A DNA stretch of 64,000 nucleotides from Arenicellales bacterium (GCA_028284225.1 JANQSD010000002.1:62001-126000); one strand, 5' to 3'. Counted from the stretch's first letter, positions 1 through 64,000 are shown. The notes: a model not told the origin generated them from the sequence alone. Made by a program: numbers and translations.

Positions 1-358
1 CATGCAGGAGCTGGTATTAAGTTATGCTGAGATCCGGCGCCTGCACGGCAAAGAAAGTTACACTCGCCCGTCGCGCTTTGTCGATGAAATCCCGGATGAA
101 TATCTCGCTGAGATCCGAATGACCGGCAATCGCATCAAAACAGTTGCTGTTGGCTCTTCGACCAGCAGTGTCATTGCCAAACACGGTTCTGATAGTGGTT
201 ATAAATTAGGTTCACGAGTAAGACATGCCAAGTTTGGTGAAGGCACAGTCTTGAATTTGGAAGGGCAAGGCGAACATGCACGAATCCAGGTTAATTTTCA
301 AAGTGCCGGCAACAAATGGCTGGTGATTTCATTCGCCAAATTGGAATTAGTCGCTTGA
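1..358 (+). CDS. uvrD: DNA helicase II UvrD, C-terminal end (5' truncated by window edge)
   Basis: UvrD is a superfamily 1, 3'-to-5' DNA helicase of nucleotide excision repair and mismatch repair. Only the last 118 residues are visible; the open frame runs off the left edge. The visible part starts in the final helicase segment (LSYAEIRRLHGKESYTRPSR) and continues into the family's C-terminal tail, where the conserved block RVRHAKFGEGTVLNLEG and the ending KWLVISFAKLEL closely follow known UvrD proteins. The Tudor-like tail is thought to contact partners such as RNA polymerase. The last 10 codons are partly duplicated about 960 bp downstream. Identity is firm; domain integrity upstream cannot be judged. 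Confidence 0.95.
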   Translation, partial: MQELVLSYAEIRRLHGKESYTRPSRFVDEIPDEYLAEIRMTGNRIKTVAVGSSTSSVIAKHGSDSGYKLGSRVRHAKFGEGTVLNLEGQGEHARIQVNFQSAGNKWLVISFAKLELVA

Positions 359-360
359 GT
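330..360 (+). repeat. uvrD-end direct repeat, copy 1
   Basis: The last bases of uvrD and its stop codon (330-360) recur at 1290-1320 with 27 of 31 positions identical by eye. Both copies contain AAATTGGAATTAGTC and end CTTGAGT. The copies flank the methyltransferase gene. Confidence 0.8.
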
Positions 361-380
361 TTAATTTAAAAGGATGCGCA

Positions 381-1205
381 GTGAACCGTTATTTAACAGC
401 TCTAAAAAATCTTATTGCCTCAGTAAAAACTAATCCGCGGCTTTTATCAAAACAACTCTACCATCACAAGTATATACACGAAGGCGAACTATTTTCCGCA
501 AATTATAACGATCCAAATCCATGGTCTATTGAAATTCAAACCACTGACTTGGATAATCCGCTTTTTAACTATTTCAAAGAAAACAAACGAGGAAATGGTA
601 TTTGGAAGTGGAACCACTATTTTGAGATCTATCACAAGCACTTAGCCAAATTTGTAAATACTTCAGTCAATTTACTTGAAATTGGTATCTATAGCGGCGG
701 CAGCCTCAAGATGTGGCATGAGTATTTAGGTAGTCATTCTCATATTTATGGTATCGATATTGAACAAGCATGCCAATCTTATGAAAATGACTATACATCC
801 ATTTTTATCGGTGACCAAGAAAACCGAACTTTCTGGCATAATTTCCGGGAATCCGTCGATAGTATTGATATCATTATCGATGATGGAGGGCATACTCCAG
901 CACAGCAAAAAATTACCCTTGAGGAAATGCTGCCAGCCTTAAATCCCGGTGCTGTTTATATCTGCGAAGATATACATGGAAAATCCAATGCGTTCACCAA
1001 TTATCTATTCAGCCTTATTAATGAACTAAACCAGTATGAACAGTTAGATATGTCTGCACCTGGTTCAAAGGCAACTGCTTTTCAATCCTGCATCCACTCA
1101 ATACATTTCTATCCGTTTGCTGTAGTCATCGAAAAGCGTCCTAAACTTATCAAGCAATTTTCATGTCCCAAAATGGGTGATCAATGGCAACCTTTTACTT
1201 TTTAA
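381..1205 (+). CDS. class I SAM-dependent methyltransferase, probably inserted
   Basis: A 274-residue protein with a Rossmann-type methyltransferase core near residues 95-205. Motif I is LLEIGIYSGGS, the acidic ribose-binding stretch is IYGIDIE, and the post-motif is DIIIDDGGHTPAQQ. This arrangement recalls the family that includes sugar and macrolide O-methyltransferases and cephalosporin-hydroxylase-like proteins (Methyltransf_24 type). Its substrate cannot be told. The start is GTG with AAAAGGA upstream. It is more AT-rich than its neighbours by eye and is bracketed by a direct repeat of the uvrD end, which suggests it arrived as a single-gene insertion. No glycosyltransferase or surface-polysaccharide gene lies beside it. 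Confidence 0.7.
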   Translation: MNRYLTALKNLIASVKTNPRLLSKQLYHHKYIHEGELFSANYNDPNPWSIEIQTTDLDNPLFNYFKENKRGNGIWKWNHYFEIYHKHLAKFVNTSVNLLEIGIYSGGSLKMWHEYLGSHSHIYGIDIEQACQSYENDYTSIFIGDQENRTFWHNFRESVDSIDIIIDDGGHTPAQQKITLEEMLPALNPGAVYICEDIHGKSNAFTNYLFSLINELNQYEQLDMSAPGSKATAFQSCIHSIHFYPFAVVIEKRPKLIKQFSCPKMGDQWQPFTF

Positions 1206-1289
1206 ATCATATAAAAAGACCTTAAAACTAATACATATGAAGTTAATCAATTTTCACACTGATTTCTTACCTTAAAATGTTGATAATTA

Positions 1290-1320
1290 CATTCATTAAA
1301 TTGGAATTAGTCACTTGAGT
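1290..1320 (+). repeat. uvrD-end direct repeat, copy 2
   Basis: Second copy of the uvrD terminal sequence, with four substitutions, all G-to-A or C-to-T relative to copy 1. It now forms the upstream region and TTG start of the next gene, so uvrD and that gene were probably adjacent before the insertion. Confidence 0.8.
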
Positions 1321-1830
1321 GATACGGTGTTTTATTTCGCTTTCGGTTCGAATCTAAATCATCATCGGTTGCATCAGCGAATCGGTGATTATGAACAGAT
1401 CGGCATCGGTTATTTAGCTGGCCATAAACTTGTTTTTAACAAGTGTGGCGGCGATGGCTCCGGGAAGTGCACCGTTGTTGAAAACCAGGACCATGACGTC
1501 TGGGGAACAATCTGCCAACTGAATACAGAACAAAAGCTAAAACTGGATTATTTTGAAGGTGTGGGTCACGGCTATAACGTCGTATTCAAAAATATCGTCA
1601 TGCAAGACCAAACCATTAAAGCCTTGCTTTATCAAGCCCAACTTGATGCCATGGACGATGGGCTGGCACCGTTCGATTGGTATAAGGAATTTGTGCTGAC
1701 TGGGGCAAGGCATCATCGATTCCCTGACGAATATGTAAAGATTATCGATAGCGTTGTCGCAATTCCGGATCAGGACCCTGTCAGAGCAAAGCTAAACAAA
1801 GAGATTTTAAATGGTATTTACCCGTCCTAA
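1315..1830 (+). CDS. gamma-glutamylcyclotransferase family protein (AIG2/GGCT-like)
   Basis: A 171-residue protein of the GGCT-like fold, which converts gamma-glutamyl amino acids or amines to 5-oxoproline. The N-terminal FAFGSNLN is the family's YGSN nucleotide-like binding loop. The segment DVWGTICQLN followed by LDYFEGVGHGYNV carries the conserved glutamate (in YFEG) expected to act as the general acid/base. The start is TTG at 1315, inside the repeated uvrD-end sequence; GTG at 1327 is an alternative, just before FYFAFGSN. No good ribosome-binding site is visible for either. The last codons overlap a C-rich REP-like hairpin. The exact substrate is unknown. Confidence 0.8.
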   Translation: MSDTVFYFAFGSNLNHHRLHQRIGDYEQIGIGYLAGHKLVFNKCGGDGSGKCTVVENQDHDVWGTICQLNTEQKLKLDYFEGVGHGYNVVFKNIVMQDQTIKALLYQAQLDAMDDGLAPFDWYKEFVLTGARHHRFPDEYVKIIDSVVAIPDQDPVRAKLNKEILNGIYPS

Positions 1831-1850
1831 CCTCCCCTGACAAGAGGGAG
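1820..1850. repeat. C-rich REP-like element
   Basis: ACCCGTCCTAACCTCCCCTG followed by AGGGAG makes an imperfect hairpin between two convergent genes and overlaps the stop codon of the upstream gene. It matches the elements at 15460-15550. It may double as a two-way terminator. Confidence 0.5.
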
Positions 1851-1851
1851 T

Positions 1852-2265
1852 TCAGTCTACACAGCGCCAGGAACGCGCCATAATGTTACCTTCTCTATCG
1901 AATACCCAACGAGAACCTTTGCTGAATTTTGTCGTCGGTTGCTTTTTATCGTCGGATTTCACTCGTTTGGCTAACCACTGAGCGCTAAGCTTGGTGCCTT
2001 GTTGGCAATCTTTTTCTGCATAAACCTCACAGTATTCAAACCCTTTAACTGCGATTCGATGTAAGCGACTTCTTTTCAGTAGATTATGGCAGCCCGGTTG
2101 ATCGGTATCTTTGACCAGTGTCAGCGCAATTTGTTGGCCCTGGCTATTTGTACGATAAAACCAGATGTTGCCGTCACTACTGCTTTTTGTGCTCGATTGT
2201 CCGCCTCCGGAAGAGGCACAGGCAGATAAAAATACAATGATAATAAGAGCAATAAAATAACGCAC
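1852..2265 (-). CDS. small putative lipoprotein, unknown function
   Basis: A 137-residue protein with a lipoprotein signal: hydrophobic FIALIIIVFL then lipobox LSAC with the acylated cysteine at about residue 16, followed by a Ser/Gly-rich linker. The mature part has four cysteines (PGCHNLL, FEYCEVY, KDCQQG, SWRCVD) that could form two disulfides, as expected for a periplasmic domain. I do not recognise the family. It stands alone on the minus strand, convergent with the cyclotransferase gene and about 70 bp downstream of gloA, with which it might be co-transcribed. Confidence 0.65.
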   Translation of the reverse strand: MRYFIALIIIVFLSACASSGGGQSSTKSSSDGNIWFYRTNSQGQQIALTLVKDTDQPGCHNLLKRSRLHRIAVKGFEYCEVYAEKDCQQGTKLSAQWLAKRVKSDDKKQPTTKFSKGSRWVFDREGNIMARSWRCVD

Positions 2266-2333
2266 GATTACAAACCATTAAATATCTACCTTAAGTTTAT
2301 AACATCAATGAGCTGAATGCTCTGTTAGTACAC

Positions 2334-2765
2334 CTAAGAATCCTTTGAAATCGGCTCATTCAATTCTATCGGATAACCGTCCGGGTCTTTAATAAATGCC
2401 AAAATTCGAGTACCGTGCTTCATCGGTGACGGTTCTTTGCTGAATTCAACCCCTTCCGATTTTAAATATTCACTGGTTGCATAAACATCGGAAACTTTTA
2501 ATGCCAGATGGCCCCAACCATTACCACGATCATAATCATCCTGCTGGTCCCAGTTATAGGTTAATTCAAGTGTGGGACCATCGTCTTCACCCTGATAACC
2601 AATAAATGTGTTGGTAAATTTGCCTTCGGGATAATCATTTTGACGCAGTATTTTCATACCTAATATGCGAGTGTAAAAATCCAGCGATTTTTCCAAGTCC
2701 TTGACTCTAAGCATAGTATGATCAATGCGAAAATCAGGCTTTGAAGAATTTTTATCTGACATCAT
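2334..2765 (-). CDS. gloA: lactoylglutathione lyase (glyoxalase I)
   Basis: A 143-residue VOC-fold metalloenzyme that isomerises the methylglyoxal-glutathione hemithioacetal to S-lactoylglutathione. It follows E. coli GloA closely: DHTMLRVKDLEKSLDFYT at the N terminus, LELTYNW in the middle, GWGHLALKV, and DPDGYPIELNEP at the end. The four metal ligands (His in DHTM, Glu in LELT, His in GHLAL, Glu in IELNE) are all present. The start is a double ATG preceded by GAGGAACAA. It is the third gene of a tight minus-strand set after the cupin and the Rieske oxygenase, an unusual setting for gloA. Confidence 0.9.
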   Translation of the reverse strand: MMSDKNSSKPDFRIDHTMLRVKDLEKSLDFYTRILGMKILRQNDYPEGKFTNTFIGYQGEDDGPTLELTYNWDQQDDYDRGNGWGHLALKVSDVYATSEYLKSEGVEFSKEPSPMKHGTRILAFIKDPDGYPIELNEPISKDS

Positions 2766-2780
2766 TTGTTCCTCATAATT

Positions 2781-3896
2781 CTAAGTTTCAATTGTAGCGT
2801 TTAAAGCCAATTCCTGAAAACGCCTGACGCTGTCCTCCCAGTGTGGTGACAACAAGCCTCCTCGTTCTGCCAATGGCGATGCGCGGCCTTGTTGCAAACG
2901 CTCGCACATTTCATGATCTTCTTTATGCACATCATGCCAGAGTGTTTTTAAACTGCTGATTTCTTCTTCACTACGCAGATTGCCATCCGTAGTGTAGATC
3001 ACTCGTTTTTGTTGTGTCCGGTTTACGCTAATCGGAATATCCAGATGCACGCCCATTTGATCGGGAAAATAGCGGCCAAACACAAAATTTGGAAACAAGG
3101 TTAAATACAATGAACTGACGGCCAGAGTATTTTCCTTTTTATCCTCGCCATTATCATCAATATCTACAGCACTGCCCAGACAGTGCTCATCGATGACTGT
3201 GTAGTGATCCTTCAGCGGCTGGTCCGTCGTTGATGAATGCACAAATTGAACATGGTACGGTTCAATAAAATTCTCCAGTAATAATTTCCAGTTGCATTTC
3301 ACCTCTCCAAACTCAACGGTAGCAACAGGTTTGACCTGATTGAAATCAACATCAGCCAAGCGTTTTTTCAAAGGCTGGATATGATGTTCAAAAGACGTTG
3401 GGGCCGTGCTTAAATTTATAAAAATCCAGTCAAACCAAACTTCACAGTTTATTTCTGCCAAAGGATGTTGGCTTAAGTCAAAACCATCTGGAGTATGTTG
3501 CTCAGAACCGGCAAAAAACGGCGTCGATTTAAGTTCGCCATCTAAACCATAGACCCAAGAATGGTAGGGGCAGCGAATTCTCGGCCCCACATTACCACGC
3601 TTATCAATCAACTTCAGACAACGATGACGACAAACATTATGAAAAGCTTTAATTTTGTGTTCCGAGCTTCGGATCAGAAAGATCGGCAATCCCGCAATAT
3701 TAAACGGGACAACATCCCCAATATTCTTAAGCTCATGGGCAAATCCAGCAAACACCCAGGAATTAGCAAACAAGGTTTGCTGCTCCACAAGCCAGTAGTC
3801 TTCACTTGTATACGCGTAGGCGGGTAAACCGCTGGCTACCGGTTTTTGATTCGAAAAATTTTGAGTAATTTCATTAAGTTTTGCTGTAGGAATCAT
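2781..3896 (-). CDS. Rieske-type ring-hydroxylating oxygenase, alpha subunit family
   Basis: A 371-residue Rieske non-haem iron oxygenase. The [2Fe-2S] ligands are in VCRHRCLKL (Cys-x-His) and RCPYHSWVYG (Cys-x-x-His). The catalytic domain has NWKLLLENFIEPYHVQFVH, carrying the two histidines of the mononuclear iron site. The family includes aromatic dioxygenases but also demethylases and monooxygenases acting on choline, carnitine or betaines, and nothing seen here fixes the substrate. A strong ribosome-binding site (AAGGAGG) precedes ATG. No ferredoxin or reductase partner is nearby. It sits between a cupin gene (32 bp gap) and gloA (15 bp gap), likely one operon facing a LysR regulator. Confidence 0.85.
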   Translation of the reverse strand: MIPTAKLNEITQNFSNQKPVASGLPAYAYTSEDYWLVEQQTLFANSWVFAGFAHELKNIGDVVPFNIAGLPIFLIRSSEHKIKAFHNVCRHRCLKLIDKRGNVGPRIRCPYHSWVYGLDGELKSTPFFAGSEQHTPDGFDLSQHPLAEINCEVWFDWIFINLSTAPTSFEHHIQPLKKRLADVDFNQVKPVATVEFGEVKCNWKLLLENFIEPYHVQFVHSSTTDQPLKDHYTVIDEHCLGSAVDIDDNGEDKKENTLAVSSLYLTLFPNFVFGRYFPDQMGVHLDIPISVNRTQQKRVIYTTDGNLRSEEEISSLKTLWHDVHKEDHEMCERLQQGRASPLAERGGLLSPHWEDSVRRFQELALNATIET

Positions 3897-3928
3897 TGGC
3901 AGGCCTCCTTACCAATCACTGAATTTAA

Positions 3929-4333
3929 TTAACTACTTTGCGGCATATCCTCAGCATCAATCCCTGGAACATACGTAACACCGGCAAGCTCCTTCCAGTT
4001 AACCGGAAACGCCGCATAAAAGATCACGCATTTATCGTCGGCTTCGTATTTGACATGATTATCTTTAGGCACATACATTAAATCACCAGGATTTAGAACA
4101 TAATCCACTTCGTCAACAACTAGCCGAAATGTACCTTGATGACAGTATATCAACTCATCACAGGTTAAATCCCACGGCACAGAAACGTCATTCAGAAAAT
4201 TAATTCCACCTGCCATGCTGTCGCTGTTTTTTGTATTAACAAACGGCTTGATAAAGGTGCCGCCTTTATCGAGTGTTTCTAAGCGATGTTCAACATCTGA
4301 GAACCTGAATACCGAAGGTGCAGTCATTGTCAA
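3929..4333 (-). CDS. cupin-domain protein (EutQ-like)
   Basis: A 134-residue single-domain cupin. The first cupin motif region is around CDELIYCHQGTFRLVVD and the second around LNPGDLMYVPKDNHVKYE, where PGDLMYVPKDNH is the classic turn-and-histidine motif. The pattern resembles the ethanolamine-utilisation EutQ-like subfamily; no other ethanolamine genes are present, so that role is not implied. It is the first gene of the minus-strand set with the Rieske oxygenase and gloA. It could bind a metal and act on, or sense, the same small molecule as the oxygenase. Confidence 0.7.
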   Translation of the reverse strand: MTMTAPSVFRFSDVEHRLETLDKGGTFIKPFVNTKNSDSMAGGINFLNDVSVPWDLTCDELIYCHQGTFRLVVDEVDYVLNPGDLMYVPKDNHVKYEADDKCVIFYAAFPVNWKELAGVTYVPGIDAEDMPQSS

Positions 4334-4401
4334 CTTCCATTAAGTTAGATTTTCTCACTCTATTTAAAATTTAATTTATTTATACTGATAAATGTTTAAA
4401 C

Positions 4402-4424
4402 ATTATTGAGATATACTCAATAAT
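4402..4424. promoter_or_regulatory. likely LysR-type operator
   Basis: ATTATTGAG, five bases ATATA, then CTCAATAAT: a perfect 9+9 bp inverted repeat ending one base before the regulator's ATG. It contains the T-N11-A core of LysR-type sites, so it probably serves autoregulation and control of the divergent cupin-Rieske-gloA set. Confidence 0.65.
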
Positions 4425-4425
4425 T

Positions 4426-5307
4426 ATGAGCAGATACCGGCAACCTTCATTAAAAGCGTTAAAGGCATTCGAGACGGTATCACGGCATCTACATGTCAAT
4501 CAGGCTGCGGAGGAGTTATTTGTGACCTCCTCGGCTATCAGCCACTTAATCAGACAATTGGAACAGGACTTAGGTGTTCCCCTGACTAAACGCTCAGGTC
4601 GAAATATTGCCTTGACCGAGGCAGGTTTACAATTTGCTCCAGGCTTACAAAAAGCCTTCCGTCAGTTGACAGACTTGGTTGAGGATGTCAGGCATAATAA
4701 TAATCCGCATTCACTGACGGTTAGTTCCAGGCCCTACTTTGCATTTAAATGGTTATCACCCAGGCTGAGCAAGTTTTGGCTTGAACAACCCGACATCGAG
4801 CTGCAATTGATTCATACTAACCAAACTACCGATTTTTCCAATGAACGTGTTGATTTAGCGATTGAATGGCTGAGTACAGAAAAAGCCGGCAAAGACCATT
4901 TGTTGTTGATCCCTGGAGAGCTTACCCCTGTCATCAGTCCTGACTTGATGGGTCCTGAAAAAATCAGGACCCCTGGTGATTTACTCCAATACACCTTGCT
5001 AAAGGAAACTGATTATGACAGCTGGCAAGACTGGTTTGCGCTGACAGGTGAAAATCATAAAACGGCTAGGCAGACGCTTTTGATAGATGATAGTAATGTT
5101 CGCTATCAAGCCGCGATTAACGGTCAAGGTGTCGAATTAGGCTGTCGCTCATTGGTTTACGATGATCTGGCGGCGGGCAAATTAATAGCCCCATTTGAAT
5201 TATCGCTTAACAGCTTTTCGTATTATTTAGTTATACCGAAAAACCGCCAGCCCAAGCCGGCCGCAGAAAAGTTCATCGCCTGGCTCAGGCGTGAAGTAAA
5301 TTTATGA
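4426..5307 (+). CDS. LysR-family transcriptional regulator (GcvA-like)
   Basis: A 293-residue regulator. The N-terminal helix-turn-helix reads NQAAEELFVTSSAISHLIRQ followed by LGVPLTKRSGRNIALTEAG, typical of the GcvA branch of LysR proteins. The rest is a periplasmic-binding-like effector domain. It is transcribed divergently from the cupin gene with only 92 bp between, and a perfect palindrome lies just before its start, so it very likely controls the cupin-Rieske-gloA set in response to that pathway's substrate. The effector is unknown. Confidence 0.88.
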   Translation: MSRYRQPSLKALKAFETVSRHLHVNQAAEELFVTSSAISHLIRQLEQDLGVPLTKRSGRNIALTEAGLQFAPGLQKAFRQLTDLVEDVRHNNNPHSLTVSSRPYFAFKWLSPRLSKFWLEQPDIELQLIHTNQTTDFSNERVDLAIEWLSTEKAGKDHLLLIPGELTPVISPDLMGPEKIRTPGDLLQYTLLKETDYDSWQDWFALTGENHKTARQTLLIDDSNVRYQAAINGQGVELGCRSLVYDDLAAGKLIAPFELSLNSFSYYLVIPKNRQPKPAAEKFIAWLRREVNL

Positions 5308-5316
5308 CTTATCTGA

Positions 5317-5658
5317 CTACCAGTTACCGATAGTCCACTCAGGCACCACAACATCACTGTCGATGCTGGTATCGGAGTTATTAATGTTACCGTTACCATC
5401 TTGGTCGGCAAGAATATAGGCAGGTGTATCTTTAGGCGCAACTTCAACTTTATACGTCACACCTTGGTTTTGATACTCCTTCACCGTGGTCGTGCCTGCC
5501 TGGCGGATTTTGACTGAAGATTGAAACTGGTCATTAAGAACTTCCTGGGCGGATTTTTTTGTTCCAGCTTCAATAGTCTCCAGCGGTTGATTCGACTGAG
5601 CATAGGCAACAGGTATACACAGAATTGTAGCGGCAAACAATGTCGATATTTTTTTCAT
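5317..5658 (-). CDS. DUF2782 periplasmic protein
   Basis: A small exported protein. The signal peptide KKISTLFAATILCIPVAYAQ is followed by a mature domain that has the DUF2782 pattern: a basic/aromatic strand (VTYKVEVAPKDTPAYILADQ), an Asp-rich DQDGNGNI segment and the C-terminal VVPEWTIGNW. Function is unknown; the family is commonly found near polA in gammaproteobacteria, and polA lies about 5 kb away here. I place the start at ATG 5658 because it begins the signal peptide; a TTG eight codons earlier is possible. It is convergent with the LysR gene, with 9 bp between them. Confidence 0.75.
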   Translation of the reverse strand: MKKISTLFAATILCIPVAYAQSNQPLETIEAGTKKSAQEVLNDQFQSSVKIRQAGTTTVKEYQNQGVTYKVEVAPKDTPAYILADQDGNGNINNSDTSIDSDVVVPEWTIGNW

Positions 5659-5808
5659 CAATTTAACTATATCTCTTTTCAATAGCTGGTTTCTTAACCC
5701 TTAATCATCAAAGGGTGTACACAAGTATAACAGGAATATGTCGTTTTTCATCGATTTGAGCAAATCAATAACACAGTCTTTTTCAGATATGAGATAGTCT
5801 CGCTATTT

Positions 5809-6708
5809 GTGGACCAGCTAATCCTTGCCATGCCCAACAATGACTTAAAACGTGGAATTATTTTCTCGATCACCTCGGCCGTTTGTTTTGGGTGTGTGAC
5901 TACTTTTGCACGGATCACTTACGAGCAAGGTAGCAACTCTTTGACCGTAGGTATTTTTCGTTCTGTATTCGGTATTGCGCTTTGCCTATTACTGATCCTG
6001 GTCCAGTCAAAAACACTGGCTTTAAGCAAAAGTAAACTTAGCGGTATTATGCTGGTTTCATTATGCACCAGCGGCATAGCGCTGGGTTATTTAGGTGCAG
6101 TGCAATTCATTCCTGTCGGTCTTGCCGCCATTATCTTTTTCACCTGGCCAATATTACTGTTAGTCTATTTATCTATCCGCCAGCCAGGAATAATTCCCGC
6201 AAAGTTGTTATCCAGTTTTGGTTTAGCGTTTATTGGATTGTGCCTGGTGATTGGCCCGGTTTTCACAAATTTAAACTTAGTCGGAATAAGCCTGGCATTA
6301 CTGGCTGCCTTCAGTGCAGCCGGAGTTTTCGTGACATCACAGCATTACTTCAAATCGCTGGATCTGATTGTCGCTGCTTTTTGGGTTAATATTTTCACCC
6401 TGGCAATCATATGCATGATCACCTTTTTGAGCCATCAATTTCAGATGCCAAATACTCGATTAGGTTACTTGACCATGCTGCTTGCCAGCGGCGGCTATGC
6501 CTGCGGTTTATTAACGATGTTTATCGCCATCCAACATATCGGTGCAGCCAGGAGTGCTTTATATTTCAACCTTGAGCCTGTGATAGCAACTATTGCAGCG
6601 ATGTTATTGCTGGGTGAATTCCTGACTACAATCCAATTAACTGGTTTTGCAATTATTATGGGCATCCTGTTCTACACTTCCATTGGGCAGCAAAACCAGG
6701 ATGAATAA
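5809..6708 (+). CDS. EamA/DMT-superfamily transporter
   Basis: A roughly 299-residue inner-membrane protein with about ten hydrophobic segments arranged as two EamA repeats, such as GIIFSITSAVCFGCVTTFAR at the start of the first and GISLALLAAFSAAGVFVTSQ at the start of the second. The second half ends with the family motif AARSALYFNLEPVIATIAAM and LLGEFLT. DMT proteins usually export metabolites or amino acids; the cargo cannot be inferred. The start is GTG 5809 or, equally plausibly, ATG 5830; neither has a clear ribosome-binding site. It stands alone, followed by a MITE-like element. Confidence 0.8.
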   Translation: MDQLILAMPNNDLKRGIIFSITSAVCFGCVTTFARITYEQGSNSLTVGIFRSVFGIALCLLLILVQSKTLALSKSKLSGIMLVSLCTSGIALGYLGAVQFIPVGLAAIIFFTWPILLLVYLSIRQPGIIPAKLLSSFGLAFIGLCLVIGPVFTNLNLVGISLALLAAFSAAGVFVTSQHYFKSLDLIVAAFWVNIFTLAIICMITFLSHQFQMPNTRLGYLTMLLASGGYACGLLTMFIAIQHIGAARSALYFNLEPVIATIAAMLLLGEFLTTIQLTGFAIIMGILFYTSIGQQNQDE

Positions 6709-6754
6709 TCGATTCTACAATCCGGGATGATGCTAAGATGTAGTAAAAATTATT

Positions 6755-6895
6755 AGAATCTATCTCAAAATAGTCGAGCGCTGCTCAGACGAGGCAAAAG
6801 TGAGCGAAAAAGCGCAGTTTACATAGAGTAAATGAGTATTTTGAGCGAGCTTTTAACGACGTATCAACAAGCACAGACATTTTGAGATAGATTCT
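6755..6895. mobile_element. MITE-like element, full copy (family A)
   Basis: A 141-bp non-coding element with perfect terminal inverted repeats: AGAATCTATCTCAAAAT at the left and its exact complement at the right, extending to TA on both sides (6754-6755 and 6895-6896). The TA flanks fit IS630/mariner-type insertion. It has no ORF. Related copies lie at 58501-58640, 49408-49504 and 42132-42177. It ends 14 bp before the next start codon, so it probably supplies part of that gene's 5' region. Confidence 0.75.
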
Positions 6896-6909
6896 ACTCT
6901 GGATGGAGA

Positions 6910-8394
6910 ATGAACATTAAGTTCGCAGACATTGAAATCGATCATGATCGTTTTGAACTACGCCGCAATGGCGAAACAATCGCTGTTGAACCGTTAATTC
7001 TAGATTTAATCATTTTTCTTGCACGACATCCTGGTCAACTGTTTAGCAGGGATGAATTGATGAATCAAGTATGGAACGGCCGCATAGTCTCTGATTCAAC
7101 CATATCCAGTGCAATCAAATCAGCGCGTCAAGTACTCGGTGACAATGGTAAAACTCAGCGCTTTATCCAGACCGTACATGGACGTGGCTTTCGATTTAAA
7201 TCGACGAGCGCCGCGTTTAGTTCTACAGACTTAAAGCAAGCAGCTAAATCCCAGGACCCCTCGTTAGTAGTTTTTCCATTTAGAGTGTTAAATGCAGACG
7301 AACAAGCCAAGAACCTTATTCAGTCTATCACCACCACGATTGAAACTATATTAACCAGGGTGCCATTGTTAAAAATCAATTCTAATACTGCATTTACAAA
7401 TCAACGCGAAGATTCACCAAGGCAACTTCATGAAAAACAGGGTATTGATTTCATTGTCAGCGGTTACGCGCAGTTTTTCGATACCAATCTACGTGTAAAT
7501 GTTAACTTAATTGATGCTAAATCAGGCTTTATTTTTTGGTCCGATCAATTTCCGTTTAACGCCGGGGTCTCAGAACAAGCAGCAGTCATAGAAATCCTTA
7601 GAAAACTTGAGCCTCAAATTAATCGCGCAATCTATAAGCGGATCAAAAAATCTGATAATCAACCTAATTCACGTGAATTATATTTGCAGGCCAGTTCTAT
7701 CCTGGCTCTAAAAGGCTGGCACCAGGACACTTTTATCGAGGCAGCCGATTTATTAAGGCAAAGTCACGAAATGGACTCTGATTTTGCTTTAGCACCCGCC
7801 TATCTTTCACTTGTTTTAGCTCTAGGGCATCGTGTAGGTCTATTACCGGATGAGACAGTAACCCACTCTGAAGTAACTGCTGTTGTTGAACTGGCACTCA
7901 CCCTGGATAACATGAATTCAACCGTGCTGGGTTTTTGTGGTTGTGCCTTGGCAGACATTGGAGCCCTTGAGCGTGCGATTCCTCTTTTAAAACACGCGAC
8001 AGAAATTAATTCTGCCAATGCCCAAGCCTGGGCAGCCTTAGGCTCTGCCTATTTACTTGATAACAACGTTAATCTGGCAATTGAACACTTACAGCATGGT
8101 ATTAATATCAGTCCTTTGGATGGCCGCTTGTCGATCTGGCAAAGTGCGTTAGCGCTGGCTTTTCTGCGTACTAAACAACTGGTGCGTGCACAAGAACAAG
8201 CAGAGCAAGCCTGCATGCGCGACGACAAAACGTATTTGCCGCGCCTGGTTTTGGCTGCAATCTGGGTTTTATCAAATAACCCTGAAAAAGCGGCTTCTAT
8301 CATGCAAGAAGCTCGCAGAATCAAACCGGATTTATCAAGTGATGAAATACAAGCTGCAATCGGCAGCAGACTCGCAAACTTGATCACGGATTAA
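6910..8394 (+). CDS. winged-helix (OmpR/CadC-type) regulator with TPR repeats
   Basis: A 494-residue soluble protein. Residues 1-100 form a Trans_reg_C winged helix (FADIEIDHDRFELRRNGE, then LFSRDELMNQVWNGR and the closing TVHGRGFRFKS). Residues 120-250 resemble the TolB-like/adenylate-cyclase-associated segment (VVFPFRVL, FIVSGYAQFF, LIDAKSGFIFW). Residues 260-494 are helical TPR-like repeats (ANAQAWAALGSAYLLDNN). No transmembrane helix is seen, so unlike CadC it probably senses a cytoplasmic partner. No phosphorylation domain is present. It heads a plus-strand run with a methyltransferase and an OsmC protein and may control them. Confidence 0.85.
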   Translation: MNIKFADIEIDHDRFELRRNGETIAVEPLILDLIIFLARHPGQLFSRDELMNQVWNGRIVSDSTISSAIKSARQVLGDNGKTQRFIQTVHGRGFRFKSTSAAFSSTDLKQAAKSQDPSLVVFPFRVLNADEQAKNLIQSITTTIETILTRVPLLKINSNTAFTNQREDSPRQLHEKQGIDFIVSGYAQFFDTNLRVNVNLIDAKSGFIFWSDQFPFNAGVSEQAAVIEILRKLEPQINRAIYKRIKKSDNQPNSRELYLQASSILALKGWHQDTFIEAADLLRQSHEMDSDFALAPAYLSLVLALGHRVGLLPDETVTHSEVTAVVELALTLDNMNSTVLGFCGCALADIGALERAIPLLKHATEINSANAQAWAALGSAYLLDNNVNLAIEHLQHGINISPLDGRLSIWQSALALAFLRTKQLVRAQEQAEQACMRDDKTYLPRLVLAAIWVLSNNPEKAASIMQEARRIKPDLSSDEIQAAIGSRLANLITD

Positions 8395-8500
8395 ATCCCC
8401 ATAAAAACCCCAAGTTTTTCCCAAGACAATTCTTTAGCAGATGAATAGTATGATCTATGTCTGATTATTTTTAATATTTCTAAACCACAAGGAGACTAAA

Positions 8501-9319
8501 ATGAACCATTCAAATCAAACCTCAGTCGATCTGGATGCTGTTAAATCCAAGCAACAAATAGCTTGGGGCTCGGGAGACTACAGCCGCATCGGCGTAACGT
8601 TACAAATTACCGGCGAACAGCTCTGCGAGGTCATGGACCTGAGAGCTGGACAATCCGTGTTGGACGTTGCTGCCGGCAACGGTAATGCAACGCTTGCAGC
8701 GGCCAGGCGATTTTGTAATGTCACCTCGACCGATTATGTTCAATCCTTATTGGACCAATCCAGCCGTCGGGCGACAGCAGAAAGTTTACCGGTTAAATAT
8801 CAACAAGCTGATGCTGAGAACCTGCCCTTCGAAGACAACTATTTTGATAATGTAGTATCGACGTTCGGCGTAATGTTCACACCTAATCAAGCTCAAACAG
8901 CATCCGAATTAATTCGCGTATGCAAAACGGGCGGTAAAATTGGCTTGGCTAACTGGACTCCACAAGGGTTTATCGGCCAATTATTCAAAACGCTTGGACA
9001 ATATATTCCACCTCCTCAAGGCGTAAACTCACCTGCAGCCTGGGGAACCGATGCCTTTTTGCAACAGCATTTTGCTGGCTGTACTAAAATCGATGCAAGC
9101 GCTAAAGAATTCAATTTTAGATATCAATCTCCACAGCACTGGCTGGATCTTTTCGGCACTTATTACGGGCCTCTGCTGAAAGCATTTGAGGCGCTTGATG
9201 ATGACAAAGGTGAACAACTTGCTGCAGATGTATTGAATCTTATTGACAGCTTTAATAACGCTGACGATGGCACCATGGTAGTTCCTTCAGAATATTTGCA
9301 AATCGTTATCACCAAATAA
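8501..9319 (+). CDS. class I SAM-dependent methyltransferase (UbiE-like)
   Basis: A 272-residue methyltransferase. Motif I is VLDVAAGNGNATLAAAR, the acidic motif is VTSTDYVQ, the third is ADAENLPFEDNYFDNVVS and the post-I strand is LIRVCKTGGKIGLANW. This is the Methyltransf_11/UbiE architecture. A ribosome-binding site AAGGAG precedes ATG. The following OsmC gene starts 14 bp after its stop, so the two are co-transcribed. No ubiquinone or menaquinone gene is adjacent, so a general small-molecule or stress-related role is more likely than quinone methylation. Confidence 0.82.
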   Translation: MNHSNQTSVDLDAVKSKQQIAWGSGDYSRIGVTLQITGEQLCEVMDLRAGQSVLDVAAGNGNATLAAARRFCNVTSTDYVQSLLDQSSRRATAESLPVKYQQADAENLPFEDNYFDNVVSTFGVMFTPNQAQTASELIRVCKTGGKIGLANWTPQGFIGQLFKTLGQYIPPPQGVNSPAAWGTDAFLQQHFAGCTKIDASAKEFNFRYQSPQHWLDLFGTYYGPLLKAFEALDDDKGEQLAADVLNLIDSFNNADDGTMVVPSEYLQIVITK

Positions 9320-9333
9320 CACGGGACAAAATC

Positions 9334-9864
9334 ATGCAAACAATCAACTTAAAACAAATTCAACAGCCGCTACGTCGCCAGTACCTGACTTCACCAGACA
9401 CTGCCCAGGTGGTGGATCAGGCATATACCTGCGGCATTGATGCGGCTGATCCCTTTCACTTTACTGTAAAACCAATGCCCGACTCGGAGGTAGAGATTCC
9501 GGTTGGAGTGCACCATGCAGTTGGAGGGCTGCATGATGCACCCACGCCCGGTGATATACTCTGCGCAGCCCTGGCTGCATGTCAGGATTCATCGATTCGC
9601 ATGGTGGCAAATTTGCTCAATATCGAGCTGGAACATCTGGAAGTGAATGTAACAGGCAACGTAGACGTTCGCGGAACCCTGGCTGTCGATGCAAATGTTC
9701 CGGTCGGTTTTCAGTCAATGCGCTGCGAAGTGAACCTAAGAGTCAAAGCCGGCACTTCTGCGAAATTGCTGGATAAACTCGAACAAGCGGTACAACAGTG
9801 CTGTGTCGTACAACAAACATTGCAAAATCCTCCCAAAATCAAAACACGATTTATGGTGGAATAA
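9334..9864 (+). CDS. OsmC family peroxidase-like protein
   Basis: A 176-residue OsmC-fold protein. The two redox-active positions expected for OsmC/Ohr proteins are present: the cysteine in ALAACQDSSIRM on the central helix and the cysteine pair in VQQCCVVQQTLQ. Family members reduce organic or inorganic peroxides using dithiol donors. The N terminus (about 50 residues before TPGDILCAAL) is longer than in the smallest Ohr proteins. It is co-transcribed with the methyltransferase upstream and lies downstream of the winged-helix/TPR regulator, which suggests an oxidative-stress unit. Confidence 0.82.
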   Translation: MQTINLKQIQQPLRRQYLTSPDTAQVVDQAYTCGIDAADPFHFTVKPMPDSEVEIPVGVHHAVGGLHDAPTPGDILCAALAACQDSSIRMVANLLNIELEHLEVNVTGNVDVRGTLAVDANVPVGFQSMRCEVNLRVKAGTSAKLLDKLEQAVQQCCVVQQTLQNPPKIKTRFMVE

Positions 9865-9916
9865 TTTACAGTTCAGCTATACCGATATACCGAAAAATGA
9901 AACAGGCATCAAACAA

Positions 9917-9936
9917 AACCCCACCTAACCTCCCCA
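9917..9936. repeat. degenerate C-rich REP-like fragment
   Basis: ACCCCACCTAACCTCCCC matches the left half of the REP-like element at 15460-15494, without its hairpin. The rest of the 224-bp gap (9865-10088) shows nothing convincing beyond AT-rich promoter-like sequence. Confidence 0.3.
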
Positions 9937-10088
9937 TCGGCAATGATTCAAAGTTCAGGCAATTCGGACATGCTCTGATTAAATTTACCGGGAAATGGAT
10001 CATGCATTAAGAAAACATCCTATCTCCAAAATCATAACAATGATTGGGGCATTCTAAATACGCTATAAACAACTTGCTTTATACTTGA

Positions 10089-10349
10089 ATGATGTCCATA
10101 GAATTTCACGACATCATTGGCACCATAGGTGTAAGCATGATCCTGTTATGTTATTTCTTACTACAAATAGGTCGTATGCAAAACCACCAACTGAGTTATT
10201 CAATACTCAATCTGCTGGGTGCCGGATTAATACTGGTTTCTTTGTATTTTGAGTTCAATTTCTCAGCCGCATTAATTGAAGGATTTTGGGTAATCATCAG
10301 TTTAATCGGGATTTTTCGTTATTTTAAAATCAAAAATTCCAGACAATGA
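10089..10349 (+). CDS. small membrane protein, CBU_0592 family
   Basis: An 86-residue protein with three hydrophobic segments: IGTIGVSMILLCYFLLQIG, LNLLGAGLILVSLYF and LIEGFWVIISLIGIFRYF. The order and the conserved NLLGAGLILVSL and EGFWVIISLIG match the family named after Coxiella CBU_0592. Its function is unknown. The start is a double ATG. Its stop overlaps the start of the DUF488 gene by 4 bp, and that gene in turn overlaps polA, so the three are translationally coupled. Confidence 0.7.
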   Translation: MMSIEFHDIIGTIGVSMILLCYFLLQIGRMQNHQLSYSILNLLGAGLILVSLYFEFNFSAALIEGFWVIISLIGIFRYFKIKNSRQ

Positions 10350-10717
10350 TGATTCAGATAAAGCGTGTTTACGAAGAAGCAGCGGGCGATGATGGAACAC
10401 GCATTTTAGTTGACCGACTGTGGCCAAGAGGTATATCCAAAGAAAAAGCCAAAATTGACTACTGGGCCAAAGATATAGCACCATCAAACGAGCTGAGGAA
10501 ATGGTATCACCACGACCCTGACAAGTGGGAAATATTCAGGCAACGCTATTTCACCGAGCTAGGTAATAACCAACCAGCTGTGGATGATCTTCTAGCTCAC
10601 ATGACTGACAACACTACTTTTGTATTCAGTTCCAAAGAAACAAAACTGAATAACGCCTATGCGCTTAAGCAGTATTTGGTATCCTATACGCAGTCAAGCA
10701 ACTGTATAAATCAATGA
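10346..10717 (+). CDS. DUF488 family protein (YeaO-like)
   Basis: A 123-residue protein with the DUF488 hallmarks: IKRVYEEAAGDDGTRILVDR, LWPRGISKEKAKIDYWAKD, and PSNELRKWYHHDP. The biochemical role is unsettled; members resemble nucleases or small-molecule-binding domains. It overlaps the upstream membrane-protein gene (10346-10349) and the downstream polA start (10714-10717, ATGA), so it is expressed together with both. Confidence 0.85.
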   Translation: MMIQIKRVYEEAAGDDGTRILVDRLWPRGISKEKAKIDYWAKDIAPSNELRKWYHHDPDKWEIFRQRYFTELGNNQPAVDDLLAHMTDNTTFVFSSKETKLNNAYALKQYLVSYTQSSNCINQ

Positions 10718-13410
10718 ACAAAAAATCAGGCTCCGGTAAACCAATTATCCTTGTCGACGGTTCGTCATTTTTGTATCGTGCCTTTCACGCCATGCCGAAT
10801 TTGATGAATTCCAAGCGCCAACCAACCGGTGCGGTGTACGGTATTGTCAATATGCTGAAAAATCTTCTCAAGGAGCACCAGCCTGAATCTATGGCAGTAG
10901 TGTTCGATGCGCCGGGTAAAACCTTCAGAGATGATTTGTATGAACAATACAAAGCGAATCGCTCGGCTATGCCGGATGATTTGCGCCGCCAGATCGACTG
11001 GGTGCATGAAATTGTCGAGGCACTTGGCTTGCCGTTATTGTCGGTCAAAGGTGTCGAGGCTGATGATGTGATCGGTACATTTGCCAAGCAGGCCGAAGAA
11101 AAAAATCTTTCTGTACTAATATGCAGCGGTGATAAAGATTTATCACAGTTGGTGACTGAGAAGGTGCTGGTCAGCGATACCATGAAAGGTGTGACTTATA
11201 ATATTGAGGGCGTGAAGGAAAAGATGGGTGTTTATCCGCATCAAATCATCGATTATCTGGCACTGATTGGCGACACCAGCGACAACATTCCCGGCGTACC
11301 TAAGGTCGGACCCAAGACGGCAGCAAAATGGTTAGATCAATACGAGACCCTGGATAATCTGCTTGAACATGTGGACGATATAAAAGGCAAAGTCGGTGAA
11401 AACCTGCGTGATTGTGTGGAGCAAATTCCGCTTAGTCACCAGCTCGCCACCATAAAAACCGACGTTGAACTTGACCAGACTATTGAACAATTATCACTCA
11501 ATACACCAGACGAAGAAAAGCTCAAAGCCATGTATGCCGAACTGCAATTCAAAACCTGGCTGTCTGAACTTGGAGGTATTACAGAGGAAAAACCCAAATT
11601 CGATCGTGATAAAACCGAAATCATTTTGACCCAGAAACAGTTAAATACCTGGATTAAACATCTAAAGACCTGTGACACATTTGCGCTGGATACAGAAACC
11701 ACTTCTTTACATTCGCTTGAAGCCGAGTTAGTCGGGATTTCTTTTTCAGACGGTAAAAAAGCCGCTTATATACCTGTTGGTCACGCCTATGAAGGTGTAC
11801 AAAAACAATTGCCTTTAGATGAGGTGCTGGAGCTGTTAAAGCCTCTGTTTGAAAACAAAAAACCGGCCAAAATTTTGCAAAACCTCAAATACGATCTGGC
11901 TGTATTTCGAAACTATGGCATCAATATTGAAAATGCGCAGTTTGATACCATGCTGGAATCCTATGTGCTCGACAGCACGTCATCCAGGCACGACATGGAT
12001 ACTCTGGCGCTGAAGCACCTTGGCCATAAAACCATTCACTATGAAGATATTGCCGGTAAAGGTAAAGATCAAAAGCGATTTGATGAAATTGAAATTGAAA
12101 CTGCTGCGCCTTATGCAGGTGAGGACGCGGCAATTACCTATCAATTGCATGAGACCTTGTGGCCTGGCTTGAAAGAAATCAAAAATCTCAAGTCAGTATT
12201 CGAGGACATCGAAATGCCGCTGATTAGCGTATTGGAATCGGTTGAGCGTAATGGTGTAAAAATAAACACGCAAAAACTTATTGCCCAGAGTCAAGAAATC
12301 GCCAAACAAACAGAACAACTCGAATCACAGGCACACGATATTGCCGGCAAAGCATTCAATTTATCCTCACCTAAACAAATTCAGGAAATCTTATTTGAAG
12401 AACAGAAGCTGCCTGTACTGAAGAAAACACCTAAAGGCCAGCCTTCAACGGCAGAGGATGTGCTACAGGATCTGGCTGTCGATTACGAATTACCGGCATT
12501 GATTCTGCAGCACCGAAGCTTAAGTAAACTCAAATCGACCTATACGGACAAACTACCGGATCTGGTAAATCCCGCAACCGGTCGTATTCATACCTCATAT
12601 CACCAGGCTGTTGCTGCTACAGGCCGACTGTCATCTGCCGATCCGAATTTGCAGAACATTCCCATTAGAACGGCTGAAGGGCGGCGGATTCGTGAAGCCT
12701 TCGAACCTGAGAACGGTTATGTTTTATTAGCTGCTGACTACTCACAGATTGAATTACGTATTATGGCGCATTTATCCCGGGACAAAGGTTTATTGGATGC
12801 ATTCGCCAAAGGTGAAGATGTACATCGAGCCACTGCCAGTGAAGTATTTGGAACCAAACTGGCCGACGTTACTGATGATCAACGCCGCAATGCCAAGGCC
12901 ATTAACTTCGGTTTGATTTACGGTATGTCATCGTTCGGCCTGGGACAACAACTTGGTATTTCCAGGCAGGAGGCCCAGGAATATATTGACCTGTATTTTG
13001 ATCGTTACCCTGGTGTAAAAAAATATATGGATGATACCCGTGAGCAAGCCCATGATACCGGATTTGTGGAAACTGTATTCGGACGCCGCCTGTATTTGCC
13101 GGAAATAAATTCCAGCAATTTCAACCGTCGCCAATATGCTGAACGCACTGCCATTAATGCACCTATGCAAGGCACGGCAGCTGACATCATCAAAAAAGCC
13201 ATGATCAAGGCTCATACTGAACTTCCCAACGTCAGTAAAAACTCAAAAATGATTATGCAAGTTCATGATGAACTGGTATTGGAGGTGCCGGAGAAAGACA
13301 GCAAAAAAGTCAGCCAGGCCATTACAGAAATAATGAGTGGTGTTGCCAACCTCAAGGTACCTTTAATAGTAGAAACAGGCACAGGTACAAACTGGGCCCA
13401 GGCACACTAG
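10714..13410 (+). CDS. polA: DNA polymerase I
   Basis: A 898-residue three-domain polymerase for Okazaki-fragment processing and repair. Residues 1-290 are the 5' nuclease (ILVDGSSFLYRAFHAMP, GVEADDVIGTFA, LIGDTSDNIPGV with helix-hairpin-helix). Residues 310-490 are the 3'-5' exonuclease with an intact DTETT motif and YAGEDAAITYQL, so proofreading looks active. Residues 500-898 are the polymerase: motif A LLAADYSQIELRIMAHLS, motif B RRNAKAINFGLIYG and motif C MQVHDELVL. Length and motifs are normal. Its start overlaps the stop of the DUF488 gene, and a terminator-like hairpin follows. Confidence 0.98.
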   Translation: MNKKSGSGKPIILVDGSSFLYRAFHAMPNLMNSKRQPTGAVYGIVNMLKNLLKEHQPESMAVVFDAPGKTFRDDLYEQYKANRSAMPDDLRRQIDWVHEIVEALGLPLLSVKGVEADDVIGTFAKQAEEKNLSVLICSGDKDLSQLVTEKVLVSDTMKGVTYNIEGVKEKMGVYPHQIIDYLALIGDTSDNIPGVPKVGPKTAAKWLDQYETLDNLLEHVDDIKGKVGENLRDCVEQIPLSHQLATIKTDVELDQTIEQLSLNTPDEEKLKAMYAELQFKTWLSELGGITEEKPKFDRDKTEIILTQKQLNTWIKHLKTCDTFALDTETTSLHSLEAELVGISFSDGKKAAYIPVGHAYEGVQKQLPLDEVLELLKPLFENKKPAKILQNLKYDLAVFRNYGINIENAQFDTMLESYVLDSTSSRHDMDTLALKHLGHKTIHYEDIAGKGKDQKRFDEIEIETAAPYAGEDAAITYQLHETLWPGLKEIKNLKSVFEDIEMPLISVLESVERNGVKINTQKLIAQSQEIAKQTEQLESQAHDIAGKAFNLSSPKQIQEILFEEQKLPVLKKTPKGQPSTAEDVLQDLAVDYELPALILQHRSLSKLKSTYTDKLPDLVNPATGRIHTSYHQAVAATGRLSSADPNLQNIPIRTAEGRRIREAFEPENGYVLLAADYSQIELRIMAHLSRDKGLLDAFAKGEDVHRATASEVFGTKLADVTDDQRRNAKAINFGLIYGMSSFGLGQQLGISRQEAQEYIDLYFDRYPGVKKYMDDTREQAHDTGFVETVFGRRLYLPEINSSNFNRRQYAERTAINAPMQGTAADIIKKAMIKAHTELPNVSKNSKMIMQVHDELVLEVPEKDSKKVSQAITEIMSGVANLKVPLIVETGTGTNWAQAH

Positions 13411-13456
13411 GCTGCTCTGTTACAAAGGTAATGGAATTAAAGCTGGGTTTCTATAT

Positions 13457-13503
13457 AAAAACCGGTTAGAATGCCTGCCATTACATTCTATGCTGGTTTT
13501 TTT
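13457..13503 (+). terminator. Rho-independent terminator after polA
   Basis: AAAAACC and TAGAATG pair with CATTCTA and GGTTTTT (with a small internal loop), followed by a run of T. It lies 47 bp after the polA stop. Confidence 0.6.
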
Positions 13504-13591
13504 ACAGTAACTCTCTTCGCAAGACTTTCCCTGTTTTTAACCTCGTTAGATTAGTAAGATTTTTTGTTTTTAATTTTTGATGAGGTATATC

Positions 13592-13792
13592 GTGGAAACG
13601 GGAACTGTTAAATGGTTTGATGAAACCAAAGGATTCGGATTTATAACACCTTCTAATGGCGGCAAAGATGTATTTGTACACTTTTCTGCAATTCAGAATT
13701 CAGGGTTCAAATCACTCACTGAAGGACAAGAAGTAACTTTTGAAGTTGAACAAGGCCCTAAAGGCCCTCAAGCTAAAAACGTCAAAACCTGA
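13592..13792 (+). CDS. cold-shock protein (CspA family)
   Basis: A 66-residue cold-shock domain protein, an RNA chaperone. RNP1 is KGFGFIT and RNP2 is DVFVHFSAI, with the opening [12 protein letters not shown] choose GTG 13592 because GAGG sits about seven bases before it and the product then begins like other Csp proteins (VETGTVKWF); an upstream ATG at 13580 would lie inside that ribosome-binding site. The roughly 90-bp AT-rich leader after the polA terminator fits the long 5' UTR of cold-shock mRNAs. Which Csp paralogue it is cannot be said. Confidence 0.92.
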
Positions 13793-13814
13793 TTACCTTC
13801 CAGTATGCATAGCT

Positions 13815-13849
13815 AACCCTTTGATTTTTCACAGGGTTTACTATTTTTT
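13815..13849 (+). terminator. Rho-independent terminator after csp
   Basis: AACCCT, a 12-base loop, AGGGTT, then TTTTTT: a short hairpin with a T-run about 22 bp after the csp stop. Confidence 0.55.
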
Positions 13850-13891
13850 ATTGAGTCTTGACTCTATACTTGGCGCATCTAGGGAGCGTTC

Positions 13892-14695
13892 ATGCTAATC
13901 GCGCAGATTACTGATCTACACCTGACTGCGGCCGGACAATTCGCACAAAACAATGTCCGCACTACAAACCGATTTGACCAGGTGCTGAGTTCATTCGAAG
14001 CGTTCGGCCTAAAACTGGATGCAATTTTAATCACTGGAGATTTGGCCGATAACAAACATCCTCAAGCTTACGAGAGGCTGGCTAAACGCTGGAAAAATTT
14101 AAACTGCCCTTGTTATTTGATCCCCGGTAATCATGATGACAGGAGTCTGATGCGCCACTATTTCCCTGACCATCCTGGTTTTGCCGGTGACCCTGATGAT
14201 TTTATTCAATACAGTATTGATGATTTTCCACTTCGCTTAGTGGCTCTGGACACCACCATTACGGATAGTGATAAAGGTGAGCTTTGTTCACAGCGCCTAA
14301 GTTGGCTAGAGCAAACCCTGGCTCAGCAGCCTGACAAACCCACACTTATTTTTATGCATCATCCACCGTTTAGAACCGGTGTGATTCAAATGGATCACTA
14401 CAACCTGTCTGGCATTGAAAGCTTAGAAAAAATAATCGAAAAAAACCCACAGGTGATTCGTATTGTATGTGGCCATGTGCATCGGCCTGTCAACACCTGT
14501 TTTGCTGGAGTAACGACGAGTATCGCTCCTGCTGTTTCTTTTACCCAGGCACTCAATTTTCACCCTGATAGTGAATCCGGTTTTTTTGTTCATTCACCCA
14601 AATATGAACTACACTGGTTTAACCAGGATCATATTGTCTCGCATACGGTCTCATTAGAAGCCGGATCCAGGACCGTGCCTTATCCTGAGAATTAG
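13892..14695 (+). CDS. cyclic-nucleotide-type metallophosphoesterase (CpdA-like)
   Basis: A 267-residue calcineurin-like phosphoesterase of the CpdA class, which hydrolyses 3',5'-cAMP. The dinuclear-metal motifs are in order: AQITDLHLT (D-x-H), ILITGDLADN (GD), PGNHDDR (GNHD), FMHHPPFRTG and VCGHVHRP (GHxH). A ribosome-binding site AGGGAG precedes ATG. It is separated by one base from the HAD hydrolase gene downstream, so the two form an operon. Substrate (cAMP or another phosphodiester) is inferred from family only. Confidence 0.85.
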   Translation: MLIAQITDLHLTAAGQFAQNNVRTTNRFDQVLSSFEAFGLKLDAILITGDLADNKHPQAYERLAKRWKNLNCPCYLIPGNHDDRSLMRHYFPDHPGFAGDPDDFIQYSIDDFPLRLVALDTTITDSDKGELCSQRLSWLEQTLAQQPDKPTLIFMHHPPFRTGVIQMDHYNLSGIESLEKIIEKNPQVIRIVCGHVHRPVNTCFAGVTTSIAPAVSFTQALNFHPDSESGFFVHSPKYELHWFNQDHIVSHTVSLEAGSRTVPYPEN

Positions 14696-14696
14696 C

Positions 14697-15461
14697 ATGG
14701 ATAATTCGGGGTTGCTTATCGACCTGGACGGCACGATTTACCGTGGCAACCAAGTCATCGACGGTGCAATTGAGTTTATTCAGCGCCTGAACAATAACGA
14801 GGTGCCCTATTTGTTCGTCACAAACCGTGGCAATCGTACTGCTCAAATCGTCGCAGATGATTTAAACAGGATGGGGATTAAATGCCAGGTTGAAAATATT
14901 TTAACCTCATCAATGGCAACTGCGGATTGGCTACCGCCAGCAACGCGGGCATTCTGGATCGGTGAAGACGGCTTGGAACAACCTCTGCAACACGCCGGGA
15001 TTGAATTTGATCAGCAAAATCCAGATGTTGTAATTGTGGGTTATGATCGCGAGTTCAATTATCACAAACTAACCCAAGCGACTCGACTCATCATCAAAGG
15101 TGCGCGTTTTATTGCCACCAACAACGACAGCCTTATCACTGTCGAAGATGGGGTCATTCCAGAAGCCGGCCCTTTGGTTACTGCTATCCAAAAAGCCACC
15201 GGTGTAACACCTGAAATCGTCGGCAAGCCATATCAAGTGATCATTAACGCCGCTTGTAACCGACTCGGACTTAAACCCGATCAATGCATCATTGTCGGTG
15301 ACAATCTGCATACTGATATCCAGGCAGGCATAAAAAACGGCCTGCAAACCGCTTTTGTATTAACCGGTGTTTCCAAAGTAAGTGATATAGATAAATTCGA
15401 TATCAAACCAACCTGGGTAGTGGAAGATTTGTCTGAATTGAGTGAGATTTTATTTGTTTAA
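14697..15461 (+). CDS. HAD-IIA family sugar-phosphatase-like hydrolase (NagD-like)
   Basis: A 254-residue haloacid-dehalogenase hydrolase with the C2a cap of the NagD family. Motif I is LLIDLDGTIYRGN (DxD nucleophile pair), motif II is LFVTNRGNRT, and the C-terminal motif III/IV region is GKPYQVIINAA and IIVGDNLHTDIQAGIKNG, all intact. NagD-like enzymes dephosphorylate nucleotides or sugar phosphates. It directly follows the phosphoesterase gene and may act on that enzyme's product, which is only a guess. Its stop codon lies inside a REP-like element. Confidence 0.85.
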   Translation: MDNSGLLIDLDGTIYRGNQVIDGAIEFIQRLNNNEVPYLFVTNRGNRTAQIVADDLNRMGIKCQVENILTSSMATADWLPPATRAFWIGEDGLEQPLQHAGIEFDQQNPDVVIVGYDREFNYHKLTQATRLIIKGARFIATNNDSLITVEDGVIPEAGPLVTAIQKATGVTPEIVGKPYQVIINAACNRLGLKPDQCIIVGDNLHTDIQAGIKNGLQTAFVLTGVSKVSDIDKFDIKPTWVVEDLSELSEILFV

Positions 15462-15550
15462 CCCCTCCTGGCCTCCCCTGATAGGGGAGGAAAAGTAATA
15501 CCACGAGAAAGGCTTTTCTCCCCCTCCCAGGGGGAGCTAGAGGGGGTATA
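15460..15550. repeat. pair of inverted C-rich REP-like hairpins
   Basis: CCTCCCCTGATAGGGGAGG (15472-15490) and CTCCCCCTCCCAGGGGGAG (15518-15536) are two strong hairpins. The flanks are also inverted copies (ACCCCTCC at the left, the complement of ACCCCCTC at the right), so two REP units point in opposite directions, as in BIME structures. Partial relatives are at 1820-1850 and 9917-9936. Confidence 0.65.
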
Positions 15551-15560
15551 CTTGCTTTAA

Positions 15561-16598
15561 ATGAACATCTTCAACAAAAACCAAATCCAAATCATCAGCG
15601 CCCATGCCGAAGGTGAAGTTGGAGATGTCATCATTTCCAGAGTCGAGCCACCACCGGGGCAAACACTATGGGAAATGCGTAACTGGATTGCAAACGATGA
15701 TCAACTGCGGCAGTTTGTTTTGAACGAACCACGAGGGGGTATATTCCGTCATGTGAATTTATTAGTGCCACCTGAAAATCCACAGGCCGATGCAGCTTTT
15801 ATTATCATGGAGCCTGCTGACACACCACCGATGTCGGGCTCAAACTCTATGTGCGTGGTGACTGTATTACTTGAACAAGGCATAGTCCCAATGCAAGAAC
15901 CTGAGACACATTTAACTTTAGAAGCACCCGCTGGTTTAGTTAACGCCAGAGCACTTTGTAAAAACGGTAAAGTTAAACGTGTGTTTATTGAAAATGTTGC
16001 CTCGTTTGTGGATCAACGAAACGTTCAACTCGAAGTTGAAGGTGTAGGGACATTATCAGTAGATACTGCATATGGTGGGGACAGCTTTGTGCTCGTTGAT
16101 GCAAAACAACTCGGTTTTGAGATCACCCCGGACGAAGGCCGGGAGTTAGTGGAAACCGGCATTCGAATAACCAATGCTGCCAACCACCAATTAGGATTTA
16201 CCCATCCACAAAATCCTGACTGGAATCATGTGTCATTCTGCCAAATTACCGGCCCTGTTGAACACATAGACGGGATTACTTATGGAAAAAGTACAGTTGC
16301 CATCCAGCCTGGTAAACTTGATCGCTCACCTTGCGGTACCGGCTGTTCGGCACGTATGGCACTGTTACATGCGCAAGGTAAACTAATAACAGGCGATAAA
16401 TTTGTTGGCAAATCCATTATCGATACTGAATTTCATTGTCAACTTAAGCAAACTACCAAAGTCGGTAGCAAACCAGCCATAATCCCCATTATTTCAGGCC
16501 GCACCTGGATTACCGGCAGTTACCAACATTTTATTAATGATGATGATCCGTTTCCGCTAGGTTACAGGATTAGCGACACCTGGCCGCAGATTAAGTAA
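15561..16598 (+). CDS. proline racemase / hydroxyproline epimerase family protein, Ser-Cys type
   Basis: A 345-residue member of the proline racemase superfamily (proline racemases, 4-hydroxyproline 2-epimerases, trans-3-hydroxyproline dehydratases). The first catalytic site, usually MCGHG, reads [10 protein letters not shown] here, so the catalytic cysteine is replaced by serine. The second site, [14 protein letters not shown], keeps its cysteine. Members with a Ser/Cys pair are known and differ in activity from the Cys/Cys and Cys/Thr types, so hydroxyproline epimerisation is more likely than proline racemisation. The opening [16 protein letters not shown] is typical. No hydroxyproline degradation genes are adjacent. 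Confidence 0.8.
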
Positions 16599-16627
16599 AT
16601 GATCAGATTATTTAGTCTGAAAACCAT

Positions 16628-17275
16628 TTAGTAAACCTGAAAAATATTGATCCGCCTTTGTGCGGTCAAAAGAAATTTATTTTTTTTAAGGAAATCATCA
16701 ATCGCGTGACGATTTTTTCCCGGTTTTAAGTTTTCAATAAAATCTTCAGTAGAATCAATTTCAAAAATAGTTTCATCATCTATCTCCACCACTTCGTAAT
16801 AATTTTTGTAATTCAACATTTCATAATATGCGCGGGCTTTTGCGGCTCGCTCGTCACCATCACAAGCGTCAAATAGTAGTTCAGCCTCAAAATACGATCC
16901 TGTAAAAGTCGGTTCTAAATAGACAATGTAACCACCAGGCCTGGTGCAATCCACCGCTTTGGCAATCACTGAATTCATTGCATCAACCGGCAAGTGATGA
17001 AATGAAAGCGTAAACAAAACGACATCAAAAGTTTTTGATCTAAAACTCATCGTCTGAGCCGACTCACAGCTATAGCGCAGATTTGCGGCTGTATTATTTT
17101 CCTGCGCTTGGGAAATTGATGGAGAATCTGAATCGATCGCCACCACGCTACTGGCTTTGCGGGCAATTTGGGCTGCCCTTTCACCACTGCCACAACCTAT
17201 CTCAAGGACATCTTTACCTAACAGCGGTATGATTCGTTCAAGCAGTTCCAGGAAATCTTCTTTAATACGTTGCAT
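16628..17275 (-). CDS. class I SAM-dependent methyltransferase
   Basis: A 215-residue methyltransferase. Motif I is DVLEIGCGSGERAAQIA, the acidic loop is VVAIDSDSPSISQAQ, the third motif is FDVVLFTLSFHHLP, and the following strand is CTRPGGYIVYLEPT. About 90 residues after the core form an uncharacterised cap (AYYEMLNYKNYYEVVEID). It is a single gene convergent with the racemase-family gene and divergent from deaD. Its substrate is unknown. Confidence 0.8.
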   Translation of the reverse strand: MQRIKEDFLELLERIIPLLGKDVLEIGCGSGERAAQIARKASSVVAIDSDSPSISQAQENNTAANLRYSCESAQTMSFRSKTFDVVLFTLSFHHLPVDAMNSVIAKAVDCTRPGGYIVYLEPTFTGSYFEAELLFDACDGDERAAKARAYYEMLNYKNYYEVVEIDDETIFEIDSTEDFIENLKPGKNRHAIDDFLKKNKFLLTAQRRINIFQVY

Positions 17276-17384
17276 CGTTTAACGATACAACATTCTTGGC
17301 CTGAGGTTATTGAAATTTTCTATTTGTAACCGAGTTTAGAGATGTGTGACTGAGACCTGTTGCCAGCTGCTAATTTTTGCTTAC

Positions 17385-17413
17385 TTATTGTCTTACCATT
17401 TTAGGCATAATTA
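17385..17413 (+). promoter_or_regulatory. possible deaD promoter with long 5' leader
   Basis: TTATTG, 17 bases, TAATTA is a reasonable sigma-70 promoter about 190 bp before the deaD start. The 333-bp gap holds no gene; the leader contains the near-palindrome TTCGGGCAATTGCCTGAA, which could fold in RNA as in other cold-shock helicase leaders. Confidence 0.35.
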
Positions 17414-17608
17414 TTTGCATGCAATAGCTTGGAATTTCAGTAATTTATTGATTTTCATTAAAAAATTCGATAATAAAAACGTGCTTGTAGTGGCTTAAAC
17501 CGTTACACTACGCTCCCCTTCGGGCAATTGCCTGAATTACATTGGCGACGACAAACAGGTTCTTGATTTTTTGGCGTTACCTCATTGTTATCTTTATTGG
17601 TATTAGTC

Positions 17609-19402
17609 ATGACAACCATAGCAACCGCGTTTGATCAACTAGCGTTAAGCGATTCTATTCTGGCCGCACTCAATGCAGTGGGCTATGAAACACCGACCCC
17701 TATTCAGGCTCAAACCATTCCATTGCTGCTTGAAGGCAGGGATATTCTTGGCCAGGCGCAGACCGGCACCGGTAAAACCGCTGCGTTTGCATTACCGCTA
17801 TTGTCCAAACTCGATCTGAAACAAAAGCAGCCTCAAATCCTGGTGTTGACGCCAACCCGGGAGCTGGCTATTCAAGTTGCAGAAGCATTTAAAACATATG
17901 CGTCAAAGCTTAAAGGATTCCAGGTACTGCCGATTTACGGCGGGCAAGATTACCGCACCCAGATCAACGCGCTGAACCGTGGTGTTCACGTCATCGTTGC
18001 CACCCCTGGGCGGGTGATGGATCATATGCGTCGCGGCACGTTAAAACTCGACCATATTAATGCTCTGGTACTGGATGAAGCCGATGAAATGCTGCGCATG
18101 GGGTTTATTGACGATGTGGACTGGATTCTCGAACAAACGCCCCCAAACAGACAAACCGCGCTGTTCTCAGCCACCCTACCGCAACAAATCAAGCGCATCG
18201 CTAAACGGCATTTAAATGCGCCTGAAGAAATCATCATAAGAGTTAAAACCACAACTGCGGACACGATTCGTCAACGATATTGGCCGGTGAGCGGTTTTAT
18301 ACACAAAATGGATGCCCTGACCCGAATCCTGGAGGCAGAGATCTTTGCGGCGGTCATCATTTTTGTTCGCACCAAGACCTCTACGGTTGAGATCGCTGAA
18401 AAACTGGAGGCTCGCGGTTATGCTGCAGCGGCTTTAAATGGAGATATTCAACAACGCCAACGCGAAAAAACAATTGATCAGTTAAAGAAAAGCAAGCTCG
18501 ATATTATTGTGGCAACCGATGTAGCTGCTCGCGGGTTAGACGTAGAACGGATTAGCCATGTGATTAACTTTGATATTCCACATGACACTGAGGCTTATGT
18601 GCATCGCATTGGTCGAACCGGACGTGCCGGACGCAAAGGCGATGCGATATTGTTCGTGGCACCTCGAGAACGACGTTTATTGCATGCGATTGAAAAAGCG
18701 ACCAATCAAAAAATCGAACTGATGGAACAACCATCAACTAAATCGATTAATGAAAAGCGCATTGCCAATTTCACCCAGGCAATTTCAGATACATTGGATA
18801 ATCACGATGTTAGTTTTTATGCTGAATTGATAGAGCAATATCGTAAACAGCATGACGTGCCTACTTTAAAAATTGCAGCAGCATTGGCGCATCAAGCACA
18901 AGGAAACACCCCGTTATTACTGCAAGAGCCTGGTAAACGTAGCGATAATAATTCGCCCAAACATAATCGTAATCAGCCAGATTCAGGCAAACCACGCCGC
19001 GAAGCTGATCGGCGCTCAAAAAAAGCATCCTTACCTGACAATGAAATGGAACGTTTTCGTATCGAGGTCGGTAACATGCATAATGTCAAACCGGCAAATA
19101 TAGTCGGCGCTATTGCCAATGAAGCGGGCATTGACGCAGAGTATATAGGGCAGATCAATATCTATGATAATCACTCTCTGGTTGATTTGCCTATTGGTAT
19201 GCCCAAAGAGATATTCAAGCATTTGAAAAAAGTCTGGGTATCAGGGCAGCGATTACAAATCTCAAGGGTCGAGAAACAAGTTGCCTTCGACAAGTTTGAC
19301 AAACGGGCAGCAAGTAAAAAACGAAAGTCAGGCTCAGAAAAAAGTAATCATCGACACCGAAAAACGTCCGAATCTAATCGCCGTAAGCGTAAACGAAGCT
19401 AG
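17609..19402 (+). CDS. deaD: DEAD-box ATP-dependent RNA helicase DeaD/CsdA
   Basis: A roughly 597-residue RNA helicase for cold-shock ribosome assembly and mRNA decay. Helicase motifs are complete: AQTGTGKTAAFALPLL, PTRELAIQ, TPGRVMDHM, VLDEADEMLRMGF, LFSATLP, ARGLDVERI and HRIGRTGRAG. After the core comes a DeaD-specific RNA-binding domain (RIEVGNMHNVKPANIVGAIA, residues near 490-560) and a very basic Arg/Lys/Ser tail (ESNRRKRKRS). ATG 17609 (TTIATAFDQLALS) fits the usual N terminus better than the TTG eight codons upstream. It converges on argO. Confidence 0.95.
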   Translation: MTTIATAFDQLALSDSILAALNAVGYETPTPIQAQTIPLLLEGRDILGQAQTGTGKTAAFALPLLSKLDLKQKQPQILVLTPTRELAIQVAEAFKTYASKLKGFQVLPIYGGQDYRTQINALNRGVHVIVATPGRVMDHMRRGTLKLDHINALVLDEADEMLRMGFIDDVDWILEQTPPNRQTALFSATLPQQIKRIAKRHLNAPEEIIIRVKTTTADTIRQRYWPVSGFIHKMDALTRILEAEIFAAVIIFVRTKTSTVEIAEKLEARGYAAAALNGDIQQRQREKTIDQLKKSKLDIIVATDVAARGLDVERISHVINFDIPHDTEAYVHRIGRTGRAGRKGDAILFVAPRERRLLHAIEKATNQKIELMEQPSTKSINEKRIANFTQAISDTLDNHDVSFYAELIEQYRKQHDVPTLKIAAALAHQAQGNTPLLLQEPGKRSDNNSPKHNRNQPDSGKPRREADRRSKKASLPDNEMERFRIEVGNMHNVKPANIVGAIANEAGIDAEYIGQINIYDNHSLVDLPIGMPKEIFKHLKKVWVSGQRLQISRVEKQVAFDKFDKRAASKKRKSGSEKSNHRHRKTSESNRRKRKRS

Positions 19403-19411
19403 TGAAAATAC

Positions 19412-20011
19412 TCAACTCATCAATAGACTAACAGCAATAACCCACATGACCACACCTATCAGGAAGTCCAGAATTCGCCAGGACTTTGGTTTAGCTAGCA
19501 CAGGCCTTAATAACCTCGCGCCATACCCTAGTGAAAAGAAAAAGATCACTGAAGCACTGCACGCCCCCAGGGCAAATGCAAACCGATCCGGATATTGGGT
19601 CGAAATCGTACCAATCAAACCAACCGTATCCAGGTAGACATGCGGATTAAGCCAGGTAAATGCCAGACAAATCAATAATACTTTTTTTAGCGATTGTGCC
19701 GGAGTTTCAGCCGGGTTTAAACCCTTGTTTAATGCAAATGCAGCCCAGAATGAACGGATTCCGTAAATTAACAAAAACAGAGCCCCGCCATAACGCATTA
19801 ACGGTTCCAACCAGGGTAACTTTTGCATCGCCGTATTAATGCCTGTAATACCCATAATTATTAATAAGGCGTCGGAACAGGCACAAAACAAGCAAACTGC
19901 AAACACATGCTCACCGCGCAAGCCCTGCTTCAAAACAAAAGCATTTTGCGCGCCTATAACCAGAATAAGGCTTAGACCAAGCGTAAAACCGGCTACTATA
20001 GAAGTCAGCAT
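19412..20011 (-). CDS. argO: LysE/ArgO-type amino-acid exporter
   Basis: A 199-residue inner-membrane exporter with about six hydrophobic segments. Family signatures are VIGAQNAFVLKQGLRGEH near the N terminus and LAFTWLNPHVYLDTVGLIGT in the middle. ArgO exports arginine and related basic amino acids. Its ATG overlaps the end of the ymdB-like gene by 7 bp, so it is the last gene of the minus-strand run fau, ymdB-like, argO. Its stop lies 9 bp from the end of deaD on the other strand. Substrate is inferred from family. Confidence 0.85.
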   Translation of the reverse strand: MLTSIVAGFTLGLSLILVIGAQNAFVLKQGLRGEHVFAVCLFCACSDALLIIMGITGINTAMQKLPWLEPLMRYGGALFLLIYGIRSFWAAFALNKGLNPAETPAQSLKKVLLICLAFTWLNPHVYLDTVGLIGTISTQYPDRFAFALGACSASVIFFFSLGYGARLLRPVLAKPKSWRILDFLIGVVMWVIAVSLLMS

Positions 20012-20781
20012 TTAATGCGGATAATACTTCGACTCAAACCTGTAGTTTCATCAACTTCAATCACAACACCATTCAACTCGGCCAGGCCATCTGCCACTTC
20101 CAGTCGTTGGGGAAGTTTGGTTAAGAAACGATTTAAAGAGGGTTGTGGCTTCATACCGATCACAGAATTGTAGTCACCCGTCATGCCGACATCTGAAATA
20201 AATGCTGTGCCATTGGGGAATATCCTTTCATCTGCTGTTGGCACATGAGTATGGGTACCAACTACAACTGCTACCTTGCCATCCAGATAGTGGGCAAAAG
20301 CCTGTTTTTCGCTACTGGCCTCAGCATGAAAATCGACAAAAATGACATCGGCCTTGCCGCTCAGCTGCTCTAAAACCGAATCCATGGTTCGAAATGGACA
20401 GGTCAAGTTTGTAGCCATAAATACCTGGCCCATGATATTGACGACAGCCACCTTTTTATTATTTGCGGCTAAATGAATGAAATATCCATTACCGGGTGTT
20501 GCCGGTGGAAAATTTATTGGTCGGATCAACCTTGGTTCGGTATCGATATAGTCAAAGATCTCCTTGCGATCCCAAATGTGATTACCGCTGGTTAATACAT
20601 CACAACTCAGTTCAAAAAATGCTTGGGCAATTTTGGGGGTTACACCAAAGCCCGCGGCAGCATTCTCGCAGTTAACTATCGTAATATCAGGCTGATGCTG
20701 GTTTTTAAGGGCCTTAAGATTGTCAGTCAATACTTGCCGGCCAGACTTACCCACTATGTCACCAATAAATAGAATCTTCAC
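20005..20781 (-). CDS. TIGR00282/YmdB-family metallophosphoesterase
   Basis: A 258-residue calcineurin-like phosphoesterase of the YmdB family, whose Bacillus member cleaves 2',3'- and 3',5'-cyclic nucleotides. Metal-binding motifs: LFIGDIVGKSGR (GD), VNCENAAAGFGVTPK (NxEN), TSGNHIWDRKEI (GNH), FVDFHAEASSEK (H), VVGTHTHVPTADER (GTHTH) and ISDVGMTGDYNSVIG. The start is GTG sharing its first base with the fau stop codon, so the two genes are coupled. Presence of this family is less usual in gammaproteobacteria than in Firmicutes or alphaproteobacteria. Confidence 0.88.
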   Translation of the reverse strand: MKILFIGDIVGKSGRQVLTDNLKALKNQHQPDITIVNCENAAAGFGVTPKIAQAFFELSCDVLTSGNHIWDRKEIFDYIDTEPRLIRPINFPPATPGNGYFIHLAANNKKVAVVNIMGQVFMATNLTCPFRTMDSVLEQLSGKADVIFVDFHAEASSEKQAFAHYLDGKVAVVVGTHTHVPTADERIFPNGTAFISDVGMTGDYNSVIGMKPQPSLNRFLTKLPQRLEVADGLAELNGVVIEVDETTGLSRSIIRIKC

Positions 20782-21392
20782 TAAATCTTGTCCTGTACAT
20801 TATAAATTGCTTGATCGGTAACGATCATTTCCAAAGGCATGTCCCAATGATCAGTAGTTATCTTTTCAGCTCGCTGTATCTCATGGGCAATACCGATAAG
20901 CCTGGGCCTGCGCCAATGTTTACGGCTGGATAGAAATGCGAGTGAAGCATCATAAAATCCACCGCCCATACCAATTCTTGAACCGTGTGCATCGAAGGAT
21001 ACCAGCGGCAATAAAATCACATCAAGCTGTGAGGGTTTGAGCCAGTGTGCTGAGGGCACGACTGGCGACATAATACCCATTCGATCTGCCTTGAGCCGGG
21101 TACCGGGAAGCACCGGGGCAAAAAACAGTTTAGGCTTGCGTGAAGGAAAAATAATCGGGTAATAGCACTTTTTAGACATTTCCAGGGCTCTAAGCATTAC
21201 CAATGTTGGATCAATTTCGCCGTCATTAGGGAAATACATGCTAATGCGCTTGGCTTGATTGAAGACATTAACACTGAGCAAATTCTTCAATAGGCCCTGA
21301 GCAGCTGTATCTTGCTGACCTTCATCCAGTGAGCGCCTTTTTTGACGCATTTGTGTTCGCAAACTTTGTTTAGAGAGTATAGTTTGATTCAT
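20781..21392 (-). CDS. fau: 5-formyltetrahydrofolate cyclo-ligase
   Basis: A 203-residue enzyme (also called YgfA) that uses ATP to convert 5-formyl-THF to 5,10-methenyl-THF. Recognisable parts are the basic N-terminal helix KQSLRTQMRQKRRS, the phosphate-binding YFPNDGEIDPTLV, and the C-terminal signature RIGMGGGFYDASLAFL with GIAHEIQRAEK. In gammaproteobacteria this gene classically follows zapA and 6S RNA; here it does so too, but with two plus-strand genes inserted between. It leads the coupled set fau, ymdB-like, argO. Confidence 0.93.
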   Translation of the reverse strand: MNQTILSKQSLRTQMRQKRRSLDEGQQDTAAQGLLKNLLSVNVFNQAKRISMYFPNDGEIDPTLVMLRALEMSKKCYYPIIFPSRKPKLFFAPVLPGTRLKADRMGIMSPVVPSAHWLKPSQLDVILLPLVSFDAHGSRIGMGGGFYDASLAFLSSRKHWRRPRLIGIAHEIQRAEKITTDHWDMPLEMIVTDQAIYNVQDKI

Positions 21393-21521
21393 TTAACCTA
21401 GAATCTTTGATTGTTCATTAAACATAACTTATTGTGAATCAGAAATCAGTTTTTTACATCACAATTTCAGTCCGACCCGATTATTAATTCCTTAATGAAT
21501 CTGAGGGTTTTAGGTTTCAAA

Positions 21522-21573
21522 AAATACTATATACTTTAGTATTTATTTGCAATTTAGTCGTACCTTAAAGTAT
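21522..21573 (+). promoter_or_regulatory. nested inverted repeats before and over the GMC start codon
   Basis: AAATACT (21522-21528) mirrors AGTATTT (21538-21544), and ATACTTTA (21531-21538) mirrors TAAAGTAT (21566-21573), the latter overlapping the ATG. Either a DNA operator or an RNA fold that would hide the start codon. No clear ribosome-binding site is seen. Confidence 0.35.
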
Positions 21574-23068
21574 GTTTATTGACGGAAGAGAGCTTCCCGA
21601 CAACCATATTGTTGAAGCAGATATTTGTATTATCGGAGCTGGAGCCGTGGGCATTTCTATGGCATTGGAGTTTAACAATACCAATACTTCAGTAGCACTA
21701 ATAGAAAGCGGAGGTCTGGAGTTTGATGCCAAAACTCAATCTCTTTACCAGGGCGGCCATATCGGTGACCCAACCTATCCGCTCGAAACCAATCGCTTGC
21801 GTTATTTTGGTGGTACAACCAATCACTGGGCAGGACATTGCCGGCCGTTTGATGAATTTGATTTTTCAGTCAGGGACTGGGTTCCCTACAGTGGCTGGCC
21901 GGTTACTGCAGAGGAAATGCAACCTTATTTTGCCCGCAGCCAACCGGTTATGCAGTTAGGCGAATATGACTATGATTCGGTAGAAAACTACGCCAGGGAG
22001 CTTGGGTTGAAGCCCTTGCCGCTACAGGGTGAGAGGCTGATTAATGTTTTAAAGCACCAAAGCCCTCCGACACGCTTTGGTAAGCAATATAAAGATGAAA
22101 TTGAAAAATCTAATAATATTACAGTTTATCTGCATTCAAATACCCTGGAGCTGAAATCAAATGAATCTGCAGATCATGTCACACAGGCGGTGGTTGCCTG
22201 TATTGACGGCCCTGAATATCGGGTCAAAGCCCGCTATTTTGTACTTGCAGCCGGAGGCCTGGAAAACCCACGCTTAATGTTGCTGTCTAATAGCACCGCC
22301 CCCGAAGGACTGGGTAATGATAACAATCTGGTCGGACGTTTTTATACTGATCATTTGTTGATTCGCCCGGCAATGGATGTGTCGCTATCTCATTTTAAAT
22401 ATGATTTCAGGCTATATACCAGGATACACAATATTAATGGCGGCAAAATTTTCGCTATTATGACTGCCTCTGCTGGGCTAACTAAAAAAGAGAAAATGAC
22501 TCGATTTCGCTTCCATCTCTACCCCCATGCACCGCGATATGATGCCGCTGTAGGTGGAGTATTCTCAAAGTTGGATAATTCACCTCATGTTACTCCGTTA
22601 TCGATGGAAAGAGGAACATCCATACAGGTCCATATGGCTATGGAACCCATTCCTAACCCGGACGCATTGGTCCGGTTATCCGATGATTTGGATATATTTG
22701 GTCAGCGCAAACTCGAAGTCAAATGGTTAGTCAGCGAACAGGAACTTGCCAACGCCCATAGGGCCATTCAAATCGGGGCATTAGAATTTGGACAAATGGG
22801 GCTGGGCCGTGCTTCTGCACCCATACTGGAAAAACCGGATCAATGGCCGGCAGAATTTACTTCCGGCAAACATCATTGTGGCACAACGCGAATGGCGAGT
22901 AATCCAAAGCAAGGCGTAATCGACAAAAATGCCAAGGTATTCGGTATTGACAACCTGTTTGTCACAGGCAGCTCGATCTTCCCAACAATCGGACATACAA
23001 ACCCGACTCTAAATCTGATCGCTTTTTCACTAAAACTGTCTGATCATCTAAAACAAAAACTGGCATGA
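21572..23068 (+). CDS. GMC-family FAD-dependent oxidoreductase
   Basis: A 498-residue flavoprotein of the glucose-methanol-choline family. The FAD motif is ADICIIGAGAVGISMALEF, the second dinucleotide-region signature is LRYFGGTTNHWAGHCRPFD, and the C-terminal block GKHHCGTTRMASNPKQG and GSSIFPTIGHTNPTLNLIAF carries the catalytic histidine region. Domain order and length are normal for bacterial alcohol/sugar dehydrogenases. It overlaps by 4 bp a small gene for a Tat-type lipoprotein that is probably its export or electron-transfer partner. The pair is inserted, in opposite orientation, between 6S RNA and fau. Substrate unknown. Confidence 0.88.
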   Translation: MFIDGRELPDNHIVEADICIIGAGAVGISMALEFNNTNTSVALIESGGLEFDAKTQSLYQGGHIGDPTYPLETNRLRYFGGTTNHWAGHCRPFDEFDFSVRDWVPYSGWPVTAEEMQPYFARSQPVMQLGEYDYDSVENYARELGLKPLPLQGERLINVLKHQSPPTRFGKQYKDEIEKSNNITVYLHSNTLELKSNESADHVTQAVVACIDGPEYRVKARYFVLAAGGLENPRLMLLSNSTAPEGLGNDNNLVGRFYTDHLLIRPAMDVSLSHFKYDFRLYTRIHNINGGKIFAIMTASAGLTKKEKMTRFRFHLYPHAPRYDAAVGGVFSKLDNSPHVTPLSMERGTSIQVHMAMEPIPNPDALVRLSDDLDIFGQRKLEVKWLVSEQELANAHRAIQIGALEFGQMGLGRASAPILEKPDQWPAEFTSGKHHCGTTRMASNPKQGVIDKNAKVFGIDNLFVTGSSIFPTIGHTNPTLNLIAFSLKLSDHLKQKLA

Positions 23069-23496
23069 CTAATTTTCAATTTAAAAGCTCACGTCGAAGA
23101 TTTTTTAGACTCAGCTCGATGACATTGCTGACGCTATCGGCTGTATTACAAAGCGGTTGTGATGCATTCAAGACTGAACACGCTCCCATTGAACAAAGAT
23201 TAATAAATTATTTAAACCACTTAGATAAAGCCCAAGAAATTGGACAAATCTATAAATCTCATGATAGCTCATTGAAAACTCACTCAGCTGAACAATTAAC
23301 CAATGAAATTCTTGAGTTGCTAAAGTTGGATCAGAAAGAAGTTGATAGATTATCGGATGAAAAATTAACTGAGTTGCTCACAAAACAGATTCGTCAAGAC
23401 TTTACTGACGAAAATATAGTCACACTAGGAACATGGGTATTTTCGAAAACAGAGTTGCTGTTATGTGCCCTGGCCGATTCTTATTCAGATATTTAA
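23065..23496 (+). CDS. small Tat-signal lipoprotein, likely GMC oxidoreductase partner
   Basis: A 143-residue protein. The N terminus has SSRRRFFRLSSM, a twin-arginine-like motif, then a hydrophobic stretch ending in LQSGC, a lipobox. The mature part is helical and charged, closing with GTWVFSKTELLLCALADSY. Similar small Tat proteins accompany GMC dehydrogenases, in which the enzyme has no signal of its own and is carried out with the small subunit; that role is inferred from the 4-bp overlap with the GMC gene. No haem or iron-sulfur motif is visible. Confidence 0.65.
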   Translation: MTNFQFKSSRRRFFRLSSMTLLTLSAVLQSGCDAFKTEHAPIEQRLINYLNHLDKAQEIGQIYKSHDSSLKTHSAEQLTNEILELLKLDQKEVDRLSDEKLTELLTKQIRQDFTDENIVTLGTWVFSKTELLLCALADSYSDI

Positions 23497-23507
23497 TTAT
23501 GTGGATT

Positions 23508-23688
23508 AGTGCTACCCATAAGTGCCGTATCGTTCGTGTACCTTGAACCAAACGGTTCAAGTGGGTGCCCCACCCAGCGCATCAGGCTTACCAAACTGGT
23601 CATGCTCAACAGCCCGGATTTCCAGCTCCCAGTATATGATTTAGGTTCTAAGGATATGTAGAACTACTCGCACACCACAGGCAGCACT
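23508..23688 (-). ncRNA. ssrS: 6S RNA
   Basis: About 181 nt downstream of zapA on the same strand, the classic place. The ends pair (AGTGCTGCC with GGTAGCACT). Conserved pieces appear in order on the minus strand: TGTGCGAGTAG and ATCCTTAGAACC on the 5' side, TTGAGCATG and GTAAGCCTGATGCG near the apex, then TTGAACCGTTTGGTTCAAGG, the signature 3' hairpin, and GATACGGCA. 6S RNA mimics an open promoter and sequesters sigma-70 RNA polymerase in stationary phase. End positions are estimated from the terminal stem. Confidence 0.85.
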
Positions 23689-23711
23689 AAAATTAATCGT
23701 TCTAGGTGCTG

Positions 23712-23739
23712 ATTCTAGGGGACGTTCTCAATTAGTCAA
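23712..23739 (-). promoter_or_regulatory. likely 6S RNA promoter
   Basis: On the minus strand TTGACT, 16 bases, TAGAAT, about 20-25 nt before the predicted mature 5' end, leaving a short leader that would be trimmed. It lies between the zapA stop and the RNA. Confidence 0.55.
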
Positions 23740-23824
23740 TCGTTACTGTTAGACTAGATAAAACCTCAGACGAGGCATGGGGAGTGTAGTTTGGTTATTG
23801 CAGATGAGCAGCGAATTGAGTTGA

Positions 23825-24136
23825 TTAAATCGACAGTTGATTTTGCTCATCAATTGCCGCATCGATTTTAGTGACCATGCGCTGTAATTGACTGCCTAAA
23901 TCACCAGAACCCTGCAACTGAGTTTGTTCCTCTAATAATTCACTGGCAATATTCAAAGCTGCCAATAGTGCGCAACGATCAAGACCGATCACTTTGCCGT
24001 TTCTTTGAACTTCATCCAGCTTGTCTTCAACCAAATCAACTGCAGCAGCTAGAACCGGCTTTTTATCTTCCTCACAAGCAATGATGAAACTACGCCCGCC
24101 CAGTGTGATTTTTGTCCCCTTGGATTTACTCATCAT
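23825..24136 (-). CDS. zapA: cell-division protein ZapA
   Basis: A 103-residue FtsZ-ring stabiliser. The N-terminal globular part has KITLGGRSFIIACEEDKKPV and AAVDLVEDKLDEVQ, followed by GLDRCALLAALNIASELLEE and a C-terminal coiled-coil (QLQRMVTKIDAAIDEQ), exactly the ZapA layout. The start is a double ATG that overlaps the end of the upstream TIGR02449 gene by 4 bp. 6S RNA follows on the same strand, reproducing the conserved gammaproteobacterial order. Confidence 0.93.
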   Translation of the reverse strand: MMSKSKGTKITLGGRSFIIACEEDKKPVLAAAVDLVEDKLDEVQRNGKVIGLDRCALLAALNIASELLEEQTQLQGSGDLGSQLQRMVTKIDAAIDEQNQLSI

Positions 24137-24345
24137 ACCAGCTCACCGGATTTAATATCTTTAAGCCGATTAGCAATGCTATCCAGACGATTACGGGCCA
24201 TTTTGGTTTTCTCATTCAGCAGCATGTGATCTTTTCTAAGCTCTTCGTTTTTTAAACGAAGGTGCAGATTTTCCTCTTTAAGCGTACGACAAACGCCAAT
24301 CAGTTTATCGATGCGCTTCTCTAAATTATTCATCTCATTATTCAT
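24133..24345 (-). CDS. TIGR02449 family coiled-coil protein (ZapB-like)
   Basis: A 70-residue, almost wholly coiled-coil protein: NLEKRIDKLIGVCRTLKEEN, then HLRLKNEELRKDHMLLNEKT. This family lies immediately before zapA in many gammaproteobacteria and is thought to act in division like ZapB. The 4-bp overlap with zapA indicates coupled translation. It is divergent from ygfB with about 140 bp between. Confidence 0.85.
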   Translation of the reverse strand: MNNEMNNLEKRIDKLIGVCRTLKEENLHLRLKNEELRKDHMLLNEKTKMARNRLDSIANRLKDIKSGELV

Positions 24346-24486
24346 TTTCGCCAGAATCTTTTCAGTTTTAGTTAGACTACAGTAAAATCTTGTGTGTGCG
24401 AACTTCCCAAGGGGTTATCCCGTAAAAGGAATAACGTTATATCATACTTGAGTCAGATTTTCGAAATTTATTGAGCTTCCCTCGAA

Positions 24487-25038
24487 ATGAGCGATAACAA
24501 CCAGATTGAATATTTAAGTTTAGTGGAATTAGTTGATCACTACAATCTTGATGTCAGTGCTGCAGAATTGCACGGTCTGATTACCGGTAGCGTTTGTACA
24601 GCCAGGCTAAATCCGGTCCAAGACGGCTGGATTAAACTTTTAATCCCCTATGATCCAATGGAGGGTTATCAGTTGGGGCATCTTAGTGATGGATTGAAAG
24701 TCGTCTACAACCTGACCAGTATCGCGCTGGAAGACGACAGTTTTGCTTTTATCCCGGTTTTACCTGATGAAGATGCGAGTAGCGAATTTCGCACAGGGGA
24801 ATTAGCATCCTGGTGTCGAGGGTTTGTATTAGCTTACCAGCAGTTTAACCAGCAAAATGGGAGCCTCAGTGAAGATGCCCTGGAAGCATTTGAGGATTTA
24901 ACAGAAATAGCCTATGCTGAGCCCGGTGATGGAGAAGAAGAAGAGCATAATCAGGCACTGGCAGAATTGGAGGAGTATATTCGCATTAGTGTACAAATGA
25001 TTTTTGATGATCTGAACCCGACAACGACCATTCATTAG
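24487..25038 (+). CDS. UPF0149 family protein YgfB
   Basis: A 183-residue all-helical, acidic protein. It has the UPF0149 hallmarks: SAAELHGLITGSVC near the N terminus, ELASWCRGFVLAYQQF in the middle, and EALEAFEDLTEIAYAEP near the end, although DALEAFEDLTEIA is the actual local spelling. The Pseudomonas homologue modulates the AlpA antiterminator; here only the position is informative. It is the first gene of ygfB-pepP-ubiH-ubiI, a conserved order, with pepP starting 9 bp after its stop. Confidence 0.9.
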   Translation: MSDNNQIEYLSLVELVDHYNLDVSAAELHGLITGSVCTARLNPVQDGWIKLLIPYDPMEGYQLGHLSDGLKVVYNLTSIALEDDSFAFIPVLPDEDASSEFRTGELASWCRGFVLAYQQFNQQNGSLSEDALEAFEDLTEIAYAEPGDGEEEEHNQALAELEEYIRISVQMIFDDLNPTTTIH

Positions 25039-25047
25039 AGAGGCTGT

Positions 25048-26346
25048 ATGGATATAAAAGTTTTCAAACGCAGGCGCCGCGGTGTTATGCAATTGATGGG
25101 AGAAGGCATTGCGATTATCCCCACCTCTCCAGAGCAACATCGTAGCGGTGATCAAACCTTTAAATTCAGAACCGATAGCGATTTTTATTATTTAACCCGG
25201 TTTCCTGAACCTGAAAGTATTGCTGTATTGATGCCTGAACAGGAAAAATTTATTTTGTTCTGCCGTGAGCGAGATGCAGAAAAAGAAACCTGGAACGGTC
25301 GGCGCGAAGGTATTGACGGCGCGATTGATAATTATCACGCCGATGAGGCATTCCCGATAGACAAATTTGATGACATGCTGCCAGGGTTGTTAGAAAACCA
25401 GCCTAAAGTTTTTTGCAACATGGGCCGATATCCGCATTTCGATGAAAAATTGATCGAAGCAGTAACTTCACTGAAATCGAGGAAAAGAGCCGGAGTCAGC
25501 GCACCTGCAGAATTAGTCGATATCGGCCCGATTTTGCATGAGCTCAGGTTGATCAAACGTTCTGAAGAACTGCGTATTATGCGCCGTGCAGCCAAAATCA
25601 CATCCCGTGCACATCATCGTGCCATGAAGGTGTGTAAACCGGGTATGTTTGAGTATCAGATTCAAGCAGAAGTGGAGCATGAGTTTTTACACTCAGGCTG
25701 TATGGGCCCTGCTTATCACAGCATTGTGGCTGGGGGCGAAAATGCCTGTATTTTGCATTACATAGAAAATACAAATGAGCTTAAAGACGGCGAACTGTTG
25801 TTAATCGATGCCGGCGGCGAGCTTGATCATTATGCCTCTGACATTACGCGCACCTTTCCGATAAACGGTAAATTCAGCGGCGAACAAAAAGCCGTCTACG
25901 ATATTGTATTAGCCGCTCAACTTGCTGCAATTGAAGAGTCAAAAGCCGGCAAGCAGTGGAATGAACCCCATGATATATCAGTCAAGATTATTACCGAAGG
26001 ATTAGTCGATATAGGCTTACTCAAAGGCAACCCGGATGATTTAATCGAAAATCAAGACTATAAACGTTTTTACATGCATCGAATCGGGCACTGGCTGGGT
26101 ATGGATGTACATGATGTCGGTGACTATAAGGTGGATAATATCTGGCGTTTACTGGAGCCGGGCATGGTCATGACGATTGAACCCGGGATCTATATTAATC
26201 CGGCCAAGGACATTGACTCAAAGTGGCATAATATCGGGATACGCATTGAAGATAATGTTTTGATCACTAAAAACGGCCCTGAGATTATTACTGATGTTGT
26301 CAAAACTACCGACGACATCGAACATTTTATGGCGCAAGGCGACTAG
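25048..26346 (+). CDS. pepP: Xaa-Pro aminopeptidase II
   Basis: A 432-residue M24B metallopeptidase that removes N-terminal residues before proline. The N-terminal domain carries KVFKRRRRGVMQLMGEG and FRTDSDFYYLTRFPEPE. The pita-bread domain has all five metal ligands: LLIDAGGELDHYASDITRTF (two Asp), HRIGHWLGMDVHD (His), MTIEPGIYI (Glu) and IRIEDNVLIT (Glu). Length equals that of E. coli PepP. It sits between ygfB and ubiH as in E. coli. Confidence 0.95.
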   Translation: MDIKVFKRRRRGVMQLMGEGIAIIPTSPEQHRSGDQTFKFRTDSDFYYLTRFPEPESIAVLMPEQEKFILFCRERDAEKETWNGRREGIDGAIDNYHADEAFPIDKFDDMLPGLLENQPKVFCNMGRYPHFDEKLIEAVTSLKSRKRAGVSAPAELVDIGPILHELRLIKRSEELRIMRRAAKITSRAHHRAMKVCKPGMFEYQIQAEVEHEFLHSGCMGPAYHSIVAGGENACILHYIENTNELKDGELLLIDAGGELDHYASDITRTFPINGKFSGEQKAVYDIVLAAQLAAIEESKAGKQWNEPHDISVKIITEGLVDIGLLKGNPDDLIENQDYKRFYMHRIGHWLGMDVHDVGDYKVDNIWRLLEPGMVMTIEPGIYINPAKDIDSKWHNIGIRIEDNVLITKNGPEIITDVVKTTDDIEHFMAQGD

Positions 26347-26352
26347 ACGTTG

Positions 26353-27567
26353 ATGTCTGTGGATTACGATATTGTCATAGTCGGTGGAGGTATGGTGGGT
26401 GCCAGTATGGCCTGTTCGTTAGCCGATACTGATTATCGTATTGCAGTTATAGAAGCTTTCAAACCCGACTCCGATCAACAACCCAGCTTCGACGAACGCA
26501 CAGTTGCACTGACTTATAGCTCCAAGCTGATCTTTAATGCCATAGGTGCCTGGTTAGACATCGTCGCGGAAGCTTGTGCAATCAAGGATATTGAGGTTAC
26601 AAACCAGGATTCATTCGGATTTACTACTTTAGGTACCAAAGATAGCCATACCGAAGCCTTAGGATATGTGGTGCCAACCCGATGTATCGGTCAGGTGCTA
26701 CACAGAAAAATCAACAATACTGAAAATATCAAACTGATCTGCCCGGCAACTGTTGACTCTATTGACAATAAATCTGAATATTCAGTTGTAAATTTAAACA
26801 CTCAAAACCAACACAAGGTCATTAACTGCAAGTTAGTAGTTCTGGCAGACGGTGGTCGTTCAGGCTTACTGGAACAGCTTGGATTCAAGCTCAAAACCGA
26901 ATCTTACCCGCAATCAGCCTTGATCGGCATTGTTGCCACAGATACCCTTCACAACAACAAGGCCTTCGAACATTTCACTGGGCATGGACCATTAGCATTA
27001 TTACCATTAAGGGAACGGGATTATGCCCTGGCCTGGACCTTGCCTGAAACTGACGCCCGGGAACTTGCCGCTTGTACTGATCATTTGTTTTTGGAAAAGC
27101 TACAGACTGCATTTGGCAAGCGTGCCGGCCAATTTAAAGCTGTTGCTAGCCGAAATGTTTATCCTTTATCGCATGCCATACTTTCAAGACCCTGGCTGCA
27201 GCGCACTGTAGTCATCGGTAATGCGGCTCATATCGTTCACCCTGTAGCTGGCCAAGGTTTTAATCTAGGACTGCGAGATGTTGGGTTTTTACATGAGCTG
27301 TTAATGAATAACGGATTTCAAGACCCGGGCGGCCCAAGTTTACTGTCCGAATATAGTAAACTGCGTCAACATGATACTAAAATTGTTGGGCAGTTCACAG
27401 ATGGCCTGATCCGTACGTTTACCTCCGATTTTTTTCCGGTCAAAGCTGGCAGAAACATTGGTCTATCGGCTATAAATCTACTACCAAGGGTAAAAAAAGA
27501 GTTATTAAGGCGAACAATGGGATTGCACGGACGTCAGTCTCGCTTAGCTATTTCAGGTAAACAATAA
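26353..27567 (+). CDS. ubiH: 2-octaprenyl-6-methoxyphenol hydroxylase
   Basis: A 404-residue FAD-dependent aromatic hydroxylase of ubiquinone biosynthesis (C1 hydroxylation). The FAD motif YDIVIVGGGMVGASMACSLA opens the protein; the class signature VVLADGGRSGLLEQLG and the second FAD block VVIGNAAHIVHPVAGQGFNL are intact. I start at ATG 26353, the second codon of a TTG-ATG pair, 7 bp after the pepP stop. It is followed after 4 bp by its paralogue ubiI, the usual tandem. Confidence 0.93.
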   Translation: MSVDYDIVIVGGGMVGASMACSLADTDYRIAVIEAFKPDSDQQPSFDERTVALTYSSKLIFNAIGAWLDIVAEACAIKDIEVTNQDSFGFTTLGTKDSHTEALGYVVPTRCIGQVLHRKINNTENIKLICPATVDSIDNKSEYSVVNLNTQNQHKVINCKLVVLADGGRSGLLEQLGFKLKTESYPQSALIGIVATDTLHNNKAFEHFTGHGPLALLPLRERDYALAWTLPETDARELAACTDHLFLEKLQTAFGKRAGQFKAVASRNVYPLSHAILSRPWLQRTVVIGNAAHIVHPVAGQGFNLGLRDVGFLHELLMNNGFQDPGGPSLLSEYSKLRQHDTKIVGQFTDGLIRTFTSDFFPVKAGRNIGLSAINLLPRVKKELLRRTMGLHGRQSRLAISGKQ

Positions 27568-27571
27568 TCTA

Positions 27572-28777
27572 ATGAGCAACTCGAAACAATACGATATCGT
27601 CATAGTAGGCGCCGGTTTGGCAGGCGCCACACTGGCCTCCGGATTGGCACCAACTCGGCTGAATATCGCATTATTAGACCGAAACCCGGCCCCACCAGCA
27701 CCCAGTGGTGATTATGATCTTCGGGTGAGTTCGCTCAACCGAGGCTCAGAAAACATATTAAAGCAAATTGATGCCTGGCCGCTTATCGATGCATCACGTG
27801 CCTGGCGCTATGACAAAGTTCAAGTCTGCCAACAGGATAGTTCATCAAGGTTAACGTTTGACAGCACCGAGATCGGTGAACCTTATATGGGGCACATGAT
27901 TGAAAACTCTAATGTAGTTCACGCGCTCATGCGACGTGTTACTGCAGTGAATAATATTGATTTCATTGATGGAATCAACATTACCGATTTGTCCGTTAAT
28001 GATCAATCTACCGAACTAGAAACTGATCAAGGTATTTTTGAGGCTAAGCTAATCGTCGGTGCTGACGGACCAAGATCATTGATTCGAAAACTGGCCGGCT
28101 TTGAAGAGACCCAGGGATTTTACGGTCAAAAATGCATTGTCGGCACTGTGAATTTTGATGGTAATCATAGGCAAACTGCCTGGCAGCGTTTCTTATCGAC
28201 CGGACCACTGGGTATATTGCCACTCGCGCCAGGCTATTGTTCATTGGCATGGAGCTGTGAAAGTGACTTTGCAGATGAACGTTTACAAGAATCCGAACAG
28301 GATTTTATTAATTCCTTGGAACAGGCTCTGGACGGACATTTAGGCAACATCAAGGCGATGCCTAAACGTGCTGCTTATCCACTCACGCACATGCATCCTC
28401 AGAACTATGTTTCACATCGCATTGCGCTAATCGGTGATGCCGCCCATACTATCCATCCATTAGCCGGATTAGGTGCTAACCTGGGTATCACCGATGCAGG
28501 TGCATTGGCACAAATCTTATCCGAACAAAATCAGCAGAAATCGTTCGATCCCGGTCAACACCAGGTGCTTAGACGTTATGAACGCTGGCGCAAACCTCAG
28601 AATCAGATCTATCTATCAACCATGAGCGGGCTTAACATGTTATTCAGTAAAAACCTGCATTCCATTAGTAGTTTGCGTTCAATCGGGCTCTCAATTGCCG
28701 ATAAATTCACGCCTGCTAAAAACCTGTTGATGCAACGCGCAATGGGGTTGAATGCCGATCAACCTGATTTAACCTGA
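27572..28777 (+). CDS. ubiI: 2-octaprenylphenol hydroxylase
   Basis: A 401-residue FAD monooxygenase paralogous to UbiH, acting at C5 of the ubiquinone ring (formerly VisC). FAD motif QYDIVIVGAGLAGATLASGL, middle signature LIVGADGPRSLIRKLAG, and IALIGDAAHTIHPLAGLGAN with LGITDAGALAQIL. Assignment to UbiI rather than UbiF rests on its place right after ubiH in the pepP operon. It is the last gene; a dispersed repeat lies between it and the convergent thpR. Confidence 0.88.
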   Translation: MSNSKQYDIVIVGAGLAGATLASGLAPTRLNIALLDRNPAPPAPSGDYDLRVSSLNRGSENILKQIDAWPLIDASRAWRYDKVQVCQQDSSSRLTFDSTEIGEPYMGHMIENSNVVHALMRRVTAVNNIDFIDGINITDLSVNDQSTELETDQGIFEAKLIVGADGPRSLIRKLAGFEETQGFYGQKCIVGTVNFDGNHRQTAWQRFLSTGPLGILPLAPGYCSLAWSCESDFADERLQESEQDFINSLEQALDGHLGNIKAMPKRAAYPLTHMHPQNYVSHRIALIGDAAHTIHPLAGLGANLGITDAGALAQILSEQNQQKSFDPGQHQVLRRYERWRKPQNQIYLSTMSGLNMLFSKNLHSISSLRSIGLSIADKFTPAKNLLMQRAMGLNADQPDLT

Positions 28778-28813
28778 GTGCGGGGTAAAATCGTTACACA
28801 CTGAATCTTATAA

Positions 28814-28973
28814 GCTGTCATTCTGAAGCGATAGCTGAAGAATCTCCTTTAAATCGGCTACACGCTTAGGTAATGATGCCGCCTCAGGCAGATTCTTCCT
28901 TACCTCGCTGTTTGGATGACGATGGAATATTGGTTTGATTGACATATTTCCAAATTTAGGTTGGCTTACGAAA
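28814..28973 (+). repeat. dispersed repeat family B, copy 1
   Basis: About 160 bp beginning GTCATTCTGAAGCGATAGC and ending near CCAAATTTAGGTTGGC. The first 65 bp and last 30 bp align with 41083-41217. Internally GAAGAATCT is answered by AGATTCTTC about 50 bp later, so it can fold. It lies between two convergent genes and has no ORF. Confidence 0.6.
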
Positions 28974-28980
28974 TAAGCTT

Positions 28981-29505
28981 CTAATGAGCAAGTTTGAAAG
29001 ATTCTAAACAATGGTGAGCTGCCCGCTCTAGCAACAGTTCACTATGCATTAGCTTGATATCAGACACTTTAAATTTTTCGCTGCGATGATGCACAGTCAT
29101 TAACTTCCTGGGTTTGCGCTTAAACCGGCAAACCGTGATATGCGGTAAAAATTGTTTTTTATCTTCATCTTTGCTTAATAGCAGTGATTTACATTGATGC
29201 TGTAAACCCGCCAATTCTGAATTAAGACGGCAACTCAAAACTAACAATCTTGGGGCTTTTTCAGAAGGCAAATAGCGATATCCCAATGTTTCTATATCAA
29301 AAGCTTGTTGAGTGCGACTAATCGTTGCAACTTTTTTTGTCAAAGCTCCAACAAATGCCGCCTCTATATCACCCAGAAATAACAGTGTCAAATGAGCCTG
29401 ACTTTTATCGGTAAAACGACAGTTTTTGCCTATTACGGCGGTAACTTCAGAAAATATCTGTTCGATCAATTCTTTAGGTGGATATATGGCGATAAATAAA
29501 CGCAT
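28981..29505 (-). CDS. thpR: RNA 2',3'-cyclic phosphodiesterase
   Basis: A 174-residue 2H phosphoesterase (LigT/ThpR), which opens 2',3'-cyclic phosphates on RNA. Both catalytic HxTx motifs are present: AHLTLLFLGD (residues near 41) and PHITVCRFKRK (near 131). The N terminus MRLFIAIYPPKELIEQI is typical. It is transcribed towards ubiI and lies about 30 bp downstream of the hydrolase-OsmC fusion gene on the same strand, so the two may share a transcript. Confidence 0.92.
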   Translation of the reverse strand: MRLFIAIYPPKELIEQIFSEVTAVIGKNCRFTDKSQAHLTLLFLGDIEAAFVGALTKKVATISRTQQAFDIETLGYRYLPSEKAPRLLVLSCRLNSELAGLQHQCKSLLLSKDEDKKQFLPHITVCRFKRKPRKLMTVHHRSEKFKVSDIKLMHSELLLERAAHHCLESFKLAH

Positions 29506-29536
29506 TTTAAAACTTTATCAAACAATCATATTGATT

Positions 29537-30760
29537 CTACTCTTGCAACCAGTTGGTTTTCACCAATACTTCTGATTCAAGCGTTTTGTGCACTGGGCAA
29601 CGATTGGCGATTTCCAGCAGGCGCTGCTTTTGCTCATCATTAAGGTCGCCCTTTACTTCAATCAGACGCTCGATTTTATCCAGTCTACCTCTGTCATCGC
29701 CCTGCAGATCACATTCGCAATCTTCTGCATGAATTTTGTCATGACTGAGGTGTACATCGACAAGTTGTAAATCCCATTGTTTGCGACGGGCATACATTTT
29801 CAGAGTCATGGCCGTACAAGCTCCCAAACCTGCCAGTAAATATCCATACGGACTGGGACCTAAATCAGCACCGCCTACAGAAGCAGGTTCATCAGCAACA
29901 AGCTGATGCTTGCCTGCCAGAACATCAGTGGTATAGCCTTTTTCTGCATCCAGGCGCACTATCACTTGCTGGTCTGTTTTCAAATTCTCTTTTTCAGGGA
30001 TAGTGATATAGCGCGACGACCATGCAGCTATTGTGTTGCCGACGTAAATTGCGTCATCGGCCTTATTTAACAAATGATCAGCACCATCCAGTGAGATAAA
30101 ACTCTTTGGATGTTTGGCTGCCTGGTAAATCGCCGAGGCATTATCGATTTCAACAATGCTATCCTGTGGCGAATGCATAATCATGACAGCGCGCTTCAAT
30201 CGCTTAATGTTTTCCTCTGGGTTTTGATTTTTGATATCTTCAACAAACTGCCTGCCAATGGTAAATGGGCGACCACCAATGTTCACTTGCGCTTTACCGG
30301 TTTGCTCAAATTCTTGCTCTGCTCCGGCAAAAAGATGCTGCACATGTTCCGGAGCATAAGGTGCACCGATAGTGGCCACGGCTTTAATACTGTCGATTTG
30401 TGCTGCAGTAGCCAGCACAGCCGCACCCCCCAACGAATGACCCACTAACAATGCCGGTGCTCGATATTCGGCTTTTAAAAATTCGGCCGCTTGTACTAAA
30501 TCAGAGATATTGGAACTAAACGAAGTCTCCTCAAACGCGCCTTCGCTCTCACCAAGGCCGGTGAAATCAAAACGCAGCACCGCAAACCCCTTGCTTGTCA
30601 ATGCACTACTAATGTGGCGCACCGCATTTAAATTCTTATTACAGGTAAAGCAATGAGCAAAAATAACATAGTTATGCGGCTCACCTGTGGCAGGGGTATC
30701 AAGTAAACCGGACAAAGACTGATTGGTTGCGGATTCAAACCGCACTTTTTTTGATGGCAT
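29537..30760 (-). CDS. alpha/beta-hydrolase fused to OsmC domain
   Basis: A 407-residue two-domain protein. Residues 1-255 are an alpha/beta hydrolase with nucleophile elbow LVGHSLGGAAV, the oxyanion region VIFAHCFTCNKN and a late acid/histidine region (MHSPQDSIV, GADHLL). Residues 265-405 are an OsmC domain with the redox cysteines in LAGLGACTAMTLKMYA and ANRCPVHKTLES. This fusion is found in many bacteria; a role in detoxifying peroxides or esters is plausible but unproven. A ribosome-binding site GGAG precedes ATG. It faces fur, with the fur regulatory region between. Confidence 0.9.
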   Translation of the reverse strand: MPSKKVRFESATNQSLSGLLDTPATGEPHNYVIFAHCFTCNKNLNAVRHISSALTSKGFAVLRFDFTGLGESEGAFEETSFSSNISDLVQAAEFLKAEYRAPALLVGHSLGGAAVLATAAQIDSIKAVATIGAPYAPEHVQHLFAGAEQEFEQTGKAQVNIGGRPFTIGRQFVEDIKNQNPEENIKRLKRAVMIMHSPQDSIVEIDNASAIYQAAKHPKSFISLDGADHLLNKADDAIYVGNTIAAWSSRYITIPEKENLKTDQQVIVRLDAEKGYTTDVLAGKHQLVADEPASVGGADLGPSPYGYLLAGLGACTAMTLKMYARRKQWDLQLVDVHLSHDKIHAEDCECDLQGDDRGRLDKIERLIEVKGDLNDEQKQRLLEIANRCPVHKTLESEVLVKTNWLQE

Positions 30761-30857
30761 TGTTCAACTCCATACAATTAGCAGGTCAGTGCTAATTAGA
30801 GCATATACAAACTGATAAGTTCTAGACTAACCTAGGGCAACTATAAGCTGCTATTTA

Positions 30858-30890
30858 TTGAGAATGATTCTCATAAATGATATCATTCTT
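30858..30890 (+). promoter_or_regulatory. fur promoter with Fur box
   Basis: TTGAGA, 17 bases, TATCAT forms a promoter; its spacer holds GAGAATGATTCTCATAAAT, a good match to the 19-bp Fur box, followed by the palindrome AATGATATCATT. This implies autoregulation of fur, and possibly of the divergent hydrolase gene. Confidence 0.75.
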
Positions 30891-30913
30891 AGGTAATATT
30901 TCGAGATTGCATT

Positions 30914-31384
30914 ATGCCAACTATTCCACAAAATTTAAAAGAAGCGGGCCTTAAAACCACCTTGCCGCGAATAAAAATTCTTGAGCTATTAAAAAATAAT
31001 GCCGTTCGCCATGTCAGTGCAGAAGATGTTTACAAATTGTTGCTTGATTCCGAGGATGAAATTGGACTGGCGACGGTTTATCGGGTATTGACTGACTTTG
31101 AAAACGCTAACCTGGTTATTAGACATAACTTCGAAGGCGGTCGCTCTGTATTTGAATTGAATGACCAACCTGAGCATGATCATATGCTCTGCACCGAATG
31201 TGGCCGCGTTTTTGAGTTTCTGGATGAGCAAATTAACGAACGTCAACGCAAGCTGGCTAATAAGGCGGGTTTCTCCATTGCCGATCATTCTCTTTATGTT
31301 TACGGCACCTGTGACGGTATCAAGGAAAAAGGCAAGTGCGATAAACAACCGGAACGTGATTTAAATCTGGTCGTCAAAAAATAA
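30914..31384 (+). CDS. fur: ferric uptake regulator Fur
   Basis: A 156-residue metal-dependent repressor. The N-terminal winged helix contains LKTTLPRIKILELL, SAEDVYKLLLDSEDEIGLAT and YRVLTDFENANLVIRHNFEG. The dimer/metal domain has HDHMLCTECGRVFEF (regulatory histidines and the first Cys-x-x-Cys) and a later GTCDGIKEKGKCD cysteine pair. It is somewhat longer than E. coli Fur at the C terminus. It sits behind its own Fur box and 29 bp before a ferric-iron ABC ATPase gene; several targets lie within this same window. Confidence 0.95.
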   Translation: MPTIPQNLKEAGLKTTLPRIKILELLKNNAVRHVSAEDVYKLLLDSEDEIGLATVYRVLTDFENANLVIRHNFEGGRSVFELNDQPEHDHMLCTECGRVFEFLDEQINERQRKLANKAGFSIADHSLYVYGTCDGIKEKGKCDKQPERDLNLVVKK

Positions 31385-31413
31385 CTCTTCACGCACTGCC
31401 CGGTTTTAATTCA

Positions 31414-32469
31414 ATGAGTTCATCAGCTCATTCATCGTTGAAGCTTGATGACGTCGCCTACAGTATAGATGGCGAAATAATTCTTAGCGATATCAACTTT
31501 TCACTTAATGCAGGTGAAGTCAGTTGTTTGGTCGGACCCAGTGGTTGCGGTAAAACAACTTTACTGCGTTTAATTGCAGGTTTATTGAGTCCCGATCACG
31601 GCAGTATTCATCTCAATGATCAAAATATAACCCGAATCAACGGCAATCTACGCCTGGAACAGCACCCGGTCATGATGGTTTTCCAGGATTTAGGCTTATT
31701 CCCACACATGAACGTCGCCGATAATGTGGCTTATGGCCTGATCGCCAATAATGGTGAACGCAAACAAAAAGTTAAGCAGATTCTAGCTCAATTAGATTTG
31801 GCTGGATATTCAGCCCGTTACCCACACGAATTATCAGGCGGTCAACAACAGCGCATTGCCCTGGCTAGAGCACTGGTGCTGAACCCCAAAGTATTATTGC
31901 TGGATGAACCATTTGCTAATCTGGACACAGCTCTCAGACTGCCACTGGCTGAAGAAATTTTGAGACTATTGCGCGAGCGTGGAATTATTACCCTGTTAGT
32001 GACTCATGATCGCGAAGATGCATTGTCGCTGGGTGACTATGTAGGCGTTATGGGTGAGGGGCATATCCTGCAATGGGACACACCGCAAAATCTCCTCGAA
32101 CATCCAGTCTCCGCTCATGTGGCGAGCTTTACCGGACACAATTCAATCCTCAGCGGCACTTTAACTGAGAATAATCAAGTCAATACCATTTTGGGAAAAC
32201 AAAAAGTCGAAAACCATCTACATAACACTGTTGAAAATCAACCAGTAGAGGTATTATTGCGTTGCAGTGATGTGCGCGTAACAACCAATTCTGACCGGCA
32301 TCCGGCGAAAGTCATTTATCGAAGTTACGAGGCAGAGCAACTGATTTATGCCCTGAAACTCGAAAATAATGAACAAATCTTCGCATTGGCTGGTGATCAG
32401 CTCAAATTGAGTGTAGGCGACACTACTTCTGTCGAACTGATTAATCAGCAAGCGACTGTTTACGATTAA
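31414..32469 (+). CDS. fbpC: ferric-iron-type ABC transporter ATP-binding protein (FbpC-like)
   Basis: A 351-residue ABC ATPase. Walker A is GPSGCGKTTLLRLIAG, the signature is LSGGQQQRIALARAL, Walker B is VLLLDEPFANLD, and LLVTHDREDALSLGD holds the switch histidine. The C-terminal 110 residues form a TOBE-like regulatory domain, as in FbpC/PotA. It probably energises Fe3+ uptake together with the permease gene at 45441-47123 and the binding protein at 63557-64000, both well separated from it. No clear ribosome-binding site; likely co-transcribed with fur. A different importer of the same class cannot be excluded. Confidence 0.82.
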   Translation: MSSSAHSSLKLDDVAYSIDGEIILSDINFSLNAGEVSCLVGPSGCGKTTLLRLIAGLLSPDHGSIHLNDQNITRINGNLRLEQHPVMMVFQDLGLFPHMNVADNVAYGLIANNGERKQKVKQILAQLDLAGYSARYPHELSGGQQQRIALARALVLNPKVLLLDEPFANLDTALRLPLAEEILRLLRERGIITLLVTHDREDALSLGDYVGVMGEGHILQWDTPQNLLEHPVSAHVASFTGHNSILSGTLTENNQVNTILGKQKVENHLHNTVENQPVEVLLRCSDVRVTTNSDRHPAKVIYRSYEAEQLIYALKLENNEQIFALAGDQLKLSVGDTTSVELINQQATVYD

Positions 32470-32490
32470 ATATTCTTAAAAGGAGACACC

Positions 32491-32985
32491 ATGGCTGAAA
32501 TTACCTTACATGGCAATGCATGCAATACTAATGGCAACTTACCCGAAGTCGGTAGCCAGGCACCTGACTTTTCACTGGCGAACAAAGATCTTGAGAATGT
32601 CAGTCTGGCTGACTTCTCCGGTAAACGAAAAATACTCTCCATCGTACCAAGCCTGGATACTGGCGTTTGTGCGACATCAACTCGAAAATTTAACCAGCAG
32701 GCTGCCAGTCTGGATAACGTAGCCATGTTAGTTGTTTCGGCAGACTTACCGTTCGCACAGTCTCGTTTTTGCGGCGCAGAAGGAATCGAAAACCTGCAAA
32801 CATTGTCAACATTCAGAAGTGATTTTGCTGCGGATTACGGCATCAAAGTTGTTGACGGCCCTTTAGCTGGTGTGACAGGTCGTGGTGTAGTGGTGCTGGA
32901 TGAGAATAATACTGTTGTTCACAGTCAATTAGTCACAGAAATTGCTGAGGAACCCGATTATGAGGCGGTTTTAGGGGTTTTATAA
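32491..32985 (+). CDS. tpx: thiol peroxidase
   Basis: A 164-residue atypical 2-Cys peroxiredoxin that reduces peroxides with thioredoxin. The peroxidatic cysteine is in LDTGVCATSTRKFN and the resolving cysteine in SRFCGAEGIENL, about 34 residues apart as in other Tpx proteins. Opening ITLHGNACNTNG and APDFSLANKDLENVSL are typical. A good ribosome-binding site AAGGAG precedes ATG. It follows fur and the iron ABC ATPase closely (21 bp), linking iron control with peroxide defence. Confidence 0.95.
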   Translation: MAEITLHGNACNTNGNLPEVGSQAPDFSLANKDLENVSLADFSGKRKILSIVPSLDTGVCATSTRKFNQQAASLDNVAMLVVSADLPFAQSRFCGAEGIENLQTLSTFRSDFAADYGIKVVDGPLAGVTGRGVVVLDENNTVVHSQLVTEIAEEPDYEAVLGVL

Positions 32986-33087
32986 CTCAGCAGCTTGGAA
33001 AGCTACATTTTTCACCGAATTTAAGTTTTCGGACCCGGAAGTATCTAAATACCGAAAAACGAAACGTTTAATAGTTTAAGGACAGTT

Positions 33088-34029
33088 ATGCGCACATTAG
33101 TCACCGGATCATTGGCATTTGATTCGATTATGGTTTTTCCTGATCAATTCAAAAACCACATCTTGCCTGAACAGACCCATATATTGAACGTCTGCTTTTT
33201 GGTACCTGAGATGCGGCGTGAATTCGGCGGATGTGCCGGTAACATCGCTTACGGGCTAAAAATGCTGGGTGGAGAACCGATTATTATGGCTACCGCAGGT
33301 GCTGATTTTGATCATTATGCCAAACGTCTGCAAGCGCTTGATTTATCCCAGCAACATATAAAAATCATCGACAACACTTACACTGCCCAGGCTTATATCA
33401 CTACCGATCTGGATGATAACCAGATTATTGCATTTCACCCCGGAGCCATGAATCATTCACACGAAAATGACATCAGCGAAGCTGAAGATATCAGTCTCGG
33501 CATCCTCGGCCCGGATGGGCGCGACGGTATGATCCAGCACGCCGAGCAATTTGTTGAGGCAGGTGTTCCTTTTATTTTTGACCCGGGACAGGGTTTACCT
33601 ATGTTTAATGGTGAAGAGTTGTTAACGTTTGTTGATCAGGCTGACTATGTGATCGTTAATGACTACGAAAGTAAAATGATGGAAGACAAAACCGGTCAAA
33701 ACTTTGAACAATTGGCTGCTAAAACAAAGGCATTCATTGTTACTTTAGGTGGCAAGGGTTCACACATTTATACCAATGGAAATTGCATCGAAATCCCAAG
33801 TGCGACAATCAGCCAGGCTTTGGACCCGACAGGTTGCGGTGATGCCTATCGAAGTGGTTTGCTGTTTGGTCTGACTAACCAACTGGATTGGGAGGTTACC
33901 GGTCGAATCGCATCCCTAATGGGTGCAATTAAAATCGAAAGCAAAGGCCCGCAAAATTACAGTTTTTCATTCAGTGAATTCAAGCAACGCTATGAAACAT
34001 CGTTTGCTGATTCTAGATTAGAAATCTAA
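33088..34029 (+). CDS. PfkB-family carbohydrate/nucleoside kinase
   Basis: A 313-residue ribokinase-like kinase. The N-terminal substrate region has TGSLAFDSIMVFPDQF and FGGCAGNIAYGLKMLG; the C-terminal PfkB signature is LDPTGCGDAYRSGLLFGL, with the catalytic aspartate in TGCGD and the anion hole before it. Adenosine kinase-like and sugar kinase assignments are both possible. It has its own upstream gap and no sugar transport genes beside it, so the substrate stays open. An 87-bp leader with an AAGGA ribosome-binding site precedes ATG. Confidence 0.85.
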   Translation: MRTLVTGSLAFDSIMVFPDQFKNHILPEQTHILNVCFLVPEMRREFGGCAGNIAYGLKMLGGEPIIMATAGADFDHYAKRLQALDLSQQHIKIIDNTYTAQAYITTDLDDNQIIAFHPGAMNHSHENDISEAEDISLGILGPDGRDGMIQHAEQFVEAGVPFIFDPGQGLPMFNGEELLTFVDQADYVIVNDYESKMMEDKTGQNFEQLAAKTKAFIVTLGGKGSHIYTNGNCIEIPSATISQALDPTGCGDAYRSGLLFGLTNQLDWEVTGRIASLMGAIKIESKGPQNYSFSFSEFKQRYETSFADSRLEI

Positions 34030-34212
34030 TTTACAAAGCCTGGTCCCAGCATTGCCAGTAGTTTTACTAATGGAGATATTAGTATAACTATGCAATATGG
34101 CGGCCATAAACATTAATTATATGTTAGTATTTCAAACTCCAATGCCAGCATTTAAGTTACAAATGTAGACATTGGATTTTTATTACTTCACTAACACAAT
34201 TGGAGAGGATTT

Positions 34213-35565
34213 ATGGCAGAAGGGAAAAAAATGAGCCTCACCGTTAAGGTGCTGATCGGTTTGGTCTTAGGCTTGATTACAGGCGTTATTATCAACACAT
34301 TTCTGGCAGGCAATGCATTCGTAGATACCTGGCTGGTTAATGGATTTTTCCACATGATCGGAAAAATGTTTATTAATGCCTTGAAAATGCTGGTGGTTCC
34401 TCTGGTCACCTTTTCACTGATCTGTGGTGTCTGTGGTATTGGTGATATAGCCGCTTTGGGACGAATAGGCACAAAATCATTCGGTCTTTATCTACTTACT
34501 ACTGCAATTGCAATCAGTACCGCTATTTTGTTAGCGCAAATTATTGGCCCTGGTAAAAACTTCCAAATGGAAGGAGTAGAAGTTAAGGATATTGCCGCAA
34601 AAGAAGCTCCGCCGGTTACTCAGGTATTTATCGATATCATTCCAAGCAACCCAATATCTGCATTTGCTAATGGCGACATGTTAAGCATAATTTTCTATGC
34701 CATTATGTTCGGTGTCAGTATTCTGCTAGTCGGCACAAAAGCCAAACCGATTGTGGAGGCGGCTGAGATGCTTAACGAGGTGGCCATGAAGATGGTCACG
34801 TTAGTGATGAGCATCGCTCATATTGGTGTATTCTGTCTGATTGCCAAGACTTTCGCCCAACAAGGCATAGGATTGTTGCTGCCGATGGCAAGTTACTTTA
34901 TGACGGTGGTTGGTGCACTAGCTATTCATTTGTTCGTTACACTGCTGGCGCTGTTATTTTTGTTCACGCGTTTCAGCCCTACGATGTTCATGAAGAAAAT
35001 GCGCAATGCCCAAGCATTTGCTTTTTCAACAGCCAGTTCAAGCGCGACCTTACCGGTGACTTTACGCTCAGTTTCTGAACGGCTGGGTGTTAATAATTCC
35101 GTCGCTTCATTTACTGTGCCTTTGGGCGCAACCATCAATATGGATGGCACCGCAATTATGCAGGGTGTTGCGACAGTATTCATAGCCAATGTTTACGGCA
35201 TCGATCTGGGTATTGGCGGGTACCTGACTGTGATCGGTATGGCGGTACTTGCATCAATCGGAACTGCCGGTGTACCAGGTGTAGGATTGATTATGTTAGC
35301 TATGGTGCTGAATCAAGTCGGCTTGCCCTTAGAGGGAATTGGTATTATTATGGGGGTCGACCGTTTACTCGACATGTGTCGTACCGCAGTAAATGTCACT
35401 GGTGACGCGATGGTTTCCTGTGTTGTTGCCAAAGGCGAAGGAAAAATCGACATGGAAGTGTACAATGATCCGGATGCTGGTATGCTGGACGAAGACGACA
35501 TCCACATAGACGACGCCGTTGAAGCAGAGTTAGCGAGAGCGGTGGAGGAAACACATAAAGCATAG
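34213..35565 (+). CDS. dicarboxylate/amino acid:cation symporter (DAACS family)
   Basis: A 450-residue inner-membrane symporter of the GltP/DctA/GltPh family, importing C4-dicarboxylates or glutamate/aspartate with H+ or Na+. Eight or so transmembrane segments are visible. The family signatures are all present: the serine-rich hairpin AFSTASSSATLPVTLRS, the NMDGTAIMQGV helix-7 motif with its cation-site Asn/Met/Asp, and GVDRLLDMCRTAVNVTGDA on the last helix. A ribosome-binding site GGAGAGG precedes ATG, and a strong terminator follows. The 183-bp leader carries no ORF. Confidence 0.93.
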   Translation: MAEGKKMSLTVKVLIGLVLGLITGVIINTFLAGNAFVDTWLVNGFFHMIGKMFINALKMLVVPLVTFSLICGVCGIGDIAALGRIGTKSFGLYLLTTAIAISTAILLAQIIGPGKNFQMEGVEVKDIAAKEAPPVTQVFIDIIPSNPISAFANGDMLSIIFYAIMFGVSILLVGTKAKPIVEAAEMLNEVAMKMVTLVMSIAHIGVFCLIAKTFAQQGIGLLLPMASYFMTVVGALAIHLFVTLLALLFLFTRFSPTMFMKKMRNAQAFAFSTASSSATLPVTLRSVSERLGVNNSVASFTVPLGATINMDGTAIMQGVATVFIANVYGIDLGIGGYLTVIGMAVLASIGTAGVPGVGLIMLAMVLNQVGLPLEGIGIIMGVDRLLDMCRTAVNVTGDAMVSCVVAKGEGKIDMEVYNDPDAGMLDEDDIHIDDAVEAELARAVEETHKA

Positions 35566-35585
35566 ATACTTGCTTTAAGTTAAGT

Positions 35586-35615
35586 AAAAGGGCAGGGTTA
35601 AACCTGCCCTTTTTT
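35586..35615 (+). terminator. Rho-independent terminator after symporter gene
   Basis: AAAAGGGCAGG, loop GTTAAA, CCTGCCCTTTT then more T: a perfect 11-bp stem with T-run, about 20 bp after the stop. Confidence 0.92.
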
Positions 35616-35678
35616 ATGCTTGTCCCGCACCAGTTGCAGCCTCCGTATCCAGCTGCCGGACTAAGCGACAGCAATTAA

Positions 35679-37037
35679 CTACAATATACCTCGACGATTC
35701 AATTCTTTGAGCTCAAGCATTAAGGTTTCATTTTCATAGCGACCTAAACTCAGATCTTGAGCATATTCAGGCAGTACACTCTGCGTGACCCACTGCGCAC
35801 AAAGCTCTCCGGCGGCACAAGCTGCCATACTGCCAAATCCCGACAATGCGCCGACGATGTAGAACCCAGATACATCAGTGGATCCAATTAACGGCCAGTT
35901 TTCATCAGTCATGGGATAGTAACCGCCATAATGGTGAAAAGCACGCGGGAATCCATTGTAGTAAGTTTTTAGCCCTGGATTTAATCGTGCCGCACCTCGT
36001 AACACGATTTCAGGATATTGATCATTTAACCTTGGCTGCCATTCAGCCTGACGCGGCTGTTCATTAAAGGCCCAGCCTAATTTAAGCCAGCTGCCATGAT
36101 CACCGCCATCAGGGCGGCAGTGAATATTTCCGGCAATTGGCTTAGCCAGCCAGGATAGTTCTTCATCTGCTAACAGTAATTCTTTTTCATCCTGATCCCA
36201 GTCTAGTTCAGCATTATCTATATCTATCGAAAATGGCATGCTTCTGGGGATGGTTTTTTCTCGATCCTCAAAGGCAATTTTTTGCTGCAATACATTAAAA
36301 ACCGGCAAAGAAATTCCAACCAACTGCGAGATGTCAGCAATAAATGGCCCTGCTGCATTAATTATTTGCTCTGCCTGGACTATTTGCTTATCGCCTTGAG
36401 AGCTGATAATAATCTTGAATTGATCACCAAATTCAATATTCTGCACTTTTGCCTGCAACAGTTTCACTCCGGATGCCCTGGCCTTAGCTAACATGTATTG
36501 CCCAAGTTGCTGCGAATTTATATCTCCGGCACGGCGAATATGAAAAATGTTTTGTATATCCTGACTATACGACGGAAAAACATGTTTAATCAGCGCCGAA
36601 CCGGACAAAACATCAACCCCTGCGGGGGCAGTACGCCAGTCGGCCGAAATCGGAGATTGATAAGAACTTGAATCAGAATGGAACCGTATAGAGTCATCAT
36701 CAGATCGCTCAAAGTTCAACTGCATCAGTAAATCATCAATATCGCAGCTACGAGTTGCCAAGCTGTAACCACGCCGGGTCATGGTAAACACATCACCAGA
36801 CTCGCAAGCAATCTGTTCCATTAAATCAATACTATGGTTGATAAAATCGCGCATAGTTTGATGGGGCCACCAGTCGCGATAATTTTCACCGGATTGTGCT
36901 GAGGTAAAACTCATTGGGGCCAAAGGATCAATAATTGCTATATCAGCCCTATGATAATGTTGGGACAAATAATAGGCACTGGCAATGCCTGCCACTCCCG
37001 CCCCGATGATGACAATCTCGAATTTGGGTTGAGTCAA
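35679..37037 (-). CDS. FAD-dependent oxidoreductase (DAO family)
   Basis: A 452-residue flavoprotein of the D-amino-acid oxidase/sarcosine oxidase-like family. The FAD motif is FEIVIIGAGVAGIASAYYL; QIINAAGPFIADISQLVG and the C-terminal GFYIVGALSGFGSMAACA are the other FAD-contact signatures. Substrate, probably an amine or amino acid, is unknown. The start is TTG directly after the tesA stop codon, with GAGG about 9 bases upstream, so it is translationally coupled to tesA. That pairing is not the usual tesA context. Confidence 0.82.
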   Translation of the reverse strand: MTQPKFEIVIIGAGVAGIASAYYLSQHYHRADIAIIDPLAPMSFTSAQSGENYRDWWPHQTMRDFINHSIDLMEQIACESGDVFTMTRRGYSLATRSCDIDDLLMQLNFERSDDDSIRFHSDSSSYQSPISADWRTAPAGVDVLSGSALIKHVFPSYSQDIQNIFHIRRAGDINSQQLGQYMLAKARASGVKLLQAKVQNIEFGDQFKIIISSQGDKQIVQAEQIINAAGPFIADISQLVGISLPVFNVLQQKIAFEDREKTIPRSMPFSIDIDNAELDWDQDEKELLLADEELSWLAKPIAGNIHCRPDGGDHGSWLKLGWAFNEQPRQAEWQPRLNDQYPEIVLRGAARLNPGLKTYYNGFPRAFHHYGGYYPMTDENWPLIGSTDVSGFYIVGALSGFGSMAACAAGELCAQWVTQSVLPEYAQDLSLGRYENETLMLELKELNRRGIL

Positions 37038-37658
37038 CTACAAAACCTCGCTTAAGAGCGGCCAGATATTATCAACAATTACCGATTGCGCTTGCTCATT
37101 CGGATGTATTCCATCTGCCTGCATCATCCCTGGCACACCACCGATGCCATCAAGAATAAACGGCACCAAAACAATATCGTTTTGCTCGGCTAAATCGACA
37201 TAAGTCTGAGCGAAATCGTTAGTATAGCGCGGACCGTAATTAGGCAGAATCTGCATGCCTGCCAGCACTACTTTTGCCCCGCTGACCAAGGATTGATCAA
37301 TCATGCTTTGCAAATTCTTTCGTAGTTGGCTGATTGGCAATCCTCTCAAGCCATCATTACCACCCAGCTCTATAATTACAATTTCGGGAGTATGATTTTC
37401 CAGTTGCTTGGTGATACGCTGGCGACCTGAGGCAGTTACATCACCTGATATAGAAGCATTAACAACCTTATACTCATAACCTTGTTGAATTAATTTGTTC
37501 TGCAACAAGCTCACCCAACCTACGTCATAATCCATACCGTAAGCAGTACTTATACTATCGCCAACAACCAAAATCGTTTTATTTTGTGAACAGGCTTGAA
37601 TACTGAAAGCCAAGCCGCAAATAATGACGATGAGTGCTAAAAATATTTTTTGTTTCAC
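37038..37658 (-). CDS. tesA: multifunctional acyl-CoA thioesterase/arylesterase TesA
   Basis: A roughly 206-residue periplasmic SGNH hydrolase. Block I is VVGDSISTAYGMD (nucleophile Ser in GDS), block III is IELGGNDGLRGLP (Gly/Asn of the oxyanion hole) and block V is MQADGIHPNEQAQ (Asp and His). I choose GTG 37658, which starts a signal sequence (KQKIFLALIVIICGLAFSIQ); a TTG 19 codons upstream would bury it. The cysteine right after it might be a lipobox variant. It is divergent from ybbA, the conserved neighbour. Confidence 0.9.
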   Translation of the reverse strand: MKQKIFLALIVIICGLAFSIQACSQNKTILVVGDSISTAYGMDYDVGWVSLLQNKLIQQGYEYKVVNASISGDVTASGRQRITKQLENHTPEIVIIELGGNDGLRGLPISQLRKNLQSMIDQSLVSGAKVVLAGMQILPNYGPRYTNDFAQTYVDLAEQNDIVLVPFILDGIGGVPGMMQADGIHPNEQAQSVIVDNIWPLLSEVL

Positions 37659-37800
37659 GTTAGAGTCTATCAATCTTGGTGATAAAAATTTTAAAGTCAA
37701 AGCATACTCAAACAAAGCCTTACAATAACTGAATTAAGTCCATAATCAATTGAAATCCTCACACAATATTCATCTTTAATCGATTAGGATCAAAATCTGT

Positions 37801-38496
37801 ATGAGTACATCCACTAAAAATGCCTACATCAGCGTGCGCGATCTATCGCGTTCAGTTTCCATGGGTGAAGAGCATATTCATATCCTCAAGCAAATCGATT
37901 TTGATATTGAAGCCGGCCAGTCCGTTGCAATCATCGGTGAATCTGGCTCAGGGAAATCAACCTTGCTGGGGTTATTAGCCGGACTGGATACACCCGATAA
38001 AGGCTCGATCATAATCGACCAACAAGACATTTGCCGGATGGATGAAGATGGCCGAGCCGCATTTCGATCTAAATATATGGGTTTTGTGTTTCAATCCTTC
38101 CAATTGATGCCTACTTATAGCGCTTTAGAAAATGTAATGTTGCCATTGGAATTGCAAGGCAGTGGCAACGACAGCCGTGACAAAGCCGGACAGTTACTAA
38201 CACGGGTTGGTCTGTCTCATCGGTTGGAACATTACCCACACCAGCTTTCCGGCGGTGAACAACAGCGAGTAGCATTAGCCCGTGCTTTCGTCAGCACACC
38301 CAAAATACTGTTTGCTGATGAACCGACCGGAAATCTGGATAGTAAAACCAGTGAACTGATTACTGATTTAATGTTTGAACTCAATCAGGAACATGAAACG
38401 ACACTGATTCTGGTGACCCATGAGTTAAAACTGGCTGACCTTTGTCAACGCAAACTGAAACTCATCGACGGCATGATACAACCTAGTGAACATTAA
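37801..38496 (+). CDS. ybbA: ABC transporter ATP-binding protein (YbbA-like)
   Basis: A 231-residue ABC ATPase of the LolD/MacB branch. Walker [18 protein letters not shown]-loop region [20 protein letters not shown], signature [15 protein letters not shown], Walker [16 protein letters not shown], and [11 protein letters not shown]. It lies back-to-back with tesA and overlaps the large permease gene by 11 bp, the tesA-ybbA-ybbP order known from E. coli. The exported substrate of this system has not been settled. Confidence 0.9.
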
Positions 38497-41008
38497 AAAC
38501 GTCATTCAACATGCCCGGCGTATGGCGGGCCGTGAATTTTCTACCGGTGAATATCGTTTAACAATCTTTGCCCTGATTATCGGCGTCACCGCAGTTATGT
38601 CATTAAGTTTGACGGCATCTCGAATAGAGCGTGCTATGTTTTCACAAGCCTCCGATATGATTGGCGGCGATCTGGTGGTCAGATCAACCGAGTGGAATGA
38701 CGATACATTAGAGCAAAATGCTGCTAATGCTGGCCTTAATTCCTCTTTATCGGTTTCGACCATCAGCATGGTGGGCAGTAACGATGAATTTTTACTTTCC
38801 AGTATTCGTGCAGTTGATGATAACTATCCGCTTAAAGGCCAGGTGACAGTAAAGGATGGCTTGCAAAGCCAATCTATTTTGACCAAGACCAGACCTGACC
38901 CCGGTACGGCCTGGGTCGATAAACGCTTGCTGGATCGATTAAAGATTGGTATAGGCGATAACGTGGATGTCGGCTATGCCTCATTAACGATTACCAAAAT
39001 AATTGAAATCGAACCTGATCGAGGCGGAAATTTTTATAGTTTCTATCCCCGGCTGTTGTTCAACAGGGCTGATTTAGAGCAAAGCCAGTTAATTCAACCC
39101 GGCAGCCGCGCTTTTTATAAATTCATGCTGGCAGGTAAAACTGATAATCTGGATCAGTGGCGGGCAATCACCGAGCCCGAACTCAAATCAAATCAACGCC
39201 TGCTTGACCCACAATCCAGTCAAACCCGAGTCAGCACCAATCTTGAACGTGCCAGCGCTTTTATTAACCTGGGCAGTTTAATGTCGGTGATACTTTGCGG
39301 CATTGCCGTATCATTGGCCGCATCAAGGCATGCACGCCGTCATATTAACCAGGTAGCCTTATTACGCTGCTTCGGGTTGAGCGGTCAGGCCGTGAATTCA
39401 ATTTATTGCCTGCAGCTACTGATCATTGCCGTGCCTGCAATAGTGATCGGTATGATTACCGGGTATTTGATACATATACTGTTGATTCAGATTCTGTCTG
39501 AATTTTTTACTACCAGCTTGCCTGCTGCGACACTTAAAGCATGGTTTAGCGGGCCATTAACGGCGCTCAGTATGGTAGTTGGGTTTGGATTGCCTTCAAT
39601 CATTCAGCTGGCCAAAACGCCACCGGCCCGGGTTTTACGACGTGAATTGACAACCACTCATCGTGCTCCGATTTTTAGTGCTGTACTGGCCCTGGCATCA
39701 TTAACACTGATCGCCTGGTGGCAGACATCAAACTTATTACTGGCCTTAATGACGGTCGGCGGCACGATAGTGCTGATTGCGGTGTTATTGGCAATCATTT
39801 TGTTATTGCTCAAATTATTTTCAAAACGATTTATAAAAAACCCTTTATTGCGCAGTGCTTATTCTAATTTAGTCGCCAAACCTACACTGACTGCCATGCA
39901 AATCGCTGGTTTCGGCTTAAGCACCTTTGCCATTGTGCTGATCCTGCTGTTCCGCCATGATTTATTCAGCCAATGGAATCAGGAAATTCCACCCGATGCA
40001 CCGAACCGATTTGTCTTTGATATTCTTGACCACGACAAACCAGAATTTGATCGATTACTGACTGAACAAACTATACAAACGAATTTATACCCTATCGTTC
40101 GTGGCCGATTAACTAAAATTAACGGCGAGATTGTGCAACAGGCCGTTACCAAAGAAGACAGAGAAGACGAAGAATTTGAAGAAGCCCTTGAGCGCGATCT
40201 GACCCTGACACAAGTTTCATTTTTACCCAAGGAAAATGTAATTGTAGAGGGAACATTTTATACCCATATAGATGAAGTAAAAACCGGCGAACTGCCGGTA
40301 TCAGTCGAATCCGAACTGGTTGAAAATTTGGGTCTAAAACTCGGTGACAAACTTGAATTTATTGTTGAAGGCCAACCTTTGCATGCAACCATTGCCAGTG
40401 TCAGAACGGTTAACTGGGAAAATTTTAATCCCAATTTTTACATGCTGTTCCCCCAGGGCGCACTAGATTCTTATAGCCGCACCTGGCTCACCAGTTATTT
40501 TTTACCCCCGCAACAAGCTGACTTCGATAATCAAATCAGCAAAATCTTCCCTGCTACTACGGTGATCGATGTTGATTTCGTGATAGAACGAATCCGCCGT
40601 ATTCTGAATCAGGTTACCGCAGCGATGGAGTTGATTTTTTCCATGACGGTAATGGCTGGAATTGCCGTGTTTTGGGCTGCATTATTAATCACCTTCGATG
40701 AAAAACAAAAGCAGGCTGCCTTATTAAGAGCACTGGGCGCCAGTCGCAAAAATGTGAGTCAACGATTTATTTGCGAACAAATGTTGATAGGCTTATTCGC
40801 CGGGTTACTTGCAACTCTTTGCCTTGTGATTGTTTCCTGGCTGATCAGCTCTAAAGTCTTGGATATAGACTGGAATTTCCCAACACTTTATTCCATAGTC
40901 GTGCCGCTCATTTTAATGGCGCTGCTTTGTGCATTAGCTTCATTTCAGCTGAAAAAAATTGTACAAACCTCACCCCATCGTATCCTGCAACGAGCCGAAA
41001 CTGCATAA
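38486..41008 (+). CDS. ybbP: large ABC transporter permease (YbbP-like, FtsX domains)
   Basis: A 840-residue MacB/FtsX-type permease. After an N-terminal membrane segment (FALIIGVTAVMSLSLTASRI) comes a periplasmic MacB-like domain, then a first FtsX bundle (residues about 260-440), a second periplasmic domain, and a last FtsX bundle (about 715-840, ALLRALGASRKNVSQRFICE). The duplication of FtsX regions is normal for YbbP. The start is GTG within the last codons of ybbA, so the two are coupled. An acidic insert (KEDREDEEFEEALERD) sits in the second periplasmic domain. Confidence 0.88.
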   Translation: MNIKNVIQHARRMAGREFSTGEYRLTIFALIIGVTAVMSLSLTASRIERAMFSQASDMIGGDLVVRSTEWNDDTLEQNAANAGLNSSLSVSTISMVGSNDEFLLSSIRAVDDNYPLKGQVTVKDGLQSQSILTKTRPDPGTAWVDKRLLDRLKIGIGDNVDVGYASLTITKIIEIEPDRGGNFYSFYPRLLFNRADLEQSQLIQPGSRAFYKFMLAGKTDNLDQWRAITEPELKSNQRLLDPQSSQTRVSTNLERASAFINLGSLMSVILCGIAVSLAASRHARRHINQVALLRCFGLSGQAVNSIYCLQLLIIAVPAIVIGMITGYLIHILLIQILSEFFTTSLPAATLKAWFSGPLTALSMVVGFGLPSIIQLAKTPPARVLRRELTTTHRAPIFSAVLALASLTLIAWWQTSNLLLALMTVGGTIVLIAVLLAIILLLLKLFSKRFIKNPLLRSAYSNLVAKPTLTAMQIAGFGLSTFAIVLILLFRHDLFSQWNQEIPPDAPNRFVFDILDHDKPEFDRLLTEQTIQTNLYPIVRGRLTKINGEIVQQAVTKEDREDEEFEEALERDLTLTQVSFLPKENVIVEGTFYTHIDEVKTGELPVSVESELVENLGLKLGDKLEFIVEGQPLHATIASVRTVNWENFNPNFYMLFPQGALDSYSRTWLTSYFLPPQQADFDNQISKIFPATTVIDVDFVIERIRRILNQVTAAMELIFSMTVMAGIAVFWAALLITFDEKQKQAALLRALGASRKNVSQRFICEQMLIGLFAGLLATLCLVIVSWLISSKVLDIDWNFPTLYSIVVPLILMALLCALASFQLKKIVQTSPHRILQRAETA

Positions 41009-41019
41009 CTAACCTCAAT

Positions 41020-41217
41020 GTTGTATTCTGGGACGATAGATGACGGGGCGTTGTCGTTCTGAGACGATGGATAATGGAGGGGGTTGTCATTCTGAGGCGA
41101 TAGCCGAAGAATCTCTTTTAAACCGGCTGCATACTTAGACAAGCATGTCATCTGAAACATATCCTTCATGGTTATACTCGTCAGATTGAGATATCTCCAA
41201 ATTCAGGTTAACTAAAA
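41020..41217 (+). repeat. dispersed repeat family B, copy 2, with tandem units
   Basis: Three related units of about 30 bp begin GTTGTATTCTGGGACGATAG (41020), GTTGTCGTTCTGAGACGATG (41050) and GTTGTCATTCTGAGGCGATA (41083). The third runs on into the full family-B sequence, which matches 28814-28973 at both ends. No gene lies in this 260-bp gap between ybbP and the next start. Confidence 0.6.
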
Positions 41218-41271
41218 TCAGATATAGTATCAATATTGTTAACTTATTCATGGTTAACTTATAGTCGTTAT

Positions 41272-42132
41272 ATGGAGATAAAAAAACTATTATTGCTCTG
41301 CTTGGCCTGTGCAAGCATTGTCTCAGGCTGCCATAAAGTACAAACTGCAAATCCTGGTAAAACCTTGGTATTGCCTCAGATGGTTGATATTCCTGGTGGT
41401 GAGTTCTTAATGGGGTGCGTCAGCGACATTAATTGTCGAGACAATGAATTGCCGGTCCATCGGGTCAAGGTTGAGCCATTCAAACTCGCTAGAACCGAAG
41501 TGACCTTTAAGCTTTGGGATGCCTGTGTCGATGATGGAGCTTGTAGTCACAAGCCAGATCACCTATGGGTACCCAACAAAAATACTGGGCCGAGGGAACA
41601 TCTGCCGGTGATGCTGGTGAGTTTTTATGATATTACTGAAGAATTCATCCCCTGGCTGAATCGAAAAACCGGGCTGGTTTATCGCTTGCCTAGTGAGGCT
41701 GAATGGGAATATGCCGCACGCGCCGGCGCTCAAACCCCATTTAATACAGGTGAATGTTTATCCACAAACGATGCCAATTTCAATGGCCGTTTACAGTATG
41801 CCGAATGCCCTTTAGGCGCTCATCTAAATAAAGCAATGCCGGTCGGCAGTTATCCGCCTAACGCCTTCGGCTTATATGACATGCATGGTAATGTCTGGGA
41901 ATGGGTGGAAGATTGCTGGAACTCCAGTGAGACTCAAGTTCCAGACCAAGGCGGCTATGACATAGCAAACAACGACAGTTCAGCCGTATTGAGTGGAGAT
42001 TGTTCGATCCGCGTCCTTCGTGGCGGTGCCTGGAACACTGATGCAAGCTACTTACGCTTGGCTTCCCGTGATTGGTACCACGCCGGTTTGCGCTTCTATA
42101 GCAAGGGGTTCAGGTTGGCGATGTCAAACTAG
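41272..42132 (+). CDS. formylglycine-generating-enzyme (SUMF1) family lipoprotein
   Basis: A 286-residue exported protein. From ATG 41272 it has a signal peptide (KKLLLLCLACASIVSGC) ending in a lipobox cysteine; an in-frame ATG 12 codons earlier would spoil this. The SUMF1/FGE domain is complete: DIPGGEFLMGCVSD, RLPSEAEWEYAARAG, YDMHGNVWEWVEDCW, RVLRGGAWN and SRDWYHAGLRFYSKGFRLA. Catalytic cysteines of true FGE are not obvious in the last block, so it may be a structural or binding member rather than a sulfatase activator. Its stop codon overlaps a TA-flanked MITE remnant. Confidence 0.85.
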   Translation: MEIKKLLLLCLACASIVSGCHKVQTANPGKTLVLPQMVDIPGGEFLMGCVSDINCRDNELPVHRVKVEPFKLARTEVTFKLWDACVDDGACSHKPDHLWVPNKNTGPREHLPVMLVSFYDITEEFIPWLNRKTGLVYRLPSEAEWEYAARAGAQTPFNTGECLSTNDANFNGRLQYAECPLGAHLNKAMPVGSYPPNAFGLYDMHGNVWEWVEDCWNSSETQVPDQGGYDIANNDSSAVLSGDCSIRVLRGGAWNTDASYLRLASRDWYHAGLRFYSKGFRLAMSN

Positions 42133-42177
42133 AGCCTACCTCAAAATACCTGTGCTCGACTATTTTGGGGTAGATTC
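42132..42177. mobile_element. MITE-like element, family A, deletion derivative
   Basis: GAGCCTACCTCAAAATA at the left and TATTTTGGGGTAGATTC at the right are inverted, with TA flanks on both sides. Only about 46 bp remain: in reverse orientation it is the left end of the 6755-6895 element (AATAGTCGAGC) joined directly to its right end (AGCACAG, TATTTTGAG). The left TA forms part of the upstream gene's TAG stop. Confidence 0.6.
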
Positions 42178-42184
42178 TAAAAGA

Positions 42185-43168
42185 CTACGGTATCAACAAT
42201 GTAGTACCGGTAGTCTTGCGTGATTCTAAATCAATATGTGCTTGCTGCACATCGTCCAGGTTATAACGCTGATGAACAGGAACCTTAACCTTGCCCGAGG
42301 CAACCACGTCAAACAGATCTTTGGCTGTCTGCGCCAAGTCTTGATCAGCAGCGACATAGGTCATCAAGCTTGGACGAGTAACATACAATGAACCTTTCGC
42401 GGTCAACGTGCCCAAATTAAAATTCTCGACCGGCCCGGATGCATTGCCATAACTGACTAACAATCCTCGCGGCTGCAGACTATCCAGTGAGGCCTCTACA
42501 GTAGCCTTACCTACACCATCATAAACAACTGGCACACCTTTGCCATCGGTGATATCCCTAACTCTTTCAGCAATATTTTCCCGACTATAGTTAATCGTAT
42601 GCTCACAGCCAAACGAGCGTGCTATCTCGGCTTTTTCATCGCTGCCCACTGTACCAATAACTGTAGCTCCCAGCGCCTTGGCCCACTGACAGGCAATCAC
42701 CCCTACTCCACCGGCTGCTGCATGAATCAGGATGGTTTCACCTGCTTTGACTTCATAAGTTTGTCGTAACAAATAACTCGCTGTCATACCTTTAAGCATC
42801 ATCGCTGCCGCTGTCTCATCATCGATTTCATCGGGTAATTTCTGCACCCTGTTAGCAGGCATATTGCGCACTTGCGCATAAGCCCCTATTGGCCCGGCAC
42901 CGTAGGCGACTCGGTCTCCCACAGCAAAACCCTGCACAGCCGAGCCAACCGATTCAACCATGCCCGCCGCTTCCAGCCCCAGACCAGATGGCAAAGGCAC
43001 CGGATACAAACCCGAGCGATGATAAGTATCAATAAAATTAAGACCGATTGTACTTTGGCGAATTTGTATTTCATTTTCAGCTGGCATTGGCACATCTTGC
43101 ACTACAAGGTGCATAACTTCAGCCCCGCCGGTTTGTTCGATACTGACTGTCTTACTGGTTTGGCTCAT
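42185..43168 (-). CDS. NADPH:quinone oxidoreductase (QOR-type zinc-free MDR)
   Basis: A 327-residue medium-chain reductase of the quinone oxidoreductase family, resembling E. coli QorA. The N-terminal part has TIGLNFIDTYHRSGLYPVPL and GLGLEAAGMVESVG; the NADPH-binding motif is ILIHAAAGGVGVIACQWAKA. Zinc ligands are lacking, as expected. Its start is 4 bp after the malate synthase stop, so it belongs to the same transcript. A link with malate metabolism is not obvious. Confidence 0.92.
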   Translation of the reverse strand: MSQTSKTVSIEQTGGAEVMHLVVQDVPMPAENEIQIRQSTIGLNFIDTYHRSGLYPVPLPSGLGLEAAGMVESVGSAVQGFAVGDRVAYGAGPIGAYAQVRNMPANRVQKLPDEIDDETAAAMMLKGMTASYLLRQTYEVKAGETILIHAAAGGVGVIACQWAKALGATVIGTVGSDEKAEIARSFGCEHTINYSRENIAERVRDITDGKGVPVVYDGVGKATVEASLDSLQPRGLLVSYGNASGPVENFNLGTLTAKGSLYVTRPSLMTYVAADQDLAQTAKDLFDVVASGKVKVPVHQRYNLDDVQQAHIDLESRKTTGTTLLIP

Positions 43169-43172
43169 TACA

Positions 43173-45359
43173 CTATTCTCCAGATTGCGCTAATTCAAGT
43201 TTGCGCTGTCTGCGGCGTGCATGCAAGACAGGCTCAGTATAACCGTTGGCGACTTCACAGCCTTTAAAAACCAAATCAAGCGACGCCTGATAAGCGACAC
43301 TATTGTCCAAATCTTCGTGCATGGGCACATAGTTGGGGTCGACATGGTTCTGCCAATCAACTACCCAGGCCATATCAGCAAAAACATCACGTATTTGTTG
43401 CTCGGTGATCACCCCGTGATAGAGCCAGTTGGCCAATTGTTGACTGGATATGCGTAGCGTGGCTCTATCCTCCATGAGTTCCACATCATTTATATCCGGC
43501 ACTTTTGAACAGCCAATTCCTCGATCAATCCAGCGCACGACATAACCTAGAATACTTTGTGCATTATTCTCAAGTTCGTTACGAATTTCGCGTTGACTCA
43601 ATTTGGTTTTATCAATAATCGGAATGGTCAGAATATCACTTAAGTGTGCAGTTAAATGTTTTTCCAGTTGTTGTTGACGATAGCGAACGTTAACACGGTG
43701 ATAATGCATGACGTGCAAGGTAGCGGCTGTCGGTGAAGGCACCCAGGCCGTGTTTGCACCTGCACGCGGATGGACGATTTTTACTTCCATCATTTCCGCC
43801 ATGTTATCCGGAGCTGCCCACATCCCTTTGCCAATTTGTGCATGTCCAACCAAACCGGCAGATAAGCCAACGTCGACATTCCAGTCCTCGTAGGCTAATA
43901 GCCACTGGGCTGATTTCATCCGGCCCTTAGGTAAAACAACCCCGGCTTCCATACAGGTATGTATCTCGTCACCAGTACGATCCAGAAAGCCGGTGTTAAT
44001 AAAAATAATACGCTCTTTTACTCTGCGAATACATTCCGCCAGATTTACTGTTGTACGCCGCTCCTCATCCATGACACCTATTTTTACCGTGTTTTGTTCA
44101 AGATCAAGCGCCTGCTCTACACGTGAGAACAATTCTGCCGTTGCTTCTACCTCATCAGGGCCATGTAGTTTCGGTTTAACAATATAAACACTACCGGTGC
44201 GGCTATTTTTGAATTTACCGTTGCCCAACAAGTCATGCTTGGCACAAAGAATAGTGATCATGGCATCAAGAAAACCTTCCGGAATTTCATTACCTTGCGT
44301 ATCCAGTACTGCATCGGTATACATATGCATACCGACATTTCGCACCAACATCAAACTGCGTCCTGACACTGTAAACGGTTTACCTTCCGGACTAATGAAC
44401 TCATAGTCCGATTGCATGACTCGCTCAACCGTTTTACCGTCCTTGGTTAAAGCATGTTTTAAATCGCCTTTCATCAACCCCAGCCAATTGTTGTAACAGC
44501 GAAGCTTATCTTCTGCATCAACAGCTGAAACCGAATCTTCACAGTCCATAATCACCGAAATAGCAGATTCAAGATTGACATCATAGATATTGGCTACATC
44601 ACCTTTCCCAATAAACAAACCTTCGCCTATGCAAATTTCGAGATATAGGTTGTTTTTGCGAAACAGCACCGTTCTTGGATTATCCGGATCACCTGTATAA
44701 CCTGCGAATCGTTCGCGGTGACCTAAACCCGTGGTGCTGCCATCACCCATTACAACTTGCAGGTCACCTGATTTGATTTGATATTTGACTGCATAGCTGT
44801 GACTACCGACCGCCAGTGGAATAGTACGATCAAGAAAATCGCGTACATATTTAATAACTTTATTGCCACGTACCGGATTATATTTTTTAGTGCGCTTGCA
44901 ACCTTGTTCCTCCATGATGACATCACTGCCATACAAAGCTGTATAAAGGCTGCCCCAGCGTGCATTACAAGCACTTAACGCATACCTGGCATTATCAACC
45001 GGCACAACCAATTGTGGCCCGGCTATTTGTGCTATTTCGTCATCTACGTTTTTGACATCAACTTTAAATGGTTCACCATTTTCAGCGATGTAACCAATTT
45101 GCTTAAGAAAGGATTTTTCAGCTTCCGGATCTTGAACACCGTTATCTTTATACCACTGGCTGATCTGTGACTGTAGTTCATCACGTTTGTTAAGCAATTG
45201 CTGATTTTTGCCTGCCAGATCAGTAATGATTTGGGCGAACGACTGCCAAAAATGATCCTCCTCAACCTGGGTGCCAGGGATAACCTGTTCGTTAATAAAC
45301 TGATAAAGCCCGGCATCAACACTGAGTCCGGCAACTGTTACACGCTTTGATGATGACAT
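43173..45359 (-). CDS. glcB: malate synthase G
   Basis: A 728-residue glyoxylate-cycle enzyme that condenses glyoxylate with acetyl-CoA. It has the full monomeric G-type layout: N-terminal clasp, TIM-barrel core with VIMDCEDSVSAVDAEDK, IKVGVMDEERRTTVNL (local spelling VKIGVMDEERRTTVNL), FINTGFLDRTGDEIHT, and GKGMWAAPDNMAEMM, then the C-terminal plug. Isocitrate lyase is not in the window. It lies 81 bp downstream of the ferric-iron permease gene on the same strand, and qor follows. Co-expression with iron uptake is possible. Confidence 0.96.
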   Translation of the reverse strand: MSSSKRVTVAGLSVDAGLYQFINEQVIPGTQVEEDHFWQSFAQIITDLAGKNQQLLNKRDELQSQISQWYKDNGVQDPEAEKSFLKQIGYIAENGEPFKVDVKNVDDEIAQIAGPQLVVPVDNARYALSACNARWGSLYTALYGSDVIMEEQGCKRTKKYNPVRGNKVIKYVRDFLDRTIPLAVGSHSYAVKYQIKSGDLQVVMGDGSTTGLGHRERFAGYTGDPDNPRTVLFRKNNLYLEICIGEGLFIGKGDVANIYDVNLESAISVIMDCEDSVSAVDAEDKLRCYNNWLGLMKGDLKHALTKDGKTVERVMQSDYEFISPEGKPFTVSGRSLMLVRNVGMHMYTDAVLDTQGNEIPEGFLDAMITILCAKHDLLGNGKFKNSRTGSVYIVKPKLHGPDEVEATAELFSRVEQALDLEQNTVKIGVMDEERRTTVNLAECIRRVKERIIFINTGFLDRTGDEIHTCMEAGVVLPKGRMKSAQWLLAYEDWNVDVGLSAGLVGHAQIGKGMWAAPDNMAEMMEVKIVHPRAGANTAWVPSPTAATLHVMHYHRVNVRYRQQQLEKHLTAHLSDILTIPIIDKTKLSQREIRNELENNAQSILGYVVRWIDRGIGCSKVPDINDVELMEDRATLRISSQQLANWLYHGVITEQQIRDVFADMAWVVDWQNHVDPNYVPMHEDLDNSVAYQASLDLVFKGCEVANGYTEPVLHARRRQRKLELAQSGE

Positions 45360-45440
45360 GATGAATCTCTTATTAATCTACCGGTATGTTACCAAATCGA
45401 TGTTTGGCCATAGCCTGCCTATGATGGATATAAAAACTAT

Positions 45441-47123
45441 TTATTTAGCAGCCAAATGGCGACTCTGCGTTAATGAACGATTCAAAATAATAATAGGTAT
45501 GAGTCCCGACAACACAATAACCAGTGCTCCCAAAGCACAACGTTCTAACTGCTCATCCGAGGCATACTGATAAACGTATGTCGCCAAGGTATCAAAATTG
45601 AATGGTCTTAAAACCAAAGTAGCCGGCAATTCTTTCATGCAATCTACAAAAACCAATAATAAAGCCGCCACAATGCCGCCCCTGAGTAATGGCAGGTGGA
45701 ACTTGATCAGTGTTTCGCTGGCTGTGTAACCTAGGGTTCGAGCGGCCATATCCATAGTCGGTGTCACTTTAGTCATACTCGATTCAACGGAGCCAAACGC
45801 TACCGCCAGAAAACGAATCACATAGGCAAGTAAAATCGCAAATACTGTACCGCTAAATAACAATCCCAAGTCATAGCCAAAATACTTTTCACTCAAACTA
45901 TCCAGCCATCGATCCAAGCTTGCTAAAGGAATGAGTACGCCCAATGCCAAAATAACACCCGGCAATGCATAACCCATGCTAGTCAGGCGCACTGCAAAGC
46001 GATTAAACCAGCCCAATGACATCCAGCGACTATAAGTCAGGATTATGGCAAATAATGTGGCTACAAATGCTGCGATCAATGAAAGGCTAATGCTATTGAA
46101 GAACAAAGCACGAAATTCAGCCGTCCAACTTTCAGCAAAATAAAGTACTGAGTAATAAAGCAGTAAGCTGGATGGTACCAAGAACCCAAACACCACCGGC
46201 ATTAAACATAACAACACAACCAACCACTTTTTCGTTCCACTCAACCGAGTAATTGGCAGGTGTTCAAAACGATGGTGACCTTGTTGAAAATAACGCTGCT
46301 GACGACGACTTATGCGTTCAAGCCAGACCAATAACATTACAAAAGTTAAGGCAATAGTTGAAATTTGTGCCGCGCCACCCAGATTATTCATGTTAAGCCA
46401 AACATCGAAAATGCCAGTGGTAAACGTTTGCACGGCGAAATAATCGACCGTACCAAAATCATTAAGTGTTTCCATTAAGGCTAATGTCAATCCGAGCACA
46501 ATAGATGGCCTGGCCAACGGCAATGCAACTTTAAAAAACGTATATGTTTGGCTGCGCCCTAATACACGGCTGGATTCCAGCATACTCGGTGATAACTCCA
46601 GAAAACCGGCCCGTGCAGTAATATAAACATATGGGTACAGCACCAAACTCATGACAAATACGGCACCCGGCAAAGTGCGAATGTCCACAAACCAGTAATC
46701 CTTGGCACTGACCCAACCAAACATGTCACGCAAGAACCCCTGCACTGGCCCTGAAAACTCCAGTAAATCGGTATAGGCGTAAGCAATCACATAGGCCGGC
46801 ATGGCAATCGGAACGATTAATAGCCACTCAAACAGCTTTTTTGCCGGAAAATCATACAGCGTAACAAACCAGGCCGTGGCCACACCAATCAGTAAAACGC
46901 CGATACTGACACCCAGCATCAACAGCAAAGAATTCATCACATAACGCGGTAATACAGTGCTCAACAGATGCGGCCAAATATTCTCTTTGGGAAATAATGA
47001 CAGGCCCAGAATAGAAACAACCGGAATCACTACCATTAACGTAAGCAGCACCAGCATGACATTCCATGTCGTTAGCATGGATTCGGTATTTTTCATGGCA
47101 ATGGGTTGCTCTACAGTCTGCAC
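45441..47123 (-). CDS. fbpB: ferric-iron ABC transporter permease (FbpB/HitB-like)
   Basis: A 560-residue fused-type permease with about twelve membrane segments and two binding-protein-dependent transport domains. EAA-like loops are seen at ESSRVLGRSQTYTFFKVALP (first half) and ARTLGYTASETLIKFHLPLL (second half). The duplication is typical of FbpB-type Fe3+ permeases. GTG 47123 or ATG 47096 may be the start. A Fur box lies about 40 bp upstream. Its ATPase (31414-32469) and binding-protein (63557-64000) genes are elsewhere in the window, so this transport system is split into three loci. Confidence 0.87.
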   Translation of the reverse strand: MQTVEQPIAMKNTESMLTTWNVMLVLLTLMVVIPVVSILGLSLFPKENIWPHLLSTVLPRYVMNSLLLMLGVSIGVLLIGVATAWFVTLYDFPAKKLFEWLLIVPIAMPAYVIAYAYTDLLEFSGPVQGFLRDMFGWVSAKDYWFVDIRTLPGAVFVMSLVLYPYVYITARAGFLELSPSMLESSRVLGRSQTYTFFKVALPLARPSIVLGLTLALMETLNDFGTVDYFAVQTFTTGIFDVWLNMNNLGGAAQISTIALTFVMLLVWLERISRRQQRYFQQGHHRFEHLPITRLSGTKKWLVVLLCLMPVVFGFLVPSSLLLYYSVLYFAESWTAEFRALFFNSISLSLIAAFVATLFAIILTYSRWMSLGWFNRFAVRLTSMGYALPGVILALGVLIPLASLDRWLDSLSEKYFGYDLGLLFSGTVFAILLAYVIRFLAVAFGSVESSMTKVTPTMDMAARTLGYTASETLIKFHLPLLRGGIVAALLLVFVDCMKELPATLVLRPFNFDTLATYVYQYASDEQLERCALGALVIVLSGLIPIIILNRSLTQSRHLAAK

Positions 47124-47161
47124 AGCTTGAATCTATATTATCGGGAGACGTAGAGTATCAT

Positions 47162-47180
47162 GAATGATTCTTATTTACAT
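47162..47180 (-). promoter_or_regulatory. Fur box of the iron permease gene
   Basis: GAATGATTCTTATTTACAT is identical at 18 of 19 positions to 57204-57222 and fits the Fur consensus. A TTGAGC -35-like hexamer follows at 47187-47192 on the minus strand. Confidence 0.65.
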
Positions 47181-47339
47181 GATTACGCTCAATACTAGAC
47201 CATAGAAAAATAATAAATTTTTTTAAAAACCCAATTTCACAGCAACGGCTACAGTAATATTTTTTTCCGGTTGTTAATTTTTTCTTAAGATTTGCATCTA
47301 AATAATTCCTGCCACTTCAATCTGTAGCAGGAAATAATC

Positions 47340-47441
47340 ATGAACGCTTCGATTACCAGAATCGCCAGTGAGGCCAAAGGGCCGATTTACTTATCGATTG
47401 TTCAAACTTTGTTGTGGTTATTTTATCCAATAGACGACTAA
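47340..47441 (+). CDS. possible 33-residue membrane microprotein
   Basis: A short frame (MNASITRIASEAKGPIYLSI, then VQTLLWLFYPIDD) with a single hydrophobic helix. AGGAA sits about 9 bases before ATG, and CCTGC/GCAGG arms frame the leader just upstream. It lies in an otherwise empty 436-bp gap between the iron permease and haem ATPase genes, on the opposite strand to both. Nothing known is recognised. The remainder of the gap holds only the Fur box and AT-rich sequence. It could be chance. Confidence 0.35.
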   Translation: MNASITRIASEAKGPIYLSIVQTLLWLFYPIDD

Positions 47442-47559
47442 CCCACCGCAATAATAAATAAGATGATACCTTCAAGCTGGCTATCCCAAGTTAGGCAAAT
47501 ATTGTTTTCACCAGCAATGGCTTAAATGCCAGTAGTCATAAAAAACATCAACGAGGCCG

Positions 47560-48363
47560 CTAGTGTCTCTGATAAATTAAAACCCTGCGATTTGAACTAG
47601 GATGGTGAAACACTTCCATATCCACATTGTAAACTTGCTTGATTCTGATTTCATTAAGTCCACTTTCAACCGGACCAGTGTAGATATTTTCACCCTTGTT
47701 TAACATTAATATTTGATCCGCATATTCATTAACGAGCTGTAAATCATGAATGATCGAAATGATTGTCAAACCTTTACGTTTCAACATATTTAATAAGCTC
47801 AATAAAGTGTGTTGATGCAGCAAATCCAATGCAGATGTGGGTTCATCAAGTAGTAGACATTTTCCTCGAAAATCATCTTCCTCATAGACTTGAGCCAAAA
47901 CCCGCGCCAATTGCACACGCTGCTTTTCACCACCGGAAAGTGCTGGATATTTTCTGTGCTTTAAATGAGAAATATCCAGTAGATCCATTAGATGATCGAC
48001 AATCCGACGATTTATATCTGCCGAAGTTGAATGCGGCAATCTTCCCAAACTAATTACTTCATCAACCCAAAAGTCAAATTCCAGGGTGTATTGTTGGGGT
48101 AATACAGCTAACTGTTGTGCCCGTTTTTGGCTATCGATTTGGTCAATTCGTTGCCCGAAGTAAAAAACCTGTCCGGTAAAAGGTTTCAATTCTGCAGCTA
48201 AAAGTTTAAAAAAAGTGGTTTTACCCGCTCCGTTGGAACCAACAACAGCGAAGAATTGTGAAGATGGTATTTCAATATTGATATTACTCAATAATTCAAC
48301 CTGCCCGGTATTTCGATTTACATATCGAAAGCTTAAATTTTTTGTTTTAAACGCATATGACAT
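47560..48363 (-). CDS. hmuV: haem ABC transporter ATP-binding protein
   Basis: A 267-residue ABC ATPase of the FecCD/BtuD-type importers. Walker A GSNGAGKTTFFKLLAAEL, signature ALSGGEKQRVQLARVLAQ, Walker B CLLLDEPTSALDLLHQHT, and IISIIHDLQLV. The signature and its DEPTSALDLLHQ are typical of HmuV. It starts 3 bp after the hmuU stop and is the last gene of the minus-strand haem set hmuS-hmuT-hmuU-hmuV. Confidence 0.93.
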   Translation of the reverse strand: MSYAFKTKNLSFRYVNRNTGQVELLSNINIEIPSSQFFAVVGSNGAGKTTFFKLLAAELKPFTGQVFYFGQRIDQIDSQKRAQQLAVLPQQYTLEFDFWVDEVISLGRLPHSTSADINRRIVDHLMDLLDISHLKHRKYPALSGGEKQRVQLARVLAQVYEEDDFRGKCLLLDEPTSALDLLHQHTLLSLLNMLKRKGLTIISIIHDLQLVNEYADQILMLNKGENIYTGPVESGLNEIRIKQVYNVDMEVFHHPSSNRRVLIYQRH

Positions 48364-48366
48364 ATA

Positions 48367-49386
48367 TTAACGATGATGTTGGTTGCGATAGTGGATAAGT
48401 AAGAATATAAAAAATGGTGCACCTATCATTGCAGTGATTAAGCCCACTGGAATTTCTGCCGGTTTAATTAAGGTTTTGGCTAGTGAATCAGATGACAACA
48501 TGATAATTGCACCGATTAAGGCTGTTAAAGGTAGCAACTGACGGTGAGATGGCCCGACGATTAACCTGACGATATGTGGCGCAATCAAACCAATAAATCC
48601 GATCACACCTGAGAACGCTGTCAACATACAAACACTTAGCGTAGAGCTCAATAAAAGCGATTTTTTCATTAACTCAACATTGATACCGAGATGTCTGGCT
48701 TCAGATTCACCCAACAAAACTGCATCCAGTGCTCTGGCATAATGAAATAAGAGTAATAAAAATGGCACAGTAGCCATTAGGCAGATTGAAAGCTGCAAAT
48801 AGGAAAAGGAATGTAAGCCTCCCATCAGCCAGGTATTGATATCACGCAAAGCAACATCGTTGGCAAAATACTGCAACATATTCACCAGAGTAATGGCTAT
48901 GGCATTAATGGCTATGCCACCTAACAACATGTAGACAGTTGAAACACCGAATTGTGTTTTGCCCATAATGTAGACCAGTAATACAGCTACCAAGCCCATT
49001 AGAAAAGCTGATCCGGCAATAATAAACTGCCCCTCAATTGCAAAACGCAATGATGGTAACAACACAATTGCCAGTGCTGCGCCTAGCGCCGCACCGCTGG
49101 TCACACCCAGCAGTCCCGGGTCGGCCAAAGGATTACGAAATAAACTTTGTAGTACTGCTCCACACAATGCCATGCTGATACCGACCATGATCGCGGCTAA
49201 CACTCTAGGTATGCGCAATTGAAATAAGATATAGCTATGTTGATCATGTTCAGAATTCAAAGCTCTAGTAAGAAAGTTGGTTATTGAGATGTCGACAGGT
49301 CCTGTGGTTACCACGATTACTGTAACGACAGGAAATAAAAATAATAATGACAGCTTAAGATACTTAAGCTTTTCAACTCGTTGCAT
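48367..49386 (-). CDS. hmuU: haem ABC transporter permease
   Basis: A 339-residue FecCD-family permease with about ten membrane segments. Signatures: RIPRVLAAIMVGISMALCGA, LQSLFRNPLADPGLLGVTSG, AFSGVIGFIGLIAPHIVRLI and the ending AEIPVGLITAMIGAPFFIFL. These fit HmuU/PhuU haem permeases, supported by the neighbouring haem genes. A MITE-like element of about 97 bp separates it from the hmuT reading frames upstream, which might weaken coupling. Confidence 0.93.
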   Translation of the reverse strand: MQRVEKLKYLKLSLLFLFPVVTVIVVTTGPVDISITNFLTRALNSEHDQHSYILFQLRIPRVLAAIMVGISMALCGAVLQSLFRNPLADPGLLGVTSGAALGAALAIVLLPSLRFAIEGQFIIAGSAFLMGLVAVLLVYIMGKTQFGVSTVYMLLGGIAINAIAITLVNMLQYFANDVALRDINTWLMGGLHSFSYLQLSICLMATVPFLLLLFHYARALDAVLLGESEARHLGINVELMKKSLLLSSTLSVCMLTAFSGVIGFIGLIAPHIVRLIVGPSHRQLLPLTALIGAIIMLSSDSLAKTLIKPAEIPVGLITAMIGAPFFIFLLIHYRNQHHR

Positions 49387-49407
49387 AAAGAATACCGAAC
49401 ACCATTA

Positions 49408-49504
49408 AATCTATCTCAACACAACTAAGTAAAGTTCAAACGTGCCAAAAAAGAGCGAAAAAGCAAAATTCACACATCGTAAATAAGCATTTTGAGGTAG
49501 ATTT
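49408..49504. mobile_element. MITE-like element, family A, shortened copy
   Basis: AATCTATCTCAA at the left and TTTTGAGGTAGATT at the right are inverted repeats near TA dinucleotides; the centre has GAGCGAAAAAGC as in the full copies. Relative to 6755-6895 it lacks the segment between two ATTTTGAG repeats. It fills the hmuT-hmuU gap and touches the hmuT stop codon. Confidence 0.65.
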
Positions 49505-50419
49505 TAATTATTGTTTGGTTGCAAGTCTGTCGTTGCACTTAGCTGGTTATGTGTACTGTTCTCATCATTCAAGCCCAGGTTATTTAGTATTTCGATCATC
49601 TCAGCAATGATACCCGGACCATAACCGCCACTAAGACTAGCGCCTGTAACAGTACTGAGTTTGTGATTGACAATGGCGTCTGTCGACTCAATACCTGGCA
49701 ACATTTCGATCAATATTTGCTCGTCAATCGGTTCCGCCCGTGTATCCAATACTAGGATAACTTCAGGATTAATCGCTATGATTGACTCACTGGATAACAC
49801 CCGATAACCCTCAAATGCTGCAGCATTAGTGAAACCCAATGAATTGATCAAGGCATTTGCATTAGTTCCGCTTCCGGAAATTCTTGGCGAACCTTTCCCA
49901 TTAAGATAACAAAAATAATGCACGTTGCTTTTTTATAGATTTCTTAAGTTCTTCAAAGGTCTGTTTTTGTTGATTAATTTGTTCAATCAACATATCAGTA
50001 TCTGGATTTTTCGACAGTAATCTACTGAGTTGTTTTATATTCCGCTTTAATTGCTCAACTGAATATGCCGGTTCAATTATAACCAGTTCAACATCACTGT
50101 TTTTTAATTGATTCACTACTGAATCCGGCCCCATATCGGTAGTTCCGATAATCATGTCAGGTGCCAGAGATAACAAACCTTCGGCGCTTAAATTACGTTG
50201 GTAACCAACATTGGGAAGAGACGAATATTTGGGTGAGGCTTGGACACTGGTTGAATCCACCGCGATTAGATTATCCTCTAAGCCCAAGCCTGAAATCATC
50301 TCGGTAACACTGGCTCCAATAGAAATGATCTTTTGAGTTTTATTGGCTAATGCAGTCGGAGAAATTATTAACTTAACTAAAAATAATACTGCTATAAGGA
50401 TTGAATGAGATTTAACCAT
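49504..50419 (-). pseudogene. hmuT: haem-binding periplasmic protein gene with frameshift
   Basis: Two overlapping frames together encode one HmuT-like haem carrier. The first (50419-49901, 172 residues) has a signal peptide and KIISIGASVTEMISGLGLED, the usual start of the mature domain, and breaks off at KKQRALFLLS-stop. The second (ending at 49504) resumes with NGKGSPRISGSGTNANALIN and GFTNAAAFEGYRVLSSESII. Removing one base near 49904 would give a continuous protein of about 304 residues, the normal length. Either a real one-base insertion, an assembly error, or much less likely a recoding site. All other haem genes look intact, so an error or very recent mutation is plausible. Confidence 0.8.
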
Positions 50420-51462
50420 GACCTTCTCTCCATTTGACCGGGTTTGCGTTCACCAAATATCTGAACAATCAAATTACCCTGCTTATCGAAAACTTCCAAT
50501 GAATTCACTTCACCACCGTCCGCTGGTTTTCTGACCGCCCATATTTCGTCGATATCAGTCTGCTTTACATGTAAATTAAAATCCGAATCCATAACATTAA
50601 TCCAATCCCCCGTTTGCCGAACTTTGTGAATAGCTCCGGTATGAATTTGCACAATACCCGGATTGGCAACAAAAATCATTAGTGGTATTTGCTTGCCTGA
50701 GGCAACTCGTAAACACGTTTCCAATGCATCAACCGGCAACGGTTTAGCTAGATTAAGACCGACTAAGTGCAGTGCTTGTTGTCGTGTCAAACCTAAGCGC
50801 TTTAACATCGGAAAAAACTGATGCGGATCTTTTAGAGAACGCCATTCTGATTTTAACTGCGTGGCCTGACCACGATGACTATATTTATGCTTATCAGGTA
50901 ATTTTGACTCTTGCTCTTTACCATTAGTCTCAACCTGCATGGTTGGCGATTGATCGTCAGCTTTTAAATCCTCAATAAGCTGATTGTAAGCATCAACATT
51001 ACTTTGCTGTTTCAAATAAATCTTGTGAATCGCTCTTCCATGATCATCGAAAAACTGCAAACTCTTTAGTAATCCTTTAGGATTTTGTACATCTGCCGCA
51101 AACACATGTACCCAACGATTCAAAAACATCCGCAAATCTATTTCATGATTCATCACCAAACCCATACTTTGAGTTATGCGAATATTGTCGTAAACACCTA
51201 CTCTTTCATGTACAGAAGATCGGTTTCTGGATAAGGCCATAACCGGACCGAGTTCTTTAAGGCGTGAAAAAATCTGCTGCCATTCTGGACGTAAACGCGT
51301 AGCAGCATCAGGACATTGGCTTGCTAGTAACTCTCCCTCGGACACTCCTAATTGGTAAGCAGCATCTACAATTCGTAGTTTAGGTTGTCTTCGTTTTAAG
51401 CAATTCAATCTTTGCGGCAGGCTATTTGGCAAGGTATTCATAAAGCAAAACTCACAACTCAT
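50392..51462 (-). CDS. hmuS: haem-degrading factor, HemS/HmuS family
   Basis: A 356-residue cytoplasmic protein with two HemS/ChuX-like halves. The first has LKELGPVMALSRNRSSVHER and HEIDLRMFLNRWVHVFAAD; the second has IPLMIFVANPGIVQIHTGAI and INVMDSDFNLHVKQTDIDEIW. These proteins bind and break down imported haem. A second ATG seven codons in (51441) is an equally good start. It overlaps the hmuT start by 28 bp and reads away from the TonB receptor gene across a shared Fur box. Confidence 0.92.
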   Translation of the reverse strand: MSCEFCFMNTLPNSLPQRLNCLKRRQPKLRIVDAAYQLGVSEGELLASQCPDAATRLRPEWQQIFSRLKELGPVMALSRNRSSVHERVGVYDNIRITQSMGLVMNHEIDLRMFLNRWVHVFAADVQNPKGLLKSLQFFDDHGRAIHKIYLKQQSNVDAYNQLIEDLKADDQSPTMQVETNGKEQESKLPDKHKYSHRGQATQLKSEWRSLKDPHQFFPMLKRLGLTRQQALHLVGLNLAKPLPVDALETCLRVASGKQIPLMIFVANPGIVQIHTGAIHKVRQTGDWINVMDSDFNLHVKQTDIDEIWAVRKPADGGEVNSLEVFDKQGNLIVQIFGERKPGQMERRSWLNLIQSL

Positions 51463-51513
51463 TAAGTAAAGACCATCAGGGTTTTAGTCGATCTTACATA
51501 ATAAAAATAATAA

Positions 51514-51542
51514 TTGCAAATGAGAATCGTTCGCATTATTAT
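51514..51542 (+). promoter_or_regulatory. Fur-controlled promoter between hmuS and the haem receptor gene
   Basis: TTGCAA, 17 bases, TATTAT on the plus strand, with the palindromic Fur box AATGAGAATCGTTCGCATT (51518-51536, give or take a base) in the spacer. Transcription would begin near 51550. It should also cover the divergent hmuS promoter. Confidence 0.75.
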
Positions 51543-51578
51543 TTTTATATGAAGATTACGTTTAGGACTTACAAAACC

Positions 51579-53849
51579 ATGCCAATTTCTACCCTTTTAC
51601 CAAGTTCTGTCCATAAATCATTTGCGGGTATTTTGGTGGTCTTGCTATCTCCTATCGCTATTGCTCAGGAACAGATGCAAGACGAAATATTTCTAAATGA
51701 AATTTTGATCACGGGCTCACGTAATGAATCTCCTGCTAATGAGTTACCAGTGAAATCGGATGTGGTAAGCACCGAGGACGCAGATGCACAGCTTGCCGAT
51801 GATATACAAACTTTAACTCGCTATACGCCCGGTGTTGAAGTTGGAGGGAGCGCTGGCAGTCGCTTCGGCTTAAGTGGCTTTACGATACGTGGTATCGGTG
51901 GTGATCGGGTCAAAATCATGGTTGATGGAATCGATCAAGCAAATGACTTTGATTTCGGTCCATTTTTGAGTTCGCGCCGTGATTACTTTGAAATCGAGAG
52001 CATGAAAGCAGCCGAGGTTATACGTGGTCCTGCTTCGGCACTTTATGGCAGTGATGCACTTGGCGGTATTGTGGGATTTAGAACTAAGGATCCAAATGAC
52101 TTTTTTGAAACGAACGATGATGAAAGTCATGCGGAAATTAAAACCGCCTATCGCAGCAGTGATGAATCATTCGCAGGAACGTTATCCTTGGCAAATCGAA
52201 CGGGTGATTTAGAAAGCCTGTTGATTTATACGCATAGAAGTGGTCATGAACGGGAGACACATTCCAGCGCTGATATCACAGGCGCTTCGAGGCCCAGCGC
52301 TAATCCCAGTGATTTTGGCTCTGACAATGTCCTGACCAAGTTTTATTACCAGCTTAATCCAGACAATCGCCTTGGTGTAACCTTCGAGCACTTTAATACT
52401 GATGAGCAATTCGACATACTCAGTAATACCGGCACATCTGCAGTTAATATTCCCAATGCACCCCCTATTCTGACTAACACTCTAAGCAATACCGCCGATG
52501 ATGAGAAACAACGTCAGCGCTTCAGTCTGGAATTGGAAAGCAATAATTCCAATACATTATTCGACAAAAGCTTAACCAAGCTTGCATGGCAGGATTCAGA
52601 ATCCAATCAAGTCACAGAATTTGACCGTTTAGTCAGTGTCGCCGGCAGTCCCTTCTTACCTCAGCAGCGCTTCAGAAATAGTGAGTATGAAGAAAACGGG
52701 TATTTCCTCGATCAACAATTTGACAAGTATATCTATAAGGACAGCACCGTTCACCACCTTACTTATGGGTTAGATGTAAAAAACATCGATAGCAAGAGTT
52801 TAAGACAGGTAAGTGACAGAAGTTTAGTACCAACACTGAATAACGAAGAGCTATTAAGGGACTTCCCAAAATCTGAAATTCAAGAATATGCTCTGTATTT
52901 GCAGGATAATATCGAATTAGGAGAATTCAGATTGATACCCGGTATTCGTTACGACTATTATGAATTCACACCTACTGTCGATGATTTATACCTTAACTCT
53001 AACCCAATAGATCGAGACCCAGATCCATTTGACGAGGATAGCCTGTCTTTGAAGCTTGGCGGTGTTTGGAATCTTAATTCTAACTGGTCACTTTTCGCTC
53101 AATATGCTGAAGGTTTTAAGGCCCCACAGGCTGATCAGATTTTTGGTGAATTTCAAAATGCACAACAAGGTTATCAGGTAATCGCCAACCCAAGCCTGAC
53201 CCCCGAAACTAGCCGGGGTATAGATTTTGGTGTACGCATGCAAAATCATTTTGCCAGCTTTGAGACAACTGTTTTTTATACTAAATTTGATGATTTCATT
53301 GAGCAAACAAGTTTCTTCGATCCACGTGCCGGCTTATTAACTTTTCAATTCCAGAACCGAGAAGAAGCCGAAATAAAAGGAATAGAGTTCAAAGGTGAAT
53401 TATTATTAAATCAGTTCAGTGATGCACTGGACGGTTTTAAATTACAAGCCAGTGCAGCCTATGCCAGAGGTGATGGCAACGAAGAAAATCAACCAGAAAA
53501 ACCACTTAATTCAATTGCGCCATTCAAATTTGTCACCAGCTTAAGCTATGACAATCCGGCAGAAAAATGGGGTAGTGAATTGTTTATTACTGCTGTTGAG
53601 CGTAAAGACAGAATTGATGAAGCCGATGATGAGTCGTTGTTTGCCTCTCCAGGATTTGCCACTGCTGATCTCAGTTTTTATTACAACATTACAGAAAACT
53701 TAAAATTAAATGCCGGGGTATTCAACCTTAGCGACAAAAAGTACTGGCGCTGGGAAGATGTTCGAGGATTATCACGAAACAACCCCGGACTGGATCGATT
53801 TACTCAACCAGGGCGTAATTATGCACTTAGTTTAAGCTGGGAGTTTTGA
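51579..53849 (+). CDS. TonB-dependent haem/haemoglobin outer-membrane receptor
   Basis: A roughly 756-residue receptor. The signal peptide ends in SPIAIAQ. A TonB-box-like segment (EILITGSRNES) precedes the plug (YTPGVEVGGSAGSRFGLSGF, MVDGIDQAND, VIRGPASALYGSDALGG). The 22-strand barrel ends in YALSLSWEF. FKAP and NPSL boxes mark the haemoglobin/haem receptor family, but there is no histidine between them, where many members have one. I prefer ATG 51579 because the promoter predicts transcription starting about 51550, making the earlier ATG at 51549 leaderless. It faces hmuS across a Fur box, and a strong terminator follows. Confidence 0.92.
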   Translation: MPISTLLPSSVHKSFAGILVVLLSPIAIAQEQMQDEIFLNEILITGSRNESPANELPVKSDVVSTEDADAQLADDIQTLTRYTPGVEVGGSAGSRFGLSGFTIRGIGGDRVKIMVDGIDQANDFDFGPFLSSRRDYFEIESMKAAEVIRGPASALYGSDALGGIVGFRTKDPNDFFETNDDESHAEIKTAYRSSDESFAGTLSLANRTGDLESLLIYTHRSGHERETHSSADITGASRPSANPSDFGSDNVLTKFYYQLNPDNRLGVTFEHFNTDEQFDILSNTGTSAVNIPNAPPILTNTLSNTADDEKQRQRFSLELESNNSNTLFDKSLTKLAWQDSESNQVTEFDRLVSVAGSPFLPQQRFRNSEYEENGYFLDQQFDKYIYKDSTVHHLTYGLDVKNIDSKSLRQVSDRSLVPTLNNEELLRDFPKSEIQEYALYLQDNIELGEFRLIPGIRYDYYEFTPTVDDLYLNSNPIDRDPDPFDEDSLSLKLGGVWNLNSNWSLFAQYAEGFKAPQADQIFGEFQNAQQGYQVIANPSLTPETSRGIDFGVRMQNHFASFETTVFYTKFDDFIEQTSFFDPRAGLLTFQFQNREEAEIKGIEFKGELLLNQFSDALDGFKLQASAAYARGDGNEENQPEKPLNSIAPFKFVTSLSYDNPAEKWGSELFITAVERKDRIDEADDESLFASPGFATADLSFYYNITENLKLNAGVFNLSDKKYWRWEDVRGLSRNNPGLDRFTQPGRNYALSLSWEF

Positions 53850-53920
53850 TCAATGTAAGATTTGCTCCAGTTTAACCTCTTTAGCAACAAACAAAGAGAT
53901 TGGCACATTAAGCTGGAATG

Positions 53921-53957
53921 AATACCCCGCCCTTCCTTCTCAGGCGGGGTATTTTTT
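53921..53957 (+). terminator. Rho-independent terminator after the receptor gene
   Basis: AATACCCCGCC, loop, GGCGGGGTATT followed by TTTTT: a perfect 11-bp GC-rich stem with T-run, about 70 bp after the stop. Confidence 0.95.
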
Positions 53958-53965
53958 ATTCAACA

Positions 53966-53993
53966 TTGACCAACCATGAATAATTGATAGAAT
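53966..53993 (+). promoter_or_regulatory. likely ferritin gene promoter
   Basis: TTGACC, 16 bases, TAGAAT, immediately after the terminator and about 33 bp before the ferritin start. No Fur box is apparent. Confidence 0.55.
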
Positions 53994-54025
53994 CTCACTG
54001 TTTTAGTTGAACTATTTAATCGGGC

Positions 54026-54526
54026 ATGAAAACCAATATTCAAAACGCAATTAATCAGCAAATTAATCAAGAGCAGTCGGCGGCCTATATATACCTGGGC
54101 ATGAGTGCGTATTTCGAAAGCGAAAATCTTACTGGATTTGCCAGCTGGTGCCGTGCCCAGTACGAGGAAGAAATTGCTCACTCAATGCGATTATTCCAAT
54201 ATTTACTTGATAGAGACGGTCAAGTCATCCTGGACACCATTAAGGCACCCAGGATGCATTTTGATTCACCTTTACACGTATTCCAAGTCGCCTTAAAACA
54301 AGAACAAGACAATACCAAATCAATCGATAAAATGTATGAGTTGGCATCAAAAGAAAATGATCACGCCACCATCAGCCACTTACAGTGGTTTGTCGATGAG
54401 CAGGTTGAAGAAGAAAAAAATGTCAGCGAATGCCTGGCCTTGATTGAACGCGCCGGTGATGATGCTAATGCGATTCTCTATTTAAACGACAAGTTTGGTG
54501 AGCGCACAGCAGCTGATGTTGAGTAA
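54026..54526 (+). CDS. ftnA: ferritin (FtnA-like)
   Basis: A 166-residue non-haem ferritin, a 24-mer iron-storage shell. Ferroxidase-site residues are in the first and second helices (NQQINQEQSAAYIYLGMSAY, CRAQYEEEIAHSMRLFQYL) and in helices three and four (ENDHATISHLQWFVDEQVEE). It looks complete. It lies between the haem receptor gene and the Fur-linked region. Its own promoter carries no evident Fur site, as expected for a gene used when iron is plentiful. Confidence 0.94.
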   Translation: MKTNIQNAINQQINQEQSAAYIYLGMSAYFESENLTGFASWCRAQYEEEIAHSMRLFQYLLDRDGQVILDTIKAPRMHFDSPLHVFQVALKQEQDNTKSIDKMYELASKENDHATISHLQWFVDEQVEEEKNVSECLALIERAGDDANAILYLNDKFGERTAADVE

Positions 54527-54527
54527 C

Positions 54528-54929
54528 TCAGTTATATTCAGTTTTTGGGGTTGAATGACCCTCTGGGCGCGTAATAATAAAAACCGCAGAGCAGGAAAGT
54601 ACTACGATCTGGGTCACCACTACCCACACTGATGCACCCACTAACCATGTAATCATTGGTGTCAATACCATTACGGTTAACGCGATAACCTTTGTGCGCC
54701 GATCAATGGCGCCATAGCGCTGCCAATTTAGGATCAGTGGACCAAATTTTGGATGATTGATAAGCCAATCATGCAACCTCGGTGATGACCGCGCAAAGGC
54801 ATAAACAGAAACCAGGATAAATGGAGTGGTTGGGACTAGAGGTAGCACCGTACCAACAATACCACAGCCTAGCGAGGACATACCGACGAGCAGCCAAATT
54901 GTTCTTGCTATTCCATTGACCTTTGCCAT
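54528..54929 (-). CDS. YbaN/DUF454 family inner-membrane protein
   Basis: A 133-residue membrane protein with about three hydrophobic segments. DUF454 signatures: GCGIVGTVLPLVPTTPFILV near the N terminus, AFARSSPRLHDWLINHPKFG, and the middle ending LILNWQRYGAIDRRTKVIAL. The family's function is unknown, though DUF454 genes often sit near iron or haem genes. Its start overlaps by one base the stop of a 49-codon frame on the same strand, and its end is 1 bp from the ferritin stop. Confidence 0.88.
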   Translation of the reverse strand: MAKVNGIARTIWLLVGMSSLGCGIVGTVLPLVPTTPFILVSVYAFARSSPRLHDWLINHPKFGPLILNWQRYGAIDRRTKVIALTVMVLTPMITWLVGASVWVVVTQIVVLSCSAVFIITRPEGHSTPKTEYN

Positions 54930-55078
54930 TAGTTTGACCGCTCTACAAATTTACAACAATTTAATTCCAATGATTGATATGAGATTCTGACTTGGTTGCT
55001 CGTATCATTTAATGCATTTGCATTATCAAATATTATAACCAAAATGATAATAAACCAGAGTAAATGATTTTTTCTCAT
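54929..55078 (-). CDS. 49-residue secreted or membrane microprotein
   Basis: A short frame with signal-like N terminus (MRKNHLLWFIIILVIIFDNA, NA) and a 27-residue tail containing a Cys-Cys pair (LNCCKFVERSN). GGAG lies 7-8 bases before ATG. Its TAA overlaps the ATG of the DUF454 gene (TAATG), the hallmark of coupled translation, which makes chance unlikely. I recognise no homologue. It lies between a large hairpin and the DUF454 gene, downstream of the Fur-controlled propeller gene. Confidence 0.6.
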   Translation of the reverse strand: MRKNHLLWFIIILVIIFDNANALNDTSNQVRISYQSLELNCCKFVERSN

Positions 55079-55090
55079 CTCACAACTCCG

Positions 55091-55155
55091 AGCTGCCATA
55101 GTAAAAGAGTGATACAGGATAAACCTGTATCACTTTCCTCCACTTTACGGCAGCT
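55091..55155. repeat. large two-part hairpin between the propeller and microprotein genes
   Basis: The inner stem GTGATACAGG / CCTGTATCAC (loop ATAAA) is perfect over 10 bp; an outer stem joins AGCTGCC with GGCAGCT and GTAAA(A)G with CTTTAC. On the minus strand it follows the propeller gene's stop by 9 bp, and TCTTTT follows the inner stem, so it may be a leaky terminator. Confidence 0.6.
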
Positions 55156-55163
55156 TCGACCGT

Positions 55164-57173
55164 TTATAACCGGTTCACAATAAAATTAACGATGTAGTAA
55201 GCATTAAAGCTTGGCTGTCGATCAAGCAGCCAGCGTTTAAGTAAACGTTCATAGTAAAAACCTCGTGCATAACTATAAGGCATTACAGCCCTGATATTGG
55301 CATAGGCATTTAATTGTGCAATTCGAGCCAATTCAACATCATTGTCAATCAAGGCTCGACGCATCTGTTTAAGTGAATCATAAGCTACTTTTTTGGCAAT
55401 TTTCTTTTCGAGTTTGATCAAATTGTAGTACTGTCGTTTAGGAAAACGCTGTTTCTTTCCACTTTCGTTACATTGATCTATTGGATCTTTGTAAGATGGT
55501 GCTAATTTAGACAAACCTTTTTTCAACAAACGGCCTCCCCTGTGCTGTTGGTTTGGCTTAATTTCGCCTGCTTGCTGATAGAGACCGTTTTGCAAATGGC
55601 TGCCATAGTAAATCACAGCAGCAGTATCCCATTGATGAGCCGCTCCTGTTTCACAATTGAAATCATTATGATAAAGAGCTGCGATCTTTGCTTTTTTAAG
55701 TTTCTTGGCAAACAATTTATGCTGTAATGCCAACAGTCCATTCACTACTGCATCAGCTCTGGCCGAGTCATCTAATTGAGAAAAATAAGCATTTCCGGCT
55801 ATTGCTGCATTGATGTAATCCGCCAAATTAACGCCTTTTTGATGATGGGGATTAAAAGCAGCAATTAACTCCGCTAACGCAGGGATTGATGACTCTGTCT
55901 GACCATCGTTAAATACCGCGGCAATCAAATTCCAATCAACAGGATTAGTTGATAATAGCCCTATGATTGCGGTGATGTCACTTAGCCGTGCACTGTAATC
56001 AAATACATCTGAGACAGCATAGTAACGATCCAAAGAAAAGTATTTTGGTAAAAACTCAACCGTTCTAGCAAAATCGGGAAACTGACCATTAATCGTTTCG
56101 CCCGTCCAGCGAATCGTCTCGCCCGGATCCATAAAACTATCATTTTGATTAAGATCTACTAGACGCCATACATTATCGTTTTCACTGGCAAACGCGGAAG
56201 TTAAGTAAAGCTCACCCGTATATGTAATACCCAATCCCCACGTTAACCCTAGTGGATATTCTTCCGGAATTACACTTTCATCCCAAACTTTAGTCGCCTC
56301 ATCCTGTGAGTCGATCACACCGTTGCCATTAAGATCATCTAGACGATAAATCGTCTGCAACTCTGCCCTAGTAGAACACTCCTGAATAAATAAGCTGGTA
56401 CCATCAGTGACAATACCAATACACACCGGTACACCATATGGATTTTCGTTATCAATAAAGACTGTTAATTCATCAGCACTGATGACACCGTCTTCATTTA
56501 CATCCTCTGCTCTAAGTACTGCGTCGGGCTGTGAACCGATAGTATCAACGATGTAAGCCACATCATCAATCATGGTTATTTCGAATGCTGAAGAAACATT
56601 TTCATCATATCCAAGCACGTCGCTTAAGGTCACTGATAAATCCAACCAAACGCCGGCTTCGCCTTCATCGTTAGCATCGCCATCACCATTTAAATCGATG
56701 GTTCGGTAAACAGCATCTTGTGGCCTTGATCGAACACCAGGGTTAACGATATAAATACTTCCATCGTCGGCTTGGTGTAACCCATTGGGAGTCGGTAATG
56801 TCAAACCTGCGACATTTTCCTCAGAAAACCATATATTAGCCTCGCCTTCATCATTAGCATCGCCGTCATTATTTTTATCATCAAGTCGATAAACTGTGTC
56901 AGAACCTCCATCGGCCACATAAACATAACCGTCAATTCCGCGGTGTACTGAAAACACACTTCGCGTAGGAGTCACCAGACTGGATGAATTGCTTTCATCA
57001 AAATAAATCTTGGTTTCACCTTCATCGGCAGCATCACCGTCATTGTTTAAATCTTGAGTAACAAACAAAGTATCTAAAGTCAAATCACTGACTACCAGAC
57101 TACCTTTTTGTGAGGCGGATACTGAAAAAGCAAGTAAGAATTGAACGATAAAAACTGAGAAAAAGAGACGCAT
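55164..57173 (-). CDS. secreted protein with six ~60-residue calcium-loop repeats (propeller-like)
   Basis: A 669-residue exported protein (signal peptide LFFSVFIVQFLLAFSVSAS). Residues 35-360 consist of six repeats of about 60 residues, each with a loop of the type DLNNDGDAADEGE, at about residues 41, 99, 160, 224, 280 and 340. These resemble EF-hand/dockerin calcium loops, and the intervening VFSVHRGIDGYVYVADGG-type strands look like blades of a six-bladed propeller. Residues 360-669 are a separate helical domain, rich in Ala and Lys, that I do not recognise. A Fur box in its promoter marks it as iron-repressed. A role in iron binding or surface contact is only guessed. Confidence 0.75.
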   Translation of the reverse strand: MRLFFSVFIVQFLLAFSVSASQKGSLVVSDLTLDTLFVTQDLNNDGDAADEGETKIYFDESNSSSLVTPTRSVFSVHRGIDGYVYVADGGSDTVYRLDDKNNDGDANDEGEANIWFSEENVAGLTLPTPNGLHQADDGSIYIVNPGVRSRPQDAVYRTIDLNGDGDANDEGEAGVWLDLSVTLSDVLGYDENVSSAFEITMIDDVAYIVDTIGSQPDAVLRAEDVNEDGVISADELTVFIDNENPYGVPVCIGIVTDGTSLFIQECSTRAELQTIYRLDDLNGNGVIDSQDEATKVWDESVIPEEYPLGLTWGLGITYTGELYLTSAFASENDNVWRLVDLNQNDSFMDPGETIRWTGETINGQFPDFARTVEFLPKYFSLDRYYAVSDVFDYSARLSDITAIIGLLSTNPVDWNLIAAVFNDGQTESSIPALAELIAAFNPHHQKGVNLADYINAAIAGNAYFSQLDDSARADAVVNGLLALQHKLFAKKLKKAKIAALYHNDFNCETGAAHQWDTAAVIYYGSHLQNGLYQQAGEIKPNQQHRGGRLLKKGLSKLAPSYKDPIDQCNESGKKQRFPKRQYYNLIKLEKKIAKKVAYDSLKQMRRALIDNDVELARIAQLNAYANIRAVMPYSYARGFYYERLLKRWLLDRQPSFNAYYIVNFIVNRL

Positions 57174-57187
57174 AAAAAATCCTTTGG

Positions 57188-57239
57188 TTGCAAATCTAAA
57201 TGAGAATGATTATTATTTACATAATTAAATCGTTGTCAA
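57188..57239. promoter_or_regulatory. divergent Fur-controlled promoters
   Basis: Plus strand: TTGCAA (57188-57193), 17 bases, TATTAT (57211-57216). Minus strand: TTGACA (57239-57234), 17 bases, ATAATA over the same bases. Fur box GAGAATGATTATTATTTAC at 57202-57220 overlies both, so one site should repress the propeller gene and the FagA-like gene together. Confidence 0.75.
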
Positions 57240-57285
57240 TTTATTTGTACCAATTAGTGCAAATAAAGTTAGCCAGGTAATTTTT

Positions 57286-57642
57286 ATGACCACTCAACTC
57301 GAATGTGCAGTTATCTCAAAATGGTACGAAAATGCCAGACGCGTCAGGTATTTTCATATTCCCAATGATACTCAAGCAATTAATGAATATTTAGACTCCG
57401 GCCAACAAGTTATACGCAAGTATTCTGTAGATTCAGCCCACGATGTTTATTTAACTGAATACAATGTTTTGTTAGAAACCATGTGCGACACCTTAATTCC
57501 CAGCAACTGGCGGCAGCTTTGTAGCGATAACATCACCAAAATTCTGATCAGACTTAGAGCTCTGGCATACACCAAAGAAGAAATTCTATTAACGCAGACT
57601 TTGTCAAAAGAACATAAAACTCTAGAAAAGTATTTTGTTTGA
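57286..57642 (+). CDS. FagA-like small protein, paralogue 1
   Basis: A 118-residue, mostly helical cytoplasmic protein. The segment LLETMCDTLIPSNWRQLCSD followed by NITKILIRLRAL matches the segment LLETVADELIPAHWRCLCLD, NIYKPLCSLQKI of the protein at 60671-61066, so the two are paralogues. Both resemble FagA, the small Fur-associated protein encoded with fumC in pseudomonads, by this block and by context. It lies behind the strong divergent Fur promoter and is followed 59 bp later by a secreted-protein gene. Biochemical function is unknown. Confidence 0.6.
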   Translation: MTTQLECAVISKWYENARRVRYFHIPNDTQAINEYLDSGQQVIRKYSVDSAHDVYLTEYNVLLETMCDTLIPSNWRQLCSDNITKILIRLRALAYTKEEILLTQTLSKEHKTLEKYFV

Positions 57643-57701
57643 TGAAGTTGCCTTAACACTTTGTCAGTTGTTTGACTAATAGTTTTTAAAAGGAGTAGAA
57701 A

Positions 57702-58472
57702 ATGAAATTTATTAAGTCCGCGAAAGCAGTAATCAGCTCTTTTGCTTTTTTATCGTTGATAGGTGGCTATGTCATCACAGCACATGCCCACCATCGTTCT
57801 TGCTCGGTTGAAGCATACAATTTTTTCTGGAGCGGTCAAATTGCCGGTTTTATGGTGAACGGCAGGTTTAGTTTTAACGGTAACGCTATTCCTGAAAACG
57901 GCATAATTCGTGAAGGCGATCTATTATCCTTAGACGTTTCTTTTTATGATCCCAAAGGCCGCCTGCTACGAACCTATAAGGATAACCAGAGAAAACCAGT
58001 TGACAGCAGCGGTAACCCTTACTTGAATTTTGCTTTCGACACGATAACACGAACACTTCTACAAGATGGGACCTGGAAAGTAGATGACGACGGACGTTAT
58101 CGAAACGGCTTTATGATGGGCGAAGGTAACCCAGACCTTAGGAATGTGCCCAATTCACAAACAGGATTAGCCTTCTGGTCCAGGCCGGCTGACGATAAAG
58201 TACCGCATCTGCATGTTGATGACTGGGCTGATCAACTGATTGACCCTGACACTGGACTACCCTACCCAACAGCTTTCAGCAGTCACGAAGACGTTGCCTT
58301 TATCTACGAAACAACACAACAACTCTTGGATAAACCAGGCAAGGTTAAAATCGATCCGGTAGCCACCGATGTTGGTGCCTTCGGAGAAAAGGTCCGAGTA
58401 ATGAAAGCTGACCGCAGTTACAAAGATCGCCGGGATTATATAAGGTGTCTTCGAGCAAATACGAGATATTAA
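57702..58472 (+). CDS. secreted protein of unknown function
   Basis: A 256-residue exported protein. The signal peptide (hydrophobic SFAFLSLIGGYVITAHAH) ends before HHRSCSVEAYNFFWSGQIAG. The mature part has mixed strands (GDLLSLDVSFYDPKGRLLRT), histidines in VPHLHVDDWADQL, and few cysteines. No known domain is recognised. A strong ribosome-binding site AAAGGAG precedes ATG. It is probably the second gene of the Fur-controlled FagA-like transcript, so it may be exported under iron shortage. A MITE-like element follows. Confidence 0.65.
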   Translation: MKFIKSAKAVISSFAFLSLIGGYVITAHAHHRSCSVEAYNFFWSGQIAGFMVNGRFSFNGNAIPENGIIREGDLLSLDVSFYDPKGRLLRTYKDNQRKPVDSSGNPYLNFAFDTITRTLLQDGTWKVDDDGRYRNGFMMGEGNPDLRNVPNSQTGLAFWSRPADDKVPHLHVDDWADQLIDPDTGLPYPTAFSSHEDVAFIYETTQQLLDKPGKVKIDPVATDVGAFGEKVRVMKADRSYKDRRDYIRCLRANTRY

Positions 58473-58500
58473 GCATCAAGAGCAAAAATTCTTTATATTA

Positions 58501-58640
58501 GAACCTAGCTCAAATTAGTCGAGCGACGTTCAGACAAGGGCAAATCTGAGCGAAAAAACACAGCTTACTTAACGTAAGTGAGCATTTTGAGCGATCTTTT
58601 AACGATGTATCAACGAGCGCAAGCTTTTCGAGATAGGTTC
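58501..58640. mobile_element. MITE-like element, family A, full copy
   Basis: A 140-bp relative of 6755-6895 with TA at both ends (58499-58500, 58641-58642), imperfect terminal repeats GAACCTAGCTCAAA and TTTTCGAGATAGGTTC, and the shared centre GAGCGAAAAA, AGCATTTTGAGCGA, CTTTTAACGA. It lies between convergent genes and has no ORF. Confidence 0.75.
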
Positions 58641-58680
58641 TAATAAAACTGGCGATTGCTACCCATACCTGGCCACAGCA

Positions 58681-59136
58681 TTATTCCGTGACAATTAATT
58701 TACCGGCCATAATTGCCGAATGTCCTGGAAAAGAACAAATATAACTATAGTCGCCATCCGTTGTTAATGCTGCAGTTGAAAATGTCACTGACGTTTCTTC
58801 TCCACCACCGATAACAGTAGTTGCCGCCAATACACGGTCGTCATTCTGTGGCACATAATTATTCTCTAATCCCGCATCAATGCCTGCCGTAGCCACATCA
58901 TCTTTATTTGCTGTTTCGGTGAGCACCCAATTATGCCCCATTGACTGAGCAGGTAATTGACCAACATGCTTCAATGTTAACGTCACATTTTCACATTGTG
59001 ACTTGGAAACACTTAACTCGCTCAAGCTAAATTGCAATTGATCATTACCTTCAATTTCAAGGGCACATTCGTCCGCATTGACGACTGAGGCCGCGCCAAA
59101 CAGGCCCATGAATAAGAAATTTCGAAGTTTAGTCAT
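58681..59136 (-). CDS. azurin (type 1 copper protein)
   Basis: A 151-residue periplasmic cupredoxin that carries electrons. Signal peptide ends about residue 21 (VVNADECALEIEG). Copper ligands: His in MGHNWVLTE, then Cys, His and Met in YICSFPGHSAIMAGKL, and the structural disulfide CALEIEG with SQCENVTL is present. Ribosome-binding site GGAG. It lies 130 bp downstream of fumC on the same strand and might be its last partner. Copper proteins replacing iron ones under iron shortage would fit the area, but this is inference. Confidence 0.93.
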   Translation of the reverse strand: MTKLRNFLFMGLFGAASVVNADECALEIEGNDQLQFSLSELSVSKSQCENVTLTLKHVGQLPAQSMGHNWVLTETANKDDVATAGIDAGLENNYVPQNDDRVLAATTVIGGGEETSVTFSTAALTTDGDYSYICSFPGHSAIMAGKLIVTE

Positions 59137-59266
59137 ACAATGATCTCCAAAGTTATATAGATGTAGTTAAAGGTTTTTTTAGCAAAGCTATCGTAAAATT
59201 CTCGATGTGAAAAAGCCGTGAAAACCGTAAAGTAAATAAATCAAAACCAGACATTTTTCTAAACTA

Positions 59267-60649
59267 TCAACTTTGCACCCCACCCTGGGTGAGTTTAGCT
59301 GGATCAAGCAAACGCTCAAGCTCGGCAGTGCTGAGGTCAGTTTGCTCATTGGCCACATCAATGATCGGACGGCCTTCTTGGTAAGCAATTTTAGCAATCT
59401 CAGCCGCTTTCAAATAACCAATAATCGGATTCAATGCTGTCACCAAAATCGGATTTCTCGATAAGGCTTTGTTTAATGTCTCTTCTCTAACTGTAAAGGT
59501 CGCGATGGCTTTTTCTGCCAGCAAATGACTGACGTTGCTCAACAACTCAAGGCTTTCCAACAAATTCCTGGCGACCAATGGCAACATCACATTTAATTCA
59601 AAATTTCCGGACTGACCGGCCACGGTGATAGCCGTGTCATTACCGATCACTTGCGCAGCAACCATGGCAGTGGCTTCAGGAATCACAGGATTCACTTTAC
59701 CCGGCATAATAGACGAGCCCGGCTGCAAGGCTTGTAACTCGATCTCACCGAGCCCTGCCAGCGGTCCTGAATTCATCCAGCGCAAATCATTGGCGACTTT
59801 CATTAACGAAACAGCAGTCGTTTTCAGTTGACCGGAAAGTGCTACCGCAATATCCATCGATCCAATATGGGTAAAGAAATTCTTGGCTGGGATAAAATGA
59901 ATATTGGTTTTTTGACTCAGGGCAATATTGAACTCGGTGGCAAAGGCCGGATGGGCATTGATTCCAGTTCCAACCGCTGTACCACCTTGCGCCAGGCTTT
60001 GCAGACTCGGTTGCAACTGCTCTAAATGCTGAATATTCTGCCCAATTTGATCAGCCCAGGCATTCAATGTTTGGCTCATTCGCACCGGCATAGCGTCCAT
60101 TAAATGGGTGCGACCCGTCTTAACATGATGATCGATACTTTGAGCCTTGGTGTGAATGGTCTCAGAGAGTTTGTTCAATGCCGGCAACAGCCTCTCTTCA
60201 AGTTCTATAGCCGCACTAATATGGATGGCGGAGGGAATGATATCGTTACTACTTTGACCATAATTTATGTGGTCATTGGCACCAACAGGTTCGCCATACA
60301 AACGCGTGGCTAGCGTTGCCAATACTTCATTGGCATTCATATTCGAACTGGTTCCCGAACCGGTTTGAAACACATCGACTGGGAAGTGCTGCATAAAATT
60401 CCCCTCAAGCAAGGAATCAACTGCCTGACATATACATTTCCCCATTGCAGTCGGAATCAATTCAAGCTCACTGTTTGCCGTTGCTGCTGCATATTTCGCC
60501 AGCAATAAAGCATTAATAAATGCCACTGGCATGCGCTGACCACTAATCGGAAAATTATTGACTGCGCGCTGAGTTTGTGCGGCATACAAAGCATCTGCTG
60601 GAACCTCGAGTTCACCCATGCTGTCTTTTTCAATGCGAGTTTGAGACAT
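59267..60649 (-). CDS. fumC: class II fumarate hydratase
   Basis: A 460-residue iron-independent fumarase, which replaces the [4Fe-4S] enzymes under iron shortage or oxidative stress. The superfamily signature GSSIMPGKVNPVIPEA is intact, with TGSGTSSNMNANEVLA and the catalytic-loop TGRTHLMDAMPVRM. It follows a FagA-like gene after 21 bp on the same strand, the fagA-fumC order of Fur-regulated pseudomonad operons. The usual downstream manganese superoxide dismutase gene is missing; azurin is there instead. AGGA precedes ATG. Confidence 0.95.
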   Translation of the reverse strand: MSQTRIEKDSMGELEVPADALYAAQTQRAVNNFPISGQRMPVAFINALLLAKYAAATANSELELIPTAMGKCICQAVDSLLEGNFMQHFPVDVFQTGSGTSSNMNANEVLATLATRLYGEPVGANDHINYGQSSNDIIPSAIHISAAIELEERLLPALNKLSETIHTKAQSIDHHVKTGRTHLMDAMPVRMSQTLNAWADQIGQNIQHLEQLQPSLQSLAQGGTAVGTGINAHPAFATEFNIALSQKTNIHFIPAKNFFTHIGSMDIAVALSGQLKTTAVSLMKVANDLRWMNSGPLAGLGEIELQALQPGSSIMPGKVNPVIPEATAMVAAQVIGNDTAITVAGQSGNFELNVMLPLVARNLLESLELLSNVSHLLAEKAIATFTVREETLNKALSRNPILVTALNPIIGYLKAAEIAKIAYQEGRPIIDVANEQTDLSTAELERLLDPAKLTQGGVQS

Positions 60650-60670
60650 GGTTATTCCTGTTAAAAACTA

Positions 60671-61066
60671 TTAATAGTAAAGGCTGTGTTCAACATATCG
60701 TGTCGTAATGGACAATTCATTGAACAGGCGCTTAAGACGCAGCTCAGATTCCTCATCGTTGGAAATCTTCTGCAACGAACACAAGGGTTTATAGATATTA
60801 TCCAAGCACAAACAGCGCCAATGTGCAGGAATCAGCTCATCTGCCACAGTTTCCAAGAGCAATTTAAACTGTTCTTCGTGGTGTTGCCGGAGTTGAGATA
60901 TGGAGCTTTGATACGGATTAGGCGAATCCAACGAAAACCATAATCTAATCAACGCCGGGTTGTCCGGCTCAGTGCCAAAACGAATTTTATCGCGCAGCAC
61001 CTCTAAACTTAGATTATCACTTATGCCAGTTATATTGGCCACTTGTTGTGTAATTGATTGTTTCAT
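60671..61066 (-). CDS. FagA-like small protein, paralogue 2 (upstream of fumC)
   Basis: A 131-residue helical protein. Its LLETVADELIPAHWRCLCLD, NIYKPLCSL block is the part shared with 57286-57642, and the HWRCLCLDNIY portion recalls FagA of pseudomonads, which also precedes fumC. Lies 32 bp after the DUF6607-like gene and 21 bp before fumC, thus in one transcript. Two cysteines in the block are conserved here, but only one in the paralogue. Function unknown. No strong ribosome-binding site is seen. Confidence 0.65.
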   Translation of the reverse strand: MKQSITQQVANITGISDNLSLEVLRDKIRFGTEPDNPALIRLWFSLDSPNPYQSSISQLRQHHEEQFKLLLETVADELIPAHWRCLCLDNIYKPLCSLQKISNDEESELRLKRLFNELSITTRYVEHSLYY

Positions 61067-61098
61067 TAATTAAAAATGCAACATAAAAATATTTATGC

Positions 61099-62220
61099 TT
61101 AATACTCGATAAAGCGTTTCAGTGTTTGTTGAATGAACTCGCGGCCTTGCGCTGGATCATAGTCCGCTTCCGAAAGTTTATCGGCATACTCGAACATATA
61201 TTTATAAAGTTCACGATCATCGACTTTACGCTTTAACCGAAAACCCGATTTCGTTTGTTGGATTTGTTGCCATGCCTGGCGAACATCAAGCCAAAAGTCG
61301 GAGGTTTGCTGCCAAAACAAATCACCGGCGGAAAAGTCATGATCGACTATTCGTTCATATCTTGCCAGGCCAGCTTCTCGCGCTAAATAAGGTATTATTG
61401 GATCCGGCAGGCCAGCATCAGTGAGCACTGTTTTTAAATTATCCTCTTCTTGGACCCACCCCGTCGGTGTAATGGTATGGCGGTTAGTGCCAACCAGAAC
61501 ATGATAGTCATTGCGGACACTGTATTCACGCCTGGGCAATGGCCGCCAGGTCTGCTCACTTTGCCAACTTGAGTAACCCCCTTCATGCCGCCAGCTGCCG
61601 ATAGCCTGGTAACGCGGGGAATCATCAACTTGATATACAGCTTGTGACCAACTGCCTTGCACTTGTTCGGGAGTAAACGTTTTACGCTGCCAGCCTTGAT
61701 GGCCCGCATAAACAGTGATTGAAGTATTTTCATAGCGCCAATCCTGACGCCAGTGCTTAATCACTACCGGTTCAGAAATTACGCCTTCGCCCATATCAAA
61801 AAACATCACCATGATATGCTGTAAGCTGATAAATCTTTCTTCATCCGCCAAGACATAAATATATTCCGTACCCCAACTTTGGTAGGGCCTGTCAGGAACA
61901 TAGTCAGCCGTAAAACCAACTGTTTCGATGAAATCAAAACTGACTCGATAAGGGCCAGCCATGGCTAGAATCGCCCGTCGATCTCGCTCACGCTTGCTGA
62001 TTTGGGGCTCTTGAATTGACTGCCATGCACTGCCGGGTGTTTTGTCCAGTTTAATTTCACTACCCTTGGTCGTTCCACCACGTGGCTTTATGCCTCCACC
62101 ATCAGAATAAGGCCAGGAAAAAGTATATTGCTGCTCTGCCGTTGTCTGTTTGTGGGTTTCATCATAGGCAGCTAGATTAACCGTAAACATTAACAACACT
62201 GCATAAACTAATCGTTTCAT
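61099..62220 (-). CDS. exported DUF6607-like protein
   Basis: A roughly 373-residue protein. I choose ATG 62220 because AGGAA lies 9 bases before it and it begins a signal peptide (KRLVYAVLLMFTVNLAAYDE). The mature part is rich in Trp, Tyr and Arg: YTFSWPYSDGGGIKPRGGTT, VSFDFIETVGFT, VVIKHWRQDWRYE, TVYAGHQGWQRK, YQAIGSWRHEGGYSSWQSEQ. These features suggest DUF6607, a family of periplasmic proteins of unknown role seen with iron-related genes; I am moderately sure of that name. It heads the transcript to FagA-like and fumC. Confidence 0.65.
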   Translation of the reverse strand: MKRLVYAVLLMFTVNLAAYDETHKQTTAEQQYTFSWPYSDGGGIKPRGGTTKGSEIKLDKTPGSAWQSIQEPQISKRERDRRAILAMAGPYRVSFDFIETVGFTADYVPDRPYQSWGTEYIYVLADEERFISLQHIMVMFFDMGEGVISEPVVIKHWRQDWRYENTSITVYAGHQGWQRKTFTPEQVQGSWSQAVYQVDDSPRYQAIGSWRHEGGYSSWQSEQTWRPLPRREYSVRNDYHVLVGTNRHTITPTGWVQEEDNLKTVLTDAGLPDPIIPYLAREAGLARYERIVDHDFSAGDLFWQQTSDFWLDVRQAWQQIQQTKSGFRLKRKVDDRELYKYMFEYADKLSEADYDPAQGREFIQQTLKRFIEY

Positions 62221-62292
62221 TAACGCATTTCCTGGTTTACTTTTGCTTTGCAATAATAGAAATACCCATCCATTTACTTAGCTCAACTTAAC

Positions 62293-62325
62293 AAAAAAAC
62301 GGGTAGCCTCGACAGCTACCCGTTT
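62293..62325 (-). terminator. Rho-independent terminator after the porin gene
   Basis: On the minus strand AAACGGGTAGC, loop TGTCGAG, GCTACCCGTTT followed by more T: a perfect 11-bp stem 25 bp after the porin stop. It separates porin from the DUF6607-fagA-fumC genes, which show no clear promoter of their own; readthrough may serve them. Confidence 0.9.
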
Positions 62326-62349
62326 CAAGCCGAGAAGTAAATACTCGAT

Positions 62350-63333
62350 TTAGAAGTCGTGTCTGAGTCCGATTAGCAAGTCATCGCTGTCATTTTCTTC
62401 ATCAGATGTGAAGTTTGTGTGCAGGTATTCAGCAAAAAGTGATGTACGTGCACTGAGTGAATATTTTCCAGTCAGAACAGTATAATCAGCATCTACACTT
62501 GGATCGTCGTCATCCTCTGCAACCTGATAAACGATGCCCACACTGGTATTATCACTGGGCGCATACTCCAGGCTGACACCATAACCGGTGTAATCTTCTT
62601 CTGACCCATCATCTTCCTGAGCATAAAGCGCACCAATTCTGAATTGGCCGAATTCATACGCCAGACCTGCACCTATTCGATCAATTTCATCTTCAGCTTC
62701 TTCAACAACCTCGCCTTCCTCTACAACTGCATCACGATCACCATTATGTTCGTAAAATACACCGGCTGTTAATCCACCTGTAAAATATTGGAACGAAGCA
62801 TAATAGGCATCAACACCATCACTGGCACGATCATCACCATCGACTTGGGCACCGAAGATTGCTTCCACACTATCGGTTGCGAAACTATATTGAACCAGAT
62901 TGTCAACACGGCCGCTGAAAGGGTTAATGTTGTCGCCGATATCTTCTGTTGGATCGATATAACCCGATGCGACATCTACCGCTGAGTCTTCCGTGCCTAA
63001 AGTTAAGCGGCCAAATCCACCTTGTAATGCAACATAAGATTTGCGTTGTCTTTCTCTTGATCCTGCAGAACTGAGATTACCCTGATCTGCATCCACCGCA
63101 AATTCATATCGATATACAGCTTCAAGACCATTGCCTAGGTCTTCAGAGCCTTTGATACCAAAACGTGATGATACGTTTGCCAAATCACTGGTCGTATCTC
63201 CGTTGTCTACATCACTGACCAATATTCCAAGCCGTACACGACCATACAATGTTGGATCATCGGCCACCACTGGCAGTGATACGGGCACTAGGGTGGCAGC
63301 TACCGCGCACGACAAGATAGTCTTTTTGAACAT
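62350..63333 (-). CDS. outer-membrane general porin
   Basis: A 327-residue beta-barrel porin. Signal peptide ends at LPVVADDP; the barrel opens with LYGRVRLGILVSDVDNGDT and RFGIKGSEDLGNGLEAVYRY and closes with SDDLLIGLRHDF, whose terminal phenylalanine is the sorting signal. Loops are very rich in Asp and Glu (DGDDRASDG, EEGEVVEEAEDEIDR), consistent with a cation-selective pore or salt-adapted outer membrane. A Fur box in its promoter is unusual for a general porin. Family identity is firm; substrate selectivity is inferred. Confidence 0.9.
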   Translation of the reverse strand: MFKKTILSCAVAATLVPVSLPVVADDPTLYGRVRLGILVSDVDNGDTTSDLANVSSRFGIKGSEDLGNGLEAVYRYEFAVDADQGNLSSAGSRERQRKSYVALQGGFGRLTLGTEDSAVDVASGYIDPTEDIGDNINPFSGRVDNLVQYSFATDSVEAIFGAQVDGDDRASDGVDAYYASFQYFTGGLTAGVFYEHNGDRDAVVEEGEVVEEAEDEIDRIGAGLAYEFGQFRIGALYAQEDDGSEEDYTGYGVSLEYAPSDNTSVGIVYQVAEDDDDPSVDADYTVLTGKYSLSARTSLFAEYLHTNFTSDEENDSDDLLIGLRHDF

Positions 63334-63440
63334 AATGTCCTCTCTTAAAAAAAACGATGGTAAATTTCTGAATCACTTACAATGAGCAGTGATCAATTGA
63401 TCTTTAATCTCAAACAGATGAGATCGTTTAGATTTCGTTA

Positions 63441-63469
63441 ATAATAATGATTCTTATTAGCATTTGCAA
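63441..63469 (-). promoter_or_regulatory. Fur-controlled porin promoter
   Basis: On the minus strand TTGCAA, 17 bases, TATTAT, with Fur box sequence around AATAATGATTCTTATTAGC (63443-63461). It is the same layout as at 51514-51542 and 57188-57216. Start of transcription is expected near 63434, about 100 nt before the porin ATG. Confidence 0.7.
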
Positions 63470-63480
63470 CAAAAGATTTA

Positions 63481-63507
63481 AAAAAAAACCCGCTGAGTTA
63501 CAGCGGG
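63481..63507 (-). terminator. Rho-independent terminator after fbpA
   Basis: On the minus strand CCCGCTG, loop TAACT, CAGCGGG then eight T. It lies 50 bp after the iron-binding protein stop codon. Confidence 0.92.
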
Positions 63508-63556
63508 CAAGATGAACTATGAGATTAAAAAGGAACTTTTTATTATTAACCTGTGC

Positions 63557-64000
63557 TTATTCGTCGTAACCGACTTTGTCAGCTAATTTAGAGGCGTCTG
63601 CACGGTGGCTGGCAATTTCCGCCAAGGCTAGATTATCCTCTTTAAAATCGCCCCAAGAACTAACAAGTTCAGAGCGTGCAACATTCGGGTTAACCGGATA
63701 TTCGTAGTTAACTTCGGCATAAATTTTTTGGGCTTCGTCGCTGGACAAAAATTCCATTAGCTTCAGCGCATTTTCCTTGTTAGGCGCAGACTTAGTCATT
63801 GCGACACCGCTGATATTCATGTGGGTTCCACGATCTTGCTGATTGGGAAAAATCACATTCACTGCATCGGCCCAGGCTTGTTGTTCACCCTTTTCGTCGT
63901 TAAGCATTTTACCCATGTAATAGGAATTAATAACTGCAATGTCACACTCCCCTTCTTTGATTGCTTTGACCTGTGCGCGATCATTGCCTTGTGGTTTGCG
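63557..64000 (-). CDS. fbpA: periplasmic ferric-iron-binding protein, C-terminal part (cut by window edge)
   Basis: The last 147 residues of a class-1 Fe3+-binding protein; the frame is open to the right edge. The paired tyrosines in VINSYYMGKM are the iron ligands of FbpA/FutA proteins. GVAMTKSAPNKENALKLMEF and DEAQKIYAEVNYEYPVNP are the typical C-terminal lobe. It supplies iron to the permease at 45441-47123 and ATPase at 31414-32469, if these indeed form one system. A strong terminator follows; upstream control is outside the window. Confidence 0.92.
   Translation of the reverse strand, partial: RKPQGNDRAQVKAIKEGECDIAVINSYYMGKMLNDEKGEQQAWADAVNVIFPNQQDRGTHMNISGVAMTKSAPNKENALKLMEFLSSDEAQKIYAEVNYEYPVNPNVARSELVSSWGDFKEDNLALAEIASHRADASKLADKVGYDE

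Follow-up and report, generated by a model that had tools for sequence, protein, structure and literature searches.

A divergent FEA1-family domain joined to a probable calcium-loop beta-propeller at a candidate Fur-regulated locus of an Arenicellales bacterium

ORF669, a 669-residue reading frame in an Arenicellales bacterium, encodes a protein whose C-terminal half (residues 384-644) is, by profile similarity, a divergent domain of the FEA1 family, which includes the algal proteins FEA1 and FEA2 and the diatom phytotransferrin ISIP2A. The N-terminal half is probably a calcium-loop beta-propeller, and the gene faces a candidate Fur operator from which two further genes diverge. The locus is best read, from these features, as a lineage-specific variant of a known family, a propeller-FEA1 fusion with inverted charge.

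The locus lies in a window of 64,000 nucleotides, the whole stretch of DNA analysed, and is laid out as follows. ORF669 occupies 55164..57173 on the minus strand. A putative Sec-type signal peptide, read by eye, covers residues 1-21 (57111..57173); the N-terminal region covers residues 22-379 (56037..57110) and the C-terminal region residues 380-669 (55167..56036). Downstream of the gene, at 55108..55134 on the same strand, is a strong terminator-like hairpin with an 11-bp stem and a T-rich tail. On the plus strand, ORF118 (57286..57642; 118 residues, no signal peptide) is followed after a gap of 59 bp by ORF256 (57702..58472; 256 residues), which has AAGGAG upstream. The divergent start codons of ORF669 and ORF118 are separated by a 112-bp intergenic region. 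This ORF call bears out an earlier note on the same DNA, which had described three genes at these positions with one arm set against a divergent pair. Recent horizontal transfer of the three genes, considered through a composition test, is unsupported, as their GC and GC3 values fall inside the spread of their neighbours except for a somewhat low GC in ORF118.

Several searches place the C-terminal half of ORF669 in the FEA1 family. The NCBIfam model NF038033 ('FEA1-related lipoprotein') matches residues 384-535 at 41 bits (E 1e-10) in a search with the full protein, far under the equivalog cut-off of 250 bits, and reaches 43.9 bits (E 1e-11) when the C-terminal part is searched by itself. Separate pieces of the domain give matches that are colinear with the model. 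A phmmer comparison of ORF669 with a bacterial FEA1 protein, L046, gives E 1e-12, and a family profile built without ORF669 scores 42.1 bits over residues 384-644 versus 6.5 bits for the best of 2000 shuffles, so that profile similarity to the FEA1 superfamily is significant over the domain. The Pfam model for Fea1, PF07692, has no direct match in ORF669 even at E 10, and is reached only through L046 and its relatives. ORF669 therefore appears to be a remote member of the family, closer to its bacterial branch. The earlier note had taken this helical domain to be of no known kind and the locus to be the best candidate for an undescribed system; neither statement holds for the main protein, which is a relative of a known family. 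Because that family includes phytotransferrin, the further statement that neither exported protein resembles a known iron carrier is also wrong for the ORF669 arm.

The bacterial branch was surveyed by way of a sequence motif. Reading NF038033 by single substitutions yields the consensus H-x-W-D-E-A-W-A, and a DNA pattern for this motif, run over 84,980 species genomes, finds 37 loci. About 20 of them encode proteins with GAxHNWDEAWAFYHG or a near-identical sequence, in Acidimicrobiia, Dehalococcoidia, marine Nitrospiraceae, Poseidoniales and Elusimicrobia. Most of these bacterial and archaeal proteins exceed the NF038033 cut-off, and all those tested from Acidimicrobiia, Dehalococcoidia, Elusimicrobia and Poseidoniales pass the cut-off of PF07692, the domain of Chlamydomonas FEA1/FEA2 and of diatom ISIP2A (PMC7966952, PMC7676907). 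The genes next to theirs support a role of the family in iron metabolism. The FEA1 gene of Nitrospiraceae adjoins one for an iron transport protein of the P19 type (PF10634, E 3e-17). A gammaproteobacterium (G244) has, in order, genes for a bacterioferritin-like protein, a TonB receptor, a double FEA1-like protein and a multicopper oxidase. In Acidimicrobiia the neighbour is an ABC transporter, with a binding protein and an ATPase that score as phosphonate or ferric types, none reaching cut-off. The DtxR/IdeR boxes that precede FEA1 genes in actinobacteria are weak (13 of 19, P about 0.03) and were not used as evidence. The literature searched yielded no work on bacterial FEA1 members.

Within this family the domain of ORF669 has drifted far. 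The invariant columns G-A-x-H-x-W-D, identified by alignment and by the profile substitution probe, are kept as GAAHQWD at residues 510-516 (55626..55646, minus strand), but in the rest of the core motif GAxHxWDEAWA the E has become T517 and the second W has become A519. The HE of the preceding helix corresponds to K491/L492, and the E of the family sequence HQAEG to N622, in a last part where the alignment is approximate. The isoelectric point of the domain is 9.46, compared with 4.0-4.5 in all nineteen other aligned domains, and it is rich in tyrosine (20 of 290 residues). A metal site made from the usual acidic residues is unlikely to be intact. Since those residues are mostly lost and the domain is basic, iron binding by ORF669 cannot be assumed, and we think it doubtful, if quite conceivable, that the FEA1-like domain binds an iron species.

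The same substitutions could mean that the domain is a degenerate descendant which no longer binds metal, in which case ORF669 would be an exported adhesin or binding scaffold, attaching for example to a surface or a partner protein, induced by low iron and with the calcium propeller as its active part. The lost acidic residues, the reversal of charge and the strongly acidic N-terminal region with its calcium loops (pI 4.05) all agree with such a role, but the invariant signature has been retained, and the gene has a Fur box and iron genes around it. We consider this explanation unlikely, though deserving of attention.

Structural comparison gives little to map these changes onto. An AlphaFold model of the ORF669 domain is of low confidence (pLDDT 54); that of the family member L046 is all-helical with pLDDT 92. 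Neither a PDB sequence search nor Foldseek runs against PDB and viral structures found a solved structure resembling either one, and a crystallography paper on FEA1 reported no PDB homologue (PMC8098128). Links to ferritin-like, transferrin or imelysin folds found no match by PDB sequence search or Foldseek, and an identification of FEA1 with the imelysin fold is likewise unsupported, the FEA1 model having matched no solved structure. Lacking any solved fold that resembles the family, ligands cannot be mapped onto the domain.

The N-terminal half has a different character. Repeat alignment reveals six loops resembling D-x-N-x-D/N-G at residues 41, 99, 160, 224, 280 and 340, the sixth of them degenerate. 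Their spacing of 56-64 residues agrees with the earlier description of six calcium-loop repeats every 60 residues or so. Each repeat combines strand-like segments with one calcium-type loop, and from this pattern residues 22-379 are likely to form a six-bladed propeller. The same residues draw matches to profiles for EF-hand, ScyE, DUF7133 and a beta-propeller repeat, all under their curated cut-offs. The extreme N-terminus, MRLFFSVFIVQFLLAFSVSASQKG, has by eye no lipobox cysteine and so departs from the lipoprotein character of NF038033. Sec-type signal peptides are discernible by eye at the start of both ORF669 and ORF256, and we infer that both proteins are exported.

The intergenic region contains a tandem overlapping Fur box (57201..57221), composed of two 7-1-7 boxes offset by 6 bp. 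The first, TGAGAATGATTATTA at 57201-57215, agrees with the 7-1-7 Fur consensus at 12 of 14 positions, and the second, at 57207-57221, at 11 of 14. The box is the joint best site in the 64-kb window, where 0.85 such sites are expected by chance, and its P value against shuffles of the intergenic DNA is 0.0055. A stricter form of the pattern has 20 matches genome-wide, this box among them, versus 7 with a reversed control. On the minus strand a promoter-like site for ORF669, TTGACA-16-AATAAT (57212..57239), agrees with consensus, as a pattern, at 11 of 12 positions and places its -10 hexamer within the Fur box, so that a 7-1-7 box overlaps a candidate promoter as in a Fur regulon. The plus-strand site for the ORF118-ORF256 arm, TTGCAA-17-TATTAT (57188..57216), scores 9 of 12, which is chance level. 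The earlier picture of one Fur site lying over two overlapping divergent promoters thus stands for the box and the ORF669 promoter, but not for the promoter on the fagA side. The sequence evidence is good both for a Fur operator and for a role of the locus in iron metabolism; repression by Fur in iron-replete cells would be expected on that basis.

ORF118 is a paralog of the FagA-like ORF131, which lies beside fumC at 60671-61066 (98 residues aligned at 28% identity, E 1e-11); this similarity confirms the earlier naming of the 118-residue protein as FagA-like. ORF118 itself is not linked to fumC or sodA and precedes ORF256, the fumC-linked copy being ORF131. We know of no molecular role for FagA. 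Among relatives of ORF118 in the order, one lies directly before fumC (L021), two follow TonB receptors (L020, L022) and two follow a PepSY-like membrane protein (L023, L025), the neighbours being named by eye. ORF256, which had been described as a secreted protein of no known family, still answers to that description: it has no Pfam match, and no credible relative was found in 145 related genomes, 299 genomes of the phylum, phages, plasmids or viral contigs. Two matches at E~0.05 were rejected, one being antisense to an unrelated gene and the other having an internal stop.

No relative of ORF669 was found in the 145 related genomes or in plasmids, and 8-mers from its C-terminal part find none in the genome collection. 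The FEA1 profile recovers only ORF669 from 109 genomes of the order, and only ORF669 and the very different protein of G244 from 369 genomes of the class and 398 of the phylum. Other NF038033 matches, in 299 phylum genomes besides that of ORF669 and G244, are short and were judged compositional; they fall mostly in the first ~115 profile positions, which form a Ser/Ala-rich linker in bacterial members. The propeller-FEA1 arrangement is thus seen in one genome only. Judged by co-occurrence in other genomes, which the earlier note had named as a refuting test, the partnership of the three genes is unproven, there being no orthologs to compare, and a reading of them as one conserved functional system is unsupported.

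The divergent genes may instead form no functional unit, each being regulated by Fur in its own right and sharing an operator with the others in one lineage. That no co-occurrence is seen favors this explanation, as does the company kept by the FagA-like genes found in relatives, which pair with TonB receptors, PepSY-like proteins or fumC and not with FEA1 or ORF256; in a genome of the same genus, 75% complete, fumC and one short stretch are all that matches this region. A single tandem Fur box between the arms and the close spacing of ORF118 and ORF256 argue the other way, and we rate independence at a little short of even.

The surroundings of the locus are those of iron metabolism. The ORF669 locus sits inside an iron island. 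The stretch that starts at 45 kb and runs 6.5 kb past the window end holds a ferric/phosphonate-type ABC permease, haem ABC genes, a HutX/ChuS-like protein, a haem TonB receptor, ferritin, azurin, fumC with its FagA-like gene, and an FbpA-like binding protein whose gene is just past the window end. Also just past that end are two imelysin-like proteins (L068) and a di-haem oxidoreductase, named by eye. The earlier note had put haem uptake genes next to the locus, and such genes are indeed nearby. With the haem receptor, haem ABC and HutX/ChuS-like genes in the vicinity, and with a basic, Tyr-rich domain that could pair with haem propionates, ORF669 might be a haemophore-like accessory that binds haem for the adjacent receptor and HmuTUV. 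ORF669 is, however, unlike any haemophore family, we know of no FEA1 protein that binds haem, and ferritin, DUF454 and the terminator separate ORF669 from the haem genes, all of which makes haem delivery very improbable.

The mechanism we propose for ORF669 is that of an exported, Fur-repressed accessory to iron acquisition, a role to which we give an even chance. When iron is scarce, Fur would leave the tandem box, and ORF669 would be made and exported through the Sec pathway. Its calcium-loop propeller would provide a stable docking or ligand-binding scaffold, and its FEA1-derived domain would capture or position an iron source near neighboring uptake systems, the candidates being the haem TonB receptor with an HmuTUV-like ABC transporter or the ferric-type ABC transporter. 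Because the domain is basic and has lost acidic residues, its ligand would more likely be a partner protein or iron complexed as an anion (ferric citrate, ferric carbonate, or haem via its propionates) than bare Fe2+ or Fe3+. The cytosolic ORF118 and the exported ORF256 would be induced from the common operator, the former as a general low-iron accessory and the latter as an orphan co-regulated protein. Our estimates for the accessory role, for iron binding and for merely co-regulated neighbors overlap. A bolder version, in which the charge-inverted FEA1 domain, the propeller and the co-induced ORF256 bind an anionic iron complex (ferric carbonate, citrate or haem) as a siderophore-independent surface or periplasmic capture pair, new in Gammaproteobacteria, we hold to be improbable.

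FEA1/phytotransferrin proteins are important for iron uptake in many marine algae (PMC7676907). The ligand site of the family and its bacterial counterparts are poorly known, and the locus offers a bacterial setting in which family function could be tested. Bacterial and archaeal FEA1 genes adjoin recognised iron genes, and here one lineage appears to have rebuilt the domain with opposite charge, a propeller and an adjoining Fur operator. Assignment of ORF669 to the family ties an iron-starvation locus to a known iron-uptake family and removes one of its unknowns.

Compared with known systems, ORF669 shares features with several and coincides with none. Imelysin/IrpA-type periplasmic proteins are exported proteins of iron regulons, as ORF669 would be, and two imelysin-like genes lie near its locus; they differ in fold so far as the failure of the FEA1 model to match solved imelysins in Foldseek indicates. 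Pseudomonas FagA is encoded in a fagA-fumC-orfX-sodA operon induced by iron limitation (PMC3377617); ORF118 is a paralog of the fumC-linked FagA-like protein of the window, but stands away from fumC and divergent from ORF669. Six-bladed propellers with calcium loops (EF-hand, ScyE or DUF7133-like) resemble ORF669 in its six repeats of about 60 residues with D-x-N-x-D-G-type loops, although its profile matches all lie below cut-off and no catalytic signature is recognised in it. The NF038033 lipoproteins of Acidimicrobiia, Dehalococcoidia and Poseidoniales have a homologous, all-helical domain of similar length with the GAxHxWD core; theirs is acidic, keeps WDEAWAFYHG intact and has no propeller, whereas that of ORF669 is basic, has lost the acidic residues, is joined to a propeller and follows an N-terminus without a lipobox. 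Algal FEA1/FEA2 and ISIP2A differ from ORF669, which is bacterial, has a Fur operator and a fused propeller, and shows neither a direct PF07692 match nor a recognised membrane anchor; it nevertheless belongs to their superfamily through bacterial intermediates, is likewise predicted to be exported, and from its Fur box would be expected to share their induction by iron starvation.

The scan of the window for Fur-like boxes returned two top-scoring sites, the intergenic one at ORF669, the exported protein with a divergent FEA1-family domain, and a perfect palindrome, TGAGAATGATTCTCA, at 30859-30873. The haem ABC substrate-binding protein has its reading frame broken into two overlapping ORFs in differing frames (49504-49923 and 49901-50419), representing a frameshift, a pseudogene or an assembly error. 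Between ORF256, the exported orphan, and azurin lies an interspersed repeat of about 150 bp (58496-58640), which has at least 40 matches across the same genome, resembles a MITE or REP element, and perhaps serves as a terminator. A DUF6607 gene (61099-62253) directly precedes the FagA-like/fumC pair. Immediately beyond the window end, L068 (G000:C4:125001-132000) encodes, in order, an FbpA-like binding protein, two imelysin-like proteins, the first containing GYHAVEFLLWG, a di-haem oxidoreductase and another exported protein; judged from sequence, this set would be an IrpA-type operon.

In marine Nitrospiraceae, a gene for the P19 iron-transport protein (PF10634) adjoins the FEA1-domain gene (L041:5914-7999; L052:5519-7886). 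In the L041 protein, the segment N-terminal of the FEA1 domain appears, by eye, P19-like. At L055, L043, L046 and L065, model PF16148 (DUF4856) gives a weak match that overlaps the FEA1 domain in its second half. Because of this overlap, and because the match exceeds the cut-off in the L065 protein, sequence comparison suggests a relationship between the DUF4856 and Fea1 families.

That protein, a double FEA1-like protein of 756 residues, belongs to a gammaproteobacterial cluster (L065:5348-12355, genome G244) ordered bacterioferritin-like protein, TonB receptor, double FEA1-like protein, multicopper oxidase, with a Fur-like box (12/14) upstream of the oxidase gene. This cluster recalls the algal FEA1/FOX1 pairing.
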